Shown: positions 1 to 64,000 of the stretch, in pieces
Layout of the letters: every line of letters starts with the position of its first letter
Numbering within the stretch: the first letter of the stretch is position 1
Assembly: GCF_014207705.1 (NCBI RefSeq)
Contig: NZ_JACHIU010000001.1
Coordinates: forward strand, 1,674,001 to 1,738,000
DNA length: 64,000 nucleotides
Direction: 5' to 3'
Origin: Sphaerisporangium rubeum
GTDB taxonomy: Bacteria; Actinomycetota; Actinomycetes; Streptosporangiales; Streptosporangiaceae
Notes under the pieces: generated by a model
Told to the model about the DNA's origin: nothing
Seen by the model: the letters and a program-made list of their open reading frames with translations, nothing else
Databases searched by the model: none
Position numbers and translations under genes: made by a program

Positions 1-142
1 GTTCATGGCCGGCGGCAGGGACGACTACCGGGTGAGCCCGGACGGCTGGACGCTGCGCACGACGGACGGCAGCCGCGCCGCGCACATCGAGCACACCATC
101 GCCGTCACCGAGGACGGCCCGCGCGTCCTCACCCTGCCGTAG
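1..142 (+). CDS. map: Methionine aminopeptidase type I, C-terminal end (partial)
   Basis: Only the last 46 codons are inside the window, read from base 2 to the TAG at 140-142. The tail ends with an [17 protein letters not shown] type sequence. This is the usual C-terminus of actinobacterial type I methionine aminopeptidases, where the conserved Glu of EHT is adjacent to the metal-binding strands. The enzyme removes the initiator Met from nascent cytosolic proteins. Start, length and most metal ligands cannot be judged. It converges with the next gene, whose stop codon lies one base downstream, so no separate terminator is visible. Confidence 0.8.
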
Positions 143-143
143 G

Positions 144-935
144 TCAGATCCTCACCGGTTCCTCGAACGTCATGGTCATGCGGGCCACGCTGGTCGTGCT
201 GAGCGCGCGTTTGGGGAGGCCGAGCTCGCTGAGTTCCTTGGCGATCGGGTGGTTGCCGAGGCGGATCAAGGCGCCGCCGGGGCGGGTGCGGACGGAGTGG
301 GGGTGGATGGTCCAGCGGGAGCGCCGGGTGACGCCGTCCAGGTGGGTGAAGGCGTCCATGGTGGGGGTGCCGAGGATCGGCAGGCCGAGGTGGGTGACGC
401 GGGAGAGGGTGGTCGTGCCGGGGGACGGCACGCGGGGGAGGGGGATACCGGGACGCAGCAGCAGGTCCAGCACCAGTCGGCCGTCCTTGCGCAGTACGCA
501 GCGTTTGTACGGCGACGCCAGGCGGAGGTCGAGCTGCGCGAGCTCATGCGGAAAGCCCCAGATCGCGCGGCCCGCCTCCAGCGCGAACGGCTGGTCCACG
601 GGAAGCCAGTGCACGAAGGCCCCCGTGCCGGGTGTGCACAGCTCCTTGACGCCGGACAGCGGACTCCGCGACCGGACGCGAGGACTCCCGGGGGACCGGA
701 CGAGGAACGCCACCCCGAACTGGTGGTAGGCCCCGAGCTCACTGTCGGCGAAGCGTGCGAACACCAAGGTGCACAGCGCCTTGCCGGGAATGACCTCGAG
801 GACGTCGAAGTCGCAGTAGGCGAGCACGGCCCGCACCGCGTCGGCACGCACCAGGTAGCCCGCACCGCACGCGGTGGCGTCCCTGACCTGTACGGGGGTG
901 TCGACCCGGCGACCTTGGACGGGGTGGCTGGCCAT
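144..935 (-). CDS. Acetoacetate decarboxylase-family protein lacking the catalytic lysine
   Basis: 263 aa, cytosolic, resembling the acetoacetate decarboxylase (ADC) fold: an N-terminal half with ARFADSELGAYHQFGVAF, then the conserved Gly-Phe-Pro turn. In true ADC that turn is followed by a Lys-Lys pair, one of which forms the Schiff base with the substrate. Here the turn reads WGFPHELAQ, with His-Glu in place of the lysines, so decarboxylation by the known mechanism is unlikely. This resembles other ADC-like families that act as hydratases, aldolases or binding proteins. Start: ATG with GGAG 3 nt upstream on the minus strand. The gene stands alone and converges with map. The family call is fairly firm; the substrate is unknown. 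Confidence 0.7.
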   Translation of the reverse strand: MASHPVQGRRVDTPVQVRDATACGAGYLVRADAVRAVLAYCDFDVLEVIPGKALCTLVFARFADSELGAYHQFGVAFLVRSPGSPRVRSRSPLSGVKELCTPGTGAFVHWLPVDQPFALEAGRAIWGFPHELAQLDLRLASPYKRCVLRKDGRLVLDLLLRPGIPLPRVPSPGTTTLSRVTHLGLPILGTPTMDAFTHLDGVTRRSRWTIHPHSVRTRPGGALIRLGNHPIAKELSELGLPKRALSTTSVARMTMTFEEPVRI

Positions 936-1130
936 GTCTCCAGTAGACCAACCCGGGACCCGTGACGCCAGCAGGGGGATACGACCGGGGACGGTCAGGC
1001 GAAGGGTGTCGGAGGTGAGGAGTGGTTAACCGGGTGGTCATGGGGTTTGCATGCCGGGGAAATGGGGTGGGATGACGCTGACCGGGAGAGGCGGGTGGGC
1101 TTTCGACGGCCGGTGTGGGAAGGGAGTGGC
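936..1130. other. Divergent intergenic region upstream of the nitrite reductase genes
   Basis: 195 bp separating the minus-strand ADC-like gene from the nir unit. It should hold promoters in both directions. A short AT-richer patch with TTAAC at about 1025-1030 is the only visible candidate; I see no clear -35/-10 pair and no convincing NnaR/GlnR type inverted repeat. Confidence 0.3.
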
Positions 1131-1478
1131 GTGGATTCGTCGGGTCGGTTCCTGCAGGGGGTTTTCTCGTTTGTCGGTAAGGGCCTGGAGGCGCCGTTTC
1201 TGCTGGCGGGGGAGTTGCGGTATGTCGTGCCGGACGGGGTGGTGGCGCAGCCGGTGTATCTGCGGGGCGGGAACAGCAGTGACGAACTGGTGTGTGTGAT
1301 TCTCATGCGGGACGGCGTGCCGATGCGGTACTTCCCGGTGGGGGCCAAGGCGGGGACGCATGTGTCGCTGCGGGTGGTCGAGGACCTGGAGCCGGGGACG
1401 GTGGTCGAGCTGTACGTGGCGGCGCCGGACGGGGTGCCGGGGACGCTTGTGGTGGATCTCGGGCTGGTCGAGGTCTGA
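1131..1478 (+). CDS. Small conserved-looking protein preceding nirB, function unknown
   Basis: 115 aa if translation starts at GTG 1131, which has GGGAAGGGAG at 1117-1126. The open frame continues upstream to 1047, but those residues are Trp/Arg-rich and look non-coding. The protein is soluble, mostly beta, and has short motifs such as YFPVGAKAGTH and LEPGTVVELYV but no cysteines that would suggest a cofactor. The stop codon sits inside the Shine-Dalgarno sequence of nirB (GAGGGGGGA at 1477-1485), so the two are almost certainly co-transcribed and coupled. I do not recognise the family. A role in assembling or regulating the nitrite reductase is an inference from position only. Confidence 0.6.
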   Translation: MDSSGRFLQGVFSFVGKGLEAPFLLAGELRYVVPDGVVAQPVYLRGGNSSDELVCVILMRDGVPMRYFPVGAKAGTHVSLRVVEDLEPGTVVELYVAAPDGVPGTLVVDLGLVEV

Positions 1479-1491
1479 GGGGGGACGGGCC

Positions 1492-3933
1492 GTGCGGCTT
1501 GTGGTGATCGGGAACGGGATGGCGGGGGTGCGAGCGGTCGAGGAGATCCTCGCGCGAGGCGGCGGTGAGCGGTTCGACATCACGATCTTCGGGGACGAGC
1601 CGTACGGGAACTACAACCGGATCATGCTGTCGGAGGTGCTCGCGGGGAACGAGCCGGAGGACGCGATCTTCCTCAACGGCCTCGCGTGGTACGAGGAGAA
1701 CGGCATCACCCTGCGGGCCGGTGTGCGGGTGCGGCGCGTCAACCCGTTCGCGCGCAAGGTGTACTCCGACGACCGCGGCGTCACGCGGTACGACAAGCTG
1801 ATCATCGCCACCGGCAGCGTGCCGTACGTGCCGGACATCCCCGGCATGCGGGTCGCGGAGCGTGGCTTCCACCAGGGGGTCTTCACCTTCCGCACCATCG
1901 ACGACACCCGCAACATGCTCAGGTACGCCAAGGGTCACCGCCGTGCCGTGGTGATCGGCGGCGGGTTGCTCGGCCTGGAGGCGGCACGCGGCCTGCAGAA
2001 CCACGGCCTGGACATCACGCTCGTGCACGCCGGCGGTCACCTGATGAACCAGCAGCTCGACGCGCAGGCCGGTGCCGTGCTCAAACGCGCCGTGGAACGG
2101 CTCGGCATCCGGGTCGAGCTGAACGCCAGGACCAGCGCGGTGGAAGGCACCGAGAAGGTCACCGGCATCGGCCTCGCCGACGGCCGGTCCATCGACTGCG
2201 ACATGGTGGTGGTCGCGGCCGGCATCAGGCCGAACGCCGAGCTGGCGCGGGCCAGCGGCCTCGTCGTCGAGCGGGGTGTCGTCGTGGACGACCAGATGCG
2301 GGCCGTGGACGAGCCCGACATCTACGCCGTCGGCGAGTGCGCGCAGCACCGCGGCAAGGTGTACGGCGTGGTGGCGCCGCTGTGGGAGCAGGCACGCGTG
2401 CTGGCGGACCACATCACCGGGGCCGACCCGGCCGCCGCGTACCACGGGTCGCGGGTCGCCACCAAGCTCAAGGTGGCGGGGGTGAACGTCGCCGCCATGG
2501 GGGTCGCCGGGCCCGAGCGCGAGGACGACGAGTTCGTGGTGTTCGCCGAGCCGAGCCGCGGCACGTACAAGAGCGTCGTGGTGCGCGACGGCCGGCTGAT
2601 CGGCGCGACCCTGGTGGGGGACGTGGACAAGGTCGCCTTCCTCAGCCAGACGTTCGACCAGGGGCTGCCGCTGCCGGAGGAGCGGGTGCGGCTGCTGTTC
2701 GACCTCGGCGGCCCCTCGGCGGAGACGTCGGTGGCCGAGCTGTCCGACGACGCGCAGGTGTGCAACTGCAACGGCGTCAGCAAGCGGACCTTGGTGGAGA
2801 CCGTGCGCGGCGGTGTCAGGTCGGTCACAGGGGTCGCCGCCAAGACCCGCGCCGGCAAGGGTTGCGGCTCGTGCCGGTCCCTGGTGGAGCAGATCGTCGA
2901 CTGGGCCGCCGGTGGCGCGGCCGAGGTCGACCCGTCGGCGAACTGGTACGTGCCAGGGGTGCCGCTCGCCAAACCCGAGCTCATGGCCGAGATCCGGGCC
3001 CGTGGCCTGAAGTCGGTGTCCGCGGTCTTCGCGACCCTGGCCCCCGGCGGCGCGGAGGACGCCAGGAGCAAGATGGGGCTCGCGTCACTGCTGCGGGTCA
3101 TGTGGGCCGAGGAGTACGTCGACGAGCGCGACGCGCGGTTCATCAACGACCGCGTGCACGCCAACATCCAGCGGGACGGCACGTTCTCCGTCGTCCCGCA
3201 GATGAAAGGCGGCTGCACCACCCCCGACCAGCTGCGCCGCATCGCCGACGTCGCCGACAAGTACCGGGTGCCGCTGGTCAAGGTCACCGGCGGCCAGCGC
3301 ATCGACCTGCTCGGCGTGCGCAAGGAGGACCTGCCTGCCGTGTGGGCCGACCTCGGCATGCCGTCGGGCTACGCGTACGGCAAGAGCTTCCGCACGGTGA
3401 AGACCTGCGTCGGCACGGACTTCTGCCGCTACGGCCTCGGCGACTCCACGGCGCTCGGCATCGCGCTGGAGAGCACGTACCAGGGCCTGGAGGGACCGGG
3501 GAAGATGAAGCTCGCCGTCACCGGCTGTCCACGCAACTGCGCCGAGGCGTATGTCAAGGACGTCGGTGTGGTCGCGGTGGAAGGCGGCCGGTGGGAGATC
3601 TACGTCGGCGGCGCCGCGGGAGCGCACGTGCGCAAGGGTGACCTGCTGGCGACCGTCGCCACCCCCGAGGAGGTCGTCACCCTGACCGGCCGGTTCTTGC
3701 AGTACTACCGCGAGAACGCCAACTGGCTGGAACGCACGTACGCCTTCGTGCCGCGCGTCGGCGCCGACCACGTACGCGCCGTCGTGGTGGACGACGCCGA
3801 AGGCATCGCCGAGCGCCTCGACCGCGACGTCCAGGCGGCCGTGGCCGCCTACCGCGACCCCTGGCTGGAGGGCCGCGACCCCGCCACCCCCGGCCAGTTC
3901 CGTCCCGCGCTCCCCCTGATCGAGGTCCGGTGA
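1492..3933 (+). CDS. nirB: Assimilatory nitrite reductase [NAD(P)H] large subunit
   Basis: 813 aa, cytosolic; reduces nitrite to ammonium with NAD(P)H. Domain order: FAD/NAD-binding pyridine nucleotide-disulfide oxidoreductase at about 1-290, with IGNGMAG at the N-terminus and GGGLLGLEAA as the second dinucleotide site; a BFD-like [2Fe-2S] domain with C424, C426, C458 and C461; the ferredoxin-like half domain; then the siroheme/[4Fe-4S] domain with C639, C645, C679 and C683 (CX5C and CX3C). All cluster ligands are present, so the enzyme should be active. The GTG at 1492 is chosen because it begins the first FAD strand and has a strong Shine-Dalgarno 6 nt upstream. The stop overlaps the start of nirD by 4 bp (GTGA), which indicates translational coupling. 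Confidence 0.95.
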   Translation: MRLVVIGNGMAGVRAVEEILARGGGERFDITIFGDEPYGNYNRIMLSEVLAGNEPEDAIFLNGLAWYEENGITLRAGVRVRRVNPFARKVYSDDRGVTRYDKLIIATGSVPYVPDIPGMRVAERGFHQGVFTFRTIDDTRNMLRYAKGHRRAVVIGGGLLGLEAARGLQNHGLDITLVHAGGHLMNQQLDAQAGAVLKRAVERLGIRVELNARTSAVEGTEKVTGIGLADGRSIDCDMVVVAAGIRPNAELARASGLVVERGVVVDDQMRAVDEPDIYAVGECAQHRGKVYGVVAPLWEQARVLADHITGADPAAAYHGSRVATKLKVAGVNVAAMGVAGPEREDDEFVVFAEPSRGTYKSVVVRDGRLIGATLVGDVDKVAFLSQTFDQGLPLPEERVRLLFDLGGPSAETSVAELSDDAQVCNCNGVSKRTLVETVRGGVRSVTGVAAKTRAGKGCGSCRSLVEQIVDWAAGGAAEVDPSANWYVPGVPLAKPELMAEIRARGLKSVSAVFATLAPGGAEDARSKMGLASLLRVMWAEEYVDERDARFINDRVHANIQRDGTFSVVPQMKGGCTTPDQLRRIADVADKYRVPLVKVTGGQRIDLLGVRKEDLPAVWADLGMPSGYAYGKSFRTVKTCVGTDFCRYGLGDSTALGIALESTYQGLEGPGKMKLAVTGCPRNCAEAYVKDVGVVAVEGGRWEIYVGGAAGAHVRKGDLLATVATPEEVVTLTGRFLQYYRENANWLERTYAFVPRVGADHVRAVVVDDAEGIAERLDRDVQAAVAAYRDPWLEGRDPATPGQFRPALPLIEVR

Positions 3934-4238
3934 CCGGCCACCGTCTCGGACCTGTGGCGGACATCCCCGTCGGCGAGGGCCGGGCCTACACCGTGGCCGG
4001 CGAGCCGGTCGCCGTCTTCCACCTGCGCGGCGGCGATCTGCGCGCGGTGTCCGCCGTCTGTCCCCACGCCGGCGGCCCGCTGGCCGACGGCCAGATCGAC
4101 GGCCAGGTCGTGATCTGTCCCCTGCACCAGCACACCTACGACCTCACCACGGGCTGTTCGCTCAGCGGCCAGAAGGACCTGCGGGTGTACGCCGCCGAGG
4201 TGACCGCCGACGGGGAGGTGGTGGTCAGCGTCCCGTGA
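3930..4238 (+). CDS. nirD: Nitrite reductase small subunit, Rieske-type
   Basis: 102 aa. Partner of NirB in assimilatory nitrite reduction. It has a complete Rieske [2Fe-2S] motif: C44-x-H46 in CPHAGGPL and C63-xx-H66 in CPLHQHTY. Some NirD proteins keep the fold but lose the ligands; this one keeps all four and probably carries a cluster. Translation starts at GTG 3930 inside the nirB stop (4-bp overlap). A separately transcribed nitrate reductase or transporter is not visible in the window, so nitrate uptake genes must lie elsewhere or be absent. Confidence 0.93.
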   Translation: MTGHRLGPVADIPVGEGRAYTVAGEPVAVFHLRGGDLRAVSAVCPHAGGPLADGQIDGQVVICPLHQHTYDLTTGCSLSGQKDLRVYAAEVTADGEVVVSVP

Positions 4239-4262
4239 GGCGGACGCGAACCACGCGCGGAG

Positions 4263-5378
4263 TCAGGCCGGTACCACGCGCCGTAGCGCGGGAGCGGGGA
4301 CGTGCGCGGCCCATTCCTCCAGGGTGGCGACGAAGTCACGGGCCTGGTCGGGCCAGTGGTAGTGGCCGCGGGCCTCGGTGTAGCCGCGTGAACCCATCAC
4401 GGCGCGGCGCTCGGGGTCGTCACGCAGCCGCAGGATCGCCTGGATCGCGGCGTCCACGTCGCCGTACGGCACCACGACGCCGCAGGCGGCACGGCCGACG
4501 ATGGAGGCCGCCATGGGGAGCGGAGTAGTGATCACGGGGACGCCGCGGGCCATGTACTCGATGATCTTGGTGGGGAGGGACTGCCGGTAGTTCGGCACGT
4601 CGTGCAGCAGCGACAGGCCGGCGAGCGCGCCTTCCGCCATGCGCAACGCGTGGTTGTTCGGCACGTACCCGAACCAGTCGAGCAGGCCCTCACGCTGCGC
4701 GTCGCGCAACATGGGCCGGACCTGCGGGTCGGCGCCGCCGATCAGGTCGAGGCGTATGCCGTGCGGACGCAGCCGGCGGGCCAGCTCGATCATCTCCAGC
4801 GTGCCGCGCGCCTGCGAGAGCTGGCCCACGTACACCACGCGGTTGCCGCCAGGCGGAGGCGGCGGGGTGTCCGGCACGTACGTCGTGTTCGGCACCACCG
4901 GGTGGTTGCCGGTGAACCGGTCACGGTACGCCGCCTCGGCCAGGATCAGCCGCAGCCGGCGCTCGGCCCGGCTCTCGACGCGCTGGATCAGGCCCGGCAG
5001 CAGCCGCCGCAGGGACGGCGGAAGGTACTCCTTGGTGTCCAGCGCGCCGATGGTGTCCTCGTGCACGTCCCACACGGTCGTCGGACGGCGGCGCGGCAGC
5101 GCGAACAGCAACTCCATGTCGTGGACGAGGAGCAGGTCGGCGTCCCTCGACCCCCTGCGCAGCGCGGCGCGCGCGGTGGACAGCGCGTGCCTGCGGCGCA
5201 GCCCCACGGCGCGTGGCACGTCGATGGGCCGGATCTCCGGGATCGGTGTCACGTTGCAGTGGGTGAACGGAGCCACGTAGGTGACCTGGTGACCGGCCTC
5301 CATCAGCGCGCGGATCTGACGGTGCATGATCCGCGCGTCCTCCGGGTGGTGGACGATCGTGCCGACACATACCTTCAT
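4263..5378 (-). CDS. GT4-family glycosyltransferase
   Basis: 371 aa from ATG 5378 (MKVCVGTIVHHPEDAR); a GTG at 5402 would add eight residues. GT-B fold: an N-terminal Rossmann half with the acceptor site, then GGNRVVYVGQLSQARGT and LDLIGGADP in the donor-binding half. The C-terminal part has SLLHDVPNYRQSLPTKIIEYMARGVPVI, corresponding to the EX7E region that binds the nucleotide-sugar diphosphate, here with a single clear Glu. No membrane segment. It is the first of a series of envelope-glycan genes and sits 80 bp from an acyltransferase on the same strand, so both may act on one polymer. Donor and acceptor cannot be deduced. Confidence 0.85.
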   Translation of the reverse strand: MKVCVGTIVHHPEDARIMHRQIRALMEAGHQVTYVAPFTHCNVTPIPEIRPIDVPRAVGLRRRHALSTARAALRRGSRDADLLLVHDMELLFALPRRRPTTVWDVHEDTIGALDTKEYLPPSLRRLLPGLIQRVESRAERRLRLILAEAAYRDRFTGNHPVVPNTTYVPDTPPPPPGGNRVVYVGQLSQARGTLEMIELARRLRPHGIRLDLIGGADPQVRPMLRDAQREGLLDWFGYVPNNHALRMAEGALAGLSLLHDVPNYRQSLPTKIIEYMARGVPVITTPLPMAASIVGRAACGVVVPYGDVDAAIQAILRLRDDPERRAVMGSRGYTEARGHYHWPDQARDFVATLEEWAAHVPAPALRRVVPA

Positions 5379-5458
5379 GCGTCGATGCTGAGCGCCGTTC
5401 ACTTACTGCCTGGATGCGTACCGTGAATCGCGGTGGAAATGCGGTTGAACATCCGTCC

Positions 5459-7246
5459 CTAGGAGTTCGCCGACCTGGCGCCGGCGGACGGTCTGCGGTA
5501 GAGCCAGGTCAGCCTCGGCTCGAGCAGCCACTTGAACACCGTGCGGGTCTCCGGCAGGCACAACACGATGGCGAGCGCGAAGCAGCTGCTGAGGATCGCC
5601 ATGACGCCGAGCGGGCCGTGCAGCCACGGGTACTCCAGCCAGCCCATCTCCTTGGCGATGTACACCGGCACGCCGTGCAGCAGGTAGCAGTACAGCGTGC
5701 GGGTGCCGAGGTCGGAGAACCACGTGGTGCGGCGCGGCACCAGCGCGAGGATGGCCGCCGACAGGGCCAGCGCGGCGACCAGCAGACCGGCCCGCATCCC
5801 CATGCCGGTCCACCACGGCAGGCTGAGGTCGGCGTAGCTGTCCTTGTAGTACACCGGCCCGAGCTTGACGTGCGGCGCGATCAGGATGGCCACGGCGGCG
5901 CCGCCGGCGAGCGTGAACACCGAAAGGATCTTGATCCACCGGCGGTTCAGCATCTCGAAGTGGTGCGGCTGGAGCCACAGGCCGAGGACGAAGAACGGCA
6001 TCAGGCCGAAGAACCGGTCCATGCTGAAGTCACCCGGCAGGTCCGACAGCCCCGCCAGCAGGTAGACGGCCACCGCGATCGGCAGAGGGTGACGCATGCG
6101 CTTCCACACCGGGGTGGACAGGCGCCACAGCAGCAGCGCCAGCAGGTACCAGTTGAGCCAGGCCGGGTCGATGATGGTCAGGCTCCACTTGTGGCCGAAC
6201 GCGAACCGCAGCAGCGCGTACCCGATCTCCACGATGACGTACGGCACGAGGAACGTGTCCACGAGCTTGTTGGTCTTGGCGTTGGAGTTCCAGAAGTTCC
6301 TGCTCAGGTAACCGCTGATGATCACGAAGAGCGGCATGTGGAACACGTAGATGAACAGGTAGGCCGAGCGGGCCGAGTGCGCCGACAGCGTCGGCACCAG
6401 GGAGTGGCCCGTCACTACCAGCGCGATCAGGACGAACTTGACGTTGTCGAGGTACGGCTCGCGCTGACGCGGCGCCGGCGGCGCAGGCGGCTCCTCCTCG
6501 GCCTGCTCCCAGGGCCGCTCGCCTACGGTGGACCGGCCGACGACACGCTGTCCGGCGGCCTCCCAGCCCGGCACCGGTGGCGCCACAGGGGCCGCGGCGG
6601 CGCCGGTCGGCAGCGGACGGCGCTCCCAGTAGGAGAAACCGTCCGACGGAGTGGGGCCGTGGTCCCCGGGCCACGGGTCGCCGTGCGCCGGCGTCCCCGG
6701 CAGGCCCGGTGCGCTCGGCGTGCTCGGTGCGCCGGTGGTGGCGGCAGGGATGACCGAGGTGTCGGGTTCCGGGGCGAGTGCCTGGCGCGGCCCGGTGCCG
6801 TCGGCGGGGGGTTCCGGCCAGGCGGGACGCTCGAAGGTGAACGTCTCCGGGTCGTCGTCCAGGGGAAGCCCCCGGCGCGGCGCCGTGGCGGGCTGCTCGG
6901 CCACCGGCCACAGCGGCCCGGACGGCTCCCCGCCGCGCGGCCGTTGCCGGTCCCAGGCGCCGGTCGGCGGCTCGGCGCCGTCGGGGACCGGCCAGCGCGC
7001 CGCGCGCGCGGCTTCGGCACCCGAGCGGTAGGGATTGGGGCCCGCGGGGGACGGCCGCCGTTCACCGTGACCTGGCGCCGCCTGCGGCCCCGTGTGCGTT
7101 CCCGAGGGGCTCGCGGTCGTGTCCGTATCACCGGTCTCCGCGACGGGCCGCCCCGGGTCACCGGGGCCGTCGGTGGCGGGGTCGCCGGTGGAGGCGCCGT
7201 CCGCGCGGGGGGCCGGAACGTGGAAAGACGATCTGGTTTCACTCAC
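5459..7246 (-). CDS. Acyltransferase-3 family membrane protein with long disordered N-terminus
   Basis: 595 aa. Residues 1 to about 265 are Pro/Gly/Arg-rich and disordered, with no membrane segment. From about 270 the protein is an acyltransferase-3 (OafA/YrhL-type) domain of about ten transmembrane helices: LDNVKFVLIALVVTGHSLVP contains the helix-1 catalytic His, followed by the FHMPLFVIISGYL motif. Such enzymes transfer acetyl or other acyl groups to extracytoplasmic sugars. The long cytoplasmic tail is unusual compared with the typical length of about 350-400 aa. Start is GTG 7246 with no clear Shine-Dalgarno; an internal start nearer the membrane domain is possible. Target is probably an envelope glycan made by the neighbouring glycosyltransferases. 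Confidence 0.85.
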   Translation of the reverse strand: MSETRSSFHVPAPRADGASTGDPATDGPGDPGRPVAETGDTDTTASPSGTHTGPQAAPGHGERRPSPAGPNPYRSGAEAARAARWPVPDGAEPPTGAWDRQRPRGGEPSGPLWPVAEQPATAPRRGLPLDDDPETFTFERPAWPEPPADGTGPRQALAPEPDTSVIPAATTGAPSTPSAPGLPGTPAHGDPWPGDHGPTPSDGFSYWERRPLPTGAAAAPVAPPVPGWEAAGQRVVGRSTVGERPWEQAEEEPPAPPAPRQREPYLDNVKFVLIALVVTGHSLVPTLSAHSARSAYLFIYVFHMPLFVIISGYLSRNFWNSNAKTNKLVDTFLVPYVIVEIGYALLRFAFGHKWSLTIIDPAWLNWYLLALLLWRLSTPVWKRMRHPLPIAVAVYLLAGLSDLPGDFSMDRFFGLMPFFVLGLWLQPHHFEMLNRRWIKILSVFTLAGGAAVAILIAPHVKLGPVYYKDSYADLSLPWWTGMGMRAGLLVAALALSAAILALVPRRTTWFSDLGTRTLYCYLLHGVPVYIAKEMGWLEYPWLHGPLGVMAILSSCFALAIVLCLPETRTVFKWLLEPRLTWLYRRPSAGARSANS

Positions 7247-7447
7247 GGGGGAAACGCTCGGCTATCTGTCGAAGACGGAAATGACCTGCACTTACCTGCT
7301 GAAGCGGCGGATTTCTGGCGGCCACCCGTGAAGGGTGAGGCGATCGAGGACGACGGCGGGCGCGCTCACCAGATCAGCCAACCCTAACGTGCCGATCTGA
7401 GCTTGTCGCGACGGTGCCGTGATTCCAGAGTCCGGAGACGGCAAAAA

Positions 7448-7477
7448 CGGCCCGGTTCCCCGAGGGGAATCGGGCCG
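7448..7477 (-). terminator. Intrinsic terminator downstream of the LCP gene
   Basis: A 14-bp stem, CGGCCCGATTCCCC paired with GGGGAACCGGGCCG (one G-U pair), is followed on the minus strand by TTTTTGC. The hairpin starts 15 bp after the stop of the LCP gene at 7492. This is a textbook Rho-independent terminator and one of few with a clear U-tract in this window. Confidence 0.9.
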
Positions 7478-7491
7478 TCCGGGCCTATCGG

Positions 7492-9348
7492 TCAGGTGCT
7501 GCACACATCGGTCTTGGAGTCGACGACGCGTGCGCTGTCGGGGATGGTGACCGGCACCTTGACCCCCTTGAAGTCGGCGCCGATGACGAGCTGGATCACC
7601 GGGCCCTCGGCCGCCGCGCCGTCCGCGTTCGCCTGCGCATCCGGGGCCGCCGGGGTGGCGGAGGCACTCGGGACGAACGGCGTGACGCTGCCGGGCTTGA
7701 TCTTGCCGTCGCCGGGGGCGACCTTGCCGACCAGCTTGGCGGCGAGCGGCGCGGCGTAGTCGGCGCCGTCCGCGGCCTTCTTGGAGTAGAGCACCTGGGT
7801 CTGCGGCCGGTCGGTGCCGTCGGCGTTGCGCGCGTCACCGACCTGCACGACGTCGAAGCCCTGCGCCGCGAGCGCCTCGGCGACGTCCTTGGCCCTGCCG
7901 GGGGTGCTGGTGCCGTTGAGGACCTGCACCTTCACCTGGGCCGGCTTGATGGACGGTTTGGCCGGGCCCGAGGCGCTGGCGCTCGGCTTGGCGGTCGGCG
8001 TCACCTCGATGTCGTTGCGCAGCGACTCGAACAGCCGGCCGGCGTCCGGCTGCTTCCACTGCACGCGGTTCTTGTCGGTCGGGTACGGCTCCCACGGCAC
8101 GGTCACGAACTTCACGCCGGTCGCGGTGAGGCTGCGCGCGCTCTGCGCGATCTGCACCAGCGTGTCCACGTCGAGCTGCGGGTCCATCACCACCGACTGC
8201 GCGGCGGCGGTGATCAAGGCGATGAGCTTGCCGGGGTTGGTCAGGGTGTCGCCGCTCGTGGCCTTCTTGGCCACCTGGGACAGGAAGATCTGCTGGCGCT
8301 TGATGCGGCTGATGTCGCTGCCGTCGCCGAGCTGGTACCTGGCGCGGACGTACGCCAGGGCCGTCTCGCCGCGGACGATCTGCTTGCCGGCCCGCAGCTC
8401 CAGCTTGGCCTTCTTGTCGCTCACGGCCTGCGGCACGCAGATCTGGATGCCGCCGAGCGCGTCCACGATGTTCTTGAAGCCGGTGAAGTCGACCTTGATG
8501 AAGTGGTCGATGCGGATGTTGGTGTTGGCCTCGATCGTGTTGATCGTGCAGGCCATGCCGCCTTCGTTGAACGCCGAGTTGATCATGTCGAGCCGCGGCG
8601 GGATCGCGACCTTGGTGCGCGCGTTCTTGCAGGCGGGGATCTGCACCATCGAATCGCGGGGGAAGCTGATCAGGGTGGCCTTGTCGCGGTTGGGGGAGAC
8701 GTGCAGGAGGATGATCGTGTCGGTGCGCTCCCCCTCGTTCTCCATGTGCTGGCCGTACCGCTTGTTGTCGCCGGCCCTGGTGTCGGAGCCGACGAGCAGC
8801 ACGTTGAGCGCGCCTGTGGTGTTGACCGGCCGGTTGGCGTTGAGGCCGCCGCTGACGTCCTGGGTGCGCAGGTTGCCGAGGAGGCTGCGGTACAGGGTGT
8901 AGCCGCCGAGGGAGACACCGACGAGGACGACTGTCAGCGCGATGCTGATCCAGGCCAGCACCCGGCCGCGCTTTCCGCCGCCTGAGTCGCGGCCCCGCCG
9001 CGACCCCGGGTCGTCCGGCGGCACGGGGGGCTCGGCGGCCCTGCGGCGGCGGGACGGTGGGCCGTCCTCCAGGTGGCCGGTCCCGGGGGGAGGCGCCGCG
9101 GCGGCGCGGTGGCGGCGGGAACGCTCGCCGCCGGCCGGCCCACGCGGTGGCGCCTCGGGCTGATGGGTGCGCGGCGGCGCCTCCGGCCGGCGTGCGCGAG
9201 GCGGCCCCTCCGGCTGGTACGCGTGCGGCGGCCCCTCGGGCTGGTACGCGTGCGGCGGCGCCTCCTGCTGGCGTGCGCGGCTCGCTCGGCGGCCCGGACG
9301 CGGCTCTCCCCGGTCCGACACCGAGGCGGAGTGTCGGTGCTCGCTCAT
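7492..9348 (-). CDS. LCP (LytR-CpsA-Psr) family glycopolymer-peptidoglycan ligase
   Basis: 618 aa type II membrane protein. Residues 1-125 are cytoplasmic, basic and Pro-rich with a 9-aa repeat (HAYQPEGPP); one transmembrane helix lies at about 131-152. The extracytoplasmic LCP domain follows, with conserved Arg/Asp motifs for pyrophosphate and polyprenyl binding: SDTRAGDNK, SFPRDSM and DGSDISRIKRQQ. The C-terminus holds a LytR_C domain (VKVQVLNGTSTPGRAKDVAEAL). LCP enzymes transfer undecaprenyl-linked polymers to peptidoglycan, and the surrounding glycosyltransferases fit that job. In M. tuberculosis the LCP gene Rv3267 occupies an equivalent place near manC and fbiA/B. It ends in a strong terminator. 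Confidence 0.92.
   Translation of the reverse strand: MSEHRHSASVSDRGEPRPGRRASRARQQEAPPHAYQPEGPPHAYQPEGPPRARRPEAPPRTHQPEAPPRGPAGGERSRRHRAAAAPPPGTGHLEDGPPSRRRRAAEPPVPPDDPGSRRGRDSGGGKRGRVLAWISIALTVVLVGVSLGGYTLYRSLLGNLRTQDVSGGLNANRPVNTTGALNVLLVGSDTRAGDNKRYGQHMENEGERTDTIILLHVSPNRDKATLISFPRDSMVQIPACKNARTKVAIPPRLDMINSAFNEGGMACTINTIEANTNIRIDHFIKVDFTGFKNIVDALGGIQICVPQAVSDKKAKLELRAGKQIVRGETALAYVRARYQLGDGSDISRIKRQQIFLSQVAKKATSGDTLTNPGKLIALITAAAQSVVMDPQLDVDTLVQIAQSARSLTATGVKFVTVPWEPYPTDKNRVQWKQPDAGRLFESLRNDIEVTPTAKPSASASGPAKPSIKPAQVKVQVLNGTSTPGRAKDVAEALAAQGFDVVQVGDARNADGTDRPQTQVLYSKKAADGADYAAPLAAKLVGKVAPGDGKIKPGSVTPFVPSASATPAAPDAQANADGAAAEGPVIQLVIGADFKGVKVPVTIPDSARVVDSKTDVCST
9212..9265 (-). repeat. 27-bp direct repeat inside the LCP gene
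   Basis: Two near-identical 27-bp units begin at 9212 and 9239, encoding HAYQPEGPP in the cytoplasmic tail; neighbouring diverged units (RARRPEAPP, RTHQPEAPP) extend the pattern. The unit is a multiple of three, so copy number can change without breaking the frame. Confidence 0.75.
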
Positions 9349-9494
9349 ATCGTCATGAGGTCAGGTCACCAGCCCGGTTGTGGGCAGCATGATCGGATTG
9401 ATGGACTCGGGATCATGCGTACTCCAGGCGGTAGGAACGGCGGCGCAAGCTTACCGGCGTGAAGATATTTGCTGAGACAGTCTAGTCGGACGCT

Positions 9495-10955
9495 TTACCC
9501 ATTGTGCATGGAATCCGCAGGTAGAGAGGGCTTTTCGGTCGCACGTCCCGCGGACGGGCCGGTCAGGGCCAGTGCGGCGGCCAGGAACGCCAGAGGAACG
9601 GCCGGGAGCACATAGCGGTAGTCGAACTCGGCGGTGGCGGCCGGGAGCACCAGGAGCACCACCGCCGTGATCCACGGCAAGGTCCACGGCGCCGCCACCG
9701 GCCCCCCGCGGCGGCGCCGGACGACGGCGGCGGCCGGCGCGGCGAGCAGCACCACCAGAAGGACGGTGCCGGGGAGCCGCGCGACGTCCTGATAGGCCCG
9801 CGTCCAGCCCGCGTACGGCTCCACGACACGCGTGTCGACCGAACCTCGCTGGTAGTCGCGCGTGGCCAGGGTGAGGCCGAGGATCGCGGGGGTCCGCGCC
9901 GGGTGGGAGGGAGGCTGAGCCGGGAACTCGTAGTAGTCGTAGGTCACCCGGTCGGGGTACACGGGCCGGCCCCAGACGAAGCCGCGGGCCAGCTCGCCGA
10001 GGACCGAGGCGGCGTAGTCCAGGGGCTGCGAGCGCAGCGCCAGCATCGCGAACCGGCCGGCCAGGCGGTCGGAGCTCTCGGCGAACGTGATGCCGGGAAG
10101 GGACGGCAGGGGGGCCCCGGGGTCCCAGACGTACGCCTGCGACGGGGGCCGCGCCTCCGGCGGGGTGTCGTCACAGAGCACGGCGAGATCAGGTGGCGGC
10201 CGCATGACGGCGCAGTCGGCGAACGACATGGCGCGGCCGTACAGGAACACCCCGTTGGCGCCGACGATGCCGAACCTGTGGTGCGTGGCGGAGAACCACG
10301 CCGCGTACGCGCCGACCGGCACCAGCGCGGCGGCCAGGCACGCGGCGGCGGGCCAGAGCGTGCCTCTCGCGCCGCGCCGCGGCAGGCGACGGAACGCGAG
10401 CCAGAGCGCCACGAGCACGATCAGCGGCAGCCCCACGGTGCGGGTGACCGCCGCCGCCGCGAGCAGCAGCCCGGCCGCCGCCGCACCCCGCCACGTCCGC
10501 GTCCCTGTCGCGACGTACACCGCGGTCACCAGCAGGAACATGAACAGAGTGTCGGAGACCAGCAGATGTTCGAGCTGCACCTGGTAGGCGTCGAGCAGCA
10601 CCGGCGCCGACGCGGCCACCCCGGCCCACGTGGCCGCGCGCCACCGCCGTACCGCCGCGTAGATCATGACCCCGGTCGCGAGCCCCAGCACATGCTGGAC
10701 CAGCACGACCACCGCGAAGTCGTGGAACGGTTCGAGCAGCCGCAGGAACATCGGGTACCCCGCCGGCCGCACCAGATCGGGCCGCGGCCGCAGCGCCGTC
10801 ACCACATAGGTGTAGGTGTCGGGGAACCACAACGCCGGCCGGTACCCGAGCATGGCCCCCGCGCGCAGCGCCACGCCGAGCGACAGCACCACCAGGAACG
10901 CCAGATGCCGCCGCACGCGCGTGACACGGCCCGCCGCTGGGATCCGCCTCAGCAT
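9495..10955 (-). CDS. Polytopic GT-C-like membrane glycosyltransferase
   Basis: 486 aa from ATG 10955, which has AAGGAG four bases upstream; the frame is open for a further 27 codons but those are Arg/Gly-rich. About 10-12 hydrophobic helices. The first periplasmic loop carries WFPDTYTYV, an acidic residue placed as in GT-C enzymes that use polyprenyl-phosphate sugars. A large extracytoplasmic loop at about 225-390 contains a Cys pair and Trp/Tyr-rich stretches. It probably adds a sugar to an envelope glycan on the outer membrane face. It is divergent from another GT-C type gene at 11091 and lies near a GT2 polyprenyl-phosphate glycosyltransferase that could make its donor. Exact linkage unknown. 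Confidence 0.7.
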   Translation of the reverse strand: MLRRIPAAGRVTRVRRHLAFLVVLSLGVALRAGAMLGYRPALWFPDTYTYVVTALRPRPDLVRPAGYPMFLRLLEPFHDFAVVVLVQHVLGLATGVMIYAAVRRWRAATWAGVAASAPVLLDAYQVQLEHLLVSDTLFMFLLVTAVYVATGTRTWRGAAAAGLLLAAAAVTRTVGLPLIVLVALWLAFRRLPRRGARGTLWPAAACLAAALVPVGAYAAWFSATHHRFGIVGANGVFLYGRAMSFADCAVMRPPPDLAVLCDDTPPEARPPSQAYVWDPGAPLPSLPGITFAESSDRLAGRFAMLALRSQPLDYAASVLGELARGFVWGRPVYPDRVTYDYYEFPAQPPSHPARTPAILGLTLATRDYQRGSVDTRVVEPYAGWTRAYQDVARLPGTVLLVVLLAAPAAAVVRRRRGGPVAAPWTLPWITAVVLLVLPAATAEFDYRYVLPAVPLAFLAAALALTGPSAGRATEKPSLPADSMHNG

Positions 10956-11076
10956 CCCGCTCCTTCGTCTCCCCGGTCCGTACCCGGGCCGCCGGTCGCA
11001 CCGCTCGGCGAGGCCTCGCGAGGCAGGAACGGACAAGGCGGGGCAAGGGTATGGCCGGGTGGGTGGTCTGGGGCCG

Positions 11077-11082
11077 TACGCT
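11077..11082 (+). promoter_or_regulatory. Predicted -10 (TACGCT) for leaderless GTG 11091
   Basis: TACGCT lies 8 nt before the GTG at 11091, so transcription would begin at or next to the start codon. No clear -35 element is visible. There is no Shine-Dalgarno before this GTG, which agrees with a leaderless mRNA. Confidence 0.5.
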
Positions 11083-11090
11083 ACCTGGTC

Positions 11091-13211
11091 GTGGCCGTGG
11101 TTCGTGCGTTACTGGGGAGAGCGGGGGACACCGGCCCCGCGGGCCGGGCCGGGATCGGGGGCGAGGTGGGACGGTCGGAGCAGGAGACGGCGGGCCGGGT
11201 GCTCGCCGTCGCGTCCGTGGTGCCGGCGCTCGCCGTGGCGGGCTGGCTGATCGGCGGGGTGCCGCTGGTGGCGGCCGGAGCGTACCGGCCGGTGGCCGCG
11301 CTGCTCCTCGCCGGCGGCCTCGCGCTCGCGCTCGGCGCCATGGGGGGCCGGGTGGCGTGGCGCGGCCCCGCGCTCGCGGTGACGGCGCTGCAGGCCATCG
11401 CCGTCGGCGGCGTCGCTTCGGTGTCGGCGGTGTTCAACGGGCTGCTGCGCAGTGAGCAGCTCATCGTGCGCAGGGACCCCGGGACGTACGCGCAGTACGC
11501 GGTGTGGCTGGCACGGCACGGCGGGCTGCCGATCCCCTACGACCTCGCGGCGTTCGGCGGCCGGCCCGACCCGTTCCTGGTGTTCGGCAGCGTGGGGTTC
11601 TACGACCACGGCGGGGCCGTCGTGCCGCAGTTCATGCCGGGTGCGCCGGTGCTCGACGCGGTGGGGTACTGGGCCGGTGGCACTCAGGGGATGCTGTGGG
11701 TGCCGGCGGTCCTCGGCGGGCTCGCGGTGCTCGTGGTCGGCGGGGTGGCGGCGCGGCTCGTCGGGGGGTGGTGGGCCGTGCTCGCGGCGCTCGCGTTCGC
11801 GGTGGCCCTGCCGGTCCTGTACACCTCACGGACGACTTTCAGCGAGATGCCGTCGCTGATCCTGCTGTTCGGCGGCCTCGCGCTCACCCTGGACGCCAGG
11901 CGCAGACCGTGGGCCGCCGCGCTCGCCGGAGTGGTGTTCGGGCTGGCCGTGGTGGTGCGGATCGACGCGCTGCGCGACCTGCTGCCGGTGCTCGGGGCCG
12001 CCGGGCTGGTCGCCGCGTTGCGCGGGTCGGCGGGCCGGCGCGCCGCGTACGCGGCGATGGGGCCGCCGCTGGCGGCGGGGGTGCTCGCCGGCGCCGGACT
12101 CGGGCTATGGGCCGGGTACACGCTGGCGCGACCGTACCTGGGATACCTGTCGGGCTCGGTACGGCCGCTGCTCGGGATCGCGGCGATCACGCTGGCGCTC
12201 GCCGTGCTGTGCGGCGCGTTCGGGCCGGCGGCCCTGGCGCGGCTCACGCGTCCGCCGCGCTGGCCGGGGACGGCCGCCGCGGCCGGGGTCGCGCTGGTGG
12301 TCGCCGCGTTCGCCGCCTGGCCGCTGGTGGCGACGGTGCGCCGGGTGCCGACCAACCCCGACGACCGGATGAACGCGCTGTTCATCGCCGGCATCCAGAA
12401 GGCCAACGGACTGCCGGTCGACCCGTCGCGCCTCTACACTGAGCAGACCCTGTGGTGGGTGATCTGGTACCTCGGCGTCCCCGCCGTCGTCCTCGCCACC
12501 CTCGGCGCGGCCGTGCTCGTCCGGCGGGTCCTGCGCGGCCGTGACCTCGCCTGGGCCCTGCCGCTGGCGATCATCGCCTGGAGCACGGTGACCACGCTGT
12601 GGCGGCCCGCCATCACCCCCGACCACCCCTGGGCCTCCCGCCGCCTGGTGCCGGTCGTGATCCCCGGCCTGATCCTGCTCGCCGTGTGGGGTGCGCGGTG
12701 GCTGCGCGACCGGGCCGCGCGGTCCGGCCGCACGCCGGTACGGCCGCGTGTGGTGGCCGTCGCGGCGTCCCTCTTGCTGGTCGTGCCGGCCGCCGTGACG
12801 TCCATCGGCACCGCGTTCACCCCCGCCGAGCGCGGCGAGCTCGCCGCCATCGACGGCCTGTGCCGCCAGATCCCGGCCGACGCGAGCGTACTGATCGTCG
12901 AGCGGGCCACCGCCGACCGGTTCACCCAGGTCGTACGCGGCATGTGCGGCGTCCCCACGGCCAAGGTGGCGGCCGTCACCGGCGACCTCGCGCCACCGGC
13001 CGTCGTCCGCCGCCTCGCCGCTCAAGTACGCGCCGCCGATCGTGTCCCCGTGGTGCTCGCCGCCGAAAGCAGGCAGCTCATCCCGTACGGGCCCGCCACT
13101 CTGGCCCTGCGCCTGCGCACCCGCCAGGACGAACGCTCACTGGTGGAGGCCCCCGACGGCACCTGGAGCCTCGCCGTCGACGTCTGGAGCGTCGTCCCGC
13201 CACCAGACTGA
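11091..13211 (+). CDS. Large polytopic membrane protein, GT-C/GT39-like
   Basis: 706 aa from GTG 11091, chosen because of the leaderless promoter pattern; GTG 11166, 25 codons in, is an alternative. About 13-14 transmembrane helices. The first large loop has RRDPGTYAQYAVWLARHG, an Asp-containing motif common in actinobacterial GT-C proteins, and a second loop carries VRIDALRDLLP. The C-terminal 150 residues are extracytoplasmic, with two cysteines that may pair. Function is probably transfer of a polyprenyl-linked sugar; acceptor unknown. It is followed by a GT2 gene with its own promoter. The coding strand changes from G-rich at the start to C-rich at the end. Confidence 0.7.
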   Translation: MAVVRALLGRAGDTGPAGRAGIGGEVGRSEQETAGRVLAVASVVPALAVAGWLIGGVPLVAAGAYRPVAALLLAGGLALALGAMGGRVAWRGPALAVTALQAIAVGGVASVSAVFNGLLRSEQLIVRRDPGTYAQYAVWLARHGGLPIPYDLAAFGGRPDPFLVFGSVGFYDHGGAVVPQFMPGAPVLDAVGYWAGGTQGMLWVPAVLGGLAVLVVGGVAARLVGGWWAVLAALAFAVALPVLYTSRTTFSEMPSLILLFGGLALTLDARRRPWAAALAGVVFGLAVVVRIDALRDLLPVLGAAGLVAALRGSAGRRAAYAAMGPPLAAGVLAGAGLGLWAGYTLARPYLGYLSGSVRPLLGIAAITLALAVLCGAFGPAALARLTRPPRWPGTAAAAGVALVVAAFAAWPLVATVRRVPTNPDDRMNALFIAGIQKANGLPVDPSRLYTEQTLWWVIWYLGVPAVVLATLGAAVLVRRVLRGRDLAWALPLAIIAWSTVTTLWRPAITPDHPWASRRLVPVVIPGLILLAVWGARWLRDRAARSGRTPVRPRVVAVAASLLLVVPAAVTSIGTAFTPAERGELAAIDGLCRQIPADASVLIVERATADRFTQVVRGMCGVPTAKVAAVTGDLAPPAVVRRLAAQVRAADRVPVVLAAESRQLIPYGPATLALRLRTRQDERSLVEAPDGTWSLAVDVWSVVPPPD

Positions 13212-13295
13212 AGGAACGGCCCGGGGAGTGGCGCGCCGCCGCCGGGGAAGTGGGCCGATAACACCGACGTGGACTCGATCGCCGTCCAGGGCCGG

Positions 13296-13301
13296 TATTC
13301 T
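13296..13301 (+). promoter_or_regulatory. Predicted -10 (TATTCT) for leaderless GTG 13310
   Basis: TATTCT ends 8 nt before GTG 13310, giving a start at or near the first codon. A weak TGGACT about 20 bp upstream could serve as -35. Confidence 0.55.
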
Positions 13302-13309
13302 CGCCGGAC

Positions 13310-14239
13310 GTGAGTGTGACCCAGAAGCCTGAGACGGGACCCGCCGTGGACGCGAAGCCGTACGTGACCATCGTCCTGCCGTGTTACAACGAGCAGGACC
13401 ACGTCATCGCCGAGGTCGAGCGCATCTGCCAGGCAATGGACACCAGCGGTTACACCTACGAGCTGATGGCCGTCGACGACCACTCCACCGACGGCACACT
13501 CGCGCGGCTGCGCGAGGCGGCCCCGCGCTTCCCCAGCATGCGGGTCGTGGCGTTCCACCGCAACGGCGGCTCCGGCACGGTGCGGCGCATCGGCACGCAG
13601 GACGCGCGCGGCGAGATCGTCGTGTGGACCGACGCCGACATGACCTACCCCAACGAGCGCATCCCCGAGCTGGTGCAGATCCTGGAGAAGGACCCGTCGA
13701 TCGACCAGGTCGTCGGGGCCCGCACCAGCGAGCAGGGGTCGCACAAGCTCCTGCGGGTCCCCGCCAAGTGGTTCATCCGCAAGGTCGCCGAGCGGCTCGC
13801 CGGCCAGGAGATCCCCGACCTCAACTCGGGCCTTCGGGCCTTCCGGCGGTCGGTGTCCCTGCCGTACCTGCGGCTGCTGCCTCCCGGGTTCTCCTGCGTG
13901 ACCACGATCACGCTGGCGTTCCTGTCCAACCAGCACGACGTGCACTACATGCCGATCGAGTACAGCAAGCGGGCCGGCAAGTCGAAGTTCAGCTTCATCT
14001 CCGACGCCTACCGGTACATCCTGCAGGTGCTGCGCATGGTGATGTACTTCAACCCGCTCAAGGTCCTCATGCCGCCGGCGATCTGGCTGGTCGTGATCGC
14101 GTTCGGCAAGGGTGTGGTCGACATGTTCCGCCACCCGTTCTACTTCCCGGCGAGCACCGTGATGACGTTCCTGTCCGGCCTGATCATCGGGTCGCTGGCG
14201 CTGCTGGCCGACCTGATCGTCCGTTCCCGGAACGACTGA
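13310..14239 (+). CDS. GT2-family glycosyltransferase, polyprenyl-phosphate type
   Basis: 309 aa. An N-terminal GT-A domain has IVLPCYNEQDHV, MAVDDHSTDGT and a WTDADMTYPNER acceptor/metal motif, as in dolichol- or undecaprenyl-phosphate mannosyl/glucosyltransferases. Two C-terminal transmembrane helices at about 240-260 and 275-300 anchor it to the membrane. It most likely loads a hexose onto polyprenyl phosphate to supply GT-C enzymes such as the two neighbours upstream. A GT4 gene starts 2 bp after its stop, so these form an operon. Sugar specificity cannot be read from the sequence. Confidence 0.88.
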   Translation: MSVTQKPETGPAVDAKPYVTIVLPCYNEQDHVIAEVERICQAMDTSGYTYELMAVDDHSTDGTLARLREAAPRFPSMRVVAFHRNGGSGTVRRIGTQDARGEIVVWTDADMTYPNERIPELVQILEKDPSIDQVVGARTSEQGSHKLLRVPAKWFIRKVAERLAGQEIPDLNSGLRAFRRSVSLPYLRLLPPGFSCVTTITLAFLSNQHDVHYMPIEYSKRAGKSKFSFISDAYRYILQVLRMVMYFNPLKVLMPPAIWLVVIAFGKGVVDMFRHPFYFPASTVMTFLSGLIIGSLALLADLIVRSRND

Positions 14240-14240
14240 C

Positions 14241-15317
14241 GTGCGCGTCGCCGTCGTCGGCCCGGCCTTCCCGTACAAAGGCGGCGGAGCGCAGCACACC
14301 ACCGAGCTGGCGCACCGCCTGACGGCCCTCGGCCACGACGTCGTGATCGAGTCGTGGCGCGCGCAGTACCCGTCGTTCCTCTATCCGGGACAGCAGACCA
14401 TCGACGTGCCGGAAGGTGAGCCGTTCCCCGGCACGCGGCGCGACCTCGACTGGCGCCGGCCGGACGGCTGGCTGCGCTGCGGCCGGCGGTTGCGCGGCGC
14501 GGACCTCGTGGTGCTGACCCTGCTCAGTCCTGTGCAGGTCCCCGCCTACCTCGGCATCCTGCGCGGCCTGCGGCGCGGGGCCCCCGTCGTGGCCCTGTGC
14601 CACAACGTGCTGCCGCACGAGAGCAGGCCCTACGACCGGCCGCTGGTCAAGGCCCTGCTGCGCCGCGCCGACGGGGTGCTCGTGCACTCGCGGGAGCAGG
14701 CCAAGCTGGCGCGATCCCTGTCGCGGACCCCGGTGCGGGTCGCCGAGATGCCGCCGCACCTGCCTGAGGGTGGGGTCGCGGGGGAGCGTGCCGAGGGGGT
14801 GCGGCACCGGCTGCTGTTCTTCGGCATGGTGCGGCACTACAAGGGCCTCGACCTGCTGCTACGGGCCCTCGCCGAGGTCCCCGGCGTGTCGCTCACCGTG
14901 GCGGGGGAGTTCTGGGGCGGCCTCGACCAGACCCGCGAGCTGATCACGTCGCTCGGGCTCGGCGACCGCGTGGAGCTGCGGCCCGGGTACGTCCCGGCCG
15001 CCGACGTCCCCGCGCTGTTCGCCTCGGCCGACGCGCTGGTGCTGCCGTACCGCTCCGCGACGGCCAGCCAGAACGCCTGGCTCGGCCACGAGCACGGCGT
15101 GCCGGTCATCGCCACCCGCGTCGGCGCGCTCGCCGACCACATCACCGACGGCGTCGACGGCCTGCTCACCGAGGCCGGCTCCGTGCCGGCGCTCACCGAG
15201 ACCCTCAAGCGGTTCTACGCCGACGGTGAGCCCGAGCGCCTGCGGCGCGGCGTCAAAGCCGTCGACCCCGAGCCCTACTGGGCCGCGTACGCCTCCGAAC
15301 TGCTGGCCGGCGCCTGA
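14241..15317 (+). CDS. GT4-family glycosyltransferase
   Basis: 358 aa, GTG start 2 bp after the GT2 stop. GT-B fold. The N-terminal loop VVGPAFPYKGGGAQHTTELA is typical of GT4 donor/acceptor clefts; LLFFGMVRHYKGLDLLLRAL opens the donor domain and ASADALVLPYRSATASQNAW carries the region before the usual catalytic Glu. No transmembrane segment, so it acts on the cytosolic face. The last 43 bp overlap, tail to tail, the 3' end of the flippase-like gene on the other strand (15275-15317), so the two convergent mRNAs would be complementary there. Confidence 0.87.
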   Translation: MRVAVVGPAFPYKGGGAQHTTELAHRLTALGHDVVIESWRAQYPSFLYPGQQTIDVPEGEPFPGTRRDLDWRRPDGWLRCGRRLRGADLVVLTLLSPVQVPAYLGILRGLRRGAPVVALCHNVLPHESRPYDRPLVKALLRRADGVLVHSREQAKLARSLSRTPVRVAEMPPHLPEGGVAGERAEGVRHRLLFFGMVRHYKGLDLLLRALAEVPGVSLTVAGEFWGGLDQTRELITSLGLGDRVELRPGYVPAADVPALFASADALVLPYRSATASQNAWLGHEHGVPVIATRVGALADHITDGVDGLLTEAGSVPALTETLKRFYADGEPERLRRGVKAVDPEPYWAAYASELLAGA

Positions 15318-16216
15318 CCTCTGGCCAGGACGAACCCGAGACCGGCCCAGATGAGGTCGGCCAGTGTGAACGCCAGCCTGGACACCACCGCGATCACCAG
15401 CGCGCGCGGCGCGTCCAGCACCGGAGCCAGCACCAGCACCATCGCACCCTCGCGCACCCCGATGCCGGCCGGCACGACCACCGCCAGCAGGCCCGTGGCC
15501 CACGCCAGCGCGTACGCGCCTGCGGCCAGTGGGAACAGCGCCGCGCCACCCGGCCGCATGTCGCCGAGCAGCAGCCACACGTGCACCCCGTACAGCAGCC
15601 ACCCCGCCAGGGTCCACCTCGCGGCCACCAGCATGGCCCGGCCCGGCAGGGCCCGCTCCAGCGGTTCCCGGCGCGCGACCCGCAGCACCAGGTTGAGCCC
15701 GTACGTCAGCACCCGCGGATGCAGGCCGATCAGGATCACCGGCACCAGCGCCAGCAGGTACCAGGCACGCTCGGCGACCTCACGCGACGTGAACGGCAAC
15801 GTCGCCGCCGCCAGCCCGAGCGCGCACCCGAGCGAGATCACCAGCGCGATCGCGGTGGCCCCGAACGTACGGCGCGGCGGCGACCCGTGGTCACGGGCCA
15901 GCTCCATCATCGCCGCGAAGGCCCACACCGACCCCGGCACGTACTTGCCGAGCTGACCGAGACACATGACCTTGGCCGCGACCCGCCAAGGCAACGGCGA
16001 CCCCAGCCCCGCCAGCACCGCACGCCACGCCGCCAGCATGCAGCCCACCCCCGCGACCACCGCCGCCAGGGCCCCTGCCGCCGTCCCCCACGACAGCAGT
16101 CCGAGCGCCGCCGATGTGGCACCCCAGTTGACCGCGAGCCCATACCCGAGAAATCCGAGCGCGACCACCGCCAGACCGGCCCGCACCACCCTGCTCGACC
16201 GCAACCGCCTCAGCAC
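15275..16216 (-). CDS. Flippase-like (LPG synthase transmembrane domain) membrane protein, copy 1
   Basis: 313 aa from GTG 16216; the frame extends to 16273, but a TACGCT hexamer 6 nt before 16216 supports the shorter, leaderless form, which begins directly before the first helix. About 8 transmembrane helices of the lysylphosphatidylglycerol synthase TM-region/UPF0104 type, with the family signature GQLGKYVPGSVW. Such proteins occur beside glycan genes and are thought to move or bind lipid-linked intermediates; activity is unproven. It is clearly paralogous to the gene at 17138 (SPLP, GQLGKY, ALHPRV and AGIGVRE blocks shared). The two copies flank a methyltransferase. Its 3' end overlaps the convergent GT4 gene. 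Confidence 0.82.
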   Translation of the reverse strand: MLRRLRSSRVVRAGLAVVALGFLGYGLAVNWGATSAALGLLSWGTAAGALAAVVAGVGCMLAAWRAVLAGLGSPLPWRVAAKVMCLGQLGKYVPGSVWAFAAMMELARDHGSPPRRTFGATAIALVISLGCALGLAAATLPFTSREVAERAWYLLALVPVILIGLHPRVLTYGLNLVLRVARREPLERALPGRAMLVAARWTLAGWLLYGVHVWLLLGDMRPGGAALFPLAAGAYALAWATGLLAVVVPAGIGVREGAMVLVLAPVLDAPRALVIAVVSRLAFTLADLIWAGLGFVLARGQAPASSSEAYAAQ

Positions 16217-16222
16217 CAGCCC

Positions 16223-16228
16223 AGCGTA
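16223..16228 (-). promoter_or_regulatory. Predicted -10 (TACGCT) for leaderless GTG 16216
   Basis: On the minus strand TACGCT ends 6 nt before GTG 16216. It decides the start choice for the flippase-like gene and lies about 60 bp from the divergent promoter at 16285. Confidence 0.5.
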
Positions 16229-16284
16229 CGGCCCCCGGACCCTCGGAAACCCGCGACTCGGGGTGACGGGCACCGGCGGCGCAC

Positions 16285-16290
16285 TAGTGT
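16285..16290 (+). promoter_or_regulatory. Predicted -10 (TAGTGT) for leaderless GTG 16299
   Basis: TAGTGT ends 8 nt before GTG 16299. A GTGACG about 16 bp upstream is a possible -35. No Shine-Dalgarno precedes the GTG. Confidence 0.55.
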
Positions 16291-16298
16291 TGGACGGC

Positions 16299-17141
16299 GT
16301 GGGTAAGGAACGCGCGGTCCAGCTCGCCTACTCGGAGTTCCAGGGTGCGATGCTGGACGAGGCCAAGCGACGGCGCAAGGCTGCCAAGATCATCGCAGTG
16401 CTCGGCCACTTCCTCGGCCGCAAACCCGGCGAGGCGCTCGACGGCATGACCGTCGCCGACATCGGCTGCTCGGCCGGCTTCATCGCCGACGAGCTGGCCT
16501 CCGCCGGCGCGCGGCACGCCATCGGCGTCGACATCGATGTGCCAGGGCTGCGCAAGGCGTCCGAGCGCTTCGGCGACCGCGTCACGTTCCTGTGCGGCGA
16601 CGGCACGGCCCTGCCGTTCCCCGACGGCTCGCTCGACGCGCTGGTCTTCAACCACATCTACGAGCACGTCGTCGACCCCGACGCGGTGATCAAGGAGATG
16701 CACCGCGTGCTCTCCGACGACGGCGTCCTGTATCTCGGCCTCGGCAACCGGCTCGGCGTCATGGAACCGCACTACAAACTGCCGTTCCTGTCCTACCTGC
16801 CGCCGGGCCTCGCCGACCGGTACGTCCGGCTGTCCGGCCGCGCCGACCACTACCACGAGCGCTTCCGCACCCGCGGCGGCCTGCGCCGCATGCTCCGCGA
16901 CTTCCACATCTGGGACTACTCCCTGCCGGTCCTCGCCACCCCCGACCGTTTCGCCGGTGGCGAGCTGTTCGGCGGCCCCGCCGGCCGCGCCGCACAGGCC
17001 ACCCTCGCGCGCACCCCCGGTGCGGCACTCCGCGGCCTGCTCCCCGTCGTCCCCACCTACCTGTGGGTCGCCACCAAAACCCCCCGCGCACCCCTCGGCG
17101 ACGACCTCCCCCAACCGCCACGGCCGGTCCGCACCCCGTGA
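16299..17141 (+). CDS. Class I SAM-dependent methyltransferase in the glycan cluster
   Basis: 280 aa. Rossmann methyltransferase: motif I VADIGCSAGFIADELA, acidic strand-2 end IGVDIDVP, then GDGTALPFPDGSLDALVFNHIYEHVVDP (written here as one region, residues about 105-132) typical of Methyltransf_11. The C-terminal 130 residues are specific to this type and include YHERFRTRGGL. The substrate is probably a sugar or lipid-linked glycan, because flippase-like paralogues lie on both sides. The stop overlaps the next start by 4 bp (GTGA), so the second flippase-like gene is translated in concert with it. Confidence 0.82.
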   Translation: MGKERAVQLAYSEFQGAMLDEAKRRRKAAKIIAVLGHFLGRKPGEALDGMTVADIGCSAGFIADELASAGARHAIGVDIDVPGLRKASERFGDRVTFLCGDGTALPFPDGSLDALVFNHIYEHVVDPDAVIKEMHRVLSDDGVLYLGLGNRLGVMEPHYKLPFLSYLPPGLADRYVRLSGRADHYHERFRTRGGLRRMLRDFHIWDYSLPVLATPDRFAGGELFGGPAGRAAQATLARTPGAALRGLLPVVPTYLWVATKTPRAPLGDDLPQPPRPVRTP

Positions 17142-18100
17142 CCACCGGCACCCGGGACACCGGCCGCGCCGCGGCCCCGAAGCGACCCGCCTCCATGCGC
17201 AAGAGACTGCTGCGCTGGGGTTTCCTGGCCATCGCGCTCGGCTTCGGCGCGTGGGCCGTAGCGGGCCGGTGGGACGCCGTGGCCGAAGGCTTCGGCCGGC
17301 TGTCACCGGTCCTGATCGCCGGTTCCGTGGTCGCCGTCCTGGCCGCGCTCGTCGCCGGCATGATGATGTGGCGCGCGCTGCTCGCCGACCTCGGCTCCCC
17401 GCTGCCGCTGCGCGACGCCGGCAAGGTCTTCTTCGTCGGCCAGCTCGGCAAGTACATCCCCGGCTCGCTGTGGCCCGTGCTCGCGCAGATGGAACTCGGC
17501 AGAGATCTCGGCGTGCCGCGACCACGCAGCGCCGCCGCGTTCTTCCTCACCTACCCCGTCTACCTGGCCAGCGGCATCACCGTCGCCGTCCTCACCCTCC
17601 CGGGCCTCGCCGGCGGCTCCGTCACCCGGTACGCATGGCTCCTCCTGCTCCTACCGGTCCTCGTAGCGGCACTGCACCCTCGCGTCGTCAACGGCCTGCT
17701 CAGCTTCGGCCTGCGCCTGCTGAAACGACCGCCACTCGAACGTCCACTGACCCGCCGCGGCGTCCTGGTCTCCGCGGCCTGGGCCTTCACGGGCTGGGCC
17801 GCGTACGGCGCACACCTCGCACTGATCGTGGCCGGCCTCGGCGCCACCGGCCCACGCGCCTTCACGCTGTCGTTCGGCGCCTTCGCGCTGGCCTGGTGCC
17901 TCGGCTTCGTCGTGGTCATCGCCCCGGCCGGCGCCGGAGTACGCGAAGTCGCCATGGTCGCCGCACTGGCCCCCGTCCTCGACGCCGGCCCGGCCATCGC
18001 CGCCGCACTGTGCTCCCGCCTTGTGGTGTCCCTGGGCGATCTCATCTGCGCCGCCGCAGCCGGCCTCGCCGCACGCCGCACAAAGGTGTCCCACGACTGA
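17138..18100 (+). CDS. Flippase-like (LPG synthase transmembrane domain) membrane protein, copy 2
   Basis: 320 aa. A short cytoplasmic N-terminus rich in Thr/Arg, then about 8 helices. Signature GQLGKYIPGSLW and conserved VVIAPAGAGVRE near the end match the family and the copy at 15275. GTG 17138 overlaps the methyltransferase stop by 4 bp. The tight coupling suggests that it handles the methylated product, perhaps a lipid-linked saccharide; this is inference. The coding strand is strongly C-rich in its second half. Confidence 0.82.
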   Translation: MTTGTRDTGRAAAPKRPASMRKRLLRWGFLAIALGFGAWAVAGRWDAVAEGFGRLSPVLIAGSVVAVLAALVAGMMMWRALLADLGSPLPLRDAGKVFFVGQLGKYIPGSLWPVLAQMELGRDLGVPRPRSAAAFFLTYPVYLASGITVAVLTLPGLAGGSVTRYAWLLLLLPVLVAALHPRVVNGLLSFGLRLLKRPPLERPLTRRGVLVSAAWAFTGWAAYGAHLALIVAGLGATGPRAFTLSFGAFALAWCLGFVVVIAPAGAGVREVAMVAALAPVLDAGPAIAAALCSRLVVSLGDLICAAAAGLAARRTKVSHD

Positions 18101-18205
18101 ATCCGTGCCCGGACATGGCATGTGGTTTGTTGTTTGCCTGTTCGTGGGCCGGGGTTCGAGGGAAAAGGGGTGTGATTTCTCTCACGGGTTCCGGCCCTCG
18201 CGGAA

Positions 18206-18211
18206 TAGAGT
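18206..18211 (+). promoter_or_regulatory. Possible -10 (TAGAGT) upstream of GT4 18291
   Basis: In the 190-bp gap after the flippase-like gene, TAGAGT would start an mRNA with a leader of about 70 nt. A GGAAGGGG stretch at 18271-18278 lies 12 nt before ATG 18291. No matching -35 is obvious. Confidence 0.35.
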
Positions 18212-18290
18212 GAAGAGGGTGAGACCGGGGCGAAGACACCGGCCCGGCTTTTCACAGAAGAAGTGAGAGCGGAAGGGGCGAACGCTCTTG

Positions 18291-19412
18291 ATGGCGCGAG
18301 TTCTCGTTGACGCCGCAGCGGTCCCGGCCGATCGCGGCGGGCTGATCCGATACGTCGACGGTCTCGTAGCGGCACTCGGAAAGGCCGGAGCCGACCTCGC
18401 CATCGTGTGCCAGCGGTCCGACGCCGAACGCTACTCCCGGCTGGCCCCGAAGGCCGAGGTGCTCCCGGGCCCCCCGGCCATAGCCAGCCGCGGCACCCGC
18501 CTGGTCTGGGAACAGACCGGAGTCCCGGTCCTCGCCAAGCAGGTAGGCGCCAAGGTCATCCACGCGCCGTACTACTCCATGCCCCTGCACTCCGGCCTCC
18601 CGACCGTAGCCACCGTGCACGACGTCACCTGCTTCACCGAAGGCCAAGGCGACGACGAACGCGCATCCTTCCTACGCGCCGCCACCCGCACATCAGTCCG
18701 CAACGCGGCCCGCGTCGTCGTCCCCTCCAAAGCCACAAGAGACGAACTGGAACGCGTCCTCGGCGCCGACCCCACCCGAATAGACGTCGCCTACCACGGA
18801 GTGGACCCCGCCCTCTTCCACCCCCCGTCCGAGGCCGAGATCCGCAGAGCCACCGACCGCCTGGGCCTGCACGGCCAGCCCTACGTAGCCTTCCTAGGCG
18901 CCTACGAACCCCGCAAGAACGTCCCCAACCTGGTCCGCGGCTTCGGCCAAGCCGTCCACGACCTCCCCTCCCCACCGGCCCTGGTCCTCGCCAGCGCCGC
19001 CGTCTGGGACGACGCCGTGGACGCCGCCATAGAGGAACTCCCCGTGACCGTCCGCGTAGTCCGCCCCGGCTACCTCTCCTACGCCGACCTCCCCGGCTTC
19101 CTGGGTGCCGCCATGGTCGTAGCCTTCCCCTCCCGAGGCGAAGGCTTCGGCCTCCCCGTACTGGAAGCCATGGCCTGCGGAGCCCCGGTCCTGACCACCC
19201 ACCGAACCTCCCTCCCCGAGGTAGGCGGCGAAGCGGTCTCCTACACCGAACCCGACGCCGAGAGCATCAGAAGAGCGCTACGCACCCTCCTGGAATCCCC
19301 CGACCGTCGCACCAGCCTCTCCACCGCCGGCCTGGCCAGATCCCGCGAATTCACCTGGGAAGCCTCAGCCGAGGCCCACCTCCAGTCCTACCAACGCGCA
19401 CTGGAGCAGTGA
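18291..19412 (+). CDS. GT4-family glycosyltransferase (mannosyltransferase-like)
   Basis: 373 aa from ATG 18291 (MARVLVDAAAVPADRGGLIRY). GT-B fold with the N-terminal Gly-rich RGGLIRYVDGL loop and HAPYYSMPLHSGLPTVATVHD. The donor domain begins FLGAYEPRKNVPNLVRGF and the EX7E motif is complete: PSRGEGFGLPVLEAMACGAPV. This resembles retaining mannosyl/rhamnosyltransferases of the RfaB/WbcX type. It closes the glycan cluster; what follows is an accessory region with broken genes. Its 3' half is unusually C-rich on the coding strand. Confidence 0.88.
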   Translation: MARVLVDAAAVPADRGGLIRYVDGLVAALGKAGADLAIVCQRSDAERYSRLAPKAEVLPGPPAIASRGTRLVWEQTGVPVLAKQVGAKVIHAPYYSMPLHSGLPTVATVHDVTCFTEGQGDDERASFLRAATRTSVRNAARVVVPSKATRDELERVLGADPTRIDVAYHGVDPALFHPPSEAEIRRATDRLGLHGQPYVAFLGAYEPRKNVPNLVRGFGQAVHDLPSPPALVLASAAVWDDAVDAAIEELPVTVRVVRPGYLSYADLPGFLGAAMVVAFPSRGEGFGLPVLEAMACGAPVLTTHRTSLPEVGGEAVSYTEPDAESIRRALRTLLESPDRRTSLSTAGLARSREFTWEASAEAHLQSYQRALEQ

Positions 19413-19484
19413 CCCGAGGCTCGCGGCGTCCCACCGCCTCGGTCCGTGCGAATGAGCGCTTCGCGCACGACCGCAAGGCCCGGG

Positions 19485-19690
19485 TCAGATGGCTTCTGGG
19501 CACAACCGGTCAGTCGGCGGGAGCGCGCCGAGGAGGGTCTCGAGAATCTCGTCGGCGTCGGTTCGCCATTTCTCCCGGGTGAGCTGGCCGCTCGCCTCCA
19601 TGCCCAGGATGCCGTGCACGCTGGTCAGCAGCAGTGCGCCGTAGTGATGGGCCCGGCCCGGACTCGCAACCCGCGGCATCGACGTGAGCA
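19485..19690 (-). pseudogene. TetR-family regulator, C-terminal remnant
   Basis: Read on the minus strand, about 60 codons give HHYGALLLTSVHGILG and LTREKWRTDADEILETLL, the typical end of a TetR/AcrR ligand domain with a normal stop at 19485. No helix-turn-helix region lies upstream: the frame runs into sequence that is better read as another gene fragment on the other strand. Broken remnant, probably after a deletion. Confidence 0.65.
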
Positions 19691-19926
19691 AGGCCGGCAG
19701 CGTCCCGCGCCTGATCGCATCGACGCTGGCCGCCCTCATGGAGACCGCCGCCAAGGCCCGGCGCAGCACCACGCCGCCACCTCTCACCAACTGGATCATC
19801 ACCTTCATGGGCCGCGACCGGACCTACGACATCACCCGCGCCCGCACCCACCTCGGCTACGCGCCTGTCACCACTGTGGACGAAGGCCTCCGCCAGATGT
19901 CTCTTTCCGAAAAGCCCCACCGATGA
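19684..19926 (+). pseudogene. 3-beta-HSD/SDR-type NAD-dependent dehydrogenase, C-terminal remnant
   Basis: The frame holds about 80 codons ending in RTYDITRARTHLGYAPVTTVDEGL, a standard C-terminal motif of extended short-chain dehydrogenases of the 3-beta-hydroxysteroid dehydrogenase/isomerase group. The N-terminal NAD-binding Rossmann half is absent, and there is no ribosome-binding site before the first ATG. It abuts the TetR remnant in opposite orientation, so both appear to be debris of a lost locus. Confidence 0.65.
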
Positions 19927-20196
19927 ACCAGTTCCACCTCGCCACCCATTTCGAGGAACGAGCCTTGTGTGCCGGCGGCGCCGTCGCGCACATGCGGCTC
20001 AGGCGGCGGGTTGCCGGCTTGCCTCGACCGCACCGGCGACCCCGAGGTGCTCGCCGCGACCCTGCACGTCGGCGAGCTGATCAACCGTCCCTGAAGTCCA
20101 CCGCCATTCAGCGATGCGCTGAATGGCGAGGCCCGTCGTCGTGGCGGAGCCAAGACGAGCAGGGGGCCGGGAGCTGAGCGCGCAGCCTGGTCCGGC
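19927..20196. other. Non-coding remnant region with a hairpin
   Basis: 270 bp without an intact gene. One plus-strand frame ending at 20096 reads DRTGDPEVLAATLHVGELINRP before a stop and looks like the end of a lost protein that I cannot name. The rest shows no promoter or RNA gene. A perfect hairpin at 20102-20128 is listed separately. Confidence 0.45.
20102..20128. terminator. Perfect 12-bp hairpin, possible terminator of the DUF1206 gene
   Basis: Arms CGCCATTCAGCG and CGCTGAATGGCG separated by ATG. It lies 69 bp past the stop of the minus-strand DUF1206 gene. There is no T-run on either side, so termination is not certain; a protein-binding palindrome is an alternative. Confidence 0.5.
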
Positions 20197-21009
20197 TCAC
20201 ACGCGGTGCCAGCGGGCCTCCGCGAAGCAGTAAACGGCGAACAGCACCAAGCCGATGGCGATCACGACGAGCAGCCATGGACCGATCGGGGTATCAGCGA
20301 GCGACTTGAGCGCGCCGTCGATGCCGACCGCCTTGTCGGGGTCGTACGTGAGGGCCGCCTGGCCGATCAGCACGCCGGCGGCGACAGCGATGACGCCACG
20401 GGCGACATAACCGACTTGGCCGATGTTGACCACGAGAGCGTGGGTGCGCGGCCCGGCCACGTGCATGTCCCGCATGAACTCACCGGTCCACCCCTCGTGC
20501 ATCCAGGACACGCCGAAGCCGATCAGGGCCAGCGCTATCAGCGCGACCAGGATCTGGCCACCGGGCAGGTCGAACAGCGCCTTGGCGGCATCCTGCGACT
20601 GGCTGTCGGTCGAGGAGGCGGCCTTGTTCTGAGTGAGCAGGGCCACCATCGAGAACACGAGGGCGACGTAGACGGCGGCCTTGGCGACGGACTCGACGCG
20701 GTAACGAACCTCGGGCCGCCCCCAGATGGCCTCAGAGATGTGCCAGATCGTCAATGCGACCAGGCCGACGGCCATGACCCAGAGCAGGGTGTCACCGAGA
20801 GGCGCGTCGCGCACGATGTGGATCGCACTGCTCTTGTCGGCCTCCCCACCTCTGCCGAAGGCGATCTGCAGGGCGGCCAGCCCGATGATCGCGTACAGCA
20901 CGCCACGAGCGGCGAATCCGACTCTGGCGAGTTTCTCCAGGACAGGGTGGTCGGCGATCCGCCGGGCCGCACCCTCCAGCCGCCGGCCGGCCTGCTTCCC
21001 AGTCGTCAT
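20197..21009 (-). CDS. DUF1206 family membrane protein
   Basis: 270 aa. Six hydrophobic helices arranged as three pairs, each pair starting with an Ala/Gly/Arg motif of the DUF1206 repeat: RVGFAARGVLYAIIGL, AKAAVYVALVFSM and QVGYVARGVIAVAAG. The N-terminus is basic and cytosolic. GAGGAAC precedes ATG 21009. Function is unknown for the whole family; no neighbouring gene suggests one, as it sits alone between remnants and a toxin-antitoxin pair. Confidence 0.85.
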   Translation of the reverse strand: MTTGKQAGRRLEGAARRIADHPVLEKLARVGFAARGVLYAIIGLAALQIAFGRGGEADKSSAIHIVRDAPLGDTLLWVMAVGLVALTIWHISEAIWGRPEVRYRVESVAKAAVYVALVFSMVALLTQNKAASSTDSQSQDAAKALFDLPGGQILVALIALALIGFGVSWMHEGWTGEFMRDMHVAGPRTHALVVNIGQVGYVARGVIAVAAGVLIGQAALTYDPDKAVGIDGALKSLADTPIGPWLLVVIAIGLVLFAVYCFAEARWHRV

Positions 21010-21324
21010 CGAGGTTCCTCTCGGATGGCAGGTCGATCTGGACGGGGCCGGAGCCAGACGTCGGAGGCGGCCAGACGCCTGGCCGACGACGCCATCCTGT
21101 CATGGGCTCCTCCACCCACGACGAGACCTCCGAGCCGGCCTGACCACCGTCCGGAGGTCTCAGCGAACCGGCTACTCCTCCGAAGAGGTCATCGGCCCCG
21201 TGGAGCGCCGGGCCGAAGGTCACTTGCGCCGACACCGGTGCCGCCGATGCCGCAATACCCATTCGGCACCTTGATCAAGTAGGTACTGCCGGTGACAGCA
21301 CTTGCTTCGCGGAGCAAGAGTTGG
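21010..21324. other. Intergenic region between the TA pair and DUF1206 gene
   Basis: 315 bp. It must contain the promoter of the DUF1206 gene (minus strand) and the end of the toxin mRNA. A short hairpin, CTTGCT/AGCAAG at 21301-21318, lies 7 bp after the toxin stop but lacks a T-run. One plus-strand frame closes with a short Pro-rich tail at about 21280; it has no start and I do not recognise it. Confidence 0.35.
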
Positions 21325-21678
21325 CTATTCGGTGTCTTTGGGGTGCCGAGGCGATGCATAGATCACCCAGACAGTGCGAGTGACATCATCGATGGCATAG
21401 CGGACACGCCCGCCGCTGGTGACCTCGAATTCCCACTGCTCCAAATCCTTGCCGTTGTGACGATGAGTCGCGAGATCGCCGCGTAGGCGATGCCGACGAT
21501 CGTGGCTGGAGCGTGAACGGGGATCAACCCGCAGCACCTCGAAGCATCGGCGCGTATTGGCCAAGGCATGACGGCACAGCTCTTCCCAGCCCCTGGCCGC
21601 TTCGCCGGTACCGAACCGGATATCCCACTCGCCATCCGGTGGTGGCACCGTAACGCGGTCTCCACGCTTCGGGCTCAT
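21325..21678 (-). CDS. RelE/ParE-type toxin of a type II toxin-antitoxin module
   Basis: 117 aa, soluble, basic (many Arg/His). It has the layout of short RelE-like toxins: WEELCRHALANTRRCFEVL helix pair, then a basic strand HDRRHRLRGDLATH, WEFEVTSGGRVRYAIDD and a final VWVIYASPRH strand that usually carries the substrate-proximal His. RelE-type toxins cleave mRNA on the ribosome; ParE-type ones poison gyrase. Which applies here is not decided by the sequence. ATG 21678 overlaps the antitoxin stop by 4 bp (ATGA), giving the usual antitoxin-first, coupled arrangement. Confidence 0.75.
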   Translation of the reverse strand: MSPKRGDRVTVPPPDGEWDIRFGTGEAARGWEELCRHALANTRRCFEVLRVDPRSRSSHDRRHRLRGDLATHRHNGKDLEQWEFEVTSGGRVRYAIDDVTRTVWVIYASPRHPKDTE

Positions 21679-22145
21679 GCCGAAACCTGCACCGGCCCGA
21701 AGTCACCGCTCGTGGGCTTGCGAGCCTCGGCGTAGTGCGCAGGGTCGGCCTTGATCCTCGCAGTGGCTCGCCAGCCGGCGATGACCTCCGGCGTGGTGGC
21801 GTCGACCTCCAGTTCGGCCGCATCGGAGAGCGCCTCGACCAGTTCCAGAGTGAAGGCACGTAGTTCGTCCGAAGACAGGTGGCGGACCCAGGGGAAGACC
21901 TCAGGCATGGCTATGACCAAGGCACGTGCGGTGGGATCATGCTTGATCAAGGCAAGAAACAGCCGGGAGGCGGTGGTGAGCGTCTGTTCTCGCTCCTCTT
22001 CACGGCCCGCTGCCGTCAAGTAGAAGTCCGGAGCGTCCCGATGGGTGACACGCACCCGTCCCAAGCGTGCCGCGCGCTCGGCGACTGCTCGGGGATTTCT
22101 CGACAAGTCAGAAAAAGTCACTGCGTCGGCATGGCTGGTGCTCAC
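21675..22145 (-). CDS. Phd/YefM-like antitoxin
   Basis: 156 aa from GTG 22145, chosen because TACCGT ends 7 nt upstream and no Shine-Dalgarno exists; a GTG at 22154 is also in frame. The N-terminus has VTFSDLSRNPRAVAERAARLGRVRVTHRD, the strand-helix pattern of Phd/YefM DNA-binding domains (prevent-host-death), here about 40 residues long. The remaining 110 residues are longer than in classical Phd and should wrap the toxin. Antitoxins of this family repress their own promoter, and a perfect palindrome lies exactly over the promoter region (22160-22177). Confidence 0.75.
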   Translation of the reverse strand: MSTSHADAVTFSDLSRNPRAVAERAARLGRVRVTHRDAPDFYLTAAGREEEREQTLTTASRLFLALIKHDPTARALVIAMPEVFPWVRHLSSDELRAFTLELVEALSDAAELEVDATTPEVIAGWRATARIKADPAHYAEARKPTSGDFGPVQVSA

Positions 22146-22152
22146 ACCCACC

Positions 22153-22158
22153 ACGGTA
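22153..22158 (-). promoter_or_regulatory. Predicted -10 (TACCGT) of the TA operon, leaderless
   Basis: On the minus strand TACCGT ends 7 nt before GTG 22145 and touches the palindrome at 22160-22177, so bound antitoxin would block RNA polymerase. Confidence 0.5.
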
Positions 22159-22159
22159 C

Positions 22160-22177
22160 ATCAGAACACGTTCTGAT
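22160..22177. promoter_or_regulatory. Palindromic operator of the toxin-antitoxin operon
   Basis: ATCAGAAC-AC-GTTCTGAT, perfect 8-bp arms with a 2-bp centre. It lies directly upstream of the predicted -10 hexamer. AT content is far above the surroundings, and the position is that expected for autoregulation by a Phd-type antitoxin dimer. Confidence 0.75.
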
Positions 22178-22338
22178 ATGAGCGATCAAAGAGACCCTTG
22201 GCGCCTCGGTCGGATCCGGCCTGTCTGACAGGCAGTCCATGCGGGACGGGTCATGGTCGGGACTGCGGCGTCGGGGAGGCCGGGCGGGGGAGATGCCGGG
22301 GGGTCGGGCTCGTTGCGCGGATGGGGGGATCAGTCGGC

Positions 22339-22344
22339 TAGCCT
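22339..22344 (+). promoter_or_regulatory. Predicted -10 (TAGCCT) for leaderless GTG 22352
   Basis: TAGCCT ends 7 nt before GTG 22352. The 174-bp gap upstream is G-rich; a 6-bp-arm palindrome GCCTGT-CTG-ACAGGC at 22219-22233 is the only other structure seen there. Confidence 0.55.
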
Positions 22345-22351
22345 CACGGGT

Positions 22352-23455
22352 GTGACGGATAGCCACCCGCCGCGGCCGGCGTGCCTTGAGGCGATTCTTC
22401 TTGTCGGCGGGCAGGGGACTCGCCTGCGGCCCTTGACGTTGCGGACGCCTAAGCCGCTGTTGAGTACGGCGGGGGTGCCGTTCCTGGCTCATCAGCTTGC
22501 TCGTGCGCGGGCCTTCGGGGTGCGGCGGATCGTGTTCGCCACGTCTTACCGGGCCGAGATGTTCGCTGAGGTGTTCGGGGACGGGTCGGAGTTCGGGTTG
22601 TCGCTCGAGTACATGACCGAGCGCACGCCGCTCGGTACCGGTGGGGCCATCAGGAACGCGGCTGAGGCGCTGACCTGTGCTCCTGAGGCTCCTGTTCTGG
22701 TGTTGAACGGGGACATCCTGTCGGGTCACGACATCGGTGCGCAGGTGCGTCTTCACGTGGAACGGCAGGCTGCTGTCACGTTGCATCTCACCGAGGTCGA
22801 CGATCCGTCTCGGTTCGGCTGTGTTCCTACCGGGGACGATGGACGGGTGACCGCGTTTCTGGAGAAGACTCCGAATCCGGTCACCAATCGGATCAATGCC
22901 GGCTGTTACGTCTTCCAGCGGGCCGCCATCGATCGCATTCCTGCCGATCGGGTCGTCTCGGTGGAGCGGGAGACCTTTCCCGGCATGATCGAGTCGGGTG
23001 ACCTGGTCATGGGGTATCCCGACCGGACCTACTGGCTGGATGTCGGCACGCCTGCCGCGTTCGTCCAGGGGTCCTGTGACCTTGTGCTCGGACGGCTGGA
23101 CTCTCCGGCGCTGCCGGGTCCCACCGGTGAGTTCCTGTGTCTTCCCGGTGCCGAGATCTCCGCTGACGCGAAACTCTCCGGCGGCACGGTGGCGGGGGCC
23201 AGGGCCACGGTCATGTCCGACAGCACCGTTCACGGCAGCGTTCTCGGCGAGGACTGCGTGATCGAGTCCGGGGTCGGCATTCACGACTCTGTGGTGGGGG
23301 CCGGTGCGCGCGTCTGCTCAGGTGCGGTACTGAAGAACGCCGTCATAGGTGACAACGCGGTGATAGGTGCTGACAACGAGCTCCTGTCCGGTGTGCGCAT
23401 CTGGCCGGGGGTTCAGCTTCCGGCCTGCTCTGTCCGGTTCTCCAGCGAGATCTGA
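22352..23455 (+). CDS. Mannose-1-phosphate guanylyltransferase-type sugar nucleotidyltransferase
   Basis: 367 aa. N-terminal nucleotidyltransferase domain with AILLVGGQGTRLRPLTLRTPKPLL (residues about 14-37), the NTP-binding signature, then GTGGAIRNA and LVLNGDILSG with the metal-binding Asp. A C-terminal left-handed beta-helix of hexapeptide repeats spans about 265-367. Length and order fit GDP-mannose pyrophosphorylase (ManC/GMPPB type), which makes GDP-mannose from mannose-1-phosphate. A phosphomannomutase gene at 38398 supplies its substrate, and the mannosyltransferase-like genes upstream would use the product. In M. tuberculosis the equivalent gene Rv3264c also lies beside fbiA/B. A UDP- or dTDP-glucose specificity cannot be excluded. 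Confidence 0.82.
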   Translation: MTDSHPPRPACLEAILLVGGQGTRLRPLTLRTPKPLLSTAGVPFLAHQLARARAFGVRRIVFATSYRAEMFAEVFGDGSEFGLSLEYMTERTPLGTGGAIRNAAEALTCAPEAPVLVLNGDILSGHDIGAQVRLHVERQAAVTLHLTEVDDPSRFGCVPTGDDGRVTAFLEKTPNPVTNRINAGCYVFQRAAIDRIPADRVVSVERETFPGMIESGDLVMGYPDRTYWLDVGTPAAFVQGSCDLVLGRLDSPALPGPTGEFLCLPGAEISADAKLSGGTVAGARATVMSDSTVHGSVLGEDCVIESGVGIHDSVVGAGARVCSGAVLKNAVIGDNAVIGADNELLSGVRIWPGVQLPACSVRFSSEI

Positions 23456-23470
23456 ACCCCGGGTCGGGGC

Positions 23471-23476
23471 TAGTCT
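23471..23476 (+). promoter_or_regulatory. Predicted -10 (TAGTCT) for leaderless GTG 23484
   Basis: TAGTCT ends 7 nt before GTG 23484, only 15 bp after the stop of the preceding gene, so the glycosylase gene appears to have its own transcript. Confidence 0.55.
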
Positions 23477-23483
23477 GGGCTTC

Positions 23484-24407
23484 GTGCGGGAACGGACGTG
23501 GCGGCCGGGAGGGCCGGTTGATGTCGCCGGCACGTTGAGGCCGCATCGGCGGGGGGCCGGGGATCCGGCGTGGCAGCAGGCCGCGGACGGGGCGATCTGG
23601 CGTACGGCTCGGACTCCTGACGGCCCTGGCACGTTGCGGGTGTCGGTGCGTGCCGGTGAAGGGGTGGTGGTCGGCCGGTCGTTCGGGCCGGGGGGCGAGT
23701 GGATGCTGGAGACGTTGCCGGAGTTGCTCGGTGGGGGGGATGAGGCGGCCGCGTTTCATCAGCTGATGGATCGGCTGGGGAGCATGCGGCATCCGCTGGT
23801 GTACGAGTTGGCGCGGCGGCACGGGGATCTGCGGGTGGGGCGGACGTCGCGGGTTTTCGAGGCGCTTGTTCCCGCGGTGCTGGAGCAGAAGGTGGTCGGG
23901 AGGGAGGCGCGGCGGGCCTGGCGGTGGCTTCTCACCCGTTATGGTGAGCCGGCTCCTGGGCCGGGTCCTGAGGGGATGCGGGTGTTTCCCGAGCCGGAGG
24001 TGTGGCGCACCATTCCTTCGTGGGACTGGCATCGGGCCGGGGTGGAGGGGGTGCGGGCTCGGACGATCATCAATGCGGCGCCGCATGCCGGGAAGTTCGA
24101 GGCGGCGACCTCCGAGGAGGCGGACCGGCTCATGCGCTCACTTCCCGGGATCGGTGTGTGGACGTCGGCGGAGACCCGTCAGCGCGCGCACGGGGATCCG
24201 GACGCGGTCTCGGTCGGCGACTATCACATCCCGTCGCTGGTCGGCTGGTCGCTGACCGGCGCCAGGACCGACGACGCCGGGATGCTGGGCCTTCTGGCCC
24301 CGTATCGGGGCCACCGGCACCGGGTCGTCCGCCTCCTGGAACTCGGCGGAACCCGGCCGCCGGCGCGCGGCCCCCGTATGGCGGCTCGCGACTATCGGTC
24401 GTTCTGA
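23484..24407 (+). CDS. DNA-3-methyladenine glycosylase (AlkA-like, HhH-GPD)
   Basis: 307 aa. An N-terminal beta domain (residues 1-100) precedes the helix-hairpin-helix GPD core. The hairpin is LMRSLPGIGVWTSAETRQRA, and the following VSVGDYHIP carries the catalytic Asp typical of AlkA/MpgII enzymes. EALVPAVLEQKVVGREARRAW is the conserved helix before it. The enzyme excises alkylated purines in base-excision repair. No Fe-S cysteine loop is present, unlike Nth/MutY. It is monocistronic by its own leaderless promoter. A hairpin GCCGGT-TCTGG-ACCGGC at 24432-24448 lies 25 bp past the stop, without a T-run. Confidence 0.85.
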   Translation: MRERTWRPGGPVDVAGTLRPHRRGAGDPAWQQAADGAIWRTARTPDGPGTLRVSVRAGEGVVVGRSFGPGGEWMLETLPELLGGGDEAAAFHQLMDRLGSMRHPLVYELARRHGDLRVGRTSRVFEALVPAVLEQKVVGREARRAWRWLLTRYGEPAPGPGPEGMRVFPEPEVWRTIPSWDWHRAGVEGVRARTIINAAPHAGKFEAATSEEADRLMRSLPGIGVWTSAETRQRAHGDPDAVSVGDYHIPSLVGWSLTGARTDDAGMLGLLAPYRGHRHRVVRLLELGGTRPPARGPRMAARDYRSF

Positions 24408-24457
24408 ATCGGCGCTGTGCGGCCGGTGGCTGCCGGTTCTGGACCGGCGGTCCGCGG

Positions 24458-24598
24458 TTAACGGCTGTTCCGCATTAACTGGTCACGGTTCCGGCCGGAG
24501 GGGACGGGTTGCCAGTTGCGGCCGTCGCGTGTGTCGGCGCCGAAGAGCGGGGCGAGGATGGCGGCGGCGATGATGAAGGCGAGGACGAGCCAGGTCAT
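24458..24598 (-). CDS. Small single-span membrane protein (46 aa)
   Basis: 46 aa from ATG 24598, preceded by CCGGAG 7 nt upstream. One hydrophobic helix, MTWLVLAFIIAAAILAPLFG, then a polar C-terminus with ADTRDGRNWQPVP. The ORF continues upstream to 24685, but that part is Pro-rich and lacks a ribosome-binding site. Short proteins with this helix-plus-DTRDGRNW layout appear to be common small membrane proteins in actinobacteria, to my recollection; function is unknown. It is divergent from fbiC, with an AT-rich 190-bp spacer. Confidence 0.6.
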   Translation of the reverse strand: MTWLVLAFIIAAAILAPLFGADTRDGRNWQPVPSGRNRDQLMRNSR

Positions 24599-24788
24599 GG
24601 TGGGCTCCGGGTGAGGAAGAGGGGTGTGTTCCCGAGGTGGTTCCGGGGGAGCACTTGCTGTCCTCTCAAGTATGTTCCTGTGCATCTGTTTACGTCTATC
24701 GAGTATTACTGGTTCGAGAGCTTAAGGAACGCTAAACCCTCGGCCCCGCTGCGCGCGCCGGTCGCCAGGGTTTCGTACTGTGCGAGGC
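24599..24788. promoter_or_regulatory. Divergent promoter region between the small membrane gene and fbiC
   Basis: An unusually AT-rich stretch (about 24655-24740) for this genome. The clearest signal is TACTGT at 24776-24781, ending 7 nt before ATG 24789 of fbiC (leaderless pattern). TATTAC at about 24706 and TTTACG at about 24688 could form a second promoter. Confidence 0.5.
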
Positions 24789-27350
24789 ATGGACGTGATC
24801 CCGACGGAAGCCGCCATGCGGCGCGCGCTGGCGAGGGCCAGGGACGGTAAGGCGCTCGACGTGGCGGAGAGCGCCGTGTTGCTGCACGCGCGAGGTGATG
24901 ACCTCGATCGGCTGCTGGAGTACGCGGGACGGGTGCGGGACGCGGGGCTCGAGTCCGCGGGACGGCCGGGGGTGGTCACCTACAGCAGGAAGGTGTTCAT
25001 CCCGTTGACGCGGCTGTGCAGGGACCGGTGCGGGTACTGCACGTTCGCGACGGCACCTGGAAAACTGCCGGCGGCGTTCCTCGGTCCGGACGAGGTGCTG
25101 GACATCGCGCGCAAAGGTGCGGCGCTCGGGTGCAAGGAGGCGCTGTTCACGCTGGGGGACCGGCCGGAGGACCGGTGGCACCAGGCCAGGGAGTGGCTGG
25201 ACGCGCACGGGTACGACGACACGTTGTCGTACGTGCGGGCCATGGCGGTCAGGGTGCTGGAGGAGACGGGACTGTTGCCGCACCTCAACCCGGGGGTGAT
25301 GAGCTGGGCCGACCTGCAGCGGCTCAAGCCGGTGGCGCCGTCCATGGGGATGATGCTGGAGACGACCTCGCGCCGCCTGTTCGAGGAGAAGGGGGCCGCG
25401 CATCACGGGTCGCCGGACAAGGATCCGGCGGTGCGGCTGCGGGTGCTTGAGGACGCGGGACGCTCCAACGTGCCGTTCACCACGGGGATTCTCATCGGGA
25501 TCGGTGAGACCGTGACCGACCGGGCCGAGTCGATCTTCGCGATCCGGCGGGTGGCGCGTGAGTACGGCGGTGTGCAGGAGGTCATCGTCCAGAACTTCCG
25601 CGCCAAGCCGGACACCGCCATGCGCGGCATGCCGGACGCCGACCTGCACGAGCTGGCCGCCACGATCGCGGTGGCGAGGCTCGTTCTCGGCGCCAAGGCG
25701 CGCGTGCAGGCCCCGCCGAACCTCATCGGCGACGAGTACGGCCTGATGATCCGGGCCGGCATCGACGACTGGGGTGGCGTGTCGCCGCTGACGCCGGACC
25801 ACGTCAACCCCGAGCGTCCCTGGCCGCAGATCGACGAGCTGGCCGTGCGCACGGCCGCGGCGGGGTTCACGCTCAAGGAGCGGCTGACGATCTACCCCGA
25901 GTACGTGCTGGCCGGCGAGCCGTGGCTGGACCCGCGCCTGTCCGGTCACGTCGCCGCGCTCGCCGACCCGGAGACCGGGCTGGCGCGCGACGTCATCCCG
26001 CGGGGACGTCCCTGGCAGGAGCCGGACGGTGGCTTCACGTCCGCCGGCCGCACGGACCTGCACACGGCCGTGGACGGTGAGGGACGGTCGGCGGATCGCC
26101 GTGACGACTTCGACCACGTGTACGGCGACTGGGACGCGCTGCGGGACCGCCTGCCGTCCGGGCCGGCCACGCACGTCTCAGGAGACATGCGCGAGGCTCT
26201 GCGCCGCGCCGAGTCGGCGCCGGCGTCCCTCACCGACGAGCAGGCGCTCACACTGCTCGGCGCGGACGGCGCGGACCTCGAGGAGCTGTGCCGCGTGGCG
26301 GACGGGCTGCGGCGGGACGCCGTGGGGGACGACGTGACGTACGTCGTGAACCGCAACATCAACTTCACCAACGTCTGCTACACCGGCTGCCGGTTCTGCG
26401 CGTTCGCGCAGCGCCGCACCGACGCCGACGCCTTCACCCTCTCGCTCGACCAGGTGGCGGACCGTGCCGCCGAGGCGTGGGAGGCGGGGGCCACCGAGGT
26501 CTGCATGCAAGGCGGCATCCACCCCGACCTGCCGGGTACGGCGTACTTCGACATCGCCAAAGCGGTCAAGGCCCGCCTTCCCGGCATGCACGTGCACGCC
26601 TTCTCCCCGATGGAGGTGCTGAACGGCGCGAGCCGCACCGGCATGTCCGTGCGCGACTGGCTGCAGGCCGCGCGGGAGGCCGGGGTGGACTCGCTGCCGG
26701 GTACGGCGGCGGAGATCCTCGACGACGACGTCCGGTGGGTGCTCACCAAGGGGAAGCTGCCGGCGCGCGACTGGATCGAGGTGATCACCACCGCGCACCG
26801 CCTCGGCATCCCGACCACCGCCACGATGATGTACGGCCATGTGGACACCCCGGCGCATTGGGTGGCGCACATCCGTACGATCCGGGCCATCCAGGAGGAG
26901 ACCGGCGGCTTCTCGGAATTCGTGCCGCTGCCGTTCGTGCACCACAGCGCGCCGATCTACCTGGCGGGGGTGGCCCGGCCGGGTCCGACGGCGCGGGAGA
27001 ACCGCGCGGTGCACGCGCTGGCCCGGATGCTGCTGCACGGCGCCATAGCGAACATCCAGTGCTCGTGGGTGAAGCTGCGCGACGACCTGTGCAGGGACGT
27101 GCTGGCCGGTGGTGTGAACGACCTCGGCGGCACGCTGATGGAGGAGACGATCAGCCGCATGGCGGGCTCGGAGAACGGCTCCTACAAGACGATCAGCGAG
27201 ATCGCCGCCATGGTGGCGCCGACCGGCCGTCCGCTGCGGCAGCGCACCACGGGGTACGGCGTGCCGTCCCCGGAACGCGTCGCGGCGGCGGCGGCCAGCG
27301 ACGGCGTGTGCGGCAGCGTACGGCGGACGCTGCCGCTGGCGCCGACCTGA
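24789..27350 (+). CDS. fbiC: 7,8-didemethyl-8-hydroxy-5-deazariboflavin (FO) synthase, CofG-CofH fusion
   Basis: 853 aa, cytosolic. Two radical-SAM modules in one chain. The N-terminal CofG half has C77, C81 and C84 (CRDRCGYC) and the C-terminal CofH half C530, C534 and C537 (CYTGCRFC), each binding a [4Fe-4S] cluster. Together they join tyrosine to 5-amino-6-ribitylamino-uracil to form FO, the chromophore of coenzyme F420. Fusion of the two is the actinobacterial form. ATG 24789 is chosen over GTG 24780 because of the promoter spacing. It converges with fbiB, so all F420 genes visible here lie within 5 kb; the guanylyltransferase fbiD is not in the window. Confidence 0.95.
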
Positions 27351-27380
27351 TGTCGCACACCTGACCTGCCGGAGGACGGG

Positions 27381-28646
27381 TCAACGGGTGACGATGAAGT
27401 CCTCGGCGTCCCGTGCCGGACGGTCGCGTGGTGGCGCGGCCGGGTGGCCGACGGCGACGGCTCCCATCGGGTCCCACGACGCCGGCAGGTCGAGTACCTC
27501 GCGTACCACCTCGCGGCAGAACATCGTGGACGACACCCATGCCGAGCCGAGGCCTTCCACGGCCAGGTGGACCAGCAGGTTCTGCACACCCGCGCCGGTC
27601 GCCACCACGAACATCTCGCGCTCGGCGGCGTTGCGGCGCGCGTCGGGGTAGGTGTGCGCGCCGTCGGCCACCAGGCACGGCACCACGAGGTACGGCGCGC
27701 GGCGCAGCACGTCGCCGCGCCGCACCCGCTTGGCGATGGACTCCTCGGTGAAGCCTGTGGCGCGCAGGTCGGCGATCCACGCGGCGAGCATGGCGTCGAG
27801 CAGCTTCTCCCTGGCCGACGGCGTCTCCAGCAGGATGAAGCGCCACGGTGTGGTGTGGTGCGGCGCGGGTGCGGTGACGGCGGCGGCGACGGCGCGCCGT
27901 ACCGCCGCCGGGTCCACCGGCGCGTCGGTGAACTCGCGCACGGTTCGCCTGGCACGCAGCACGTCCGCGGCGCCGTAGCGGAACATGTCCTCGTCGGCGG
28001 GACGGATCAGCAGCCGCACGCCGGGGCCGTCCTCCGGCGTCACCAGGTGGGACAGGCCCCGCACCACGGCGACAGGCACCCCGGCGAGCTTGCCCTTGAC
28101 CAGTTCGGCCGCCGCCGCGATCTCGTCGACCAGCGCCGTGACGGTGGCCGACAGCGGGTTGCCGTACCCGTCGGACTTTCCACGGAAGTCGTCGAGGGGA
28201 CGCACCCCGGCCGCGCCGATGGCCATGTCGGTCAGGCCGTTGCGCCACGGCCGGCCGAAGGTGTCCGACAGGATCACGCCGACCCCGGGCCGCAGGCCCG
28301 CGCGGAGGCGGCGCGCCGACGCGTCCGGGTCCTCAGGCAGGAGAAGCACCGTGCCGGGTTCGGTGTTGGAGGCGTCCACCCCGGCGGCGGCCATCACGAA
28401 GCCGTGGCGGGTCTGTGCGATCACCGTGTCGCCGCGCCGCGCCACGACCCGCGCGGTCTCCTCGGCGACGGCTTCCGCGCGGCTCGCGGCCTGGCGCACC
28501 CGGCCCTCGGCCTTGCTGGCGATCTTGGAGGTGACGACCAGGATGTCGCCGGCCGCGAGGTCGGGGACCGCGGCGGCGATCAGTGCGGCGAGGTCGTCGC
28601 CGGGCCGTACCTCCGGCAGGCCGGGGACAGGGTGGATGGTGATCAC
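27381..28646 (-). CDS. fbiB: Coenzyme F420:L-glutamate ligase / dehydro-F420 reductase
   Basis: 421 aa, two domains. Residues 1 to about 240 are a CofE-type ligase ([19 protein letters not shown], metal and GTP site) that adds gamma-linked glutamates to F420-0. Residues about 245-421 form a nitroreductase-fold FMN domain ([23 protein letters not shown]) that reduces dehydro-F420 in actinobacteria. GTG 28646 overlaps the fbiA stop by 4 bp (GTGA), so fbiA and fbiB are coupled. It is convergent with fbiC, 30 bp apart. Full-length and with both domains intact. Confidence 0.95.
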
Positions 28647-29569
28647 TTGACCAGCTCCAGCGCCGCGCGCGCGATCGCGGCGGTGGCCTCGGGATCGCTC
28701 ATCAGCAGCGGCCGGGCCACGACCCGTACGCCGTCGAGCGCCACCCCGGCGTCCTGCTCGGCCACCAGCCAGCCGTCGACCAGTCGCGAGCCGTACAGCT
28801 CCAGCACCGCCTGCGCGCTGGTCTCCACGCCGATCGCGCTCAGGCAGGCGTCCGCCATGCCGCGCACGGGGGCCCCGCCGATGATGGGGGAGACCCCCGC
28901 CACGGGCTTGGCCTCCACAGCTTCCCTGATGCCGGGGATCTGGAGGATCGTCCCGATGCTGACCACCGGGTTGGACGGCGGCAGGATGACGGCGTCCGCC
29001 TCGTGCATCGCCTCCAGCACGCCTGGCGCGGGCTTGGCGTCCTCGGCGCCGACCAGCGCGAACCCCTTCGCCGGTACGGACGCGCGCAGCCGCACCCACC
29101 ACTCCTGGAAGTGGACGGCACGGCGGCCGTGCTCGTCCTCGATGATCACGTGGGTCTCGGTGCGGTCGTCGGTCATCGGGATCAGCCGCACCCCCGGCTG
29201 CCAGCGGTCGCACAGCGCCTCGGTGACCGCCGACAGCGGGTAGCCGGCGCCGAGCATCTGGGTGCGCACGATGTGCGTGGCGAAGTCGCGGTCGCCGAGG
29301 CCGAACCACTGCGGCTCGACGCCGTACGCGGCCAGCTCCTCCTTGACGATGTGGTGCTCGCCGGCCCGGCCCCAGCCCTGCTCCTCGTCGATGCCGCCGC
29401 CGAGGGTGTACATGACGGTGTCGAGGTCCGGGCAGACCCGCAGACCGAACAGGGTGATGTCGTCGCCGGTGTTGCCGATGACGGTGATCTCGGCGCCGGG
29501 GGCGGCGGCCTTGAGCCCGCGGAGGAAGCGAGCGCCGCCGATGCCGCCGGCGAGGGTCACGATGCGCAT
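28643..29569 (-). CDS. fbiA: Phosphoenolpyruvyl/2-phospholactate transferase of F420 synthesis
   Basis: 308 aa, CofD family. [19 protein letters not shown] begins the Rossmann fold; [16 protein letters not shown] and [13 protein letters not shown] are conserved FO- and nucleotide-binding parts. It transfers the phosphoenolpyruvyl (actinobacteria) or lactyl phosphate moiety to FO to give dehydro-F420-0/F420-0, which FbiB then elongates. ATG 29569 has GGAAG 10 nt upstream. First gene of the fbiA-fbiB unit; promoter in the 192-bp gap shared with the divergent membrane protein gene. Confidence 0.95.
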
Positions 29570-29761
29570 GTTGTCAAGTCTTCCATCGTGCCGGAGCGGC
29601 CGGACGGCCGGTCGGGGGCCTCGGATCAGCCCCAGCTCAGAGGCGTGTGGACCGTGCCGATAAGGGTGGAGGGAGCTGTGGGGTTCATGGGTCCGCACGT
29701 CCTTAAGTGGGGATATGTGCGAAACTTCGGTGGCGAAGTAACCCATGGGGGGTAGGTAGTC

Positions 29762-31744
29762 GTGCTCAAAACAGATCCCGGACGGCTCCGTGAGCCCGCG
29801 GCGTGGCTGATGCTCGCGCTCGTGTGGGCCGGCGTCCTGATCGCCGTGATGCGCCTGCTGTTCACCGGTACGTCCTTCGGCGACTGGTCCGCGTACGCAC
29901 TGGACGCGCTCACCTCCCCGGTCCACACGGCGCTCGCGCTCGGCGCGTTCGTCCTCGCCACCCGGTTCGGGCCGCCGGTGCCACGGGCCAGGACCATCCA
30001 CCTCGTGGTGATCGGCGCACTGGGGGTCTCCGCGCTGCTCGGGGTGATCGGCCTGCTCGGCACCTTCTTCGCCGGGGCCGGGGCCATGAACCTGCTGGCG
30101 TGGACGCTCACCGGGGTCCTGTCCCTGCTGCTCACCGTGGTCGCTCTGGTGTACGCCATGTCCGTGCTGCCACCCGCCGCACCTCGGCGGAACCCGGTAC
30201 CCGGAGGGGGCTTCGCCTCCGGCATGGGCCCCGGTCACGGCCCGCCTCCCTTCCCCGGCCAGGACGGCCCCGCGCAGTCCATGGCCGGCCGGCAGGGGCC
30301 GGGTCATCAGGGTGGTCCCGCTCAGCACGGCACGGGCCACCAGCACGGCCCGGGACAGCCCGGGTTCGGTCAGCAGGCGCCGGAGCAGGCCGGTTTCGGC
30401 CGCGAGGGGACCGGTCAGTTGCCGGCCCTGCCGAGCGGCGGCCCGCAGACGACCGGCCCGCAGCAGGGGTACGGTGAGCATCCCGGCGTGCCGCAGCAGT
30501 TCCCGGGCCCGAGGTTCGCCGGCGACCCGCCACCGTACGTCCCGGCCGACCAGCAGCCGTACGTCCCGGTGGAGCCGCAGCCGTACGTCCCGGCCGACCA
30601 GCAGCCGTACGTCCCGGTGGAGCCGCAGCCGTACGTCCCGGCCGACCAGCAGCCGTACGTGTCCGCCGACCCGCAGCCTTTCCCGCAGCCCGAGCAGCCC
30701 TTCACGGCCCAGCAGCCGCCGCGCCAGGACCACCCGGCCGCGCACCACCCGCACGGCGAGCCCGCCGAGAGCCCCGCGCCGTACCCGCCGCAGCCCTACG
30801 CCGCCGGCGGCGGCTGGCCGGACGCCTTCACCACCGGCGCGCGCCAGGCCCTGCCGCAGCCCGGCCCCGGCGAGCCCGGTCACACCGGCCCGCAGACACC
30901 TCCGCAGGACACGCCGTACGGCCAGACCGGACCCCAGGTCACGCCGCTGGACCCGGCCTACGGTCAGCCCGCGCAGCAGTCCGCCGACCCCGGCTACGGC
31001 CAGACCGGCCCGCAGGTCACGCCACTGGACCCGTCCTACGGCCAGACCGGCCCCCAGGTGAGCCCGGCGGGCTACGGTCAGACCGGGCCGCAGCCGTCGC
31101 CGCTGGACCCCGGGTACGGCCAGACGGGTCCCCAGGTGAGCCCGCTGGACCAGCCGGGGTACGCGAGTCACCCCACCGGTGAGCAGGCGCGGCCCGCCGA
31201 GGCGTCCCCGTTGTACGGCGACGCGGCGGACGCGCGCATGCAGCAGATCGCGCAGGCGTACCAGCAGGCGCAGCACTACCAGAACCAGGGCCAGAGCCAG
31301 GCCGGCCGGCCCGAGCAGAACGCCGGCGAGGCCACCGGCACGCAGCCGGTGCGGGCTCCCGGCTACGGCTACGGCGGCCCCTTCGGCCACCCGCAGACGC
31401 CGCCGGACCCGCAGGGCCGGCAGGCCGGGGCCGGCGCGGCGTACGGGACGGGGTACGGCGCCGAGCAGCAGCCGTACCCGCCGGGGGACCGGTCATGGGA
31501 GGAGACGACGACCGAGCGGACCATGCGGTACGAGCAGAAGGCGTTCCAGGACGACCCGCTGAACGCGCCGCTGCCGTCCTCTCCGCCGTCGACGCCGCAG
31601 CAGCGCCGGGGTGACGCGCTCGACCCGACGGCGATCTACGCGCCTGACCGGGCCCCTCAGGCAAGGCCGGAGGAAAGCGACGGTAGAGATCAGGCACAAT
31701 CTGCCGACGATCAGGGGGCTCCCTGGTACGGTTCCGACCGCTGA
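29762..31744 (+). CDS. Membrane protein with long Pro/Gln/Tyr-rich repeat tail
   Basis: 660 aa. Four transmembrane helices in residues 15-140 (AWLMLALVWAGVLIAVM, LALGAFVLA, IHLVVIGALGVSALLGVIG, LTGVLSLLLTVVALVYAM). From about 150 to the end the chain is disordered: first Gly/Gln/Pro-rich, then alternating QPYVPADQ/QPYVPVEP units, then YGQTGPQVTPLDP units, then a Gln-rich stretch. GTG 29762. I know no function; the tail resembles low-complexity actinobacterial membrane proteins that organise at poles or septa, which is only analogy. Divergent from fbiA and upstream of whiB. The final part is acidic and ends GAPWYGSDR. Confidence 0.8.
   Translation: MLKTDPGRLREPAAWLMLALVWAGVLIAVMRLLFTGTSFGDWSAYALDALTSPVHTALALGAFVLATRFGPPVPRARTIHLVVIGALGVSALLGVIGLLGTFFAGAGAMNLLAWTLTGVLSLLLTVVALVYAMSVLPPAAPRRNPVPGGGFASGMGPGHGPPPFPGQDGPAQSMAGRQGPGHQGGPAQHGTGHQHGPGQPGFGQQAPEQAGFGREGTGQLPALPSGGPQTTGPQQGYGEHPGVPQQFPGPRFAGDPPPYVPADQQPYVPVEPQPYVPADQQPYVPVEPQPYVPADQQPYVSADPQPFPQPEQPFTAQQPPRQDHPAAHHPHGEPAESPAPYPPQPYAAGGGWPDAFTTGARQALPQPGPGEPGHTGPQTPPQDTPYGQTGPQVTPLDPAYGQPAQQSADPGYGQTGPQVTPLDPSYGQTGPQVSPAGYGQTGPQPSPLDPGYGQTGPQVSPLDQPGYASHPTGEQARPAEASPLYGDAADARMQQIAQAYQQAQHYQNQGQSQAGRPEQNAGEATGTQPVRAPGYGYGGPFGHPQTPPDPQGRQAGAGAAYGTGYGAEQQPYPPGDRSWEETTTERTMRYEQKAFQDDPLNAPLPSSPPSTPQQRRGDALDPTAIYAPDRAPQARPEESDGRDQAQSADDQGAPWYGSDR
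30532..30661 (+). repeat. 24/48-bp tandem repeat in the membrane protein tail
   Basis: Alternating 24-bp units encode QPYVPADQ and QPYVPVEP, giving a 48-bp period repeated about 2.6 times with almost no base changes. Units are multiples of three, so slippage keeps the frame. Confidence 0.85.
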
Positions 31745-32006
31745 GGGCATTGACGATCGGGGGATCTTGGAGTCCTCCGGCGGCCGGAAACCGCCGACAC
31801 AGTGGCGGGCCCCACTCGGCCGGGGTCCGCGTACCGGGAGGAGCTCGTCTCGTCCCGGGAAACACACTGCCGCTTGACGCCACATGCGGCACACGCGTGT
31901 AATTACAGCTGTGTTGTTACGCCTTTCACAACGTGGGTATTGAGGAAGGTGTTCCAAAAGGGGGGCTCCGTTGCGGGGCGGGCGGGCGATCGGCAGGAGG
32001 TGTGCA
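31745..32006 (+). promoter_or_regulatory. Upstream control region of whiB
   Basis: 262 bp between the membrane gene and whiB. At 31898-31907 lies the perfect palindrome TGTAATTACA, immediately followed by ACAGCTGT (31905-31912), also palindromic, and GTTGTTAC; this AT-rich cluster stands out from its surroundings. whiB genes in streptomycetes are developmentally regulated through several regulators, but I cannot assign these sites to one. The ribosome-binding site AGGAGG is at 31995-32000. Confidence 0.45.
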
Positions 32007-32264
32007 GTGACCGACCTGGTCATGGCACAGATGCTCGGCGCGGAAGAGCTGGGGTGGCAAGAGCGCGCACTGTGCGCGCAGACCGACCCGGAGGCGTTTT
32101 TTCCAGAGAAGGGTGGGTCCACGAGGGAGGCGAAGAAGGTCTGCCGCTCCTGCGAAGTCCGGGCCGAATGCCTGGAGTACGCCTTGCAGCATGACGAAAG
32201 GTTCGGGATCTGGGGGGGACTGTCGGAACGCGAACGCCGGCGCATCAAGCGCGAGGCCGGGTGA
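32007..32264 (+). CDS. whiB: WhiB-family transcriptional regulator (WhiB/WhmD type)
   Basis: 85 aa from GTG 32007 with a perfect AGGAGG 6 nt upstream; the longer frame from 31971 is not needed. Four cluster cysteines: one in RALCAQTDPEAFFPEKGG, then CRSCEVRAEC with CxxCx5C. The GIWGG turn and the basic SERERRRIKREAG tail for DNA contact follow. The sequence is almost identical in plan to Streptomyces WhiB and mycobacterial WhiB2/WhmD, a [4Fe-4S] protein that works with sigma factor and WhiA in sporulation septation and cell division. Its position next to fbiA and before manB matches M. tuberculosis Rv3260c. Confidence 0.95.
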   Translation: MTDLVMAQMLGAEELGWQERALCAQTDPEAFFPEKGGSTREAKKVCRSCEVRAECLEYALQHDERFGIWGGLSERERRRIKREAG

Positions 32265-32427
32265 CGACGGGCACGTCCGGGGGGCCGTGACCGTGCGATC
32301 GGCGAAGGCCGGCGGGTGCCGCGCACGCCACCGGTGCGCACCGGATTGGCGGAGTGCCTGACCACGTGTGCCAGGGGTGTCGTAGGGTGATCGGCGCAAG
32401 CCTTACGACCCGAGGACACCAATCTCC

Positions 32428-35400
32428 GTGCAACCGTCCCGCATGTCCGTCACCGCGATCGTCGTCGCACACGACGGCGCGCGCTGGCTGAGAGAGACAC
32501 TCGACGGCGTCCTCAGGCAGACACGGCCCCTCGACCGTCTCGTCGGGGTCGACAACGGCAGCCGTGACGGCGGCGGCAGGCTCCTCACCGAGGCGTTCGG
32601 CCAGAACGGCGTGCTGAGCCTGCCCCGCTCCACCGGTTTCGGCGAGGCGGTGGCCGCCGTGCTCGAACGGCTGCCGAAGGCCGGCGAGAACGAGTGGATC
32701 TGGCTGCTCCACGACGACTGCGCTCCCGACCGGGAGGCGCTGGCCTGCCTGCTCGCCGTCGCCGCCGCCGACCCCAAGGCCGCCGTGCTCGGCCCGAAGA
32801 TCCGCGACTGGCTCGACCGCCGCATCCTGCTGGAGGCCGGCGTCACCGTCGACCGGTCGGGCCGCCGCGACACCGGCCTCGAACCCAGGGAGTACGACCA
32901 GGGCCAGCACGACGGCGTGCGCCAGGTGCTCGCCGTGTCCACCGCCGGCATGCTGGTCCGGCGGGACGTGTGGGAGAGCCTCGGCGGCCTCGACCCCGAC
33001 CTTCCGCTGTTCCGCGACGACCTCGACCTGTGCTGGCGGGCCACGTCCGCCGGTCACCGCGTGCTCAACGTCACCGACGCGGTGGTGTGGCACGCCGAGG
33101 CGGCGGCCAGGCGCAGGCGGCGGCTGACCGCGAGCACCGACCACCCGCGCAGGCTCGACCGGCGCAACGCCATGTTCGTCATCATGGCGAACCTGCCGTT
33201 CCGTTCCCTGCTGTGGTCGGTGCCGCGCAACATCGTCGCCACGCTGGTGCGCGGCCTGCTCCTGCTGCTCGCCAAACAGCCGGCGAACGCGCTGGACGAG
33301 GTCGTCGCGCTGGTCTCCGTGCTCGGCCGTCCCCTGCGCCTGATGCGCGCACGCAAGGCGCGGCGTCAGGGCAGGAAACAGGGGTATCCCGAGGTCAAGA
33401 AGCTGTTCACGCCGCAGGGCATGGCCTACCGGCGCCTGGCCGACATGATCCAGGGGTACATCTCCGGCTCGGGGCCGATCGACTCGGCGGGCCGCCACCA
33501 CGCGGTGATCTCCGAGTCGGCCGCCGAGGAAGGCGACGAGCTGCTCACCGACGCCGGGGTGATGCAGCGGGTCTTCAGCAACCCCGGCGTGCTGCTGGCG
33601 CTGGCGCTGACGGCGGTCGCGCTGGCCGCGGAGCGCTCACTGGTGCTCGGCGGGCTGCTCGGCGGCGGCGCGCTCGTGCCTGTGGTCGGCGGCGCGTCCG
33701 ATCTGTGGCAGTTCTACACCTCCGGCTACCACGCGGTGGGATTCGGGTCCGGCGCCTGGGCCCCGCCGTACGTCGCGGTGCTCGCCGCGCTGTCCACGTT
33801 GTTCCTCGGCAAGACCTGGCTCGCCGTCTCGGTGCTGCTGCTCGGGTGCGTGCCGCTGGCCGGGGTGTCGGCGTACGTCGCGACCCGCTCCATGATCGCC
33901 TCACCGGGGCCGCGGGTGTGGCTCGCCGCCTCGTACGCGCTGCTGCCGGTCGCGACCGGCGTCGTCGCGGCCGGACGGCTCGGCACGGCCGTGGTGTTCG
34001 TGCTGCTTCCCGTGTACGCCGCGCTCGCCTCCACCGTCATCACCGGGGAGCGCCGCAGGGCACGGCGGGCCGCGTGGGCCCTCGGGCTGCTGCTCGCGGT
34101 CGGCACGGCCTTCGCGCCGCTGGTGTACGTGCTGGTCGCCGTGCTCGCCGGCCTCGCGGCGGTGTCGTTCGGCGGGGTGCGGCGCGGCGTCGGGGTGTCG
34201 CTCGGCATCGCCATGGCGGTGCCGGTCGTGCTGCTGCTGCCGTGGCTGGTGCAGACGGTGGCCGACCCCGCGCGTGTGCTGCTCGAAGCGGGGCTGCACC
34301 GGCCGTCGCTGGTGGACCCCCGGCTGCCGGCCGAGTCGCTGCTGCTGCTCAACCCCGGCGGCCCCGGCGTGCCTCCCATCTGGGCCACCGCCGGGCTGGT
34401 CGCCACCGCGCTGGCCGCGCTGCTGCTGCGCCGCCACCAGCTCGTGGTCGTCGTCGGGTGGGGTGTCACGGTGTTCGGCGTGCTCGTCGCCATCGTGGTG
34501 TCCCGGGTGCCGGTGGACGGCGCGCCTGCCTGGCCGGGGGTGCCGCTGGCGTTCGCCGCCACCGGGCTCATCGTGGCGGCGGCGCTCACCGGCCACCGGG
34601 TCGTCGAGCTGCTGCGCGCCGGCGGCCTGCGGCGCGTCGCGGCCGTCGTGGTGGTGCTCGCGGCGTTCGCCGGACCGGTGGCCGTGGCGGGGCTGTGGGT
34701 GCGCGACGGCGTGACCGGCCCGCTGCGGCGCGGCGTGCCGTCGGTGGTGTCCGACTACGCCGCGGCCAACTCCACCGCGGGTGAGAGCACAGTGGTGCTG
34801 CGCCGCGCACCCGGCGGCGAGCTGGCCTTCACGCTGCTGCGCGGCCGTTCGCCGCTCCTCGGCGAGACCGACCTGCCGGTGCCTGACGCGCTGCGCGCAC
34901 GTCTCGGCGCCGTGATCGCCGGTGTGGTGTCCGGACGCGGCGGCGACGACGCCGTCACGCTCGCGACGTTCGGCGTGCGGTTCGTCGCGGCCCCCGCGCC
35001 GGTCGACCCGGCGCTGCGGCAGGCACTCGACTCCGACCCGGCGCTCGCCAGGGTCAACCTCTCGGCGAACGGCGGCCTGTGGCGCATGACCGCGCCGCTC
35101 GGCCGCGCCTACCTGCTGACCCCGGACGGCGGTCGCGCCGCCGTGCCGCCGGCCCCTGCGGGGGACGGCTGGGTCGTCACCGTGCCGCCTGGCGCCGGCC
35201 CACGCACCCTGGTGCTCGCCGAGCCCTCCGGCGGTTTCACCGCGCGCGCCGGCGGCGGCGTTCTCGCCGCCACCACCGTGGACGGCTGGGCCCAGGGCTT
35301 CGCCGCACCGGCCGCCGGGGGCCGCGTCACGGTCGAGCACGACACGTTCCAGCACGACGCCTGGCTGTGGATCCAGCTCGTCCTCGTCATCGTGGTCCTG

Positions 35401-35496
35401 GTGCTTGCCGCACCGGGCTCACGCGGCACCGAGCCCGTCCCCGACTACGCCGACGAGCCGGTGGAACGCGAGCCCCAGGGAGTGCTGGTCCGGTGA
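32428..35496 (+). CDS. GT2 glycosyltransferase fused to a large multi-span membrane and extracytoplasmic region
   Basis: 1022 aa. Residues 1-240: GT-A domain with TAIVVAHDGARWLRETLDGV, VGVDNGSRDGG and a LLHDDCAPD metal/nucleotide motif. After a basic linker come about 12-13 transmembrane helices (about 380-790). An extracytoplasmic domain of about 200 residues follows, then one last helix and an acidic cytoplasmic tail. Start: GTG 32428 or ATG 32443; TAGGGT at 32383-32388 is a possible -10. The stop overlaps the DUF5719 start by one base (TGATG). In Streptomyces a similar GT2 gene also sits after whiB, to my recollection. Likely role: synthesis and export of an envelope polysaccharide; product unknown. 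Confidence 0.8.
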   Translation: MQPSRMSVTAIVVAHDGARWLRETLDGVLRQTRPLDRLVGVDNGSRDGGGRLLTEAFGQNGVLSLPRSTGFGEAVAAVLERLPKAGENEWIWLLHDDCAPDREALACLLAVAAADPKAAVLGPKIRDWLDRRILLEAGVTVDRSGRRDTGLEPREYDQGQHDGVRQVLAVSTAGMLVRRDVWESLGGLDPDLPLFRDDLDLCWRATSAGHRVLNVTDAVVWHAEAAARRRRRLTASTDHPRRLDRRNAMFVIMANLPFRSLLWSVPRNIVATLVRGLLLLLAKQPANALDEVVALVSVLGRPLRLMRARKARRQGRKQGYPEVKKLFTPQGMAYRRLADMIQGYISGSGPIDSAGRHHAVISESAAEEGDELLTDAGVMQRVFSNPGVLLALALTAVALAAERSLVLGGLLGGGALVPVVGGASDLWQFYTSGYHAVGFGSGAWAPPYVAVLAALSTLFLGKTWLAVSVLLLGCVPLAGVSAYVATRSMIASPGPRVWLAASYALLPVATGVVAAGRLGTAVVFVLLPVYAALASTVITGERRRARRAAWALGLLLAVGTAFAPLVYVLVAVLAGLAAVSFGGVRRGVGVSLGIAMAVPVVLLLPWLVQTVADPARVLLEAGLHRPSLVDPRLPAESLLLLNPGGPGVPPIWATAGLVATALAALLLRRHQLVVVVGWGVTVFGVLVAIVVSRVPVDGAPAWPGVPLAFAATGLIVAAALTGHRVVELLRAGGLRRVAAVVVVLAAFAGPVAVAGLWVRDGVTGPLRRGVPSVVSDYAAANSTAGESTVVLRRAPGGELAFTLLRGRSPLLGETDLPVPDALRARLGAVIAGVVSGRGGDDAVTLATFGVRFVAAPAPVDPALRQALDSDPALARVNLSANGGLWRMTAPLGRAYLLTPDGGRAAVPPAPAGDGWVVTVPPGAGPRTLVLAEPSGGFTARAGGGVLAATTVDGWAQGFAAPAAGGRVTVEHDTFQHDAWLWIQLVLVIVVLVLAAPGSRGTEPVPDYADEPVEREPQGVLVR

Positions 35497-37169
35497 TGGC
35501 AGAACGCAAGGGCCGCCGCAGACGCGAGGACGGCGCCAAGCCCGAGCTCCCCGGCCGCCGGGGCCCCGAGGACGGCGCCGAGCCCCGGTCCGCCGGCCGC
35601 CGCAGGCGCGGCGCCGGCCCCGAGCCCCTCGGCCGCGGCGGGGACGGCACACGGGCCGGGTCCACCGGCCCCGGCGACACGGAGGCCGACGGCCGCGCGA
35701 AGCAGGCCCGTGGTGGCGGTGGCGCGTCCGTGGTGGTGCGCGGGCTCGTGCAGAACCGGTTCGGGTTCCTCGCGCTGGTGGTGACGGCGCTCGCGGCGCT
35801 GTACGGGGTCGCGTACGTCACGCGGCCCGCGCCGGTGAAGCCCGTCGTCGCGGCGCCGGCCAGGGTCGCCGTGGAGTCGGTGTCGGCGTTGTGTCCCGAC
35901 CCGGCGGGGGGCCGGGTCACCACCGTCACCCCGCCGGGAGGCAAGGGGACGGGACGGGCCACCGTCGCCGAGGTCAAGGACAAGGCGTCGCCGCTGGCCG
36001 AGCTGGACCGGCCAGGCGCGCCGTGGCACAAGGACCTCCCGGCCGGCTCGGGCCCCGTCGAGGTCGCGGCCACCGGCGCGATGGCGCTCGGCCTGGAGGC
36101 CGTGCAGACCACCAAGGCGACCCGCGGCGCCGCACGCGGCCTGTCCTCGGTCCGGTGCGCCGAGCCCGGTTCGAGCGCGTGGTTCGTCGGCCCCGGCCCG
36201 GCCGCCGCCGACGTCACCCTGTACCTCACCAACGCCGACTCCTCCCAGGCCGTCATCGAGATCATGGTGTACGCCGGGGAGGGCCCCGTGGTCGGCGAGT
36301 CAGGTAACGCGCTGGTCCTGCCACCCGGCGAGCACCGCGAGATCAAGGTCAGCGACCTGGCGCCGTCTCCCCTGGTCATGGCCGTGGAGGTACGCACCAC
36401 CACCGGCCGGGTCGCCGCCTCCGCGCGGGCCGTCCTCGGTGAGAAGAAGGGCTCGGACTGGCTGCCTCCCGCCGCGGCCCCCGCGACGCAGGTGGTCGTC
36501 CCCGGCCTGCCGGGTGGCGGCGGCCGGCGCGAGCTGTTCGTGACGGCCCCCGGCGAGGCCGACACGGTGGTGCAGGTGAAGGCCCTGACCGCCGACGGTT
36601 TCTACGCGATGAAGAACCGCGAGTCCGTCGAGGTCCCCGCGGGTTCCACCGTCTCGGTCGACCTGTCCACCGGCATCGGCGGCCAGCCGTCGGCGATCGT
36701 CCTGACCGCGCAGGCACCCGTCGTCGCCGGCGTGATGATCACCGGGACCGGTTCCACGCAGGACATCGCCTTCGGCGCCGGCGCGGCCCCGCTGGACCTC
36801 GGCAGCGTGCTCGCCGACAACCGCACCGCCAAGGGCACCTCCACCCGCCTGATCCTGTCGGCCCCGCAGGGGACGGCCCGCGTACGCCTGCAGTCCCTGC
36901 CGGGCCGCGGCGCGCCACCGGCGCCGGTCGACGTCGAGATCCCCGCGTCCCGCACCAAGGAGATCAAGCTGTCGCCTCCGTCAGGCAAGGCCGGCGACTA
37001 CAGCCTCGTGGTGGTTCCCCTGCCGGGCTCGGCCCCCGTCTACGGTGGCCAGGTCATGGACGAGCGCACCGAGGACGGCCTGCTGCTGACGACGACCCCG
37101 CTCGCGAGGTCGCGCACCTGGACCCTGACCCGGCCGACCGTGGAGTCCCCCGCGACCGTCCTGCCGTAG
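35496..37169 (+). CDS. DUF5719-type anchored extracytoplasmic protein
   Basis: 557 aa. Residues 1-80 are cytoplasmic and highly charged (MAERKGRRRRED, then Arg/Gly). One transmembrane helix at about 88-108 (FGFLALVVTALAALYGVAYV). The remaining 450 residues are outside and predicted all-beta, with repeated strand patterns and one cysteine pair (SALCPDP and VRCAEPG). No enzymatic motif. One-base overlap with the preceding GT2-membrane gene implies that the two form a complex; a periplasmic scaffold for the exported glycan is a reasonable inference. Convergent with the next gene, 6 bp apart. Confidence 0.78.
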   Translation: MAERKGRRRREDGAKPELPGRRGPEDGAEPRSAGRRRRGAGPEPLGRGGDGTRAGSTGPGDTEADGRAKQARGGGGASVVVRGLVQNRFGFLALVVTALAALYGVAYVTRPAPVKPVVAAPARVAVESVSALCPDPAGGRVTTVTPPGGKGTGRATVAEVKDKASPLAELDRPGAPWHKDLPAGSGPVEVAATGAMALGLEAVQTTKATRGAARGLSSVRCAEPGSSAWFVGPGPAAADVTLYLTNADSSQAVIEIMVYAGEGPVVGESGNALVLPPGEHREIKVSDLAPSPLVMAVEVRTTTGRVAASARAVLGEKKGSDWLPPAAAPATQVVVPGLPGGGGRRELFVTAPGEADTVVQVKALTADGFYAMKNRESVEVPAGSTVSVDLSTGIGGQPSAIVLTAQAPVVAGVMITGTGSTQDIAFGAGAAPLDLGSVLADNRTAKGTSTRLILSAPQGTARVRLQSLPGRGAPPAPVDVEIPASRTKEIKLSPPSGKAGDYSLVVVPLPGSAPVYGGQVMDERTEDGLLLTTTPLARSRTWTLTRPTVESPATVLP

Positions 37170-37175
37170 CCCCGG

Positions 37176-37640
37176 TCAGTGGCGTTCGTCGTAGCCGGGG
37201 TCGACGGTCTCAGGGGACAGGCCGAGGAGGGTGGCGACCTGCTCCACCACCACGTCGTGGACGAGCGTGCCGAGGGTCTCGCGGTCGCGCGCACGGGCCT
37301 CCAGGGGCCGCCGGTAGACGACGACCACGGCCGGGGCCCCGGTGCTCGGCGGCTGGACCCGGCCGAACGGGATGGGGTCGGACGACAGGCGGCCCGGCCC
37401 GTCGAGGAGATCCTCCACCGGGGGGACGTCCTCGACGGCGAACTCCACCGCCGACAACTGCTCGCCCCAGTTCGGCCGGAGGCGGTCGACCGCGTCCAGC
37501 ACGAGATCGTCGAACCGCTCGCCACGGGACCGCGCGATGGGGACGTGGGGAGGGGCGAGCGGGCCGCGCATGCCGCGGCCGTGGCGGTCGCGGCGCCGCG
37601 GGCCGTTGGGGCGGGGCTTGCCGCCAGGGGCCGAACTCAC
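37176..37640 (-). CDS. Metallopeptidase-family (zincin-like) protein without HExxH
   Basis: 154 aa from GTG 37640 (TAGGCT ends 6 nt upstream, leaderless). After a basic N-terminus come RFDDLVLDAVDRLRPNWGEQL and VEFAVEDVPP, then AVVVVYRRPLEARARDRE, the layout of the small zincin-like metallopeptidase family found beside whiB and DUF3499 genes (M. tuberculosis Rv3259 position). In active members the last helix has HExxHH. Here the helix reads LVHDVVVEQVATLLG, so the second His and the Glu at the expected spacing are missing. It is probably not a peptidase and may have kept a structural or binding role. Confidence 0.7.
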   Translation of the reverse strand: MSSAPGGKPRPNGPRRRDRHGRGMRGPLAPPHVPIARSRGERFDDLVLDAVDRLRPNWGEQLSAVEFAVEDVPPVEDLLDGPGRLSSDPIPFGRVQPPSTGAPAVVVVYRRPLEARARDRETLGTLVHDVVVEQVATLLGLSPETVDPGYDERH

Positions 37641-37646
37641 ACAGCA

Positions 37647-37652
37647 AGCCTA
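37647..37652 (-). promoter_or_regulatory. Predicted -10 (TAGGCT) for leaderless GTG 37640
   Basis: On the minus strand TAGGCT ends 6 nt before GTG 37640. The 264-bp gap to the divergent DUF3499 gene holds both promoters and nothing else that I can identify. Confidence 0.5.
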
Positions 37653-37892
37653 GATCGTGCCTCGCATCCGCAGGACCCACTCCGGCAGGTACCCGGTTGA
37701 TCCGCCTTCGCGGCGCTACGCGCGTGTGTCAACGCCGGTCCGGACAGGCCGGTGAGGCCGGGGTTTCGAGGTGGGACGTCAAGGGAGTTCTGGCTGGTCA
37801 CCTAGGGGTCGTAAACGGGAGGCAAGTGCCCGAATTGTGGCGACACGCTCGTTAAGAGGTGCGGGGTGGTGGCAATGTCAACGCGGACCGGA

Positions 37893-37898
37893 TACGGT
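37893..37898 (+). promoter_or_regulatory. Predicted -10 (TACGGT) for leaderless GTG 37905
   Basis: TACGGT ends 6 nt before GTG 37905 and fixes the start of the DUF3499 gene; the longer frame from 37866 would place the promoter inside the coding region. Confidence 0.55.
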
Positions 37899-37904
37899 CC
37901 CTCC

Positions 37905-38279
37905 GTGAGCCCCGTCCGCAGCTGTTCCCGTACCGCCTGCAGGCAGCCTGCCGTCTTCACACTCACGTACGTCTACGCCGACTCGACCGCGGTGCTCGGC
38001 CCGCTTGCGACGTACGTCGAACCGCACTGCTATGACCTGTGTGCGGACCACGCTGAGCGGCTGACGGCGCCACGCGGTTGGGAGGTCGTGCGGCTGCCGT
38101 CGGAGGCGGGGCAGCCGAGCACCGACGACCTTGAGGCGCTGGCCAACGCCGTGCGCGAGGCCGCGCGTCCCGCACCGTCCTCGGGTGAGCCGGTGGGGCA
38201 GGGTGTGGAGGTCGGACGACGCGGTCACCTGAGGGTGCTGCGGTCCGCGGGCCAGCAGCAGCAGAACGTCGAGCGGTGA
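37905..38279 (+). CDS. DUF3499 family protein, probable zinc-binding
   Basis: 124 aa from GTG 37905 (MSPVRSCSRTACRQPAVFTLTYVY). Two cysteines CSRTAC near the N-terminus and CYDLCADH 45 residues later form a likely zinc ribbon around a small beta-sheet; the C-terminal 50 residues are polar and variable. The family is restricted to actinobacteria and sits next to phosphomannomutase (compare Rv3258c). Function unknown; the zinc ribbon suggests nucleic acid or protein binding. Confidence 0.82.
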   Translation: MSPVRSCSRTACRQPAVFTLTYVYADSTAVLGPLATYVEPHCYDLCADHAERLTAPRGWEVVRLPSEAGQPSTDDLEALANAVREAARPAPSSGEPVGQGVEVGRRGHLRVLRSAGQQQQNVER

Positions 38280-38352
38280 CGTCGTCCGCGTCGAGAGTGG
38301 GCAAGTCCCGGCAGAGGTGATCCGGGCATGGGAGAACCCCCGGGGGAAACCA

Positions 38353-38358
38353 GTAGGC
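38353..38358 (+). promoter_or_regulatory. Possible -10 (TAGGCT) upstream of manB
   Basis: TAGGCT is 39 nt before GTG 38398, giving a short leader with AGAGGCGGAG as ribosome-binding site. This gene is therefore not leaderless, unlike many neighbours. Confidence 0.4.
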
Positions 38359-38397
38359 TCGGTGTCGAAACGGAGCCGACCTAGAGGCGGAGCGGTA

Positions 38398-39777
38398 GTG
38401 GGCGACCTCGCCAAGATCTTCAAGGCGTACGACATCCGTGGCGTCGTCCCGGCGGAGCTCGACGAGGAGACCGCGCAGGCCATAGGCGCGGCCTTCGCCG
38501 AGGTGCTCGGCGCGTCGGCCGTGGTCATCGCCAGAGACATGCGTGACTCCTCCGCGCCGCTCGCCGCGGCCTTCGCGCGCGGGGTCACCGCCACCGGCGC
38601 GGACGTCGTCGACGCGGGCCTCGGCTCCACCGATCTTCTCTACTACGCCAGCGGCAGCCTCGAGCTCCCCGGCGTGATGTTCACGGCCAGCCACAACCCG
38701 GCTCGGTACAACGGGCTGAAGATGTGCCGGGCCGGCGCGGTCGCGATGAGTTCGGAGACCGGCCTCGCCGCCGTGCGCGACCGCGCCGCCGAGATCCTGC
38801 GCGACGGCCTCGCGCCGCGGGCCGCGGACGGCCCTGCGACCGGTACTGCGACCGGCACCGTCACCCCGTCCGACCTGCTGGCCGGGTACGCCGCTCACCT
38901 GCGCGGACTGGTCGACCTGTCCGGGCTGCGGCCGCTGCGTGTCGTTGTGGACGCCGGCAACGGCATGGCGGGCCACACCGTTCCCGCGGTCTTCGGCGGC
39001 CTGCCGGTCGAGGTCATCCCGCTGTACTTCGAGCTCGACGGCTCGTTCCCCAACCACGAGGCCAATCCGCTGGAGCCGCAGAACCTGCTCGACCTGCGGG
39101 CCGCGGTCGTGGACAAGAGCGCCGATCTCGGGCTCGCGTTCGACGGTGACGCCGACCGGTGCTGGGTGGTGGACGAGCGCGGCGAGTCGGTGCCGCCGTC
39201 CGCCGTGACGGCACTGGTGGCCACGCGGGAGCTGGCCAGGCACCCCGGTGCGCCGGTCATCCACAACCTGATCACCTCACGGGCCGTTCCCGAGATCATC
39301 GCCGAGCACGGCGGCGTGCCGGTGCGCACCCGGGTCGGCCACTCCTACATCAAGGCCGAGATGGCCCGCACCGGCGCGGTCTTCGGCGGAGAGCACTCCG
39401 CGCACTACTACTTCCGCGACTTCTGGTTCGCCGACTCCGGCATGCTGGCCGCGCTGCACGTGCTGGCCGCGCTCGGTGAGCAGGACGGCCCGCTGTCGCG
39501 CCTGATGGACGGTTTCTCCCGCTATCACGCCTCCGGCGAGATCAACAGCCGGGTCGCCGACCATGCCGCCGTGGTCGCCAGGATCCGCGCCGAGTACCAG
39601 GAGCGTGACGGGGTGAGCGTGGACGACCTGGACGGCATCACGGTGTCGGGGCCGGACTGGTGGTTCAATCTTCGTCCGTCCAACACCGAGTCGCTGCTCC
39701 GGCTGAACGCCGAGGCGGCCGACGACCATCAGATGGCGGCGATCCGGGACGCGGTACTCGCCGCCGTGAGGAGCTGA
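38398..39777 (+). CDS. manB: Phosphomannomutase/phosphoglucomutase
   Basis: 459 aa from GTG 38398 (VGDLAKIFKAYDIRGVVP). Alpha-D-phosphohexomutase with all four signatures: phosphoserine loop FTASHNPARYNGLK, metal loop FDGDADRCWV, sugar loop GEHSAHYYFRDF, and phosphate-binding RPSNTESLLRL at the C-terminus. It interconverts mannose-6-phosphate and mannose-1-phosphate, feeding the guanylyltransferase at 22352 and hence all mannosylated envelope glycans. Followed within 2 bp by a Trm112-like gene and then an SIS gene, forming an operon. Equivalent to M. tuberculosis Rv3257c in position. Confidence 0.93.
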   Translation: MGDLAKIFKAYDIRGVVPAELDEETAQAIGAAFAEVLGASAVVIARDMRDSSAPLAAAFARGVTATGADVVDAGLGSTDLLYYASGSLELPGVMFTASHNPARYNGLKMCRAGAVAMSSETGLAAVRDRAAEILRDGLAPRAADGPATGTATGTVTPSDLLAGYAAHLRGLVDLSGLRPLRVVVDAGNGMAGHTVPAVFGGLPVEVIPLYFELDGSFPNHEANPLEPQNLLDLRAAVVDKSADLGLAFDGDADRCWVVDERGESVPPSAVTALVATRELARHPGAPVIHNLITSRAVPEIIAEHGGVPVRTRVGHSYIKAEMARTGAVFGGEHSAHYYFRDFWFADSGMLAALHVLAALGEQDGPLSRLMDGFSRYHASGEINSRVADHAAVVARIRAEYQERDGVSVDDLDGITVSGPDWWFNLRPSNTESLLRLNAEAADDHQMAAIRDAVLAAVRS

Positions 39778-39779
39778 CC

Positions 39780-39953
39780 ATGAAGATCGACGACTGGCTG
39801 CTCGACATCCTGGCCTGCCCGGCCTGCAAGTCGCCGCTGAACCCCGTGCCGGAGACCGACGAGCTGGCCTGCACCTCGCAGACGTGCGGCCTGGTCTACC
39901 CCATCAGGGACGACATCCCGGTCCTGCTGGTCGACGAGGCCCGCCGCGCGTGA
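39780..39953 (+). CDS. Trm112-like zinc-ribbon protein
   Basis: 57 aa (MKIDDWLLDILACPACKSPL). CPAC at residues 13-16 and a second pair CTSQTC form the zinc ribbon, followed by VYPIRDDIPVLL, the typical Trm112/YcaR ending. In eukaryotes and archaea Trm112 activates methyltransferases; in bacteria the role is unclear. It lies 2 bp after manB and overlaps the next start by 4 bp (GTGA), so it is translated with both. Confidence 0.9.
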   Translation: MKIDDWLLDILACPACKSPLNPVPETDELACTSQTCGLVYPIRDDIPVLLVDEARRA

Positions 39954-41074
39954 TCTCCTTCGAGGCCGAGCGGCTGGACAACCCGGGCTACCTCATCGAG
40001 GGCGACCCGTCCGGCATGCTTCACGCCGTGGCGACCTCAGGCGCGCAGGTACGCGCGTCGCACCGCGCCGCGATGGAGGCCGGGGTGGTCGCGCGCATGA
40101 AGGGTGAGGGCCGGCCGCGGGCCGTCGTGGTGGCCGGCATGGGTGGTTCCGCCATCGTGGGTGACCTGCTCGCCGCGGTGTGCGGCCCCGGCGCGCCGAT
40201 CCCGATCGTGACGGTCAGGTCCGACCGCCTGCCGGGGTGGGTGGGGGCCGCCGACATGCTGATCGCGGTGTCGGCGTCCGGCCAGACCGAGGAGACCCTG
40301 GCCCTGGCTCTCGAAGGTGTGCGGCGGGGCTGCCGCCTGGTGACGGTGGGCCGGCCGGAGTCGCCGCTCGCGTCCGTCGCCGAGCAGGCGTCCGCGCCGC
40401 ACCTGGCGGTGGTGCCGGTCGCCGGCGCGGTGGGCCGGCCGCGGGCCAACCTGTGGGGGCTCGCCATGCCGCTGCTGGTGGCGGCGTCGGCGCTCGGGCT
40501 CGTCGACGTGGGGTCACCGGTGGTGGAGGCCACGGCGCGGCGCCTTGAGGACATCGCGCACCGGTGCAGGCCGTCCAGTGAGTCGTTCATCAACCCCGGC
40601 AAGACGCTGGCGATGGAGCTCGCCGGGTCGATCCCGATGGTGTGGGGGGCCTCTCCGCTGGCGGCGGTGGGTGCGTACCGGCTGGCCTCTCAGGTGCTGA
40701 CCAACGCGAAATATCCGGCTATCTGGGGACAGCTTCCTGAAGCCGCGCACGACCTGGTGTCCGCCTTCGACGGCGCGTTCGCTCATCGGGACGTCTTCAG
40801 CGAGGAGTCCGCGCCGACGCTGCGCCTGTTCGCGCTGCGTGACACCGAGGAGGACCCGCGGGCCGCCAAGCGGCGCACGCTCGCGGTGCGGCTGGCGGAG
40901 GACCGCGGCGTGCCGGTCAGCGAGATCTCGGCCGAGGGGGAGCATCCGCTGGAGCGGCTGGCGTCCTTGATCGGCCTCGCCGACTACGGCAGCGCCTACC
41001 TGGCCATCGGTTTCGGTCTCGACCCCACCCCGGTTGAGGCGATCGCCGAGCTGAAGGCAAGGATTAGGCAATAA
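39950..41074 (+). CDS. SIS-domain phosphoglucose/phosphomannose isomerase-like protein
   Basis: 374 aa from GTG 39950. SIS domain 1 at about 50-200 with AVVVAGMGGSAIVGDLLAA and SASGQTEETLAL, the phosphosugar-binding serines; the C-terminal half resembles bacterial PGI/PMI proteins, with WGQLPEAAHDLVSAF and EGEHPLERLASLIGLADYGS. It may interconvert fructose-6-phosphate, glucose-6-phosphate and mannose-6-phosphate, giving manB its substrate. Operon position (manB, Trm112-like, this gene) supports that. The M. tuberculosis counterpart is Rv3256c, whose activity is not settled to my knowledge. Confidence 0.82.
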   Translation: MISFEAERLDNPGYLIEGDPSGMLHAVATSGAQVRASHRAAMEAGVVARMKGEGRPRAVVVAGMGGSAIVGDLLAAVCGPGAPIPIVTVRSDRLPGWVGAADMLIAVSASGQTEETLALALEGVRRGCRLVTVGRPESPLASVAEQASAPHLAVVPVAGAVGRPRANLWGLAMPLLVAASALGLVDVGSPVVEATARRLEDIAHRCRPSSESFINPGKTLAMELAGSIPMVWGASPLAAVGAYRLASQVLTNAKYPAIWGQLPEAAHDLVSAFDGAFAHRDVFSEESAPTLRLFALRDTEEDPRAAKRRTLAVRLAEDRGVPVSEISAEGEHPLERLASLIGLADYGSAYLAIGFGLDPTPVEAIAELKARIRQ

Positions 41075-41183
41075 GATTCCTGCGACCCCGCTGACCGGCG
41101 GGAACGGCATCCGGATGAATATCCCGCTACCTGACGGGCACGGACGGATGCGCATAAGTACGGACCAGTAAGGGGCAGCCAGC

Positions 41184-42161
41184 GTGAGCGCGGGTGGCGG
41201 TACCAAAGCGATCCTCGCGGCGTTGGCCGCGAACCTTGCGATCGCCGTGGCCAAGTTCGTGGCCTTCCTGTTCACCGGCTCGTCCTCGATGCTGGCGGAG
41301 TCCGTCCACTCGGTGGCCGACTCGGGCAACCAGGCGTTGCTGCTGGTCGGCAACCGGCGGTCGCGCCGGCGTTCCAACCGCGAGCACCCCTTCGGGTACG
41401 GCAGGGAGCGCTACTTCTACGCCTTCGTGGTGGCGGTCGTGCTGTTCACGATCGGCGCGGTGTTCTCGCTGTACGAAGGCATCGAGAAGATCAGCCATCC
41501 CCACGCGGTCGAGTCGCCGGCCTGGGCCTTCGGCGTGCTGATCTTCGCGATCGTCGCCGAGGGCTTCTCGTTCCGGACCGCGATCCTGGAGGCATTGCAC
41601 CTGAAGGGCAAGGAGTCCTGGGTCACGTTCATCCGGCGCGCCAAGGCCCCTGAGCTTCCCGTGGTGCTGCTCGAAGACCTCGGCGCGCTGCTCGGCCTGG
41701 TCTTCGCGCTGTTCGGCGTCACCATGGCCGTGGTCACCGGCAACGGCATGTGGGACGGCGTCGGCACGCTCATGATCGGCGTGCTGCTGGCCGTCATCGC
41801 GATCGTCCTGGCCCTGGAGACCAAGTCGCTGCTCATCGGCGAAGGCGCGACCCCCGACGTCGAGCGGAAGATCTGCGCCGCGCTGGAGGCGGCACCCGAG
41901 GTCGACCGGGTCATCCACATACGCACCCTGCACCTCGGCCCCGAGGAGCTCCTGGTCGCCGCCAAGATCGCCGTCCAGCACGACGACACGGCGGCCGAGG
42001 TCGCGCGCGGCATCGACGAGGCCGAGCGCCGCATCCGCGACGCCGTGCCGATCGCCAGGGTCATCTACCTGGAGCCCGACCTGTACAGCGAGGAGCGCGC
42101 GCGGGCCGCCAAGGCCGCCGAGGCCGCCGAGCCGGCCGCCTCAGGCGAGACCGCCACCTGA
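41184..42161 (+). CDS. Cation diffusion facilitator (CDF) transporter
   Basis: 325 aa, six transmembrane helices and a C-terminal cytoplasmic domain (about 215-305) with the CDF metallochaperone-like fold. Helix 2 carries H42 and D46 in AESVHSVADSGNQ. Helix 5 has LLEDLGALLGLVFALFG, with a Glu-Asp pair instead of the HxxxD seen in YiiP; this is the pattern of SLC30A9-like members. It exports zinc or another divalent cation in exchange for protons. GTG 41184 with a weak GGGGCAG ribosome-binding site. It is 109 bp from the SIS gene and may have its own promoter. Confidence 0.88.
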   Translation: MSAGGGTKAILAALAANLAIAVAKFVAFLFTGSSSMLAESVHSVADSGNQALLLVGNRRSRRRSNREHPFGYGRERYFYAFVVAVVLFTIGAVFSLYEGIEKISHPHAVESPAWAFGVLIFAIVAEGFSFRTAILEALHLKGKESWVTFIRRAKAPELPVVLLEDLGALLGLVFALFGVTMAVVTGNGMWDGVGTLMIGVLLAVIAIVLALETKSLLIGEGATPDVERKICAALEAAPEVDRVIHIRTLHLGPEELLVAAKIAVQHDDTAAEVARGIDEAERRIRDAVPIARVIYLEPDLYSEERARAAKAAEAAEPAASGETAT

Positions 42162-42220
42162 CTCCACCACCTGACCACGACGGCTGACCCACCACCTGAC
42201 GACGCCGGGCCGGTGCGCGG

Positions 42221-42553
42221 TCACCGGCCGCGCAGCAGCCGCAGGGCCTTCTCCTTCTCGAAGTCCAGCGCGCGGCGCGGCGCGTGGATGCGGCCGATGC
42301 GCAGGCCGAGGTCGCGCACGGCCTGCGCCACGGCGGGCTCGCTGAGCACGCGCAGGCCGAAGGCCAGCTCGGCGGGGGAGACGTCGAACCGGCGTTCCAG
42401 CTCCATGGCCTGGCCGACGGCCGCCAGCTCGTCGGGGCCGAACCTGCGGTGCGCGCCTCTGTCCCTCGTCGGCGGCAGCAGGCCGAGAGCCTCCCGGTAG
42501 CGGAGCATGCGGGGGGACAGTCCAAGGTGCTTGGCGGCCTCTGTGATGCGCAT
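42221..42553 (-). CDS. MerR-family transcriptional regulator
   Basis: 110 aa. N-terminal winged helix MRITEAAKHLGLSPRMLRYREALGLLPP and the DRGAHRRFGPDELAAV wing are standard MerR. The C-terminal part is short, without cysteine clusters or an effector domain, so it is not a mercury or copper sensor. Divergent from sahH; in the 112-bp gap an AT-rich stretch at 42558-42584 has two AAGAAT direct repeats (minus strand) and a TAGATT that could be the sahH -10. Control of sahH or of itself is possible. Confidence 0.85.
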   Translation of the reverse strand: MRITEAAKHLGLSPRMLRYREALGLLPPTRDRGAHRRFGPDELAAVGQAMELERRFDVSPAELAFGLRVLSEPAVAQAVRDLGLRIGRIHAPRRALDFEKEKALRLLRGR

Positions 42554-42665
42554 GGGACTAATTCTTACATTCTTGTGTTAGATTCGCGGCTCCGAGCGTG
42601 CGTCCAGCGGGGAGGGGCTCGTAAACTCGCTGAAGACGCACTTGATCGGGTTGAGGGGAAGACAG
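42554..42665 (+). promoter_or_regulatory. Divergent merR-sahH promoter region
   Basis: 112 bp. TAGATT at 42579-42584 is a plausible -10 for sahH with a leader of about 75 nt. GAGGGGAAGACAG before ATG 42666 contains the ribosome-binding site. CGAGC at about 42594 and GCTCG at about 42615 can pair, but the conserved core of an SAH riboswitch is not seen. Confidence 0.45.
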
Positions 42666-44093
<1,428 letters not shown>

Positions 44094-44142
44094 TCGGCGG
44101 TACTGATCCCGGCTTCCTGATCGGCCCGGCCGCACGGCCGGT

Positions 44143-44179
44143 ACGAAGGTCCCCGTGCCCCTCGCACGGGGACCTTCGT
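44143..44179. terminator. Perfect 16-bp hairpin between the two SAHH genes
   Basis: ACGAAGGTCCCCGTGC pairs without mismatch with GCACGGGGACCTTCGT across the loop CCCTC. It ends 3 nt before ATG 44183 of the next gene and lacks a T-run. It may terminate the sahH mRNA, attenuate the second gene or shield its 5' end. Confidence 0.75.
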
Positions 44180-44182
44180 CCA

Positions 44183-45445
44183 ATGGGGGACAACGTGAAC
44201 AACCCGGACGCGTCACTGGCGGAGGCCGGCGAGCGGAGGATCGAGTGGGCCCTGCGGTCCATGCCGGTCCTGCGCGCACTCGGCGCGCGCTTCGCCGAGA
44301 CCCGGCCGCTCGACGGCCTGCGGATCGCCGCCTGCCTGCACGTCACCGCCGAGACCGCCGTCGCGGTCGGCGTGCTGCGCGTCGGCGGCGCCGAGCTCGC
44401 GCTCGCCGCGTCCAACCCCCTGTCCACGCAGAACGACGTCGCCGCCGCGCTGCGTTCGTACGGCATGGAGGTGCACGCGCGCGCCGGGGTGGACCGCGAC
44501 ACCTACTATCGTCACATCCACCAGGCGCTGGACATCGCCCCCGACATCGTGCTCGACGACGGCTGCGACCTCGTCAACACCCTGCACACCGAACGCACCG
44601 AACTGCTCAAAGGCGTCACCGGCGGCTGCGAGGAGACCACCACCGGCGTCATCCGGCTCAGGCAGATGGCCGCGGAACACGCCTTGCGCTTCCCCGTGGT
44701 CGCCGTCAACGACACCCGTACCAAGCGCATGTTCGACAACCGCTACGGCACCGGCCAGTCCACCCTCGACGGCGTCATCCGTGCCACCAACACCCTGCTC
44801 GCCGGCCGCACCGTCGTCATCGCCGGCTTCGGCTACTGCGGCCGCGGCGTCGCCGAACGCGCACGCGGCCACGGCGCTCGTGTCGTCGTCACCGAGATCG
44901 ACCCCGTGAAGGCCCTCGACGCCAGCCTCCAGGGCTACGAGGTCCGCACCATGGCGGAAGCCGCTCCACTCGGAGACCTGTTCATCACCGTGACCGGCAA
45001 CCGCGACGTCATCCGCGCCGAACACTTCATCGAGATGAAGGACGGCGCCATCCTCGCCAACGCCGGCCACTTCGACATAGAGATCGACGTTCGGGCCCTC
45101 GAATCCCTCGCCGAGGAAGTCCACCTAGGCGTCCGTCCCTACACTGACGAATACCTCCTCCCCGACTCCCGCCGCCTCCTCCTCCTGGCCGAAGGCCGCC
45201 TGGTCAACCTCACCGCCGCCGAAGGCCACCCCGCCGCCGTGATGGACATGTCCTTCTCCGCGCAGGCCCTCGCCGTGGCCTGGCTGGCCGAAGAACGTGT
45301 CCGCCTCTCCCCAGGCGTCTACGACGTCCCCGGCGAGATCGACGCCGAAGTGGCCCGCCTCAAACTGGCCGCCACCGGCGTCTCCATCGACACCCTCACC
45401 CCCGTCCAGGCGGACTACCTCCGCTCCTGGCGCTTCGGCTCCTGA
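44183..45445 (+). CDS. Second S-adenosylhomocysteine hydrolase-like enzyme, short type
   Basis: 420 aa (ATG 44183; GTG 44195 with GGGGGA before it is an alternative). Same fold as SahH but a short form: it lacks the 40-residue insertion and ends DYLRSWRFGS, without the KPDHYRY tail. Catalytic positions remain: LDDGCD, EETTTGV, NDTRTKRMFDNRYG with Lys and Asp, NAD loop IAGFGYCGRG, and NAGHFDIEID with the His. Archaeal and Thermotoga enzymes share this layout, and some prefer S-inosylhomocysteine. So it may hydrolyse SAH or a related thioether; substrate is inference. It sits 89 bp after sahH with a hairpin between them. The 3' half is notably C-rich. Confidence 0.82.
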   Translation: MGDNVNNPDASLAEAGERRIEWALRSMPVLRALGARFAETRPLDGLRIAACLHVTAETAVAVGVLRVGGAELALAASNPLSTQNDVAAALRSYGMEVHARAGVDRDTYYRHIHQALDIAPDIVLDDGCDLVNTLHTERTELLKGVTGGCEETTTGVIRLRQMAAEHALRFPVVAVNDTRTKRMFDNRYGTGQSTLDGVIRATNTLLAGRTVVIAGFGYCGRGVAERARGHGARVVVTEIDPVKALDASLQGYEVRTMAEAAPLGDLFITVTGNRDVIRAEHFIEMKDGAILANAGHFDIEIDVRALESLAEEVHLGVRPYTDEYLLPDSRRLLLLAEGRLVNLTAAEGHPAAVMDMSFSAQALAVAWLAEERVRLSPGVYDVPGEIDAEVARLKLAATGVSIDTLTPVQADYLRSWRFGS

Positions 45446-45714
45446 CCCCGGCACCGGCCGTCCGGACGGGGCCATGCCGATCCACTCACCACCGGTCGGC
45501 GTACCTCTCCGTCCCTGGTCCGAGCCGAGTCCTCATGGCTCGAACGCGGTACGGTTCCTGGCCGCTGTTCATTGTCACGATTCACTGACAAACGCAGATC
45601 AAACCAGCATCACTTGCCGGTCGCGCCTCCCCAACACTTGGATAACCCCTCTCGACTTCCCACCCTCCGGAGTGGGTTCCTGTCCTTCATGACATCCCTG
45701 ACTCCACCCCTTAC
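45446..45714. other. Intergenic region with terminator-like and operator-like repeats
   Basis: 269 bp. Near the SAHH-like stop, CCCCG...CGGGG at 45446-45471 encloses the palindrome CCGTCCGGACGG, probably a terminator without T-run. TTGTCA-N8-TGACAA at 45572-45591, in an AT-rich patch, is a perfect 6-bp-arm inverted repeat that could be an operator or include a -35. No ORF with a ribosome-binding site is visible. Confidence 0.45.
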
Positions 45715-47091
45715 ATGCCGCTCCTCCAGGTGACAAACCTGACGGTCACCGTCCCCTCCACTCAGGAACCGGTCTTATCCGGCCGGAGGGCCGGCCGTGC
45801 TCCCCGGAGCGACATCACGCCAGGCGAGAGGGGAGATTCTCCCGCCGGCCGAGGCACCCCCGGCCGGCGTGATCATTTCGACGACGGCGCTTCCACCGGG
45901 GACGGTGGTGCTTCGGCCAGGGGTCACGCTCAGGGTCGCGGTGGTGATTCCGGCCGTGGAGGACTGTCCGGGGACCGCGCTTCCGCCGGGGACGGTGGTG
46001 CTTCAGCCAGGGGTCACGCTCAGGGTCGCGGTGGTGATTCCGGCCGTGGAGGAGTGTCCGGGGACCACGCTTCCGCCGGGGACGGTGGTGCGCAAGGAGA
46101 CGGTCGCGCTTGGGGGGGTTGGACCTCCCTCCTGACCTGGCTACCCCCTTACGGGCAAGACAGGTCCGTGGAGCCGGGGGTCCAGGTGGTACGTGGGGTG
46201 TCGTTCCGGGTCGAGGCGGGGGGTTCGCTGGCTTTGGTGGGGGAGAAGGGGAGTGGGGGGAGGGAGTGTGTGCGTGCGCTGGTGGGGGTGCCGAGAACGG
46301 CTCAGGTGTCGGGGGATGTGGTGTTCGACGGGACGGAGCCGGCGGGACGGACACGGGACGCGGCGATCGGGGTGGTTTCACCCGTGGCCACGAGCCGGCT
46401 GCATCCGTTGCGCCGGATCGGCGGTCAGCTCGCGGCACTGATCAGATCCGTCGACCACGGGGCCGGCCGGAAGGCGGCCCGTCGGCGAGCTGTGGAACTC
46501 CTCGCCGAGGTGGAGGTCGACGACCCGGCACGGTGCGCGAAGCAGTACCCGCACCGGCTCTCCCCGGAGACCCGGCAGCGCATCATGATCGCGATGGCCT
46601 TCGCTCCCCGTCCCGAGCTGCTGATCGCCGAGGAACCCGCAGAGGGTCTTCCCGTCTCGGCCGGTGCCGCCATCATCGACCTGATCCACCGCTTACGACA
46701 GGAATCCGGCACAGCCCTCCTGCTCGCCACCAGCAGCCTCGCGATCGCCACCGGCCTGACCGACGAGATCATCATGATGTACGCCGGTTTCCCCGTGGAA
46801 CGCGCCGCCCCCGCCACCATCCGCCACAACCCCCACCACCCGTACACCAAAGCCCTCCTCGAATCCTCCCTGGGTCATCCCCCGCCGACCTCCAGCGTCC
46901 CCTCGGGTTGCCCCTTCCACCTCCGCTGCCCCTACACCATGCCGGTCTGCGCAGCGGAACGTCCCCCCTTGTCCCGAGTCACCGGCGACGGCGACCACGC
47001 CTCCGCCTGCTGGCTCCCCCACGAAGCCACGGGCCTGGGTGAAGCCGCCGAGGCTCTCCGCCTCCGCTTCTCCCGTCCCGACCCGGCCTGA
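45715..47091 (+). CDS. Degenerate Opp/Dpp-type ABC ATPase with a repetitive insertion
   Basis: 458 aa. Starts like a DppD/OppD ATPase (MPLLQVTNLTVTVPS) and ends like one (HNPHHPYTKALLES, then GCPFHLRCPYTMPVC). Every catalytic motif is altered: Walker A is GEKGSGGRE (no Lys-Ser/Thr), the signature is LSPETRQR instead of LSGGxxQR, Walker B is LLIAEEPAEGL, and the H-loop is LLATSSLA without His. Residues about 25-140 are a Gly/Asp/Arg-rich insertion built from a 30-aa repeat. The frame is open throughout, so it may be a non-hydrolysing ABC protein under selection or a recent decay product. No permease or binding-protein gene is adjacent, which is unusual for this family. Confidence 0.72.
   Translation: MPLLQVTNLTVTVPSTQEPVLSGRRAGRAPRSDITPGERGDSPAGRGTPGRRDHFDDGASTGDGGASARGHAQGRGGDSGRGGLSGDRASAGDGGASARGHAQGRGGDSGRGGVSGDHASAGDGGAQGDGRAWGGWTSLLTWLPPYGQDRSVEPGVQVVRGVSFRVEAGGSLALVGEKGSGGRECVRALVGVPRTAQVSGDVVFDGTEPAGRTRDAAIGVVSPVATSRLHPLRRIGGQLAALIRSVDHGAGRKAARRRAVELLAEVEVDDPARCAKQYPHRLSPETRQRIMIAMAFAPRPELLIAEEPAEGLPVSAGAAIIDLIHRLRQESGTALLLATSSLAIATGLTDEIIMMYAGFPVERAAPATIRHNPHHPYTKALLESSLGHPPPTSSVPSGCPFHLRCPYTMPVCAAERPPLSRVTGDGDHASACWLPHEATGLGEAAEALRLRFSRPDPA
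45901..46091 (+). repeat. 90-bp tandem repeat (minisatellite) inside the ABC ATPase gene
   Basis: Two 90-bp units, 45901-45990 and 45991-46080, differ at only a few bases; a third begins at 46081 and breaks off after about 11 bp, and a partial unit precedes the first. Each encodes 30 residues beginning DGGASARGHAQGRGGDSGRG. Since 90 is a multiple of three, all forward frames stay open. Confidence 0.9.
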
Positions 47092-47123
47092 CCGGCCGGC
47101 TGCCGGACGGTGGTGTGCGGAAT

Positions 47124-47129
47124 TAGGGT
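47124..47129 (+). promoter_or_regulatory. Predicted -10 (TAGGGT) for leaderless GTG 47136
   Basis: TAGGGT is followed by six G and GTG 47136. The RDD gene therefore has a promoter of its own, 32 bp after the ABC-like gene. Confidence 0.5.
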
Positions 47130-47135
47130 GGGGGG

Positions 47136-48173
47136 GTGGCTGATGTCGTGACCGGGGAAGCGGTTGTTCTTGAGGTGCGGGTGGCGCAGTTGCCTTCGCG
47201 GGCCTTGGCGTTGCTTGTCGACGGGGTTCTGCAGGGAGTGGCGATCTATGCGGTGGGGTGGGTCTGGGGGCAGTTGGGGTTCGTGGCGGAGCAGGCGGTG
47301 GTGGTGGCGGTCGCGATTCTGCTGGCTGCGTTGATCTTGGTGGGGTATCCAGTGGTCTCTGAGACGTTGTCTCGGGGGCGGACGGTGGGGAAGCTCGTGT
47401 TCGGGCTTCGGGTGGTCAGTGACGACGGAGGGCCGGAGCGGTTCAGGCAGGCGTTGTTCCGGGGGCTTGCCGGGTTGGTGGAGTTCTGGTTCCTGCTGGG
47501 AGCGCCGGCGTTGATCGTCTCGTTGGTGTCCGCGCAGGGAAAGCGGCTGGGGGATGTGTTCGCGGGGACGATCGTGATCTCGGAGCGGAGGCCTCGGCAG
47601 GCGCCGCCGCCTGAGATGCCGCCGTGGATGGCTTCCTGGGCCCGGACGCTGGAGTTGTCGCGGTTGCCTGAGGGGCTCGCGTCGGCGGCGCGGCAGTATC
47701 TGTCGCGGTGGCATCAGCTCGCGCCGGCGGTACGGCATGAGATGGGGGTGCGGATCGCGACCGAGTTCGCGTCGTACGTGTCGCCGCCGCCTCCGCCGAA
47801 CGAGCCGCCGTACGTCTATCTCGCCGCCGTCCTCGCCGAGCGTCGCCAGCGCACCGAGGCCCGGCTCGCGCGCCGGATGGCCCACGGTCCCTTCACCTCA
47901 CACGGTGCGCTGTCTCCGCACGGTGCGCCGTCTCCGTATGGTGCGCTGTCTCCGCACGGTGCGCTGTCTCCGTATGGCGCGCTGTCTCCGCACGGTGCGC
48001 CGTCTCCGTATGGCGCGCCGTCTTCGTACGGCCGGTTCCCGGCGTCTGCCTCCGGAAGAGGGCCGGGGTCGATGGGGCCGCCGCCTCCTGTGGGGTCGCC
48101 TGTTCCTCTGCCTCCACCAGGGAGGATGCCGGGCTCGGTGGCAGGCTCCGGGGGGTTTGTGGCGCCGGTCTGA
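47136..48173 (+). CDS. RDD-family membrane protein with repetitive C-terminus
   Basis: 345 aa. The RDD domain (about 1-150) has the Arg-Asp-Asp type start RALALLVDGVLQG in helix 1, followed by two more helices and SRGRTVGKLVFGLRVV, the conserved basic loop. Residues 150-260 are soluble and helical. Residues 257-298 are seven copies of GA(L/P)S(P/S)(H/Y), then a Gly/Pro tail. RDD proteins are poorly understood; in M. tuberculosis Rv3695 lies next to SpoIIM-like Rv3694c exactly as here. Followed by a terminator. Confidence 0.85.
   Translation: MADVVTGEAVVLEVRVAQLPSRALALLVDGVLQGVAIYAVGWVWGQLGFVAEQAVVVAVAILLAALILVGYPVVSETLSRGRTVGKLVFGLRVVSDDGGPERFRQALFRGLAGLVEFWFLLGAPALIVSLVSAQGKRLGDVFAGTIVISERRPRQAPPPEMPPWMASWARTLELSRLPEGLASAARQYLSRWHQLAPAVRHEMGVRIATEFASYVSPPPPPNEPPYVYLAAVLAERRQRTEARLARRMAHGPFTSHGALSPHGAPSPYGALSPHGALSPYGALSPHGAPSPYGAPSSYGRFPASASGRGPGSMGPPPPVGSPVPLPPPGRMPGSVAGSGGFVAPV
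47904..48029 (+). repeat. 18-bp tandem repeat in the RDD gene
   Basis: Seven consecutive 18-bp units, GGTGCGCTGTCTCCGCAC and close variants, encode a hexapeptide repeat. His and Tyr alternate at the last position in most units, giving a 36-bp higher-order period. Confidence 0.9.
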
Positions 48174-48263
48174 ATTTTTCGCCGGCTGTGTGCATACGTC
48201 AGGCGTTCGGGGGCAGTCAGGGTCGCAGCGGGCCATTGGGGCATTGGTCCGCGACGTGGGAAT

Positions 48264-48320
48264 GGGTATGGCCGACGCGCGAGGGAGAGGTCGCGCCGGT
48301 CATACCCCCCACTTTTTCTC
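48264..48320 (+). terminator. Intrinsic terminator after the RDD gene
   Basis: GGGTATG at 48264-48270 pairs with CATACCC at 48301-48307; inner CCG/CGG and GCGCG/CGCGC extend the stem with small bulges. A T-rich stretch, ACTTTTTCTCTTTCC, follows. It ends the RDD transcript before spoIIM. Confidence 0.7.
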
Positions 48321-48425
48321 TTTCCAGGGAAAGCCGGTGGCTGCCGGAGGTGCGTTCCTCGGCGGCAGGCGGTGTGCGACGGGTTGTTCGGGGTGTGAGG
48401 GAAAGTCGGGTGGGGGTGGCCCCAG

Positions 48426-48431
48426 TAGGCT
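48426..48431 (+). promoter_or_regulatory. Predicted -10 (TAGGCT) for leaderless GTG 48439
   Basis: TAGGCT ends 7 nt before GTG 48439. GAGGGG between them could also act as a ribosome-binding site if transcription began earlier. Confidence 0.5.
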
Positions 48432-48438
48432 CTGAGGG

Positions 48439-49428
48439 GTGGACATCGACGCGTTCGTGAACGCGCACAAGCCCGAGTGGGATCGGCTGGAGAGCCTCGT
48501 CAAGCGGCGGCGTTCGCTGAGCGGCGCCGAGGTGGACGAGATGGTGGAGCTGTACCAGCGTGCGGCGACGCATCTGTCCATCGTGCGTTCGGGGTCGGAC
48601 GTGCTGCTGGTGGGACGGTTGTCGGCGCTGGTCGCGCGGGCCCGTTCGGCGGTGACGGGAGCGCACAGTCCGGCTTGGCGGGAGTTCGGAAGGTTCTTCA
48701 CGGTCTCGTTTCCTGTGGTGGCGTACCGGGCCCGCTGGTGGTGGGTCGGGACGTCGGCGGTGTTCCTCGCGGTGTCGCTGCTCGTCGGCATCTGGATCGC
48801 GCGCAACCCCGAGGTGCAGAACGCCGTCGCGAGCCCGGAGACCATCAAGCAGCTCGTGGAGCACGACTTCGCGGACTACTACTCCGAGCATCCGGCCGCC
48901 GCGTTCGCCGGCCAGGTGTGGATCAACAACGCGTGGGTGTCCATGCAGGTCATCGCGATGTCGGTGGTGCTCGGGCTGCCGATCCCGTGGGTGCTGTGGC
49001 AGAACGCGCTGAACGTCGGCGTGTCCGGTGGCCTGATGGCGTCGCGGGACCGTCTCGACATCTTCTTCGGCCTGATCACCCCGCACGGGCTGCTGGAGCT
49101 GACCGCCGTGTTCCTCGCCGCAGCCGTCGGCATGCGTCTCGGCTGGACGGCGATCGACCCGGGGCCGCGCCGACGCGGCGAGGCGCTGGCCGAGCAGGGC
49201 AGGGCCGTGGTGAGTGTCGCGCTCGGGCTGGTGGTCGTGCTGCTGGTGTCCGGCCTGATCGAGGCCATGGTCACCCCGTCGCCGCTGCCGACGTGGGCCC
49301 GGATCGGCATCGGCGTGGTGGCGGAGGCCGCGTTCCTCGGATACGTCGTGTACTTCGGCCGCCGCGCGCTGAAGGCCGGCGAGTCCGGCGACCTGGAGCG
49401 TGCCCCGGACGTCGTGCCGACCAGTTAG
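48439..49428 (+). CDS. Stage II sporulation protein M (SpoIIM)-like membrane protein
   Basis: 329 aa. A cytoplasmic helical N-terminus (DIDAFVNAHKPEWDRLESL) of about 90 residues precedes five or six helices of the SpoIIM/DUF95 family, with NNAWVSMQVIAMSVVLGLP and FGLITPHGLLELTAVFLA as conserved core. In Bacillus SpoIIM belongs to the DMP complex with peptidoglycan hydrolases; in actinobacteria the gene accompanies RDD, DUF58 and MoxR genes (Rv3691-Rv3695), whose joint function is not established. Start by a leaderless promoter. Convergent with the PBP gene. Confidence 0.88.
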   Translation: MDIDAFVNAHKPEWDRLESLVKRRRSLSGAEVDEMVELYQRAATHLSIVRSGSDVLLVGRLSALVARARSAVTGAHSPAWREFGRFFTVSFPVVAYRARWWWVGTSAVFLAVSLLVGIWIARNPEVQNAVASPETIKQLVEHDFADYYSEHPAAAFAGQVWINNAWVSMQVIAMSVVLGLPIPWVLWQNALNVGVSGGLMASRDRLDIFFGLITPHGLLELTAVFLAAAVGMRLGWTAIDPGPRRRGEALAEQGRAVVSVALGLVVVLLVSGLIEAMVTPSPLPTWARIGIGVVAEAAFLGYVVYFGRRALKAGESGDLERAPDVVPTS

Positions 49429-49486
49429 CGCGCGTGGGGGAACGGACCGAAGGCCGGCCGCGACGCGGGTGCGCCGGCTTCGCGGG

Positions 49487-51145
49487 TCAGAGCGCCTTGA
49501 GGAACTTGGCGGCGATGGGTGCGGCGGTGCCGCCGCCTGAGCCGCCGCCGTCGACCAGGACGGCGAAGGCCAGGCCGTCGCGGTAGCCGATGAACCACGC
49601 GTGGGCCGGTGCGCCGGCGACCTCGGCGGTGCCGGTCTTCCCTGCCGTGCCGGACGGCAGCCCGGCACGCGCGGCCGTTCCTTCGGTGACGACGGCGGTC
49701 ATCATGGACCGCAGCGACGCCGCCACCCCGTCGTCCATCGGGACCGAAGGCCCGTGGTCGGCGCCGGGGGTCACCACGGCCTGCCGCCACACGCCGCTCG
49801 CCACGGCGGCGGCCACCTCGGCCATGCACAGCGGGCTGGCCTGCACCGAGTTCTGGCCGATGGCGTCGGCGCCGAGTTCGTCGGGGGTGGCGGCCGGCTG
49901 GATGCGGCACGAGCTGAGGCCGGGTTTCTCCCGGAATCCGAACCGGTCGGCCGCCTCGGCACGCAGCCGGTCGTCACGCAGCCGCTCGTACGCCTGCCTG
50001 GCGAACGTCGTGTTGCACGACAGCGCGAACGCCGTGGAGAGGCTGACGGTGCCGTGGTCGGTGCCGTCGGAGTCGGTGAACGCGCGGCCGTTCGGGATGG
50101 TGTACGACGCGGGGCAGGGGACGGGGGACTGCGGTGTCAGCCCGGACCGCAGCAACGCGGCGGCGGTGACCACCTTGAACGTCGAACCCGGCGGGTACAG
50201 GCCGTTGAACGCGCCTTTGGCGCCGAGGGTGTCGGCGACGGCGCGTATCTCACGGCTCGCGACGTCCACCGCCACGACGGCGGCGGGCCGGCCCACGCCG
50301 TCCAGCGCGCGAGCGGCGGCGGACTGCACACGCCGCGCGACGGTGGTACGGGTGCCGTCGCCTTCCGGTTCGGGGGTGGACAGCAGCACGTTGCCGGACG
50401 GCACCTCCTCGAGGGACAGTTGGGTCCATGCGCCGCCGAGGACGAAGTAGTCGCCGGCTCGGCTGTCGGCGGGGAACGGCTCGCCTTCGCGGGTCAGGGT
50501 CGCGGGCCTGGTCATCTTGTTCTCGACCAGGCGCAGGCCGCCGCCGTCCCGCAGCGCGGGGTGCAGGGTCTCCGGGCCCCACAGCACCTTCCACACGCCG
50601 TTCCTGAGCCCGAGTCGCAGCACCGATTCGAACGGCCACCGGCCGAGCCCGGTGATCTCGCGCACCCCCTGGAAGGACGTCTCGGCGGCGTCGTCGGCGA
50701 CTCTGCGGGTCTCTCCCGGGTTCAACGACAGCGACGCGACCCGCAGGTCGGCGGTGAACCTGCGGTGCCGGTCGGCGAAGTCGGCCGGAGGGTTGTCGAC
50801 GAGTGACGCCATGACGGCGAAGTCACCGGCCTGCCAGGCGGCGAAGTACTGGGCCGCCACCGGCTCGGGTGCGTCCGCGGGTGGCGCGGTGGGGACGGAT
50901 TCCGAAGGAGGCGGGGTGCCGGGAGGCATGCTGGTGAACGGGTCCGCCGGCATGGTGCCGGAGGGGACGGGCTCCAAGGTCAGTTCGCGCCTCGGCTCGC
51001 TCCGGGTGCCTTCGCCGGGGCCGGCGGGTTCCACAGCGGCCCGGGTGGCCGGATCCGGTGCGACGAGCAGCACCACCGCGCCGATGACGACCAGTACGGC
51101 GACGATGGCCACCATCAGCAACGGCCAACGTTCACGCAACGGCAT
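49487..51145 (-). CDS. Penicillin-binding protein with NTF2-like N-terminal domain
   Basis: 552 aa from ATG 51145 with GGCGGAGC upstream; the frame extends to 51205. One N-terminal transmembrane helix (WPLLMVAIVAVLVVIGAVVLLV), a Pro/Ser/Thr linker, an NTF2/MecA_N-like domain (about 90-200), then the transpeptidase. Active-site motifs: S321-xx-K324 in PPGSTFKVV, S376-C-N378, and K503-T-G in AGKTGTAEV. It therefore has a complete DD-transpeptidase site for cross-linking peptidoglycan, class B-like without a glycosyltransferase domain. It lies between spoIIM and the DUF58-MoxR unit, a position empty in the M. tuberculosis version of the cluster. Confidence 0.9.
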   Translation of the reverse strand: MPLRERWPLLMVAIVAVLVVIGAVVLLVAPDPATRAAVEPAGPGEGTRSEPRRELTLEPVPSGTMPADPFTSMPPGTPPPSESVPTAPPADAPEPVAAQYFAAWQAGDFAVMASLVDNPPADFADRHRRFTADLRVASLSLNPGETRRVADDAAETSFQGVREITGLGRWPFESVLRLGLRNGVWKVLWGPETLHPALRDGGGLRLVENKMTRPATLTREGEPFPADSRAGDYFVLGGAWTQLSLEEVPSGNVLLSTPEPEGDGTRTTVARRVQSAAARALDGVGRPAAVVAVDVASREIRAVADTLGAKGAFNGLYPPGSTFKVVTAAALLRSGLTPQSPVPCPASYTIPNGRAFTDSDGTDHGTVSLSTAFALSCNTTFARQAYERLRDDRLRAEAADRFGFREKPGLSSCRIQPAATPDELGADAIGQNSVQASPLCMAEVAAAVASGVWRQAVVTPGADHGPSVPMDDGVAASLRSMMTAVVTEGTAARAGLPSGTAGKTGTAEVAGAPAHAWFIGYRDGLAFAVLVDGGGSGGGTAAPIAAKFLKAL

Positions 51146-51283
51146 TGCTCCGCCTGCCCCCTGGCGCGACTGGTGCGGAACTGGATCGTAAAGCCTGCCA
51201 GGCATCGCGACCAGGTTTTGTGGTAAAGCCCCACCCGAAGCGTGATATATCGTGCGGCCCGTGACCGCCGAGGAGGTCCTTCG

Positions 51284-52624
51284 TCAGAGCCGGCCCGCGG
51301 CCTTCAGGGCCAGGTAGGCGTCGGCGAGTGCCGGGGCCAGGTCGTCGGGGACGGCGTCCACCACCTCGCAGCCGTGCCGGCGCAGGTGCGCGGTGAGTCG
51401 CGCGCGGTCGCCACGCAGGCGTTCGGCGGCGGCGGCGTCGTACACGCGTTCCGCGGTGCCACGGCCCGCGGCCATCTCGGCCACGCGGGGGTCGGCCACG
51501 GCGGCGACCAGCACCAGATGGCGCGCGGTGAGCTGGGGAAGCACCTGGAGCAGGCCCTCGTCCATGGCGGTGGGGTTCAGGTCGGTCAGCAGGACCACCA
51601 GGCAGCGCCGCTTCGCGCGGGCCAGGATGGCGGCGACCATGCCGGCCGAGTCGGACTCCACCAGCTCCGCCTCGACCGGAGCCATCACGTTGACCAGAAC
51701 CGACAGCGAGTCCGACCGCGCACCCCCGGTCGTCCAGGCCCGCACGGCGCGGTCGAACGCCAGGAAGTCGACCCGGTCGCCGGCCCGGCCCGCGAGCGCG
51801 GCCAGCAGCAGCGCCGCGTCCATCGACCAGTCCAGGCGCGGCCACCCGGCGTCTCCCGAGGCGGCCCGGCCCCGCTCGGCGAAGGGGGACACGCCGACGC
51901 GGCCGGCCGAGGTACGGCCGGTGTCGAGGACGATGAGGACGCGGCGGTCCCGCTCGGGCCGCCAGGTGCGCACGACGACGTCGGCGCGGCGAGCGCTGGC
52001 CCGCCAGTCGATGGAACGCACGTCGTCACCGACGACGTACTCACGCAACGAGTCGAACTCGGTGCCCTGACCCCGCACGAGCGCCGGGTGCTGACCTTCG
52101 AGCTCGCGCAGCCGGGCCAGCTTGGCCGGCAGGTGCTTGCGGCTCAGGAACGGCGGCAGCACACGCACCGTCCACGGCACGTGGTGCGAGCCCTGCCGCG
52201 CGGCGATGCCGAGCGGGCCGAGCGACCGCACGGTGACCGTCGCCGCCTCGCGGTCCCCGCGCCGGGACGGAGTCAGCGTCGTGACGAGCCTGCGCCGCTC
52301 ACCGGCCGGCACGTCCAGCCGCTGCCGCCGCGGAGCCGACCCCGCCGACGGCGGCCAGGCGTCGCGCAGCGACCCCCGCACGCGCCGCGCGCCGGGGTTC
52401 TCCACGACCAGTTCCACCGCGACGTCCCCGCCGAGCCGCACCAGCCGTTCGCCTTGCCGGTGGAACCGCAGCGGCCGCACGCTTCCCGCGAACGTCAGAT
52501 CGACCGTGACCAGCGCGGCGACCAGCAGGAGCAGGCCGAGCAACGCGAAGCCGGGCTCAGGCGCGACGAGCACCACGACGGCGCCGATCGCGGCGATGAG
52601 GCCCGCACGGCCGGTGAGCGCCAT
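51284..52624 (-). CDS. DUF58 domain protein
   Basis: 446 aa. Two N-terminal transmembrane helices (5-45), a beta-sandwich segment, then the DUF58 core GTEFDSLREYVVGDDVRSIDW followed by a von Willebrand A-like fold with IVLDTGRTSAG (a metal-site-like Asp) and LVVLLTDLNP. Such proteins are encoded with MoxR ATPases, which are thought to remodel vWA partners. ATG 52624 overlaps the moxR stop by one base (TGATG). Last gene of a five-gene overlapping unit. In M. tuberculosis the counterpart is Rv3693. Confidence 0.9.
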   Translation of the reverse strand: MALTGRAGLIAAIGAVVVLVAPEPGFALLGLLLLVAALVTVDLTFAGSVRPLRFHRQGERLVRLGGDVAVELVVENPGARRVRGSLRDAWPPSAGSAPRRQRLDVPAGERRRLVTTLTPSRRGDREAATVTVRSLGPLGIAARQGSHHVPWTVRVLPPFLSRKHLPAKLARLRELEGQHPALVRGQGTEFDSLREYVVGDDVRSIDWRASARRADVVVRTWRPERDRRVLIVLDTGRTSAGRVGVSPFAERGRAASGDAGWPRLDWSMDAALLLAALAGRAGDRVDFLAFDRAVRAWTTGGARSDSLSVLVNVMAPVEAELVESDSAGMVAAILARAKRRCLVVLLTDLNPTAMDEGLLQVLPQLTARHLVLVAAVADPRVAEMAAGRGTAERVYDAAAAERLRGDRARLTAHLRRHGCEVVDAVPDDLAPALADAYLALKAAGRL

Positions 52625-53763
52625 CAGCGCGGGACCGGGACCGAGGCGAGCACGCCGTCCAGCAGGCCGTCGGCGGTGGCGCCTTCGAGCTCCGCCTCGG
52701 GCCGCAGTTGCACACGGTGCCGCAGCGCGGGCTTGGCCAGCGCCTTCACGTCGTCCGGCGTGACGTACGAGCGGCCCGACAGCCAGGCCCAGGCGCGGGC
52801 CGCGGCGAGCAGCGCGGTGGCGCCGCGCGGGGAGACGCCGAGCTGCAGGGACGGCGACATGCGGGTCGCGCGCGCCAGGTCGACGACGTACGCCAGCACC
52901 TCGGACGCCACGTGGACCCGGCCGGTCTCGGCGCGCGCCGCGGCGAGGTCGGCGGCCGACGCCACCTGCTTGACGTGCGACAGGTCCTTGGGGTCGAAGC
53001 CGAGCGCGTGCCGTTCCAGCACGGCGATCTCCTGGTCGCGCGGCGGCAGCGGCACGGTCAGCTTGAGCAGGAACCGGTCGAGCTGCGCCTCGGGGAGCTG
53101 GTAGGTGCCTTCGTACTCGATGGGGTTCTGCGTCGCCACCACCACGAACGGGTCCGGCAGCTCACGTGCGGAGCCCTCCACGCTGACCTGGCGCTCCTCC
53201 ATCGCCTCCAGCAGCGCGGCCTGCGTCTTCGGCGGCGTGCGGTTGATCTCGTCGGCGAGCAGCAGGTTGGTGAACACCGGCCCCTCGCGGAACGCGAACT
53301 CCGCCGTGCGCGCGTCGTACACCAGCGACCCGGTGACGTCACCCGGCATCAGGTCCGGCGTGAACTGCACGCGCTTGAAGTCCAGCGCCAAAGTGGAGGC
53401 CAGCGTGCGCACCAGCAGCGTCTTGGCGACACCGGGGACGCCTTCGAGCAGCACGTGGCCCTGGCACAGCAGCGCGATCACCAGCCCGGTGACCACGGCG
53501 TCCTGGCCCACCACGGCCTTGGCCACCTCGGCGCGCAGCGCGCCGAGCGCCTCCCTGGCCCCCACGGCGGCGGCCGACGCGCCGAAGTCGACGGTCCTGT
53601 CCATAGGGCCGTGCGCGGGTTGAGCCGGTGCCGAAGGCGGGCCGTGCGCGGGGTCAGGCGCGGGTCCCGCCGGGCCGGAGGGATCGGTGGGCCCGGTCGG
53701 AGCCGGGGGACGGGCCGGGTCGGCGGGTCCGCTCTGGGGTGCTCCCGGCGGAGGTGTGGTCAC
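52624..53763 (-). CDS. MoxR-family AAA+ ATPase
   Basis: 379 aa. Residues 1-55 are Pro/Ala-rich and variable. The AAA+ core has Walker A EGVPGVAKTLLVRTLA, Walker B LLADEINRTPPKTQAAL, sensor 1 FVVVATQNPIEYEGTYQLPE and the ARLDRF-like region AQLDRFLLKL; the C-terminal lid has RATRMSPSLQLGVSPRGA. MoxR ATPases act as chaperones for vWA proteins, here most likely the DUF58 product encoded next. The start overlaps the DUF4350 stop by 4 bp. Counterpart of Rv3692 (moxR2). Confidence 0.93.
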   Translation of the reverse strand: MTTPPPGAPQSGPADPARPPAPTGPTDPSGPAGPAPDPAHGPPSAPAQPAHGPMDRTVDFGASAAAVGAREALGALRAEVAKAVVGQDAVVTGLVIALLCQGHVLLEGVPGVAKTLLVRTLASTLALDFKRVQFTPDLMPGDVTGSLVYDARTAEFAFREGPVFTNLLLADEINRTPPKTQAALLEAMEERQVSVEGSARELPDPFVVVATQNPIEYEGTYQLPEAQLDRFLLKLTVPLPPRDQEIAVLERHALGFDPKDLSHVKQVASAADLAAARAETGRVHVASEVLAYVVDLARATRMSPSLQLGVSPRGATALLAAARAWAWLSGRSYVTPDDVKALAKPALRHRVQLRPEAELEGATADGLLDGVLASVPVPR

Positions 53764-54938
53764 GGCTCTCGTACCTGCCTTTCCAAGGTGTCCAGGTGAC
53801 CCGCCAGGGCCACGAGCCCGGCGTCGTCGGTGGGGGGCGGGCCGAACATGACGGCGCGGACCCAGGTGGGCTCACGGCCGGTGCGCGCGGCCGCGACGGC
53901 GATGATCTGCTCGGGGCCGGCGTCGGCGTTCAGGCCGAGCCGCGGCGTCAGCCGGTTCGCGCTCGCGGCACGCAGCGCGGCGGCGGCCTGGCCGCGCGCG
54001 CGGCGCGCGCGGTACAGGCGGCCCCTGCCCTCGACGGTCTCGGCGGCGCGGACGACGACCGGCAGCCGTTCCACCACCACGGGGCCGAGGCGCCGTGCGC
54101 GCCACAGCGCGACGAGCACCACGGCCACGATGAGCTGCAGCACGGCCCAGGGTATGCCGCGTGGCAGCAGGTCGGTCAGGGTCGCGCCGCCGGAGCCCGG
54201 ACCGGCGGCCGTCTCGTCCGGCGGCACCAGCCAGATCAGCACCGGCCGCGTCCCCGCGAGGTTGACGGCGAGCGCGGCGTTGCCGTCCTCGGCGAGCCGC
54301 TGGTTGCTCATGAACGCGCCGTCGCCGACCGCCGTCACCGTGCGGCCCCCGCCGGTGACGCGGGCCAGGCTCGGCCCGAGGTCGCCGGTCGGGTAGCAGG
54401 TGACGGCGCCGCGTGGCACGCTGAACGTCGCGCCGCCGATGTAGGCGCTGCCTGCCATGGCGGCGGCGGGAAGGTCGCAGCGCGGCTGCCGGGAGACGAC
54501 CGCGGTCCGGTCCTTCACGGTGATGCCGGCGCCGAACTCCTCCATGCTGGGGACCGCGCCGACGATGAGCCGGTCGGCCCGGGTGGCGGCGAGCGCTCGC
54601 GCGGCGGGAGGATCGAAGATCTGCGGCACCGCCGAGATCAGCAGCAGCCGGTCAGGCGCGTCCAGCCGTACGGCCTCGTCGACCGACGTGACCCGCTCGA
54701 CCCGCACCCCCTGGCGCCGCAGGATCTCGGCCAGCGCCTTGCCGCCGTCCAGCGTGGTGTCCGCCGGATCGAGCGGCCTGCCTTCGGTCGAGGTGCCGGT
54801 GAACAGCACCGTCACCACCGACACCACCAGGATCAGCGCGCCGACGACCACGATGCCACGGCCGCCGCGCCACACGCTCCGCGCGGTCGGCGAGGTGGAC
54901 ACCGACGCCGCGGCCGCACGCGGCGGCGCGACGGTCAC
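53760..54938 (-). CDS. DUF4350 domain membrane protein
   Basis: 392 aa. Helix 1 at about 28-46 (GIVVVGALILVVSVVTVLF), an extracytoplasmic DUF4350 domain (about 50-255) beginning STEGRPLDPADTTLDGGKAL, a second helix (about 262-280), and a cytoplasmic helical tail. The domain resembles a degenerate glutamine-amidotransferase-like fold in databases, to my recollection; no catalytic Cys-His pair is apparent. GTG 54938 overlaps the DUF4129 stop by 4 bp and its stop overlaps moxR by 4 bp. Counterpart of Rv3691. Confidence 0.87.
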   Translation of the reverse strand: MTVAPPRAAAASVSTSPTARSVWRGGRGIVVVGALILVVSVVTVLFTGTSTEGRPLDPADTTLDGGKALAEILRRQGVRVERVTSVDEAVRLDAPDRLLLISAVPQIFDPPAARALAATRADRLIVGAVPSMEEFGAGITVKDRTAVVSRQPRCDLPAAAMAGSAYIGGATFSVPRGAVTCYPTGDLGPSLARVTGGGRTVTAVGDGAFMSNQRLAEDGNAALAVNLAGTRPVLIWLVPPDETAAGPGSGGATLTDLLPRGIPWAVLQLIVAVVLVALWRARRLGPVVVERLPVVVRAAETVEGRGRLYRARRARGQAAAALRAASANRLTPRLGLNADAGPEQIIAVAAARTGREPTWVRAVMFGPPPTDDAGLVALAGHLDTLERQVREP

Positions 54939-55594
54939 CGGGCACCTCCACGGGACGGTGACGTGACGGTCAGGGCCGGCCTGGCGGTGCGGAGGGTCTC
55001 GTCCAGCGCGGTCATCTCCTGGTAGCCCTCGGCGGTGCCGGGAGCGGCGCCGTAGGTGACCTCGTCGAACAGGCGGACCGCGGACGCCAGGCGTGCCGCG
55101 TGCGCGGGAAGCTCACGTCCCGCGGCCTCGGCGAGCTCGTCGGCGGTGCGGCCGGGCTGCGGGGTGACGATGGCCCGGTGCTCCAGGTCGCGTGCGACGG
55201 CGCGCAGCCGTTCCCTGATGGCCTCGGCCCACCGCGACTCGGCGGCGAGACGCTCGGCCTCGGCCCTGTGCTCGTCGGCGGTGCGCTCCACGGCGCCGAG
55301 CAGCGCCTCGCCGGCCCGCCGGCCACGGGTGGCCCTGCGTCCCTGCCAGGCGACGAGCGCGATCAGCGACCCCACGATGACGACGACGATGACGAGCGCG
55401 ATCACTCCACCCGGCACCCCGCCTGGCGCGTTGCCGAGCAACTGGTCGAAGAACTCGCGGATCAGCCGGATGACCCGCTCCAGCAGCGACTCCTGCTGGT
55501 ACTCCGGCTTGATCAGCTCCTCGACGGCACGGCGCCGCGCGTCCTCGCGTCCGATGTCGTCGAAGGCCGCCGCGACGGCGGTCGCGACGATCAC
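54935..55594 (-). CDS. DUF4129 domain protein
   Basis: 219 aa from GTG 55594, which overlaps the preceding stop by 4 bp (GTGA); a longer upstream frame is a shadow of that gene. An amphipathic N-terminal part (RRRAVEELIKPEYQQESLLERV) precedes one transmembrane helix (GVIALVIVVVIVGSLIALVA), then a cytoplasmic helical DUF4129 domain with AEAIRERLRAVARDLEHRAI and RTADELAEAAGRELP. DUF4129 is often fused to transglutaminase-like proteins; here it is stand-alone in the MoxR unit. Confidence 0.85.
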   Translation of the reverse strand: MIVATAVAAAFDDIGREDARRRAVEELIKPEYQQESLLERVIRLIREFFDQLLGNAPGGVPGGVIALVIVVVIVGSLIALVAWQGRRATRGRRAGEALLGAVERTADEHRAEAERLAAESRWAEAIRERLRAVARDLEHRAIVTPQPGRTADELAEAAGRELPAHAARLASAVRLFDEVTYGAAPGTAEGYQEMTALDETLRTARPALTVTSPSRGGAR

Positions 55595-56892
55595 GGCGCT
55601 CCGGCGTGCGTGGGGCCGGACGGACCGGCGGCGTGCGAGGGGTGCCACAGCTCGTCGGCCGAGGACGGCACCCAGCCCTGGCGGTGCTGCTCGACGGCCG
55701 CGGTCTGGAGCACCAGGTCGAACGCCTCGGCGCGCATCCGCCTGTCGGTGTACAGCAGGCCGTTGACCCCGGCCTGGATCGGATAGGTGATCATCGCGCT
55801 GAGCACGCCGCTGACCGTGAGAAGGATCGTGATCAGCACGGTGGCCCACAACGCGCCGCGTCCGGCCACCGACACCAGCACGACGGCCAGCTCCATCGGC
55901 ACCGACAGCACGGCCCCGAGCAGCGCGGTGAGGATCCAGGTGAGCAGCAGGATGCCGAGCACCCGCCAGAACGAGCCCCGCACCAGGCCCCACGACCTGC
56001 GGATCGCGGCCGTCACCCCGCGGCCCTCCAGCACCACCGCGGGTGCGGCGAGCGACAGGTGGGCCGTCATGAACAGCGCGTAGCCGATGTAGATCAGCCC
56101 GAACACCACCGTCACGAGCGCGACCGCCGCGCCACCGGAACCGGCCGCGAGCACCGCGGCGACGAGCGCCGCGATGAGGAGCAGCGGCGCGGCCACGATG
56201 AGCGCGGTGAGCAGCGCGAGGCCGATCAGGGGGCCGATGCGGGACCGGGTGAGCCGCCAGGCCTCGCCGACGGTGATCCGGCCGCCGAACACGGCGCGGC
56301 CGAGCACCCGGGTCAGCATGCCGGTGAGGACGGTCACCAGGAAGAACTGCACGACCAGCGACAGGATCGACCCGCCGAGCTGGCTGGCGAGCCCACCCAA
56401 CGGCACGTCGGCGTCGGACCGCGCCGGAGCGCCGGTCAGCAGGTCGCCGACCGACCTGTAGTAGATCGCCTGGCCTATGGCCACCGGCAGCGTGCCGATC
56501 GCCGCCGCGACGGCCGACAGGCCGAGCGTGGCCTTGGGGTTGGACCTGATCAGCTTGATGGTGCCGTCGAGGATGTCACCGAGGCCGAGCGGCCGAAGGG
56601 GGATGATGCCGGGCCGCAGCGCGGGCTGCGGCGGCCGGTGGCCGTACCCCGGCCCGTATCCCGGCGGCGGGCCGTACCCCGGAGCGCCGTACCCGCCTGG
56701 CGGCGAGAAGCCTCCCGGCGGCGGCGCGTGGCCGGGTGGCGGCGGCTGGCCTTGGGGAACGGCCCCCGGCGCGGCGTCCTTGGGGTCGCCGGGAGCGGTC
56801 CACGGCTGCTGCCCCGGCGCGCCGTAAGGCGGAGGCTGATTCTGCGACCACCCCGGGGGTGTGCTGGACGGGGTGCCGTGACCGTCTGACAT
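55591..56892 (-). CDS. Multi-span membrane protein, GDPD membrane-domain-like
   Basis: 433 aa from ATG 56892, preceded by AGGA 8 nt upstream. Residues 1-95 are Pro/Gly/Tyr-rich (QPPPYGAPGQQP, GYGPPPGYGPGYG) and cytoplasmic. RPLGLGDILDGTIKLIRSNPK introduces six helices, and the pattern ITVGEAWRLTRSRIGPLIGL plus GVTAAIRRSWGLVRGSFWRVL matches the membrane domain found in glycerophosphodiester phosphodiesterases and related DUF proteins. It is the first gene of the five-gene minus-strand unit, so its promoter lies in the 56893-57199 gap. Confidence 0.8.
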   Translation of the reverse strand: MSDGHGTPSSTPPGWSQNQPPPYGAPGQQPWTAPGDPKDAAPGAVPQGQPPPPGHAPPPGGFSPPGGYGAPGYGPPPGYGPGYGHRPPQPALRPGIIPLRPLGLGDILDGTIKLIRSNPKATLGLSAVAAAIGTLPVAIGQAIYYRSVGDLLTGAPARSDADVPLGGLASQLGGSILSLVVQFFLVTVLTGMLTRVLGRAVFGGRITVGEAWRLTRSRIGPLIGLALLTALIVAAPLLLIAALVAAVLAAGSGGAAVALVTVVFGLIYIGYALFMTAHLSLAAPAVVLEGRGVTAAIRRSWGLVRGSFWRVLGILLLTWILTALLGAVLSVPMELAVVLVSVAGRGALWATVLITILLTVSGVLSAMITYPIQAGVNGLLYTDRRMRAEAFDLVLQTAAVEQHRQGWVPSSADELWHPSHAAGPSGPTHAGAP

Positions 56893-57199
56893 ATCCCAAT
56901 CCTGGCATGTCGCACCGCTGCCTGGGGCGGCCGGGCGAGGGATGGGGTCACCGGTTGACCGGAACCGCATCTCATGGCGCACACTGGGGAACGTACGGTG
57001 TGTGGCCGCGCCATGCCATGTCGTGGTTCCGACAGGCCAGATCATTGGCTAGATCCGTAAGCTGCGCCTAAAATTCGGCTTTCGACGAAGCGAATGTTCG
57101 GTCGTTTATCACCCGGCCAGGACCGGCGGGTAGCCTTCGGACGGTCGTGCGGCAATCGCCTCGAACTCCCACACAGATGTGCATAACGAATGAGGGGCT
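56893..57199. promoter_or_regulatory. Divergent control region between the MoxR unit and mtrA
   Basis: 307 bp, AT-richer than average between 57040 and 57115. TAGCCT at 57131-57136 is a possible -10 for mtrA with a leader of about 57 nt and a good GAGGGG ribosome-binding site at 57191-57196. I see no GTAAC-type direct repeat that would suggest MtrA autoregulation. No ORF or RNA gene is apparent. Confidence 0.4.
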
Positions 57200-57877
57200 A
57201 TGAAAGGACGCGTGCTGGTCGTCGACGACGACGCGGCTCTCGCCGAGATGCTCGGCATTGTCCTTCGGGGCGAGGGCTTCGAGCCGTCGTTCGTATCCGA
57301 TGGAGACAAGGCGCTGGACGCGTTCCGTGACACCCGTCCTGATCTTGTCCTGCTGGACCTGATGCTGCCGGGAGCGGACGGCATCGACGTGTGCCGTCGC
57401 ATCCGGGCCGAGTCCGGCGTGCCGATCGTGATGCTCACCGCCAAGAGCGACACCATCGACGTGGTGCTCGGCCTGGAGTCCGGCGCCGACGACTACATCG
57501 TCAAGCCGTTCAAGCCCAAGGAGCTCGTCGCGCGGGTGCGGGCCCGGCTGCGCCGCACCGACGAGCCGACCCCCGAGGTGCTGCAGATCGGCGACATCAC
57601 CATCGACGTCGCCGGCCACTCGGTGAAGCGCGGCGAGGAGACGGTGAACCTCACCCCGCTGGAGTTCGACCTGCTGGTGGCGCTCGCGCGCAAGCCGCGC
57701 CAGGTCTTCACCCGCGAGGTGCTGCTGGAGCAGGTCTGGGGCTACCGCCACGCGGCCGACACGCGCCTGGTGAACGTCCACGTCCAGCGGCTGCGCGCCA
57801 AGATCGAGAAGGACCCCGAGCACCCCGAGATCGTGGTGACCGTGCGCGGCGTGGGCTACAAGGCGGGCCCGGCGTAA
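57200..57877 (+). CDS. mtrA: Two-component response regulator MtrA
   Basis: 225 aa, OmpR/PhoB family. Receiver domain 1-120 with acidic pocket VVDDDAA, phosphoacceptor D53 in LVLLDLMLPG, the switch Thr in MLTAKS and Lys in VKPFKPKEL. Winged-helix domain about 130-225 with LTPLEFDLLVAL and RLVNVHVQRLRAKIEKDP recognition helix. MtrA controls cell division, cell-wall and developmental genes in actinobacteria and is essential in mycobacteria. ATG 57200 has GAGGGG 3 nt upstream. First gene of mtrA-mtrB-lpqB. Confidence 0.96.
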   Translation: MKGRVLVVDDDAALAEMLGIVLRGEGFEPSFVSDGDKALDAFRDTRPDLVLLDLMLPGADGIDVCRRIRAESGVPIVMLTAKSDTIDVVLGLESGADDYIVKPFKPKELVARVRARLRRTDEPTPEVLQIGDITIDVAGHSVKRGEETVNLTPLEFDLLVALARKPRQVFTREVLLEQVWGYRHAADTRLVNVHVQRLRAKIEKDPEHPEIVVTVRGVGYKAGPA

Positions 57878-57907
57878 GCCGCGCGCCGGCCACGCCTGGA
57901 CGTCCCG

Positions 57908-59659
57908 ATGTCCTCCCTCACCTCCGCGCGCGGCCCGGCGCGCCCCAAACCGAAGAAGAAGACGCGGCGCACGCCGCGCCAGATCGTGCGCGGGGCGCGC
58001 AGGCGGGCCCGCCGCACGGCGGGGAAGGTGCGCCGCGTCTGGCGGCGCTCCCTCCAGCTCCGCGTGGTCACGAGCACCTTGGTGATCTCGATGACCGTGG
58101 TCGCGGTCCTCGGGTTCTTCCTCATGCAGATGATCGACACGGCGGTGCTGCGCGGACGCATCAACTCCGCCACGTCCGAGGCGCAGGCCAACGTGACGAC
58201 CGTCGCGAGCTACCTCACCCAGCCCGCCGTGACGCCGAACCGGCAGTCCGCCTCGGCGCCGGACGGCGACGGCGACGTCCAGATGGACAGCGCCGTCGAC
58301 CAGGCCGCCGACGCGCTCGCGCGGCGGGCCGAGTCGCGGTACAGCGTGGTGATCCTCAACGCCGACCGGGTGGGGGAGGACCGCGGCACCGGGGCCGTCG
58401 ACCCGCGCAGCGTGACGGCGAAGCTGCGCGACAAGGTGCGGCAGGTCAAGGACGTGCCGCAGGCCATGTACACCTCGCTGTACTACGCCGGTGACGACAG
58501 GCCCGTGCCGGCGCTCGCCATCGGAGCGCTGGTCCCCACGCTGTACGGCGACTACGAGGTCTACCACTTCTTCCCGCTCGAGGACGACGTGCACACCTTG
58601 TCGCTGGTGCAGCAGTGGCTCGTCGTGGTCGGCGCGGCCCTGGTGCTGCTGCTCGCCGCCGTCGCGTTCCTGGTGACCCGGCAGGTCGTCACACCGGTAC
58701 GGCTCACCCGGCAGGCCGCCGAACGCCTCGCCGCCGGCCGCCTGGAGGAACGGCTGCGGATCCGCGGCGAGGACGACCTCGCGCGGCTCGCGGTGTCGTT
58801 CAACGAGATGGCGTCCAACCTCGCGCTCAAGATCCACCAGCTTGAGGAGCTGTCGCACGTCCAGCGGCAGTTCGTCTCCGACGTCTCCCACGAGCTGCGC
58901 ACCCCGCTCACCACCGTCCGCATGGCCGCCGACCTGCTGTACGAGGCGCGAGAGGACTTCGAGCCCGCCGCCGCGCGGTCGGCCGAGCTCATGCAGGCCC
59001 AGCTCGAACGCTTCGAGTCCATGCTCGCCGACCTGCTCGAGATCAGCCGGTACGACGCGGGGGCCGCGACCCTGGACGTCGACTCGGTGGACATGCGGGA
59101 CGTCGTGCTGCGCGCCGTCGGCGACTCCCAGCCGCTGGCCGAGCGCAAGTCGACCCGGCTCGACCTGCGGCTGCCGAACGAGCCGTGCATGGCCGAGGTG
59201 GAGAGCCGCCGGGTGGAGCGCATCCTGCGCAACCTGCTGTTCAACGCCATCGAACACGGCGAGGGCCGCGACATCGTGGTCACCCTCGGGGCCGACCGCG
59301 ACTCGGTGGCGGTGGCCGTACGCGACCACGGGGTCGGGCTGAAGCCCGGCGAGGAGAACATGGTGTTCGACCGCTTCTGGCGCGCCGACCCGTCGAGGGC
59401 CCGCACCATCGGCGGCACCGGGCTCGGGCTCGCCATCTCGCGCGAGGACGCGCAGCTGCACGGCGGGTGGCTCCAGGCGTGGGGCATGCCGGGGGAGGGG
59501 TCGCAGTTCCGGCTCTCCCTGCCGCGGCAGGCCGGGGCCGAGCTGCGCGGGTCGCCGCTGCCGCTGGTGCCGCCGGAGGTCGAGATGCGCCGCCACTGGC
59601 GCGGCGCCGCCACGCCGGTGCTGTCCCCGGCGATCGAGAGGCACTTCGATGGCGACTGA
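57908..59659 (+). CDS. mtrB: Sensor histidine kinase MtrB
   Basis: 583 aa. A basic cytoplasmic N-terminus of 45 residues (KPKKKTRRTPRQIVRGARRR), TM1 at about 48-72, an extracytoplasmic sensor of about 160 residues, TM2 at about 237-258, HAMP, then the DHp helix with the phospho-acceptor H328 in DVSHELRTPL. The ATP domain has the N-box LLFNAIEHGEG, G1 VRDHGVGLKPGE and G2 GGTGLGLAIS. Phosphorylates MtrA; the lipoprotein LpqB encoded next is thought to modulate it. 30 bp after mtrA; its 3' end overlaps lpqB by 11 bp. Confidence 0.95.
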   Translation: MSSLTSARGPARPKPKKKTRRTPRQIVRGARRRARRTAGKVRRVWRRSLQLRVVTSTLVISMTVVAVLGFFLMQMIDTAVLRGRINSATSEAQANVTTVASYLTQPAVTPNRQSASAPDGDGDVQMDSAVDQAADALARRAESRYSVVILNADRVGEDRGTGAVDPRSVTAKLRDKVRQVKDVPQAMYTSLYYAGDDRPVPALAIGALVPTLYGDYEVYHFFPLEDDVHTLSLVQQWLVVVGAALVLLLAAVAFLVTRQVVTPVRLTRQAAERLAAGRLEERLRIRGEDDLARLAVSFNEMASNLALKIHQLEELSHVQRQFVSDVSHELRTPLTTVRMAADLLYEAREDFEPAAARSAELMQAQLERFESMLADLLEISRYDAGAATLDVDSVDMRDVVLRAVGDSQPLAERKSTRLDLRLPNEPCMAEVESRRVERILRNLLFNAIEHGEGRDIVVTLGADRDSVAVAVRDHGVGLKPGEENMVFDRFWRADPSRARTIGGTGLGLAISREDAQLHGGWLQAWGMPGEGSQFRLSLPRQAGAELRGSPLPLVPPEVEMRRHWRGAATPVLSPAIERHFDGD

Positions 59660-61427
59660 CCTCCGCTCCCGTACCCGGCGGCTGGCCGGCTGCCTGGTCG
59701 CGCTGCTGGCCGCCGTGGCCTGCGCGTCCTGCTCCACGGTGCCGGCGGGAGGCAACATCTTCGAGGCCCGGGGGGCCAGCGAGGGCGACCCCCTCAGCCA
59801 GCCGTTCGTGCGCATCCTCGCCGCCGATCCCAAGCCGAACGGCTCGCCGCAGGACATCGTCGGAGGTTTCCTCGCCGCGGCGGCCGGCTTCGACGACCCT
59901 GTGCGCACCGTCGCGCGCAAGTACCTCACCGGAGAGGCGCAACGCGGCTGGAGCCCGTTCGACGCGACCACCATCTACGACCAGCGGTCACTGACCAGCG
60001 AACCGCTGCGGGAAGGCATGCAGCAGGTGCGGGTCACGCTCCGTACCACGCTGCTCGGCAGCATGGACGGCGACGGTCACTACGTGCCGAGCGACACCGA
60101 AGGCGCGTCCGAGCGGAGCCTGGACTTCATGCTGGTCAAGGTGGCGGGCCAGTGGCGCATCTCGTCCGCGCCGTCCGGGCTGCTGCTGTCCGACGACGAC
60201 TTCAAGCGGGCCTACCGGCCGTTCGACCTGAACTTCGCGGCCGAAGGCGCCGAAGGTCTCGTCGTGGACCAGGTCCGCATCCCGATCAACCCCAGCGAGA
60301 GCATCGCCAAGTCGCTCGTGCACCGCCTCATCGACGGCCCGACCCGGCCGCTGCGCGGGGCCGTCAGGTCCGCGTTCGGCAGCAACGTGGACGTCAACAG
60401 CGTGGTGGTGGACGGCGACCTGGTGGTCGTGGACTTCACCTACGGCATCGTCGACTCGGTGCGCGAGTCCGCCGACCGCGAGGCGCTGTCCGCGCAGCTC
60501 GCGTGGACGCTCAAGCCGATGACCGAGTCGCGGCGCATCGAGGTGCGCGTCAACGGCGAGACCTTCCCCGGCGGCACGTTCGTCATCGACCCGCGTGACT
60601 ACGAACGCTTCGCCCCCGACGTCCTGTCCGGCGAGGCCCAGGCGTACTACCTGCAACAGGGCAAACTCCACCTGATCGACAAGGACCGCGACAACCCCGT
60701 CCTGGTGGACCCCGGCGAGGCGCAGAACCGCCGCTTCACCGACCTGGCCGTCTCCTACGAACGCTCCACCAAGATCGCCGCGCTGGCGCAAGGCGGCGGC
60801 GTCTGGGTGAGCGGCACCACTCCCGGCAGCCAGTGGCAACGCTGGATCCCCGGCGCCAAGCCCACCGCCCCCTCATGGGACCGCTACGGCTTCGTCTGGT
60901 CCGTGACCAAGGACGACGGCACCTCCAAGGTCTTCCGCTCCGGCGGCCCCTCCGGCCCCCCCACCCAGTTCAGCGCACCCCAACTGGCCGCCACCGACGT
61001 CACCGCCTTCCGCGTGGCACGCGACGGCGCCAGAGTCGCCGTCATCTCCGACGACGGCAACGGCCAACGCGTAATGGTCGGCACCATCGACCGCGCCAAA
61101 CTGGCCGTCCAGAACCTCCGCGTCCTCGTCCCCGCCGAAGACGCTCAAGAGATCAGCGCCATAGCGTGGCGCGACGCCAGCACCCTCCTGGTCCTCACCA
61201 AGACCAAATCAGAACGCGAACTCACCCCCTGGTCCGTAACCCAAGGCATCCGAGCCGACACCGCCAAAGCCGCCAGCAGCATAGAGTCCATAACCGCCGC
61301 CCCCGACCCCCTCCCCGTCCTCGCCGCCCGCGCCAACGGCGGCATAGTCGCCTGGGACCCCCAAAAGAAACAGTGGACCACCCTCGTCGAATCCGGCGCC
61401 GGCCCCCCGGTCTACCCCCTCGGCTGA
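59649..61427 (+). CDS. lpqB: Lipoprotein LpqB, GerMN domain
   Basis: 592 aa. Signal peptide with a basic start (MATDLRSRTRR), hydrophobic core and a lipobox in which C28 (CASCSTVPAGG) is the likely lipidated Cys; C25 is an alternative. A GerMN domain spans about 200-320 (FGSNVDVNSVVVDGDLVVVDF), followed by a beta-propeller-like half. LpqB links to the MtrB sensor at the outer membrane face of the cytoplasmic membrane. ATG 59649 lies inside mtrB. The last 27 bp, encoding GPPVYPLG and the stop, are the seed of the 89-bp tandem array that follows. From about 60600 on the coding strand becomes C-rich. Confidence 0.94.
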   Translation: MATDLRSRTRRLAGCLVALLAAVACASCSTVPAGGNIFEARGASEGDPLSQPFVRILAADPKPNGSPQDIVGGFLAAAAGFDDPVRTVARKYLTGEAQRGWSPFDATTIYDQRSLTSEPLREGMQQVRVTLRTTLLGSMDGDGHYVPSDTEGASERSLDFMLVKVAGQWRISSAPSGLLLSDDDFKRAYRPFDLNFAAEGAEGLVVDQVRIPINPSESIAKSLVHRLIDGPTRPLRGAVRSAFGSNVDVNSVVVDGDLVVVDFTYGIVDSVRESADREALSAQLAWTLKPMTESRRIEVRVNGETFPGGTFVIDPRDYERFAPDVLSGEAQAYYLQQGKLHLIDKDRDNPVLVDPGEAQNRRFTDLAVSYERSTKIAALAQGGGVWVSGTTPGSQWQRWIPGAKPTAPSWDRYGFVWSVTKDDGTSKVFRSGGPSGPPTQFSAPQLAATDVTAFRVARDGARVAVISDDGNGQRVMVGTIDRAKLAVQNLRVLVPAEDAQEISAIAWRDASTLLVLTKTKSERELTPWSVTQGIRADTAKAASSIESITAAPDPLPVLAARANGGIVAWDPQKKQWTTLVESGAGPPVYPLG

Positions 61428-62090
61428 CCCCCTGTAACTCGACCGAAGCCGAACGACTCGGCTGTGTCCGAGCAGCTCTCTTCCGCTGTCGGCCCCCGGT
61501 CTCCCCTCTCGGCTGACCCCCTGTAACTCGACCGAAGCCGAACGACTCGGCTGTGTCCGAGCAGCTCTCTTCCGCTGTCGGCCCCCGGTCTCCCCTCTCG
61601 GCTGACCCCCTGTAACTCGACCGAAGCCGAACGACTCGGCTGTGTCCGAGCAGCTCTCTTCCGCTGTCGGCCCCCGGTCTCCCCTCTCGGCTGACCCCCT
61701 GTAACTCGACCGAAGCCGAACGACTCGGCTGTGTCCGAGCAGCTCTCTTCCGCTGTCGGCCCCCGGTCTCCCCTCTCGGCTGACCCCCTGTAACTCGACC
61801 GAAGCCGAACGACTCGGCTGTGTCCGAGCAGCTCTCTTCCGCTGTCGGCCCCCGGTCTCCCCTCTCGGCTGACCCAGTAACCCGACCGAAGCCGAACGAC
61901 TCGGCTGTGTGCGGGCTGCTTCCTTTCGGGGTCGGCTCTTCGGTCTGCCTTCTCGGTTGGCCCCTTGTAGGTCGATTGGAGTCGAACGACTCGACTGTGT
62001 GCGGGCTGCTTCCTTTCGGTGTCGGCTCTCCGGTCTACCCGCTCGATTGATCCCCTTCAAGTCGACCGGAGCCGAACGACTCGACCTCGT
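61401..62090. repeat. 89-bp tandem array seeded from the 3' end of lpqB
   Basis: Units start (taking GACCGAAGCC as reference) at 61441, 61530, 61619, 61708 and 61797, each exactly 89 bp and near-identical, then diverged units at 61884, 61974 and 62064. Every near-identical unit contains a copy of the lpqB end including CTCGGCTGA. Each has a hairpin AGCCGA-ACGAC-TCGGCT; in the unit at 61974 both arms changed together (AGTCGA/TCGACT) and still pair. The array is not a CRISPR: units are adjacent, with no spacers. Since 89 is not a multiple of three, the long ORFs across it are accidental. Confidence 0.95.
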
Positions 62091-62115
62091 CCGGACCGCT
62101 CCCTCCGGAGGGGAG

Positions 62116-62176
62116 TCGGCGCCGACGCGGTGGGACGTCGTACGGTGAATCCGGCGCCTTCGTACGGTGGCCGGCG
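62116..62176 (+). repeat. Dispersed comF-flanking element, copy A
   Basis: Begins TCGGCGCCGACGCGG and contains GAATCCGGCGCC and TCGTACGGTGG. About 91% identical over 53 bp to the inverted copy D at 63308-63360 (five differences by eye). Confidence 0.75.
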
Positions 62177-62215
62177 TGGCTGTGCACGGTGTGTTCCGTC
62201 CGGTGGTGTGGACGG

Positions 62216-62277
62216 GGCGACGCCGAGGCGGTGGGGTGGTGCACGGCGAATCCGGCGCCGTCGTACGGCGGCCGGCC
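62216..62277 (+). repeat. Dispersed comF-flanking element, copy B
   Basis: Same core, CACGGCGAATCCGGCGCCGT followed by CGTACGGCGG, in direct orientation to copy A; the 5' part is more diverged. Upstream GTTCCGTCCGGTGGTGT also resembles sequence before copy C, so the repeated segment may be longer. Confidence 0.7.
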
Positions 62278-62470
62278 GGTCCGGGTCAGGTTGCCGACGG
62301 AGTCGGCATGTCTCGGCCGCGTATGGTCTGTTGCCCCTGTTGGTATGGCTTGCCGGGTTTCTGCGTGGCGGGGGTCGCACTCGGAGTCGGTGCAGGCCGG
62401 TCGTGTGCCGATCGGAGTCCACGTGACCCCGCCGTGCATGATCTGTTCTGTACGGTGGTGTCGTTTGGAA

Positions 62471-62530
62471 CGGCGCCGACGCGATCGGATGGTGTACGGC
62501 GAATCCGGCGCCGTCGTACGGCGGTCGGCG
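62471..62530 (+). repeat. Dispersed comF-flanking element, copy C
   Basis: CGGCGCCGACGCGATCGG, then TACGGCGAATCCGGCGCCGT and CGTACGGCGGTCGG. Direct orientation, about 100 bp before the comF start. Confidence 0.75.
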
Positions 62531-62626
62531 TGGCTGGGACGGGTACCGGCTGACGTTTGTGGCCGAGTGTGGACAGTGGGGTCGGGTGGAGGTGGTTTCG
62601 TCGGTGCGGGTCGGCATGGTGGAGGG

Positions 62627-63298
62627 GTGTTGTCCGCCTTTCTCGATCTGGTTCTGCCGCAGAGCTGTGCCGGGTGTGCGCTGCCAGGTGCGGTGGTGTG
62701 TTCCGTCTGTGCCGAGGAACTGCACGCCGACCCCGCGCCGCGTCCACCCGTCCCCGCGCCACGTGGCATGCCGGAGTGCTGGTCGGCGGCTCCCTACCGC
62801 GGAGCCGCACGCGGACTGGTCCTCGCCTACAAGGAACGTGGCCGCACGGCCCTGATCCGGCCGCTGGCCGACGTTCTGGCCACGGTGCTGCTCTCTGTCC
62901 CGGCGTTACCTACCGGCCCGCTGACGCTGGTTCCTGTGCCGAGCGCGCGGTCGGCGGTGCGACGGCGTGGCCACGATCCCGTGGCCCGCCTCGCCGCGGC
63001 CACGGCCGCGCGACTCCGCACCCTCGGCCTCCCGGCATCCTGCACTCCCGCGCTCCGGCACCACCGCCGCGTCCGCGACCAGGCCGGCCTCACCGCCACC
63101 GAGCGCGCCGCCAACCTCTCGAACGCTTTCGCCGTACGCCGCCGCCGGCCCACCCGGCCTCCCGTCACGGCCGTCCTCGTCGACGACATCGTGACCACCG
63201 GCACCACCCTCACCGAAGCCGCCACCACCCTACGCCGCACCGGCATCCCCGTCCCCCTGGCGATCACCCTCACCGCCACTCCGCGCCTCCGCCGCTGA
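62627..63298 (+). CDS. comF: ComF-family phosphoribosyltransferase-like protein
   Basis: 223 aa from GTG 62627 (or TTG 62630, better spaced from GGAGG at 62621). N-terminal zinc ribbon LPQSCAGCALPG and VCSVCAEEL (CxxC pairs), then a type I PRTase fold: YRGAARGLVLAYKERGR, VPVPSARSAVRRRGHDPV and the PRPP loop VLVDDIVTTGTTL. ComF is a DNA-uptake protein in Bacillus; in actinobacteria its role is unclear and a helicase-linked DNA function is possible. It lies between lpqB and the expected hpf/secA genes, as in M. tuberculosis Rv3242c. The coding strand shifts from G-rich to C-rich along the gene. Confidence 0.85.
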   Translation: MLSAFLDLVLPQSCAGCALPGAVVCSVCAEELHADPAPRPPVPAPRGMPECWSAAPYRGAARGLVLAYKERGRTALIRPLADVLATVLLSVPALPTGPLTLVPVPSARSAVRRRGHDPVARLAAATAARLRTLGLPASCTPALRHHRRVRDQAGLTATERAANLSNAFAVRRRRPTRPPVTAVLVDDIVTTGTTLTEAATTLRRTGIPVPLAITLTATPRLRR

Positions 63299-63307
63299 CC
63301 GGCTGAG

Positions 63308-63360
63308 CGCCGTACGACGGCGCCGGATCCGCCGTACGACGTCCCGCCGCGTCGGCGCCG
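63308..63360 (-). repeat. Dispersed comF-flanking element, copy D (inverted)
   Basis: Begins 10 bp after the comF stop. Its reverse complement, CGGCGCCGACGCGGCGGGAC and onward to CGTACGGCG, matches copy A at 48 of 53 positions. Together with copies A-C it brackets comF as an inverted repeat. It may also fold as a 3' hairpin. Confidence 0.8.
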
Positions 63361-63545
63361 CTTCAATCGACTCCGAGGCGGAGCAAGTCCTGTGCGGCGC
63401 GCTTATGTCGGTGAGCTGCCTGTGGCGCGGTCTACTCCAACCTCCCGGCAAACGGGCCCTGTCTTTCGCGGTCTTGCCGCCATGTCCAGCTCGGCCTCAA
63501 GTACGCCGACGAGCCGGTCCGAAGTCTCTCCACGCGGAGATCTCG
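63361..63545. other. Non-coding sequence after comF
   Basis: 185 bp between the inverted element and the 19-bp array. No ORF with a ribosome-binding site, promoter or RNA gene is recognisable. Confidence 0.4.
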
Positions 63546-63737
63546 ATCCGCCGTGCTGGTCTCTATCCGCCGTGCTGGTCTCTATCCGTCGCGCCGGTCT
63601 CCGATCCACCGCACCGGTCTCCCTTCTCCGGGCTGGTCTTCGTCCACGGCGCTGGTCTTCGTCCACGGCGCTGGTCTTCGTCCACGGCGCTGGTCTTCGT
63701 CCACGGCGCTGGTCCTCCTCCACGGCGCTGGTCTTCG
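63546..63737. repeat. 19-bp tandem array
   Basis: About ten units. Five near-perfect GTCCACGGCGCTGGTCTTC copies start at 63642, 63661, 63680, 63699 and 63718; five diverged ones (ATCCGCCGTGCTGGTCTCT type) start at 63546, 63565, 63584, 63604 and 63623. The period of 19 excludes a conserved reading frame. Confidence 0.9.
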
Positions 63738-64000
63738 TCCAGCGGCTGGCGGCGGGTGGTTGGAGGTGGAGGTTGGGGATCGGGGAGGTCACGGGTTGGC
63801 GACACGCCCGGGAAAAAAGGTGGATAGAAATCCTGGAGGTTACGAAAAGTAGTGGTTGGTGGGGTCGGGGGAGTGGCGGTGGGGGGACAGGTTGGTGGCG
63901 GGAGTGGTAGATGGCCTTGCTTGCAGGGGGAGTGAGGGGGTGGGGGTCGTACGGGGGTGGTGAGGGGGTGGGGAGTCAGGGGGAGTGGGGGGTGCGGTGG
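63738..64000 (+). other. G-rich tail, probably upstream of the next gene
   Basis: 263 bp with no complete gene. The plus strand has many G-runs (for example GGTGGGGTCGGGGGAG, GGTGGGGGGAC) from about 63860 on, with G-quadruplex potential. A purine-rich AT patch, GGTGGATAGAAATCC and TACGAAAAGTAG at about 63820-63852, could hold a promoter. The ribosome hibernation factor gene expected here in actinobacteria is not reached. Confidence 0.35.

Follow-up and report, generated by a model that had tools for sequence, protein, structure and literature searches.

The repeat array that directly follows the lipoprotein gene lpqB in Sphaerisporangium rubeum raises the question of whether it is a structured RNA element, in which base pairing has been kept by selection, or a minisatellite that grew out of the end of a gene. 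Its 89-bp units carry a candidate hairpin, AGCCGA-ACGAC-TCGGCT, and both possibilities were considered in an analysis of the surrounding 64,000 nucleotides of DNA (the window). Pfam assignments confirm the predicted gene order mtrA-mtrB-lpqB. The predicted gene beyond the array gives a weak match to phosphoribosyltransferases, but has the sequence and the position of the comF-like gene found by tblastn behind lpqB in relatives. The features are listed in Table 1.

Table 1. Features in and around the repeat array behind lpqB, with positions in the window.
Feature	Position	Strand	Basis or remark
MtrA-type response regulator gene	57200-57877	+	Pfam Response_reg and Trans_reg_C; gene order
MtrB-type sensor histidine kinase gene	57908-59659	+	Pfam HATPase_c, HisKA and HAMP
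lpqB, lipoprotein gene with the 3' end that seeded the array	59649-61427	+	Pfam Gmad1/LpqB beta-propeller and Germane
Last ~11 lpqB codons, coding part of the duplicated segment	61394-61427	+	Direct repeat with unit 8; conserved in congeners
Starts of units 1 to 8	61408, 61497, 61586, 61675, 61764, 61853, 61941, 62031		Lengths 89 (five units), 88, 90 and 89 bp
Units 1-5, 89 bp each	61408-61852	+	98-100% identity; units 2-5 identical
Candidate hairpin AGCCGA-ACGAC-TCGGCT, unit 1	61447-61463	+	Sequence; -7.9 kcal/mol; not beyond chance
Unit 6, 88 bp, hybrid	61853-61940	+	Alignment
Unit 7, 90 bp, diverged, both hairpin arms changed (hairpin 61980-61996)	61941-62030	+	Alignment
Unit 8, 89 bp, most diverged, stem broken, gene-like GTCTACCC retained	62031-62119	+	Alignment
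Start of dispersed REP-like elements, adjoining the array and separate from it	62117-62295	+	Matches in own genome and genus
ComF-like phosphoribosyltransferase gene, downstream	62627-63298	+	Pfam Pribosyltran below gathering cut-off; position

Tandem Repeats Finder reports a single array at 61404-62083, with a period of 89, 7.6 copies, 91% matches and a score of 1027. With unit boundaries set at the common word CGGTCT, eight units of 88-90 bp can be aligned, extending from the final lpqB codons (61408) to about 62119. The original observation of five near-identical units followed by three diverged ones is confirmed, with positions shifted by a few bases. Unit 1 differs from units 2-5 at two positions, both of which lie within lpqB codons. 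The 5' half of unit 6 is that of units 2-5, except for a small indel region, while its 3' half is that of unit 7; substitutions relative to the consensus number 12 in unit 6, 20 in unit 7 and 26 in unit 8. No tandem array scored higher in an 864-kb sample of the genome (12% of the total). The array has the form of a minisatellite, with a head-to-tail unit in the 10-100 bp range, and stands far above chance, whereas the hairpin by itself does not. A coding reading of the array, as a 283-amino-acid antisense open reading frame at 61209-62060, was rejected, this frame being a by-product of low stop density; since 89 is not divisible by three, each unit falls in a different reading frame.

The near-identical units had been proposed to copy the end of lpqB together with its stop codon. 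Their origin from the gene end is upheld, although the copying is inexact (GTCTCCCCTCTCGGCTGA vs GTCTACCCCCTCGGCTGA). A direct repeat shared by unit 8 and the gene reaches CCGGCGCCGGCCCCCCGGTCTACCC at 80% identity and the likeness continues upstream through CCGGCGCCGGC; the duplicated segment therefore included about the last 11 codons. Orthologues of lpqB are present in all ten congeners; two of these, L027 and L035, share the ending CCCCCGGTCTACCCCCTCGGCTGA exactly, and the others have a similar one. The array is absent from the ten congeners and from a sample of about 150 members of the family; none of the congeners has any array-like sequence 3' of the lpqB stop, and in a DNA search of 40 relatives the matches covered only the 25-29 bases of the gene end. 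That congeners have this lpqB ending but not the repeats shows which came first: the ending is ancestral and gave rise to the repeats, not the reverse. Thus, tandem duplication seeded by the 3' end of lpqB is supported, as congeners share the gene end and nothing else of the array. Further tandem arrays are present elsewhere in the 864-kb sample, several of them close behind genes; none overlaps a gene stop, and there is consequently no support for gene-end seeding as a general habit of this genome.

Among the genomes compared, the array is restricted to that of S. rubeum, a species represented by one genome. The nearest congeners, in which LpqB is 66% identical, are without it, and a covariance model built from the units, run against 11 genomes of the genus, picks out the eight units at the lpqB locus and nothing more. 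The exact unit has no match in the genome-contig collection, from which searches with lpqB peptide patterns recovered no relatives, and it was not found in the plasmid collection. Two additional GCCGAACGACTCGGC sites in the same genome were considered as further units and discarded, their flanks having no similarity to the unit.

The array lengthens the spacer between lpqB and comF. This gap is 1,199 bp here, comprising the array and dispersed repeats, as against 33-410 bp in 32 of the 33 relatives in which comF was located. The remaining relative, L035, has a 1214-bp gap with an apparent extra lipoprotein-like gene after the lpqB stop. In a member of another genus (L059), the gap contains an unrelated 28-bp array of 6.1 copies at about 3250-3430. 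This second, independent array suggests that repeats can expand in the spacer and that no particular sequence is needed there.

Other repeats are found nearby. The REP-like element adjoining the array is some 55-75 bp long with the core GGYGAATCCGGCGCC; it occurs at 62117-62190, 62218-62291 and 62471-62544, with an inverted copy at 63310-63360, and so flanks comF in inverted orientation. It has at least 51 matches in its own genome and matches in nine of 11 genus genomes, and is tandemly triplicated with a 143-bp period at about G000:C1:4128377-4128747. Downstream of comF there are 19-bp tandem arrays at 63541-63601 (TCTCTATCCGCCGTGCTGG, 3.2 copies) and 63632-63746 (GCTGGTCTTCGTCCACGGC, six copies), and a 90-bp tandem repeat with 2.3 copies and 95% matches is located at 45883-46091.

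If the units formed a structured RNA array under selection for pairing, they might act as serial terminators or as an RNase barrier, isolating comF transcription or stabilizing the 3' end of the mtrAB-lpqB mRNA. The observation that prompted this idea was reproduced: the hairpin is present in units 1-6, unit 7 is altered in both arms but still pairs (AGTCGA-ACGAC-TCGACT, at 61980 and not 61974), and unit 8 has lost two pairs (AGCCGA-ACGAC-TCGACC, at 62070). However, units 1-6 are not independent support, because near-identical copies all inherit the hairpin, and the change in both arms is one event among five distinct rows, equalled by 220 of 500 shuffles. The right-arm A is common to units 7 and 8, and in unit 8, where C faces A, the unpaired intermediate state is seen in an existing copy. 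By chance alone, 4-5% of simulations with two arm changes leave all six pairs intact, before correction for the post hoc choice of stem. Perfect stems of six pairs or more with a loop of 3-8 bases are found in 22% of random 89-mers from the same genome, and dinucleotide shuffling of the unit produces them in 12% of cases.

Structure beyond the named hairpin was also considered. A 21-pair consensus fold obtained with RNAalifold has three pairs changed on both sides, and so adds two to the hairpin case; the observed values are reached by 10-17 of 500 shuffles of the five distinct rows. The fold itself was derived from the rows tested, and the tool's notes warn that an appreciable fraction of alignments under no constraint give such values. 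Folds of single units are little better than those of shuffles (z from -0.4 to -1.6), and Rfam returned no meaningful match to the units, the sole match being a miRNA below threshold. An 11-column invariant core, CGAACGACTCG, runs through the diverged units and is slightly longer than in column shuffles (P 0.037); a weak constraint may act on the units. Intrinsic terminators combine a GC-rich stem with a U-tract, a combination that the units do not repeat. The stem is followed not by a U-tract but by GTGTCCGAG, and scanning for terminators gave one terminator-like site where 0.7 would be expected by chance, which argues against serial terminators. Absence of the hairpin from related genomes had been named as a refutation of the proposed selection, and it is borne out for the exact pattern, which none of 150 other family genomes contains, and, within the genus, for the unit model. 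Within the first 200 bp after lpqB a perfect 6-bp stem is missing in 27 of 34 relatives, with the hairpin of the array in none. Selection for the hairpin is therefore not supported: the single event in five rows, the frequency of its equal among shuffles, the broken stem of unit 8 and the unremarkable folds make the evidence too weak to count. A structured RNA array is accordingly an unlikely reading of the locus.

It is quite improbable that the array, once born from the gene end, was recruited as a tunable spacer, in which copy number would set the expression of comF relative to mtrAB-lpqB and each unit would keep a weakly conserved fold. An array of protein-binding sites, for example for MtrA, is very unlikely. 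Units 1-5 each contain one TGTAAC, at 89-bp spacing, the array is located in the mtrAB-lpqB operon, and the core noted above is conserved in all units. However, MtrA recognition sequences consist of two short direct repeats (PMC5650626), where the unit offers a single TGTAAC; this motif has been lost from units 7 and 8, and the regular spacing is a trivial result of tandem copying. It is hardly credible that assembly error explains how many identical units were counted. Units 2-5 total 356 bp and so exceed short reads, but the genome was assembled as one contig of 7.5 Mb, and units 1, 6, 7 and 8 all differ, so that they cannot come from stuttered assembly; whatever the exact count, the array truly has at least four to five units.

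The array is thus most probably a lineage-specific minisatellite, a VNTR-type locus in the lpqB-comF spacer that arose through tandem duplication together with unequal recombination. The segment duplicated in tandem would have comprised the last ~11 lpqB codons and about 56 bp of spacer, units 6-8 being the older copies, which have drifted. The gene-proximal copies may have been expanded or homogenised recently, through replication slippage or unequal recombination, with the hybrid unit 6 marking the edge of this wave. Such a process would leave the order seen here, in which identical copies lie next to lpqB and are followed by a hybrid and then by copies that have drifted. Unit 1 would be fixed in its position, held there because it is the end of the gene, and the hairpin would be a by-product of the repeated sequence. 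We infer that the array is close to neutral and that its copy number continues to vary; differences in copy number among strains would be expected, and the array might serve as a strain-typing marker. The main physical effect is likely to be that comF, which is normally close behind lpqB, has been shifted 1.2 kb away.

The nearest known kind is the mycobacterial MIRU-VNTR, and at most the lpqB array would work like such a minisatellite. Supply and colleagues are said to have described, in 1997, MIRUs in the senX3-regX3 two-component operon. Mycobacterial MIRU/VNTR loci have units of 40-100 bp in intergenic regions, one of them adjoining a DNA repair gene, and the lpqB array resembles them in its direct tandem units of this size, its intergenic placement among co-directional actinobacterial genes and its position close behind a stop codon (PMC2734929). 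VNTR3239 (ETR-F), for example, lies between rnc and fpg1, at 40 bp from the stop of the former and immediately ahead of the latter, and in M. tuberculosis longer VNTR3239 arrays accompany higher fpg1 mRNA; if copy number were to tune comF, the lpqB array would provide a parallel (PMC2734929). MIRUs, however, are found at several loci, 41 in the M. tuberculosis genome, whereas the lpqB unit occupies one locus of its own genome; as it is not dispersed, the array is not a MIRU. It also differs from MIRU-VNTRs in that its unit derives from the 3' end of the neighbouring gene itself. With REP and BIME sequences, which adjoin the array here as REP-like elements, it shares the character of a hairpin-bearing intergenic repeat, but those palindromic elements are dispersed, whereas the 89-bp unit is confined to one place in its genome. 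Many of the bacterial satellites and minisatellites described code for amino acid repeats, unlike the lpqB array, which is non-coding after the stop of unit 1; like it, they are short tandem arrays rarely transposed elsewhere in the genome (Subirana & Messeguer 2019, PMC6749651). Set beside these systems, the locus is an ordinary one, and offers a clean example of a minisatellite with an identifiable seed, the end of a gene.
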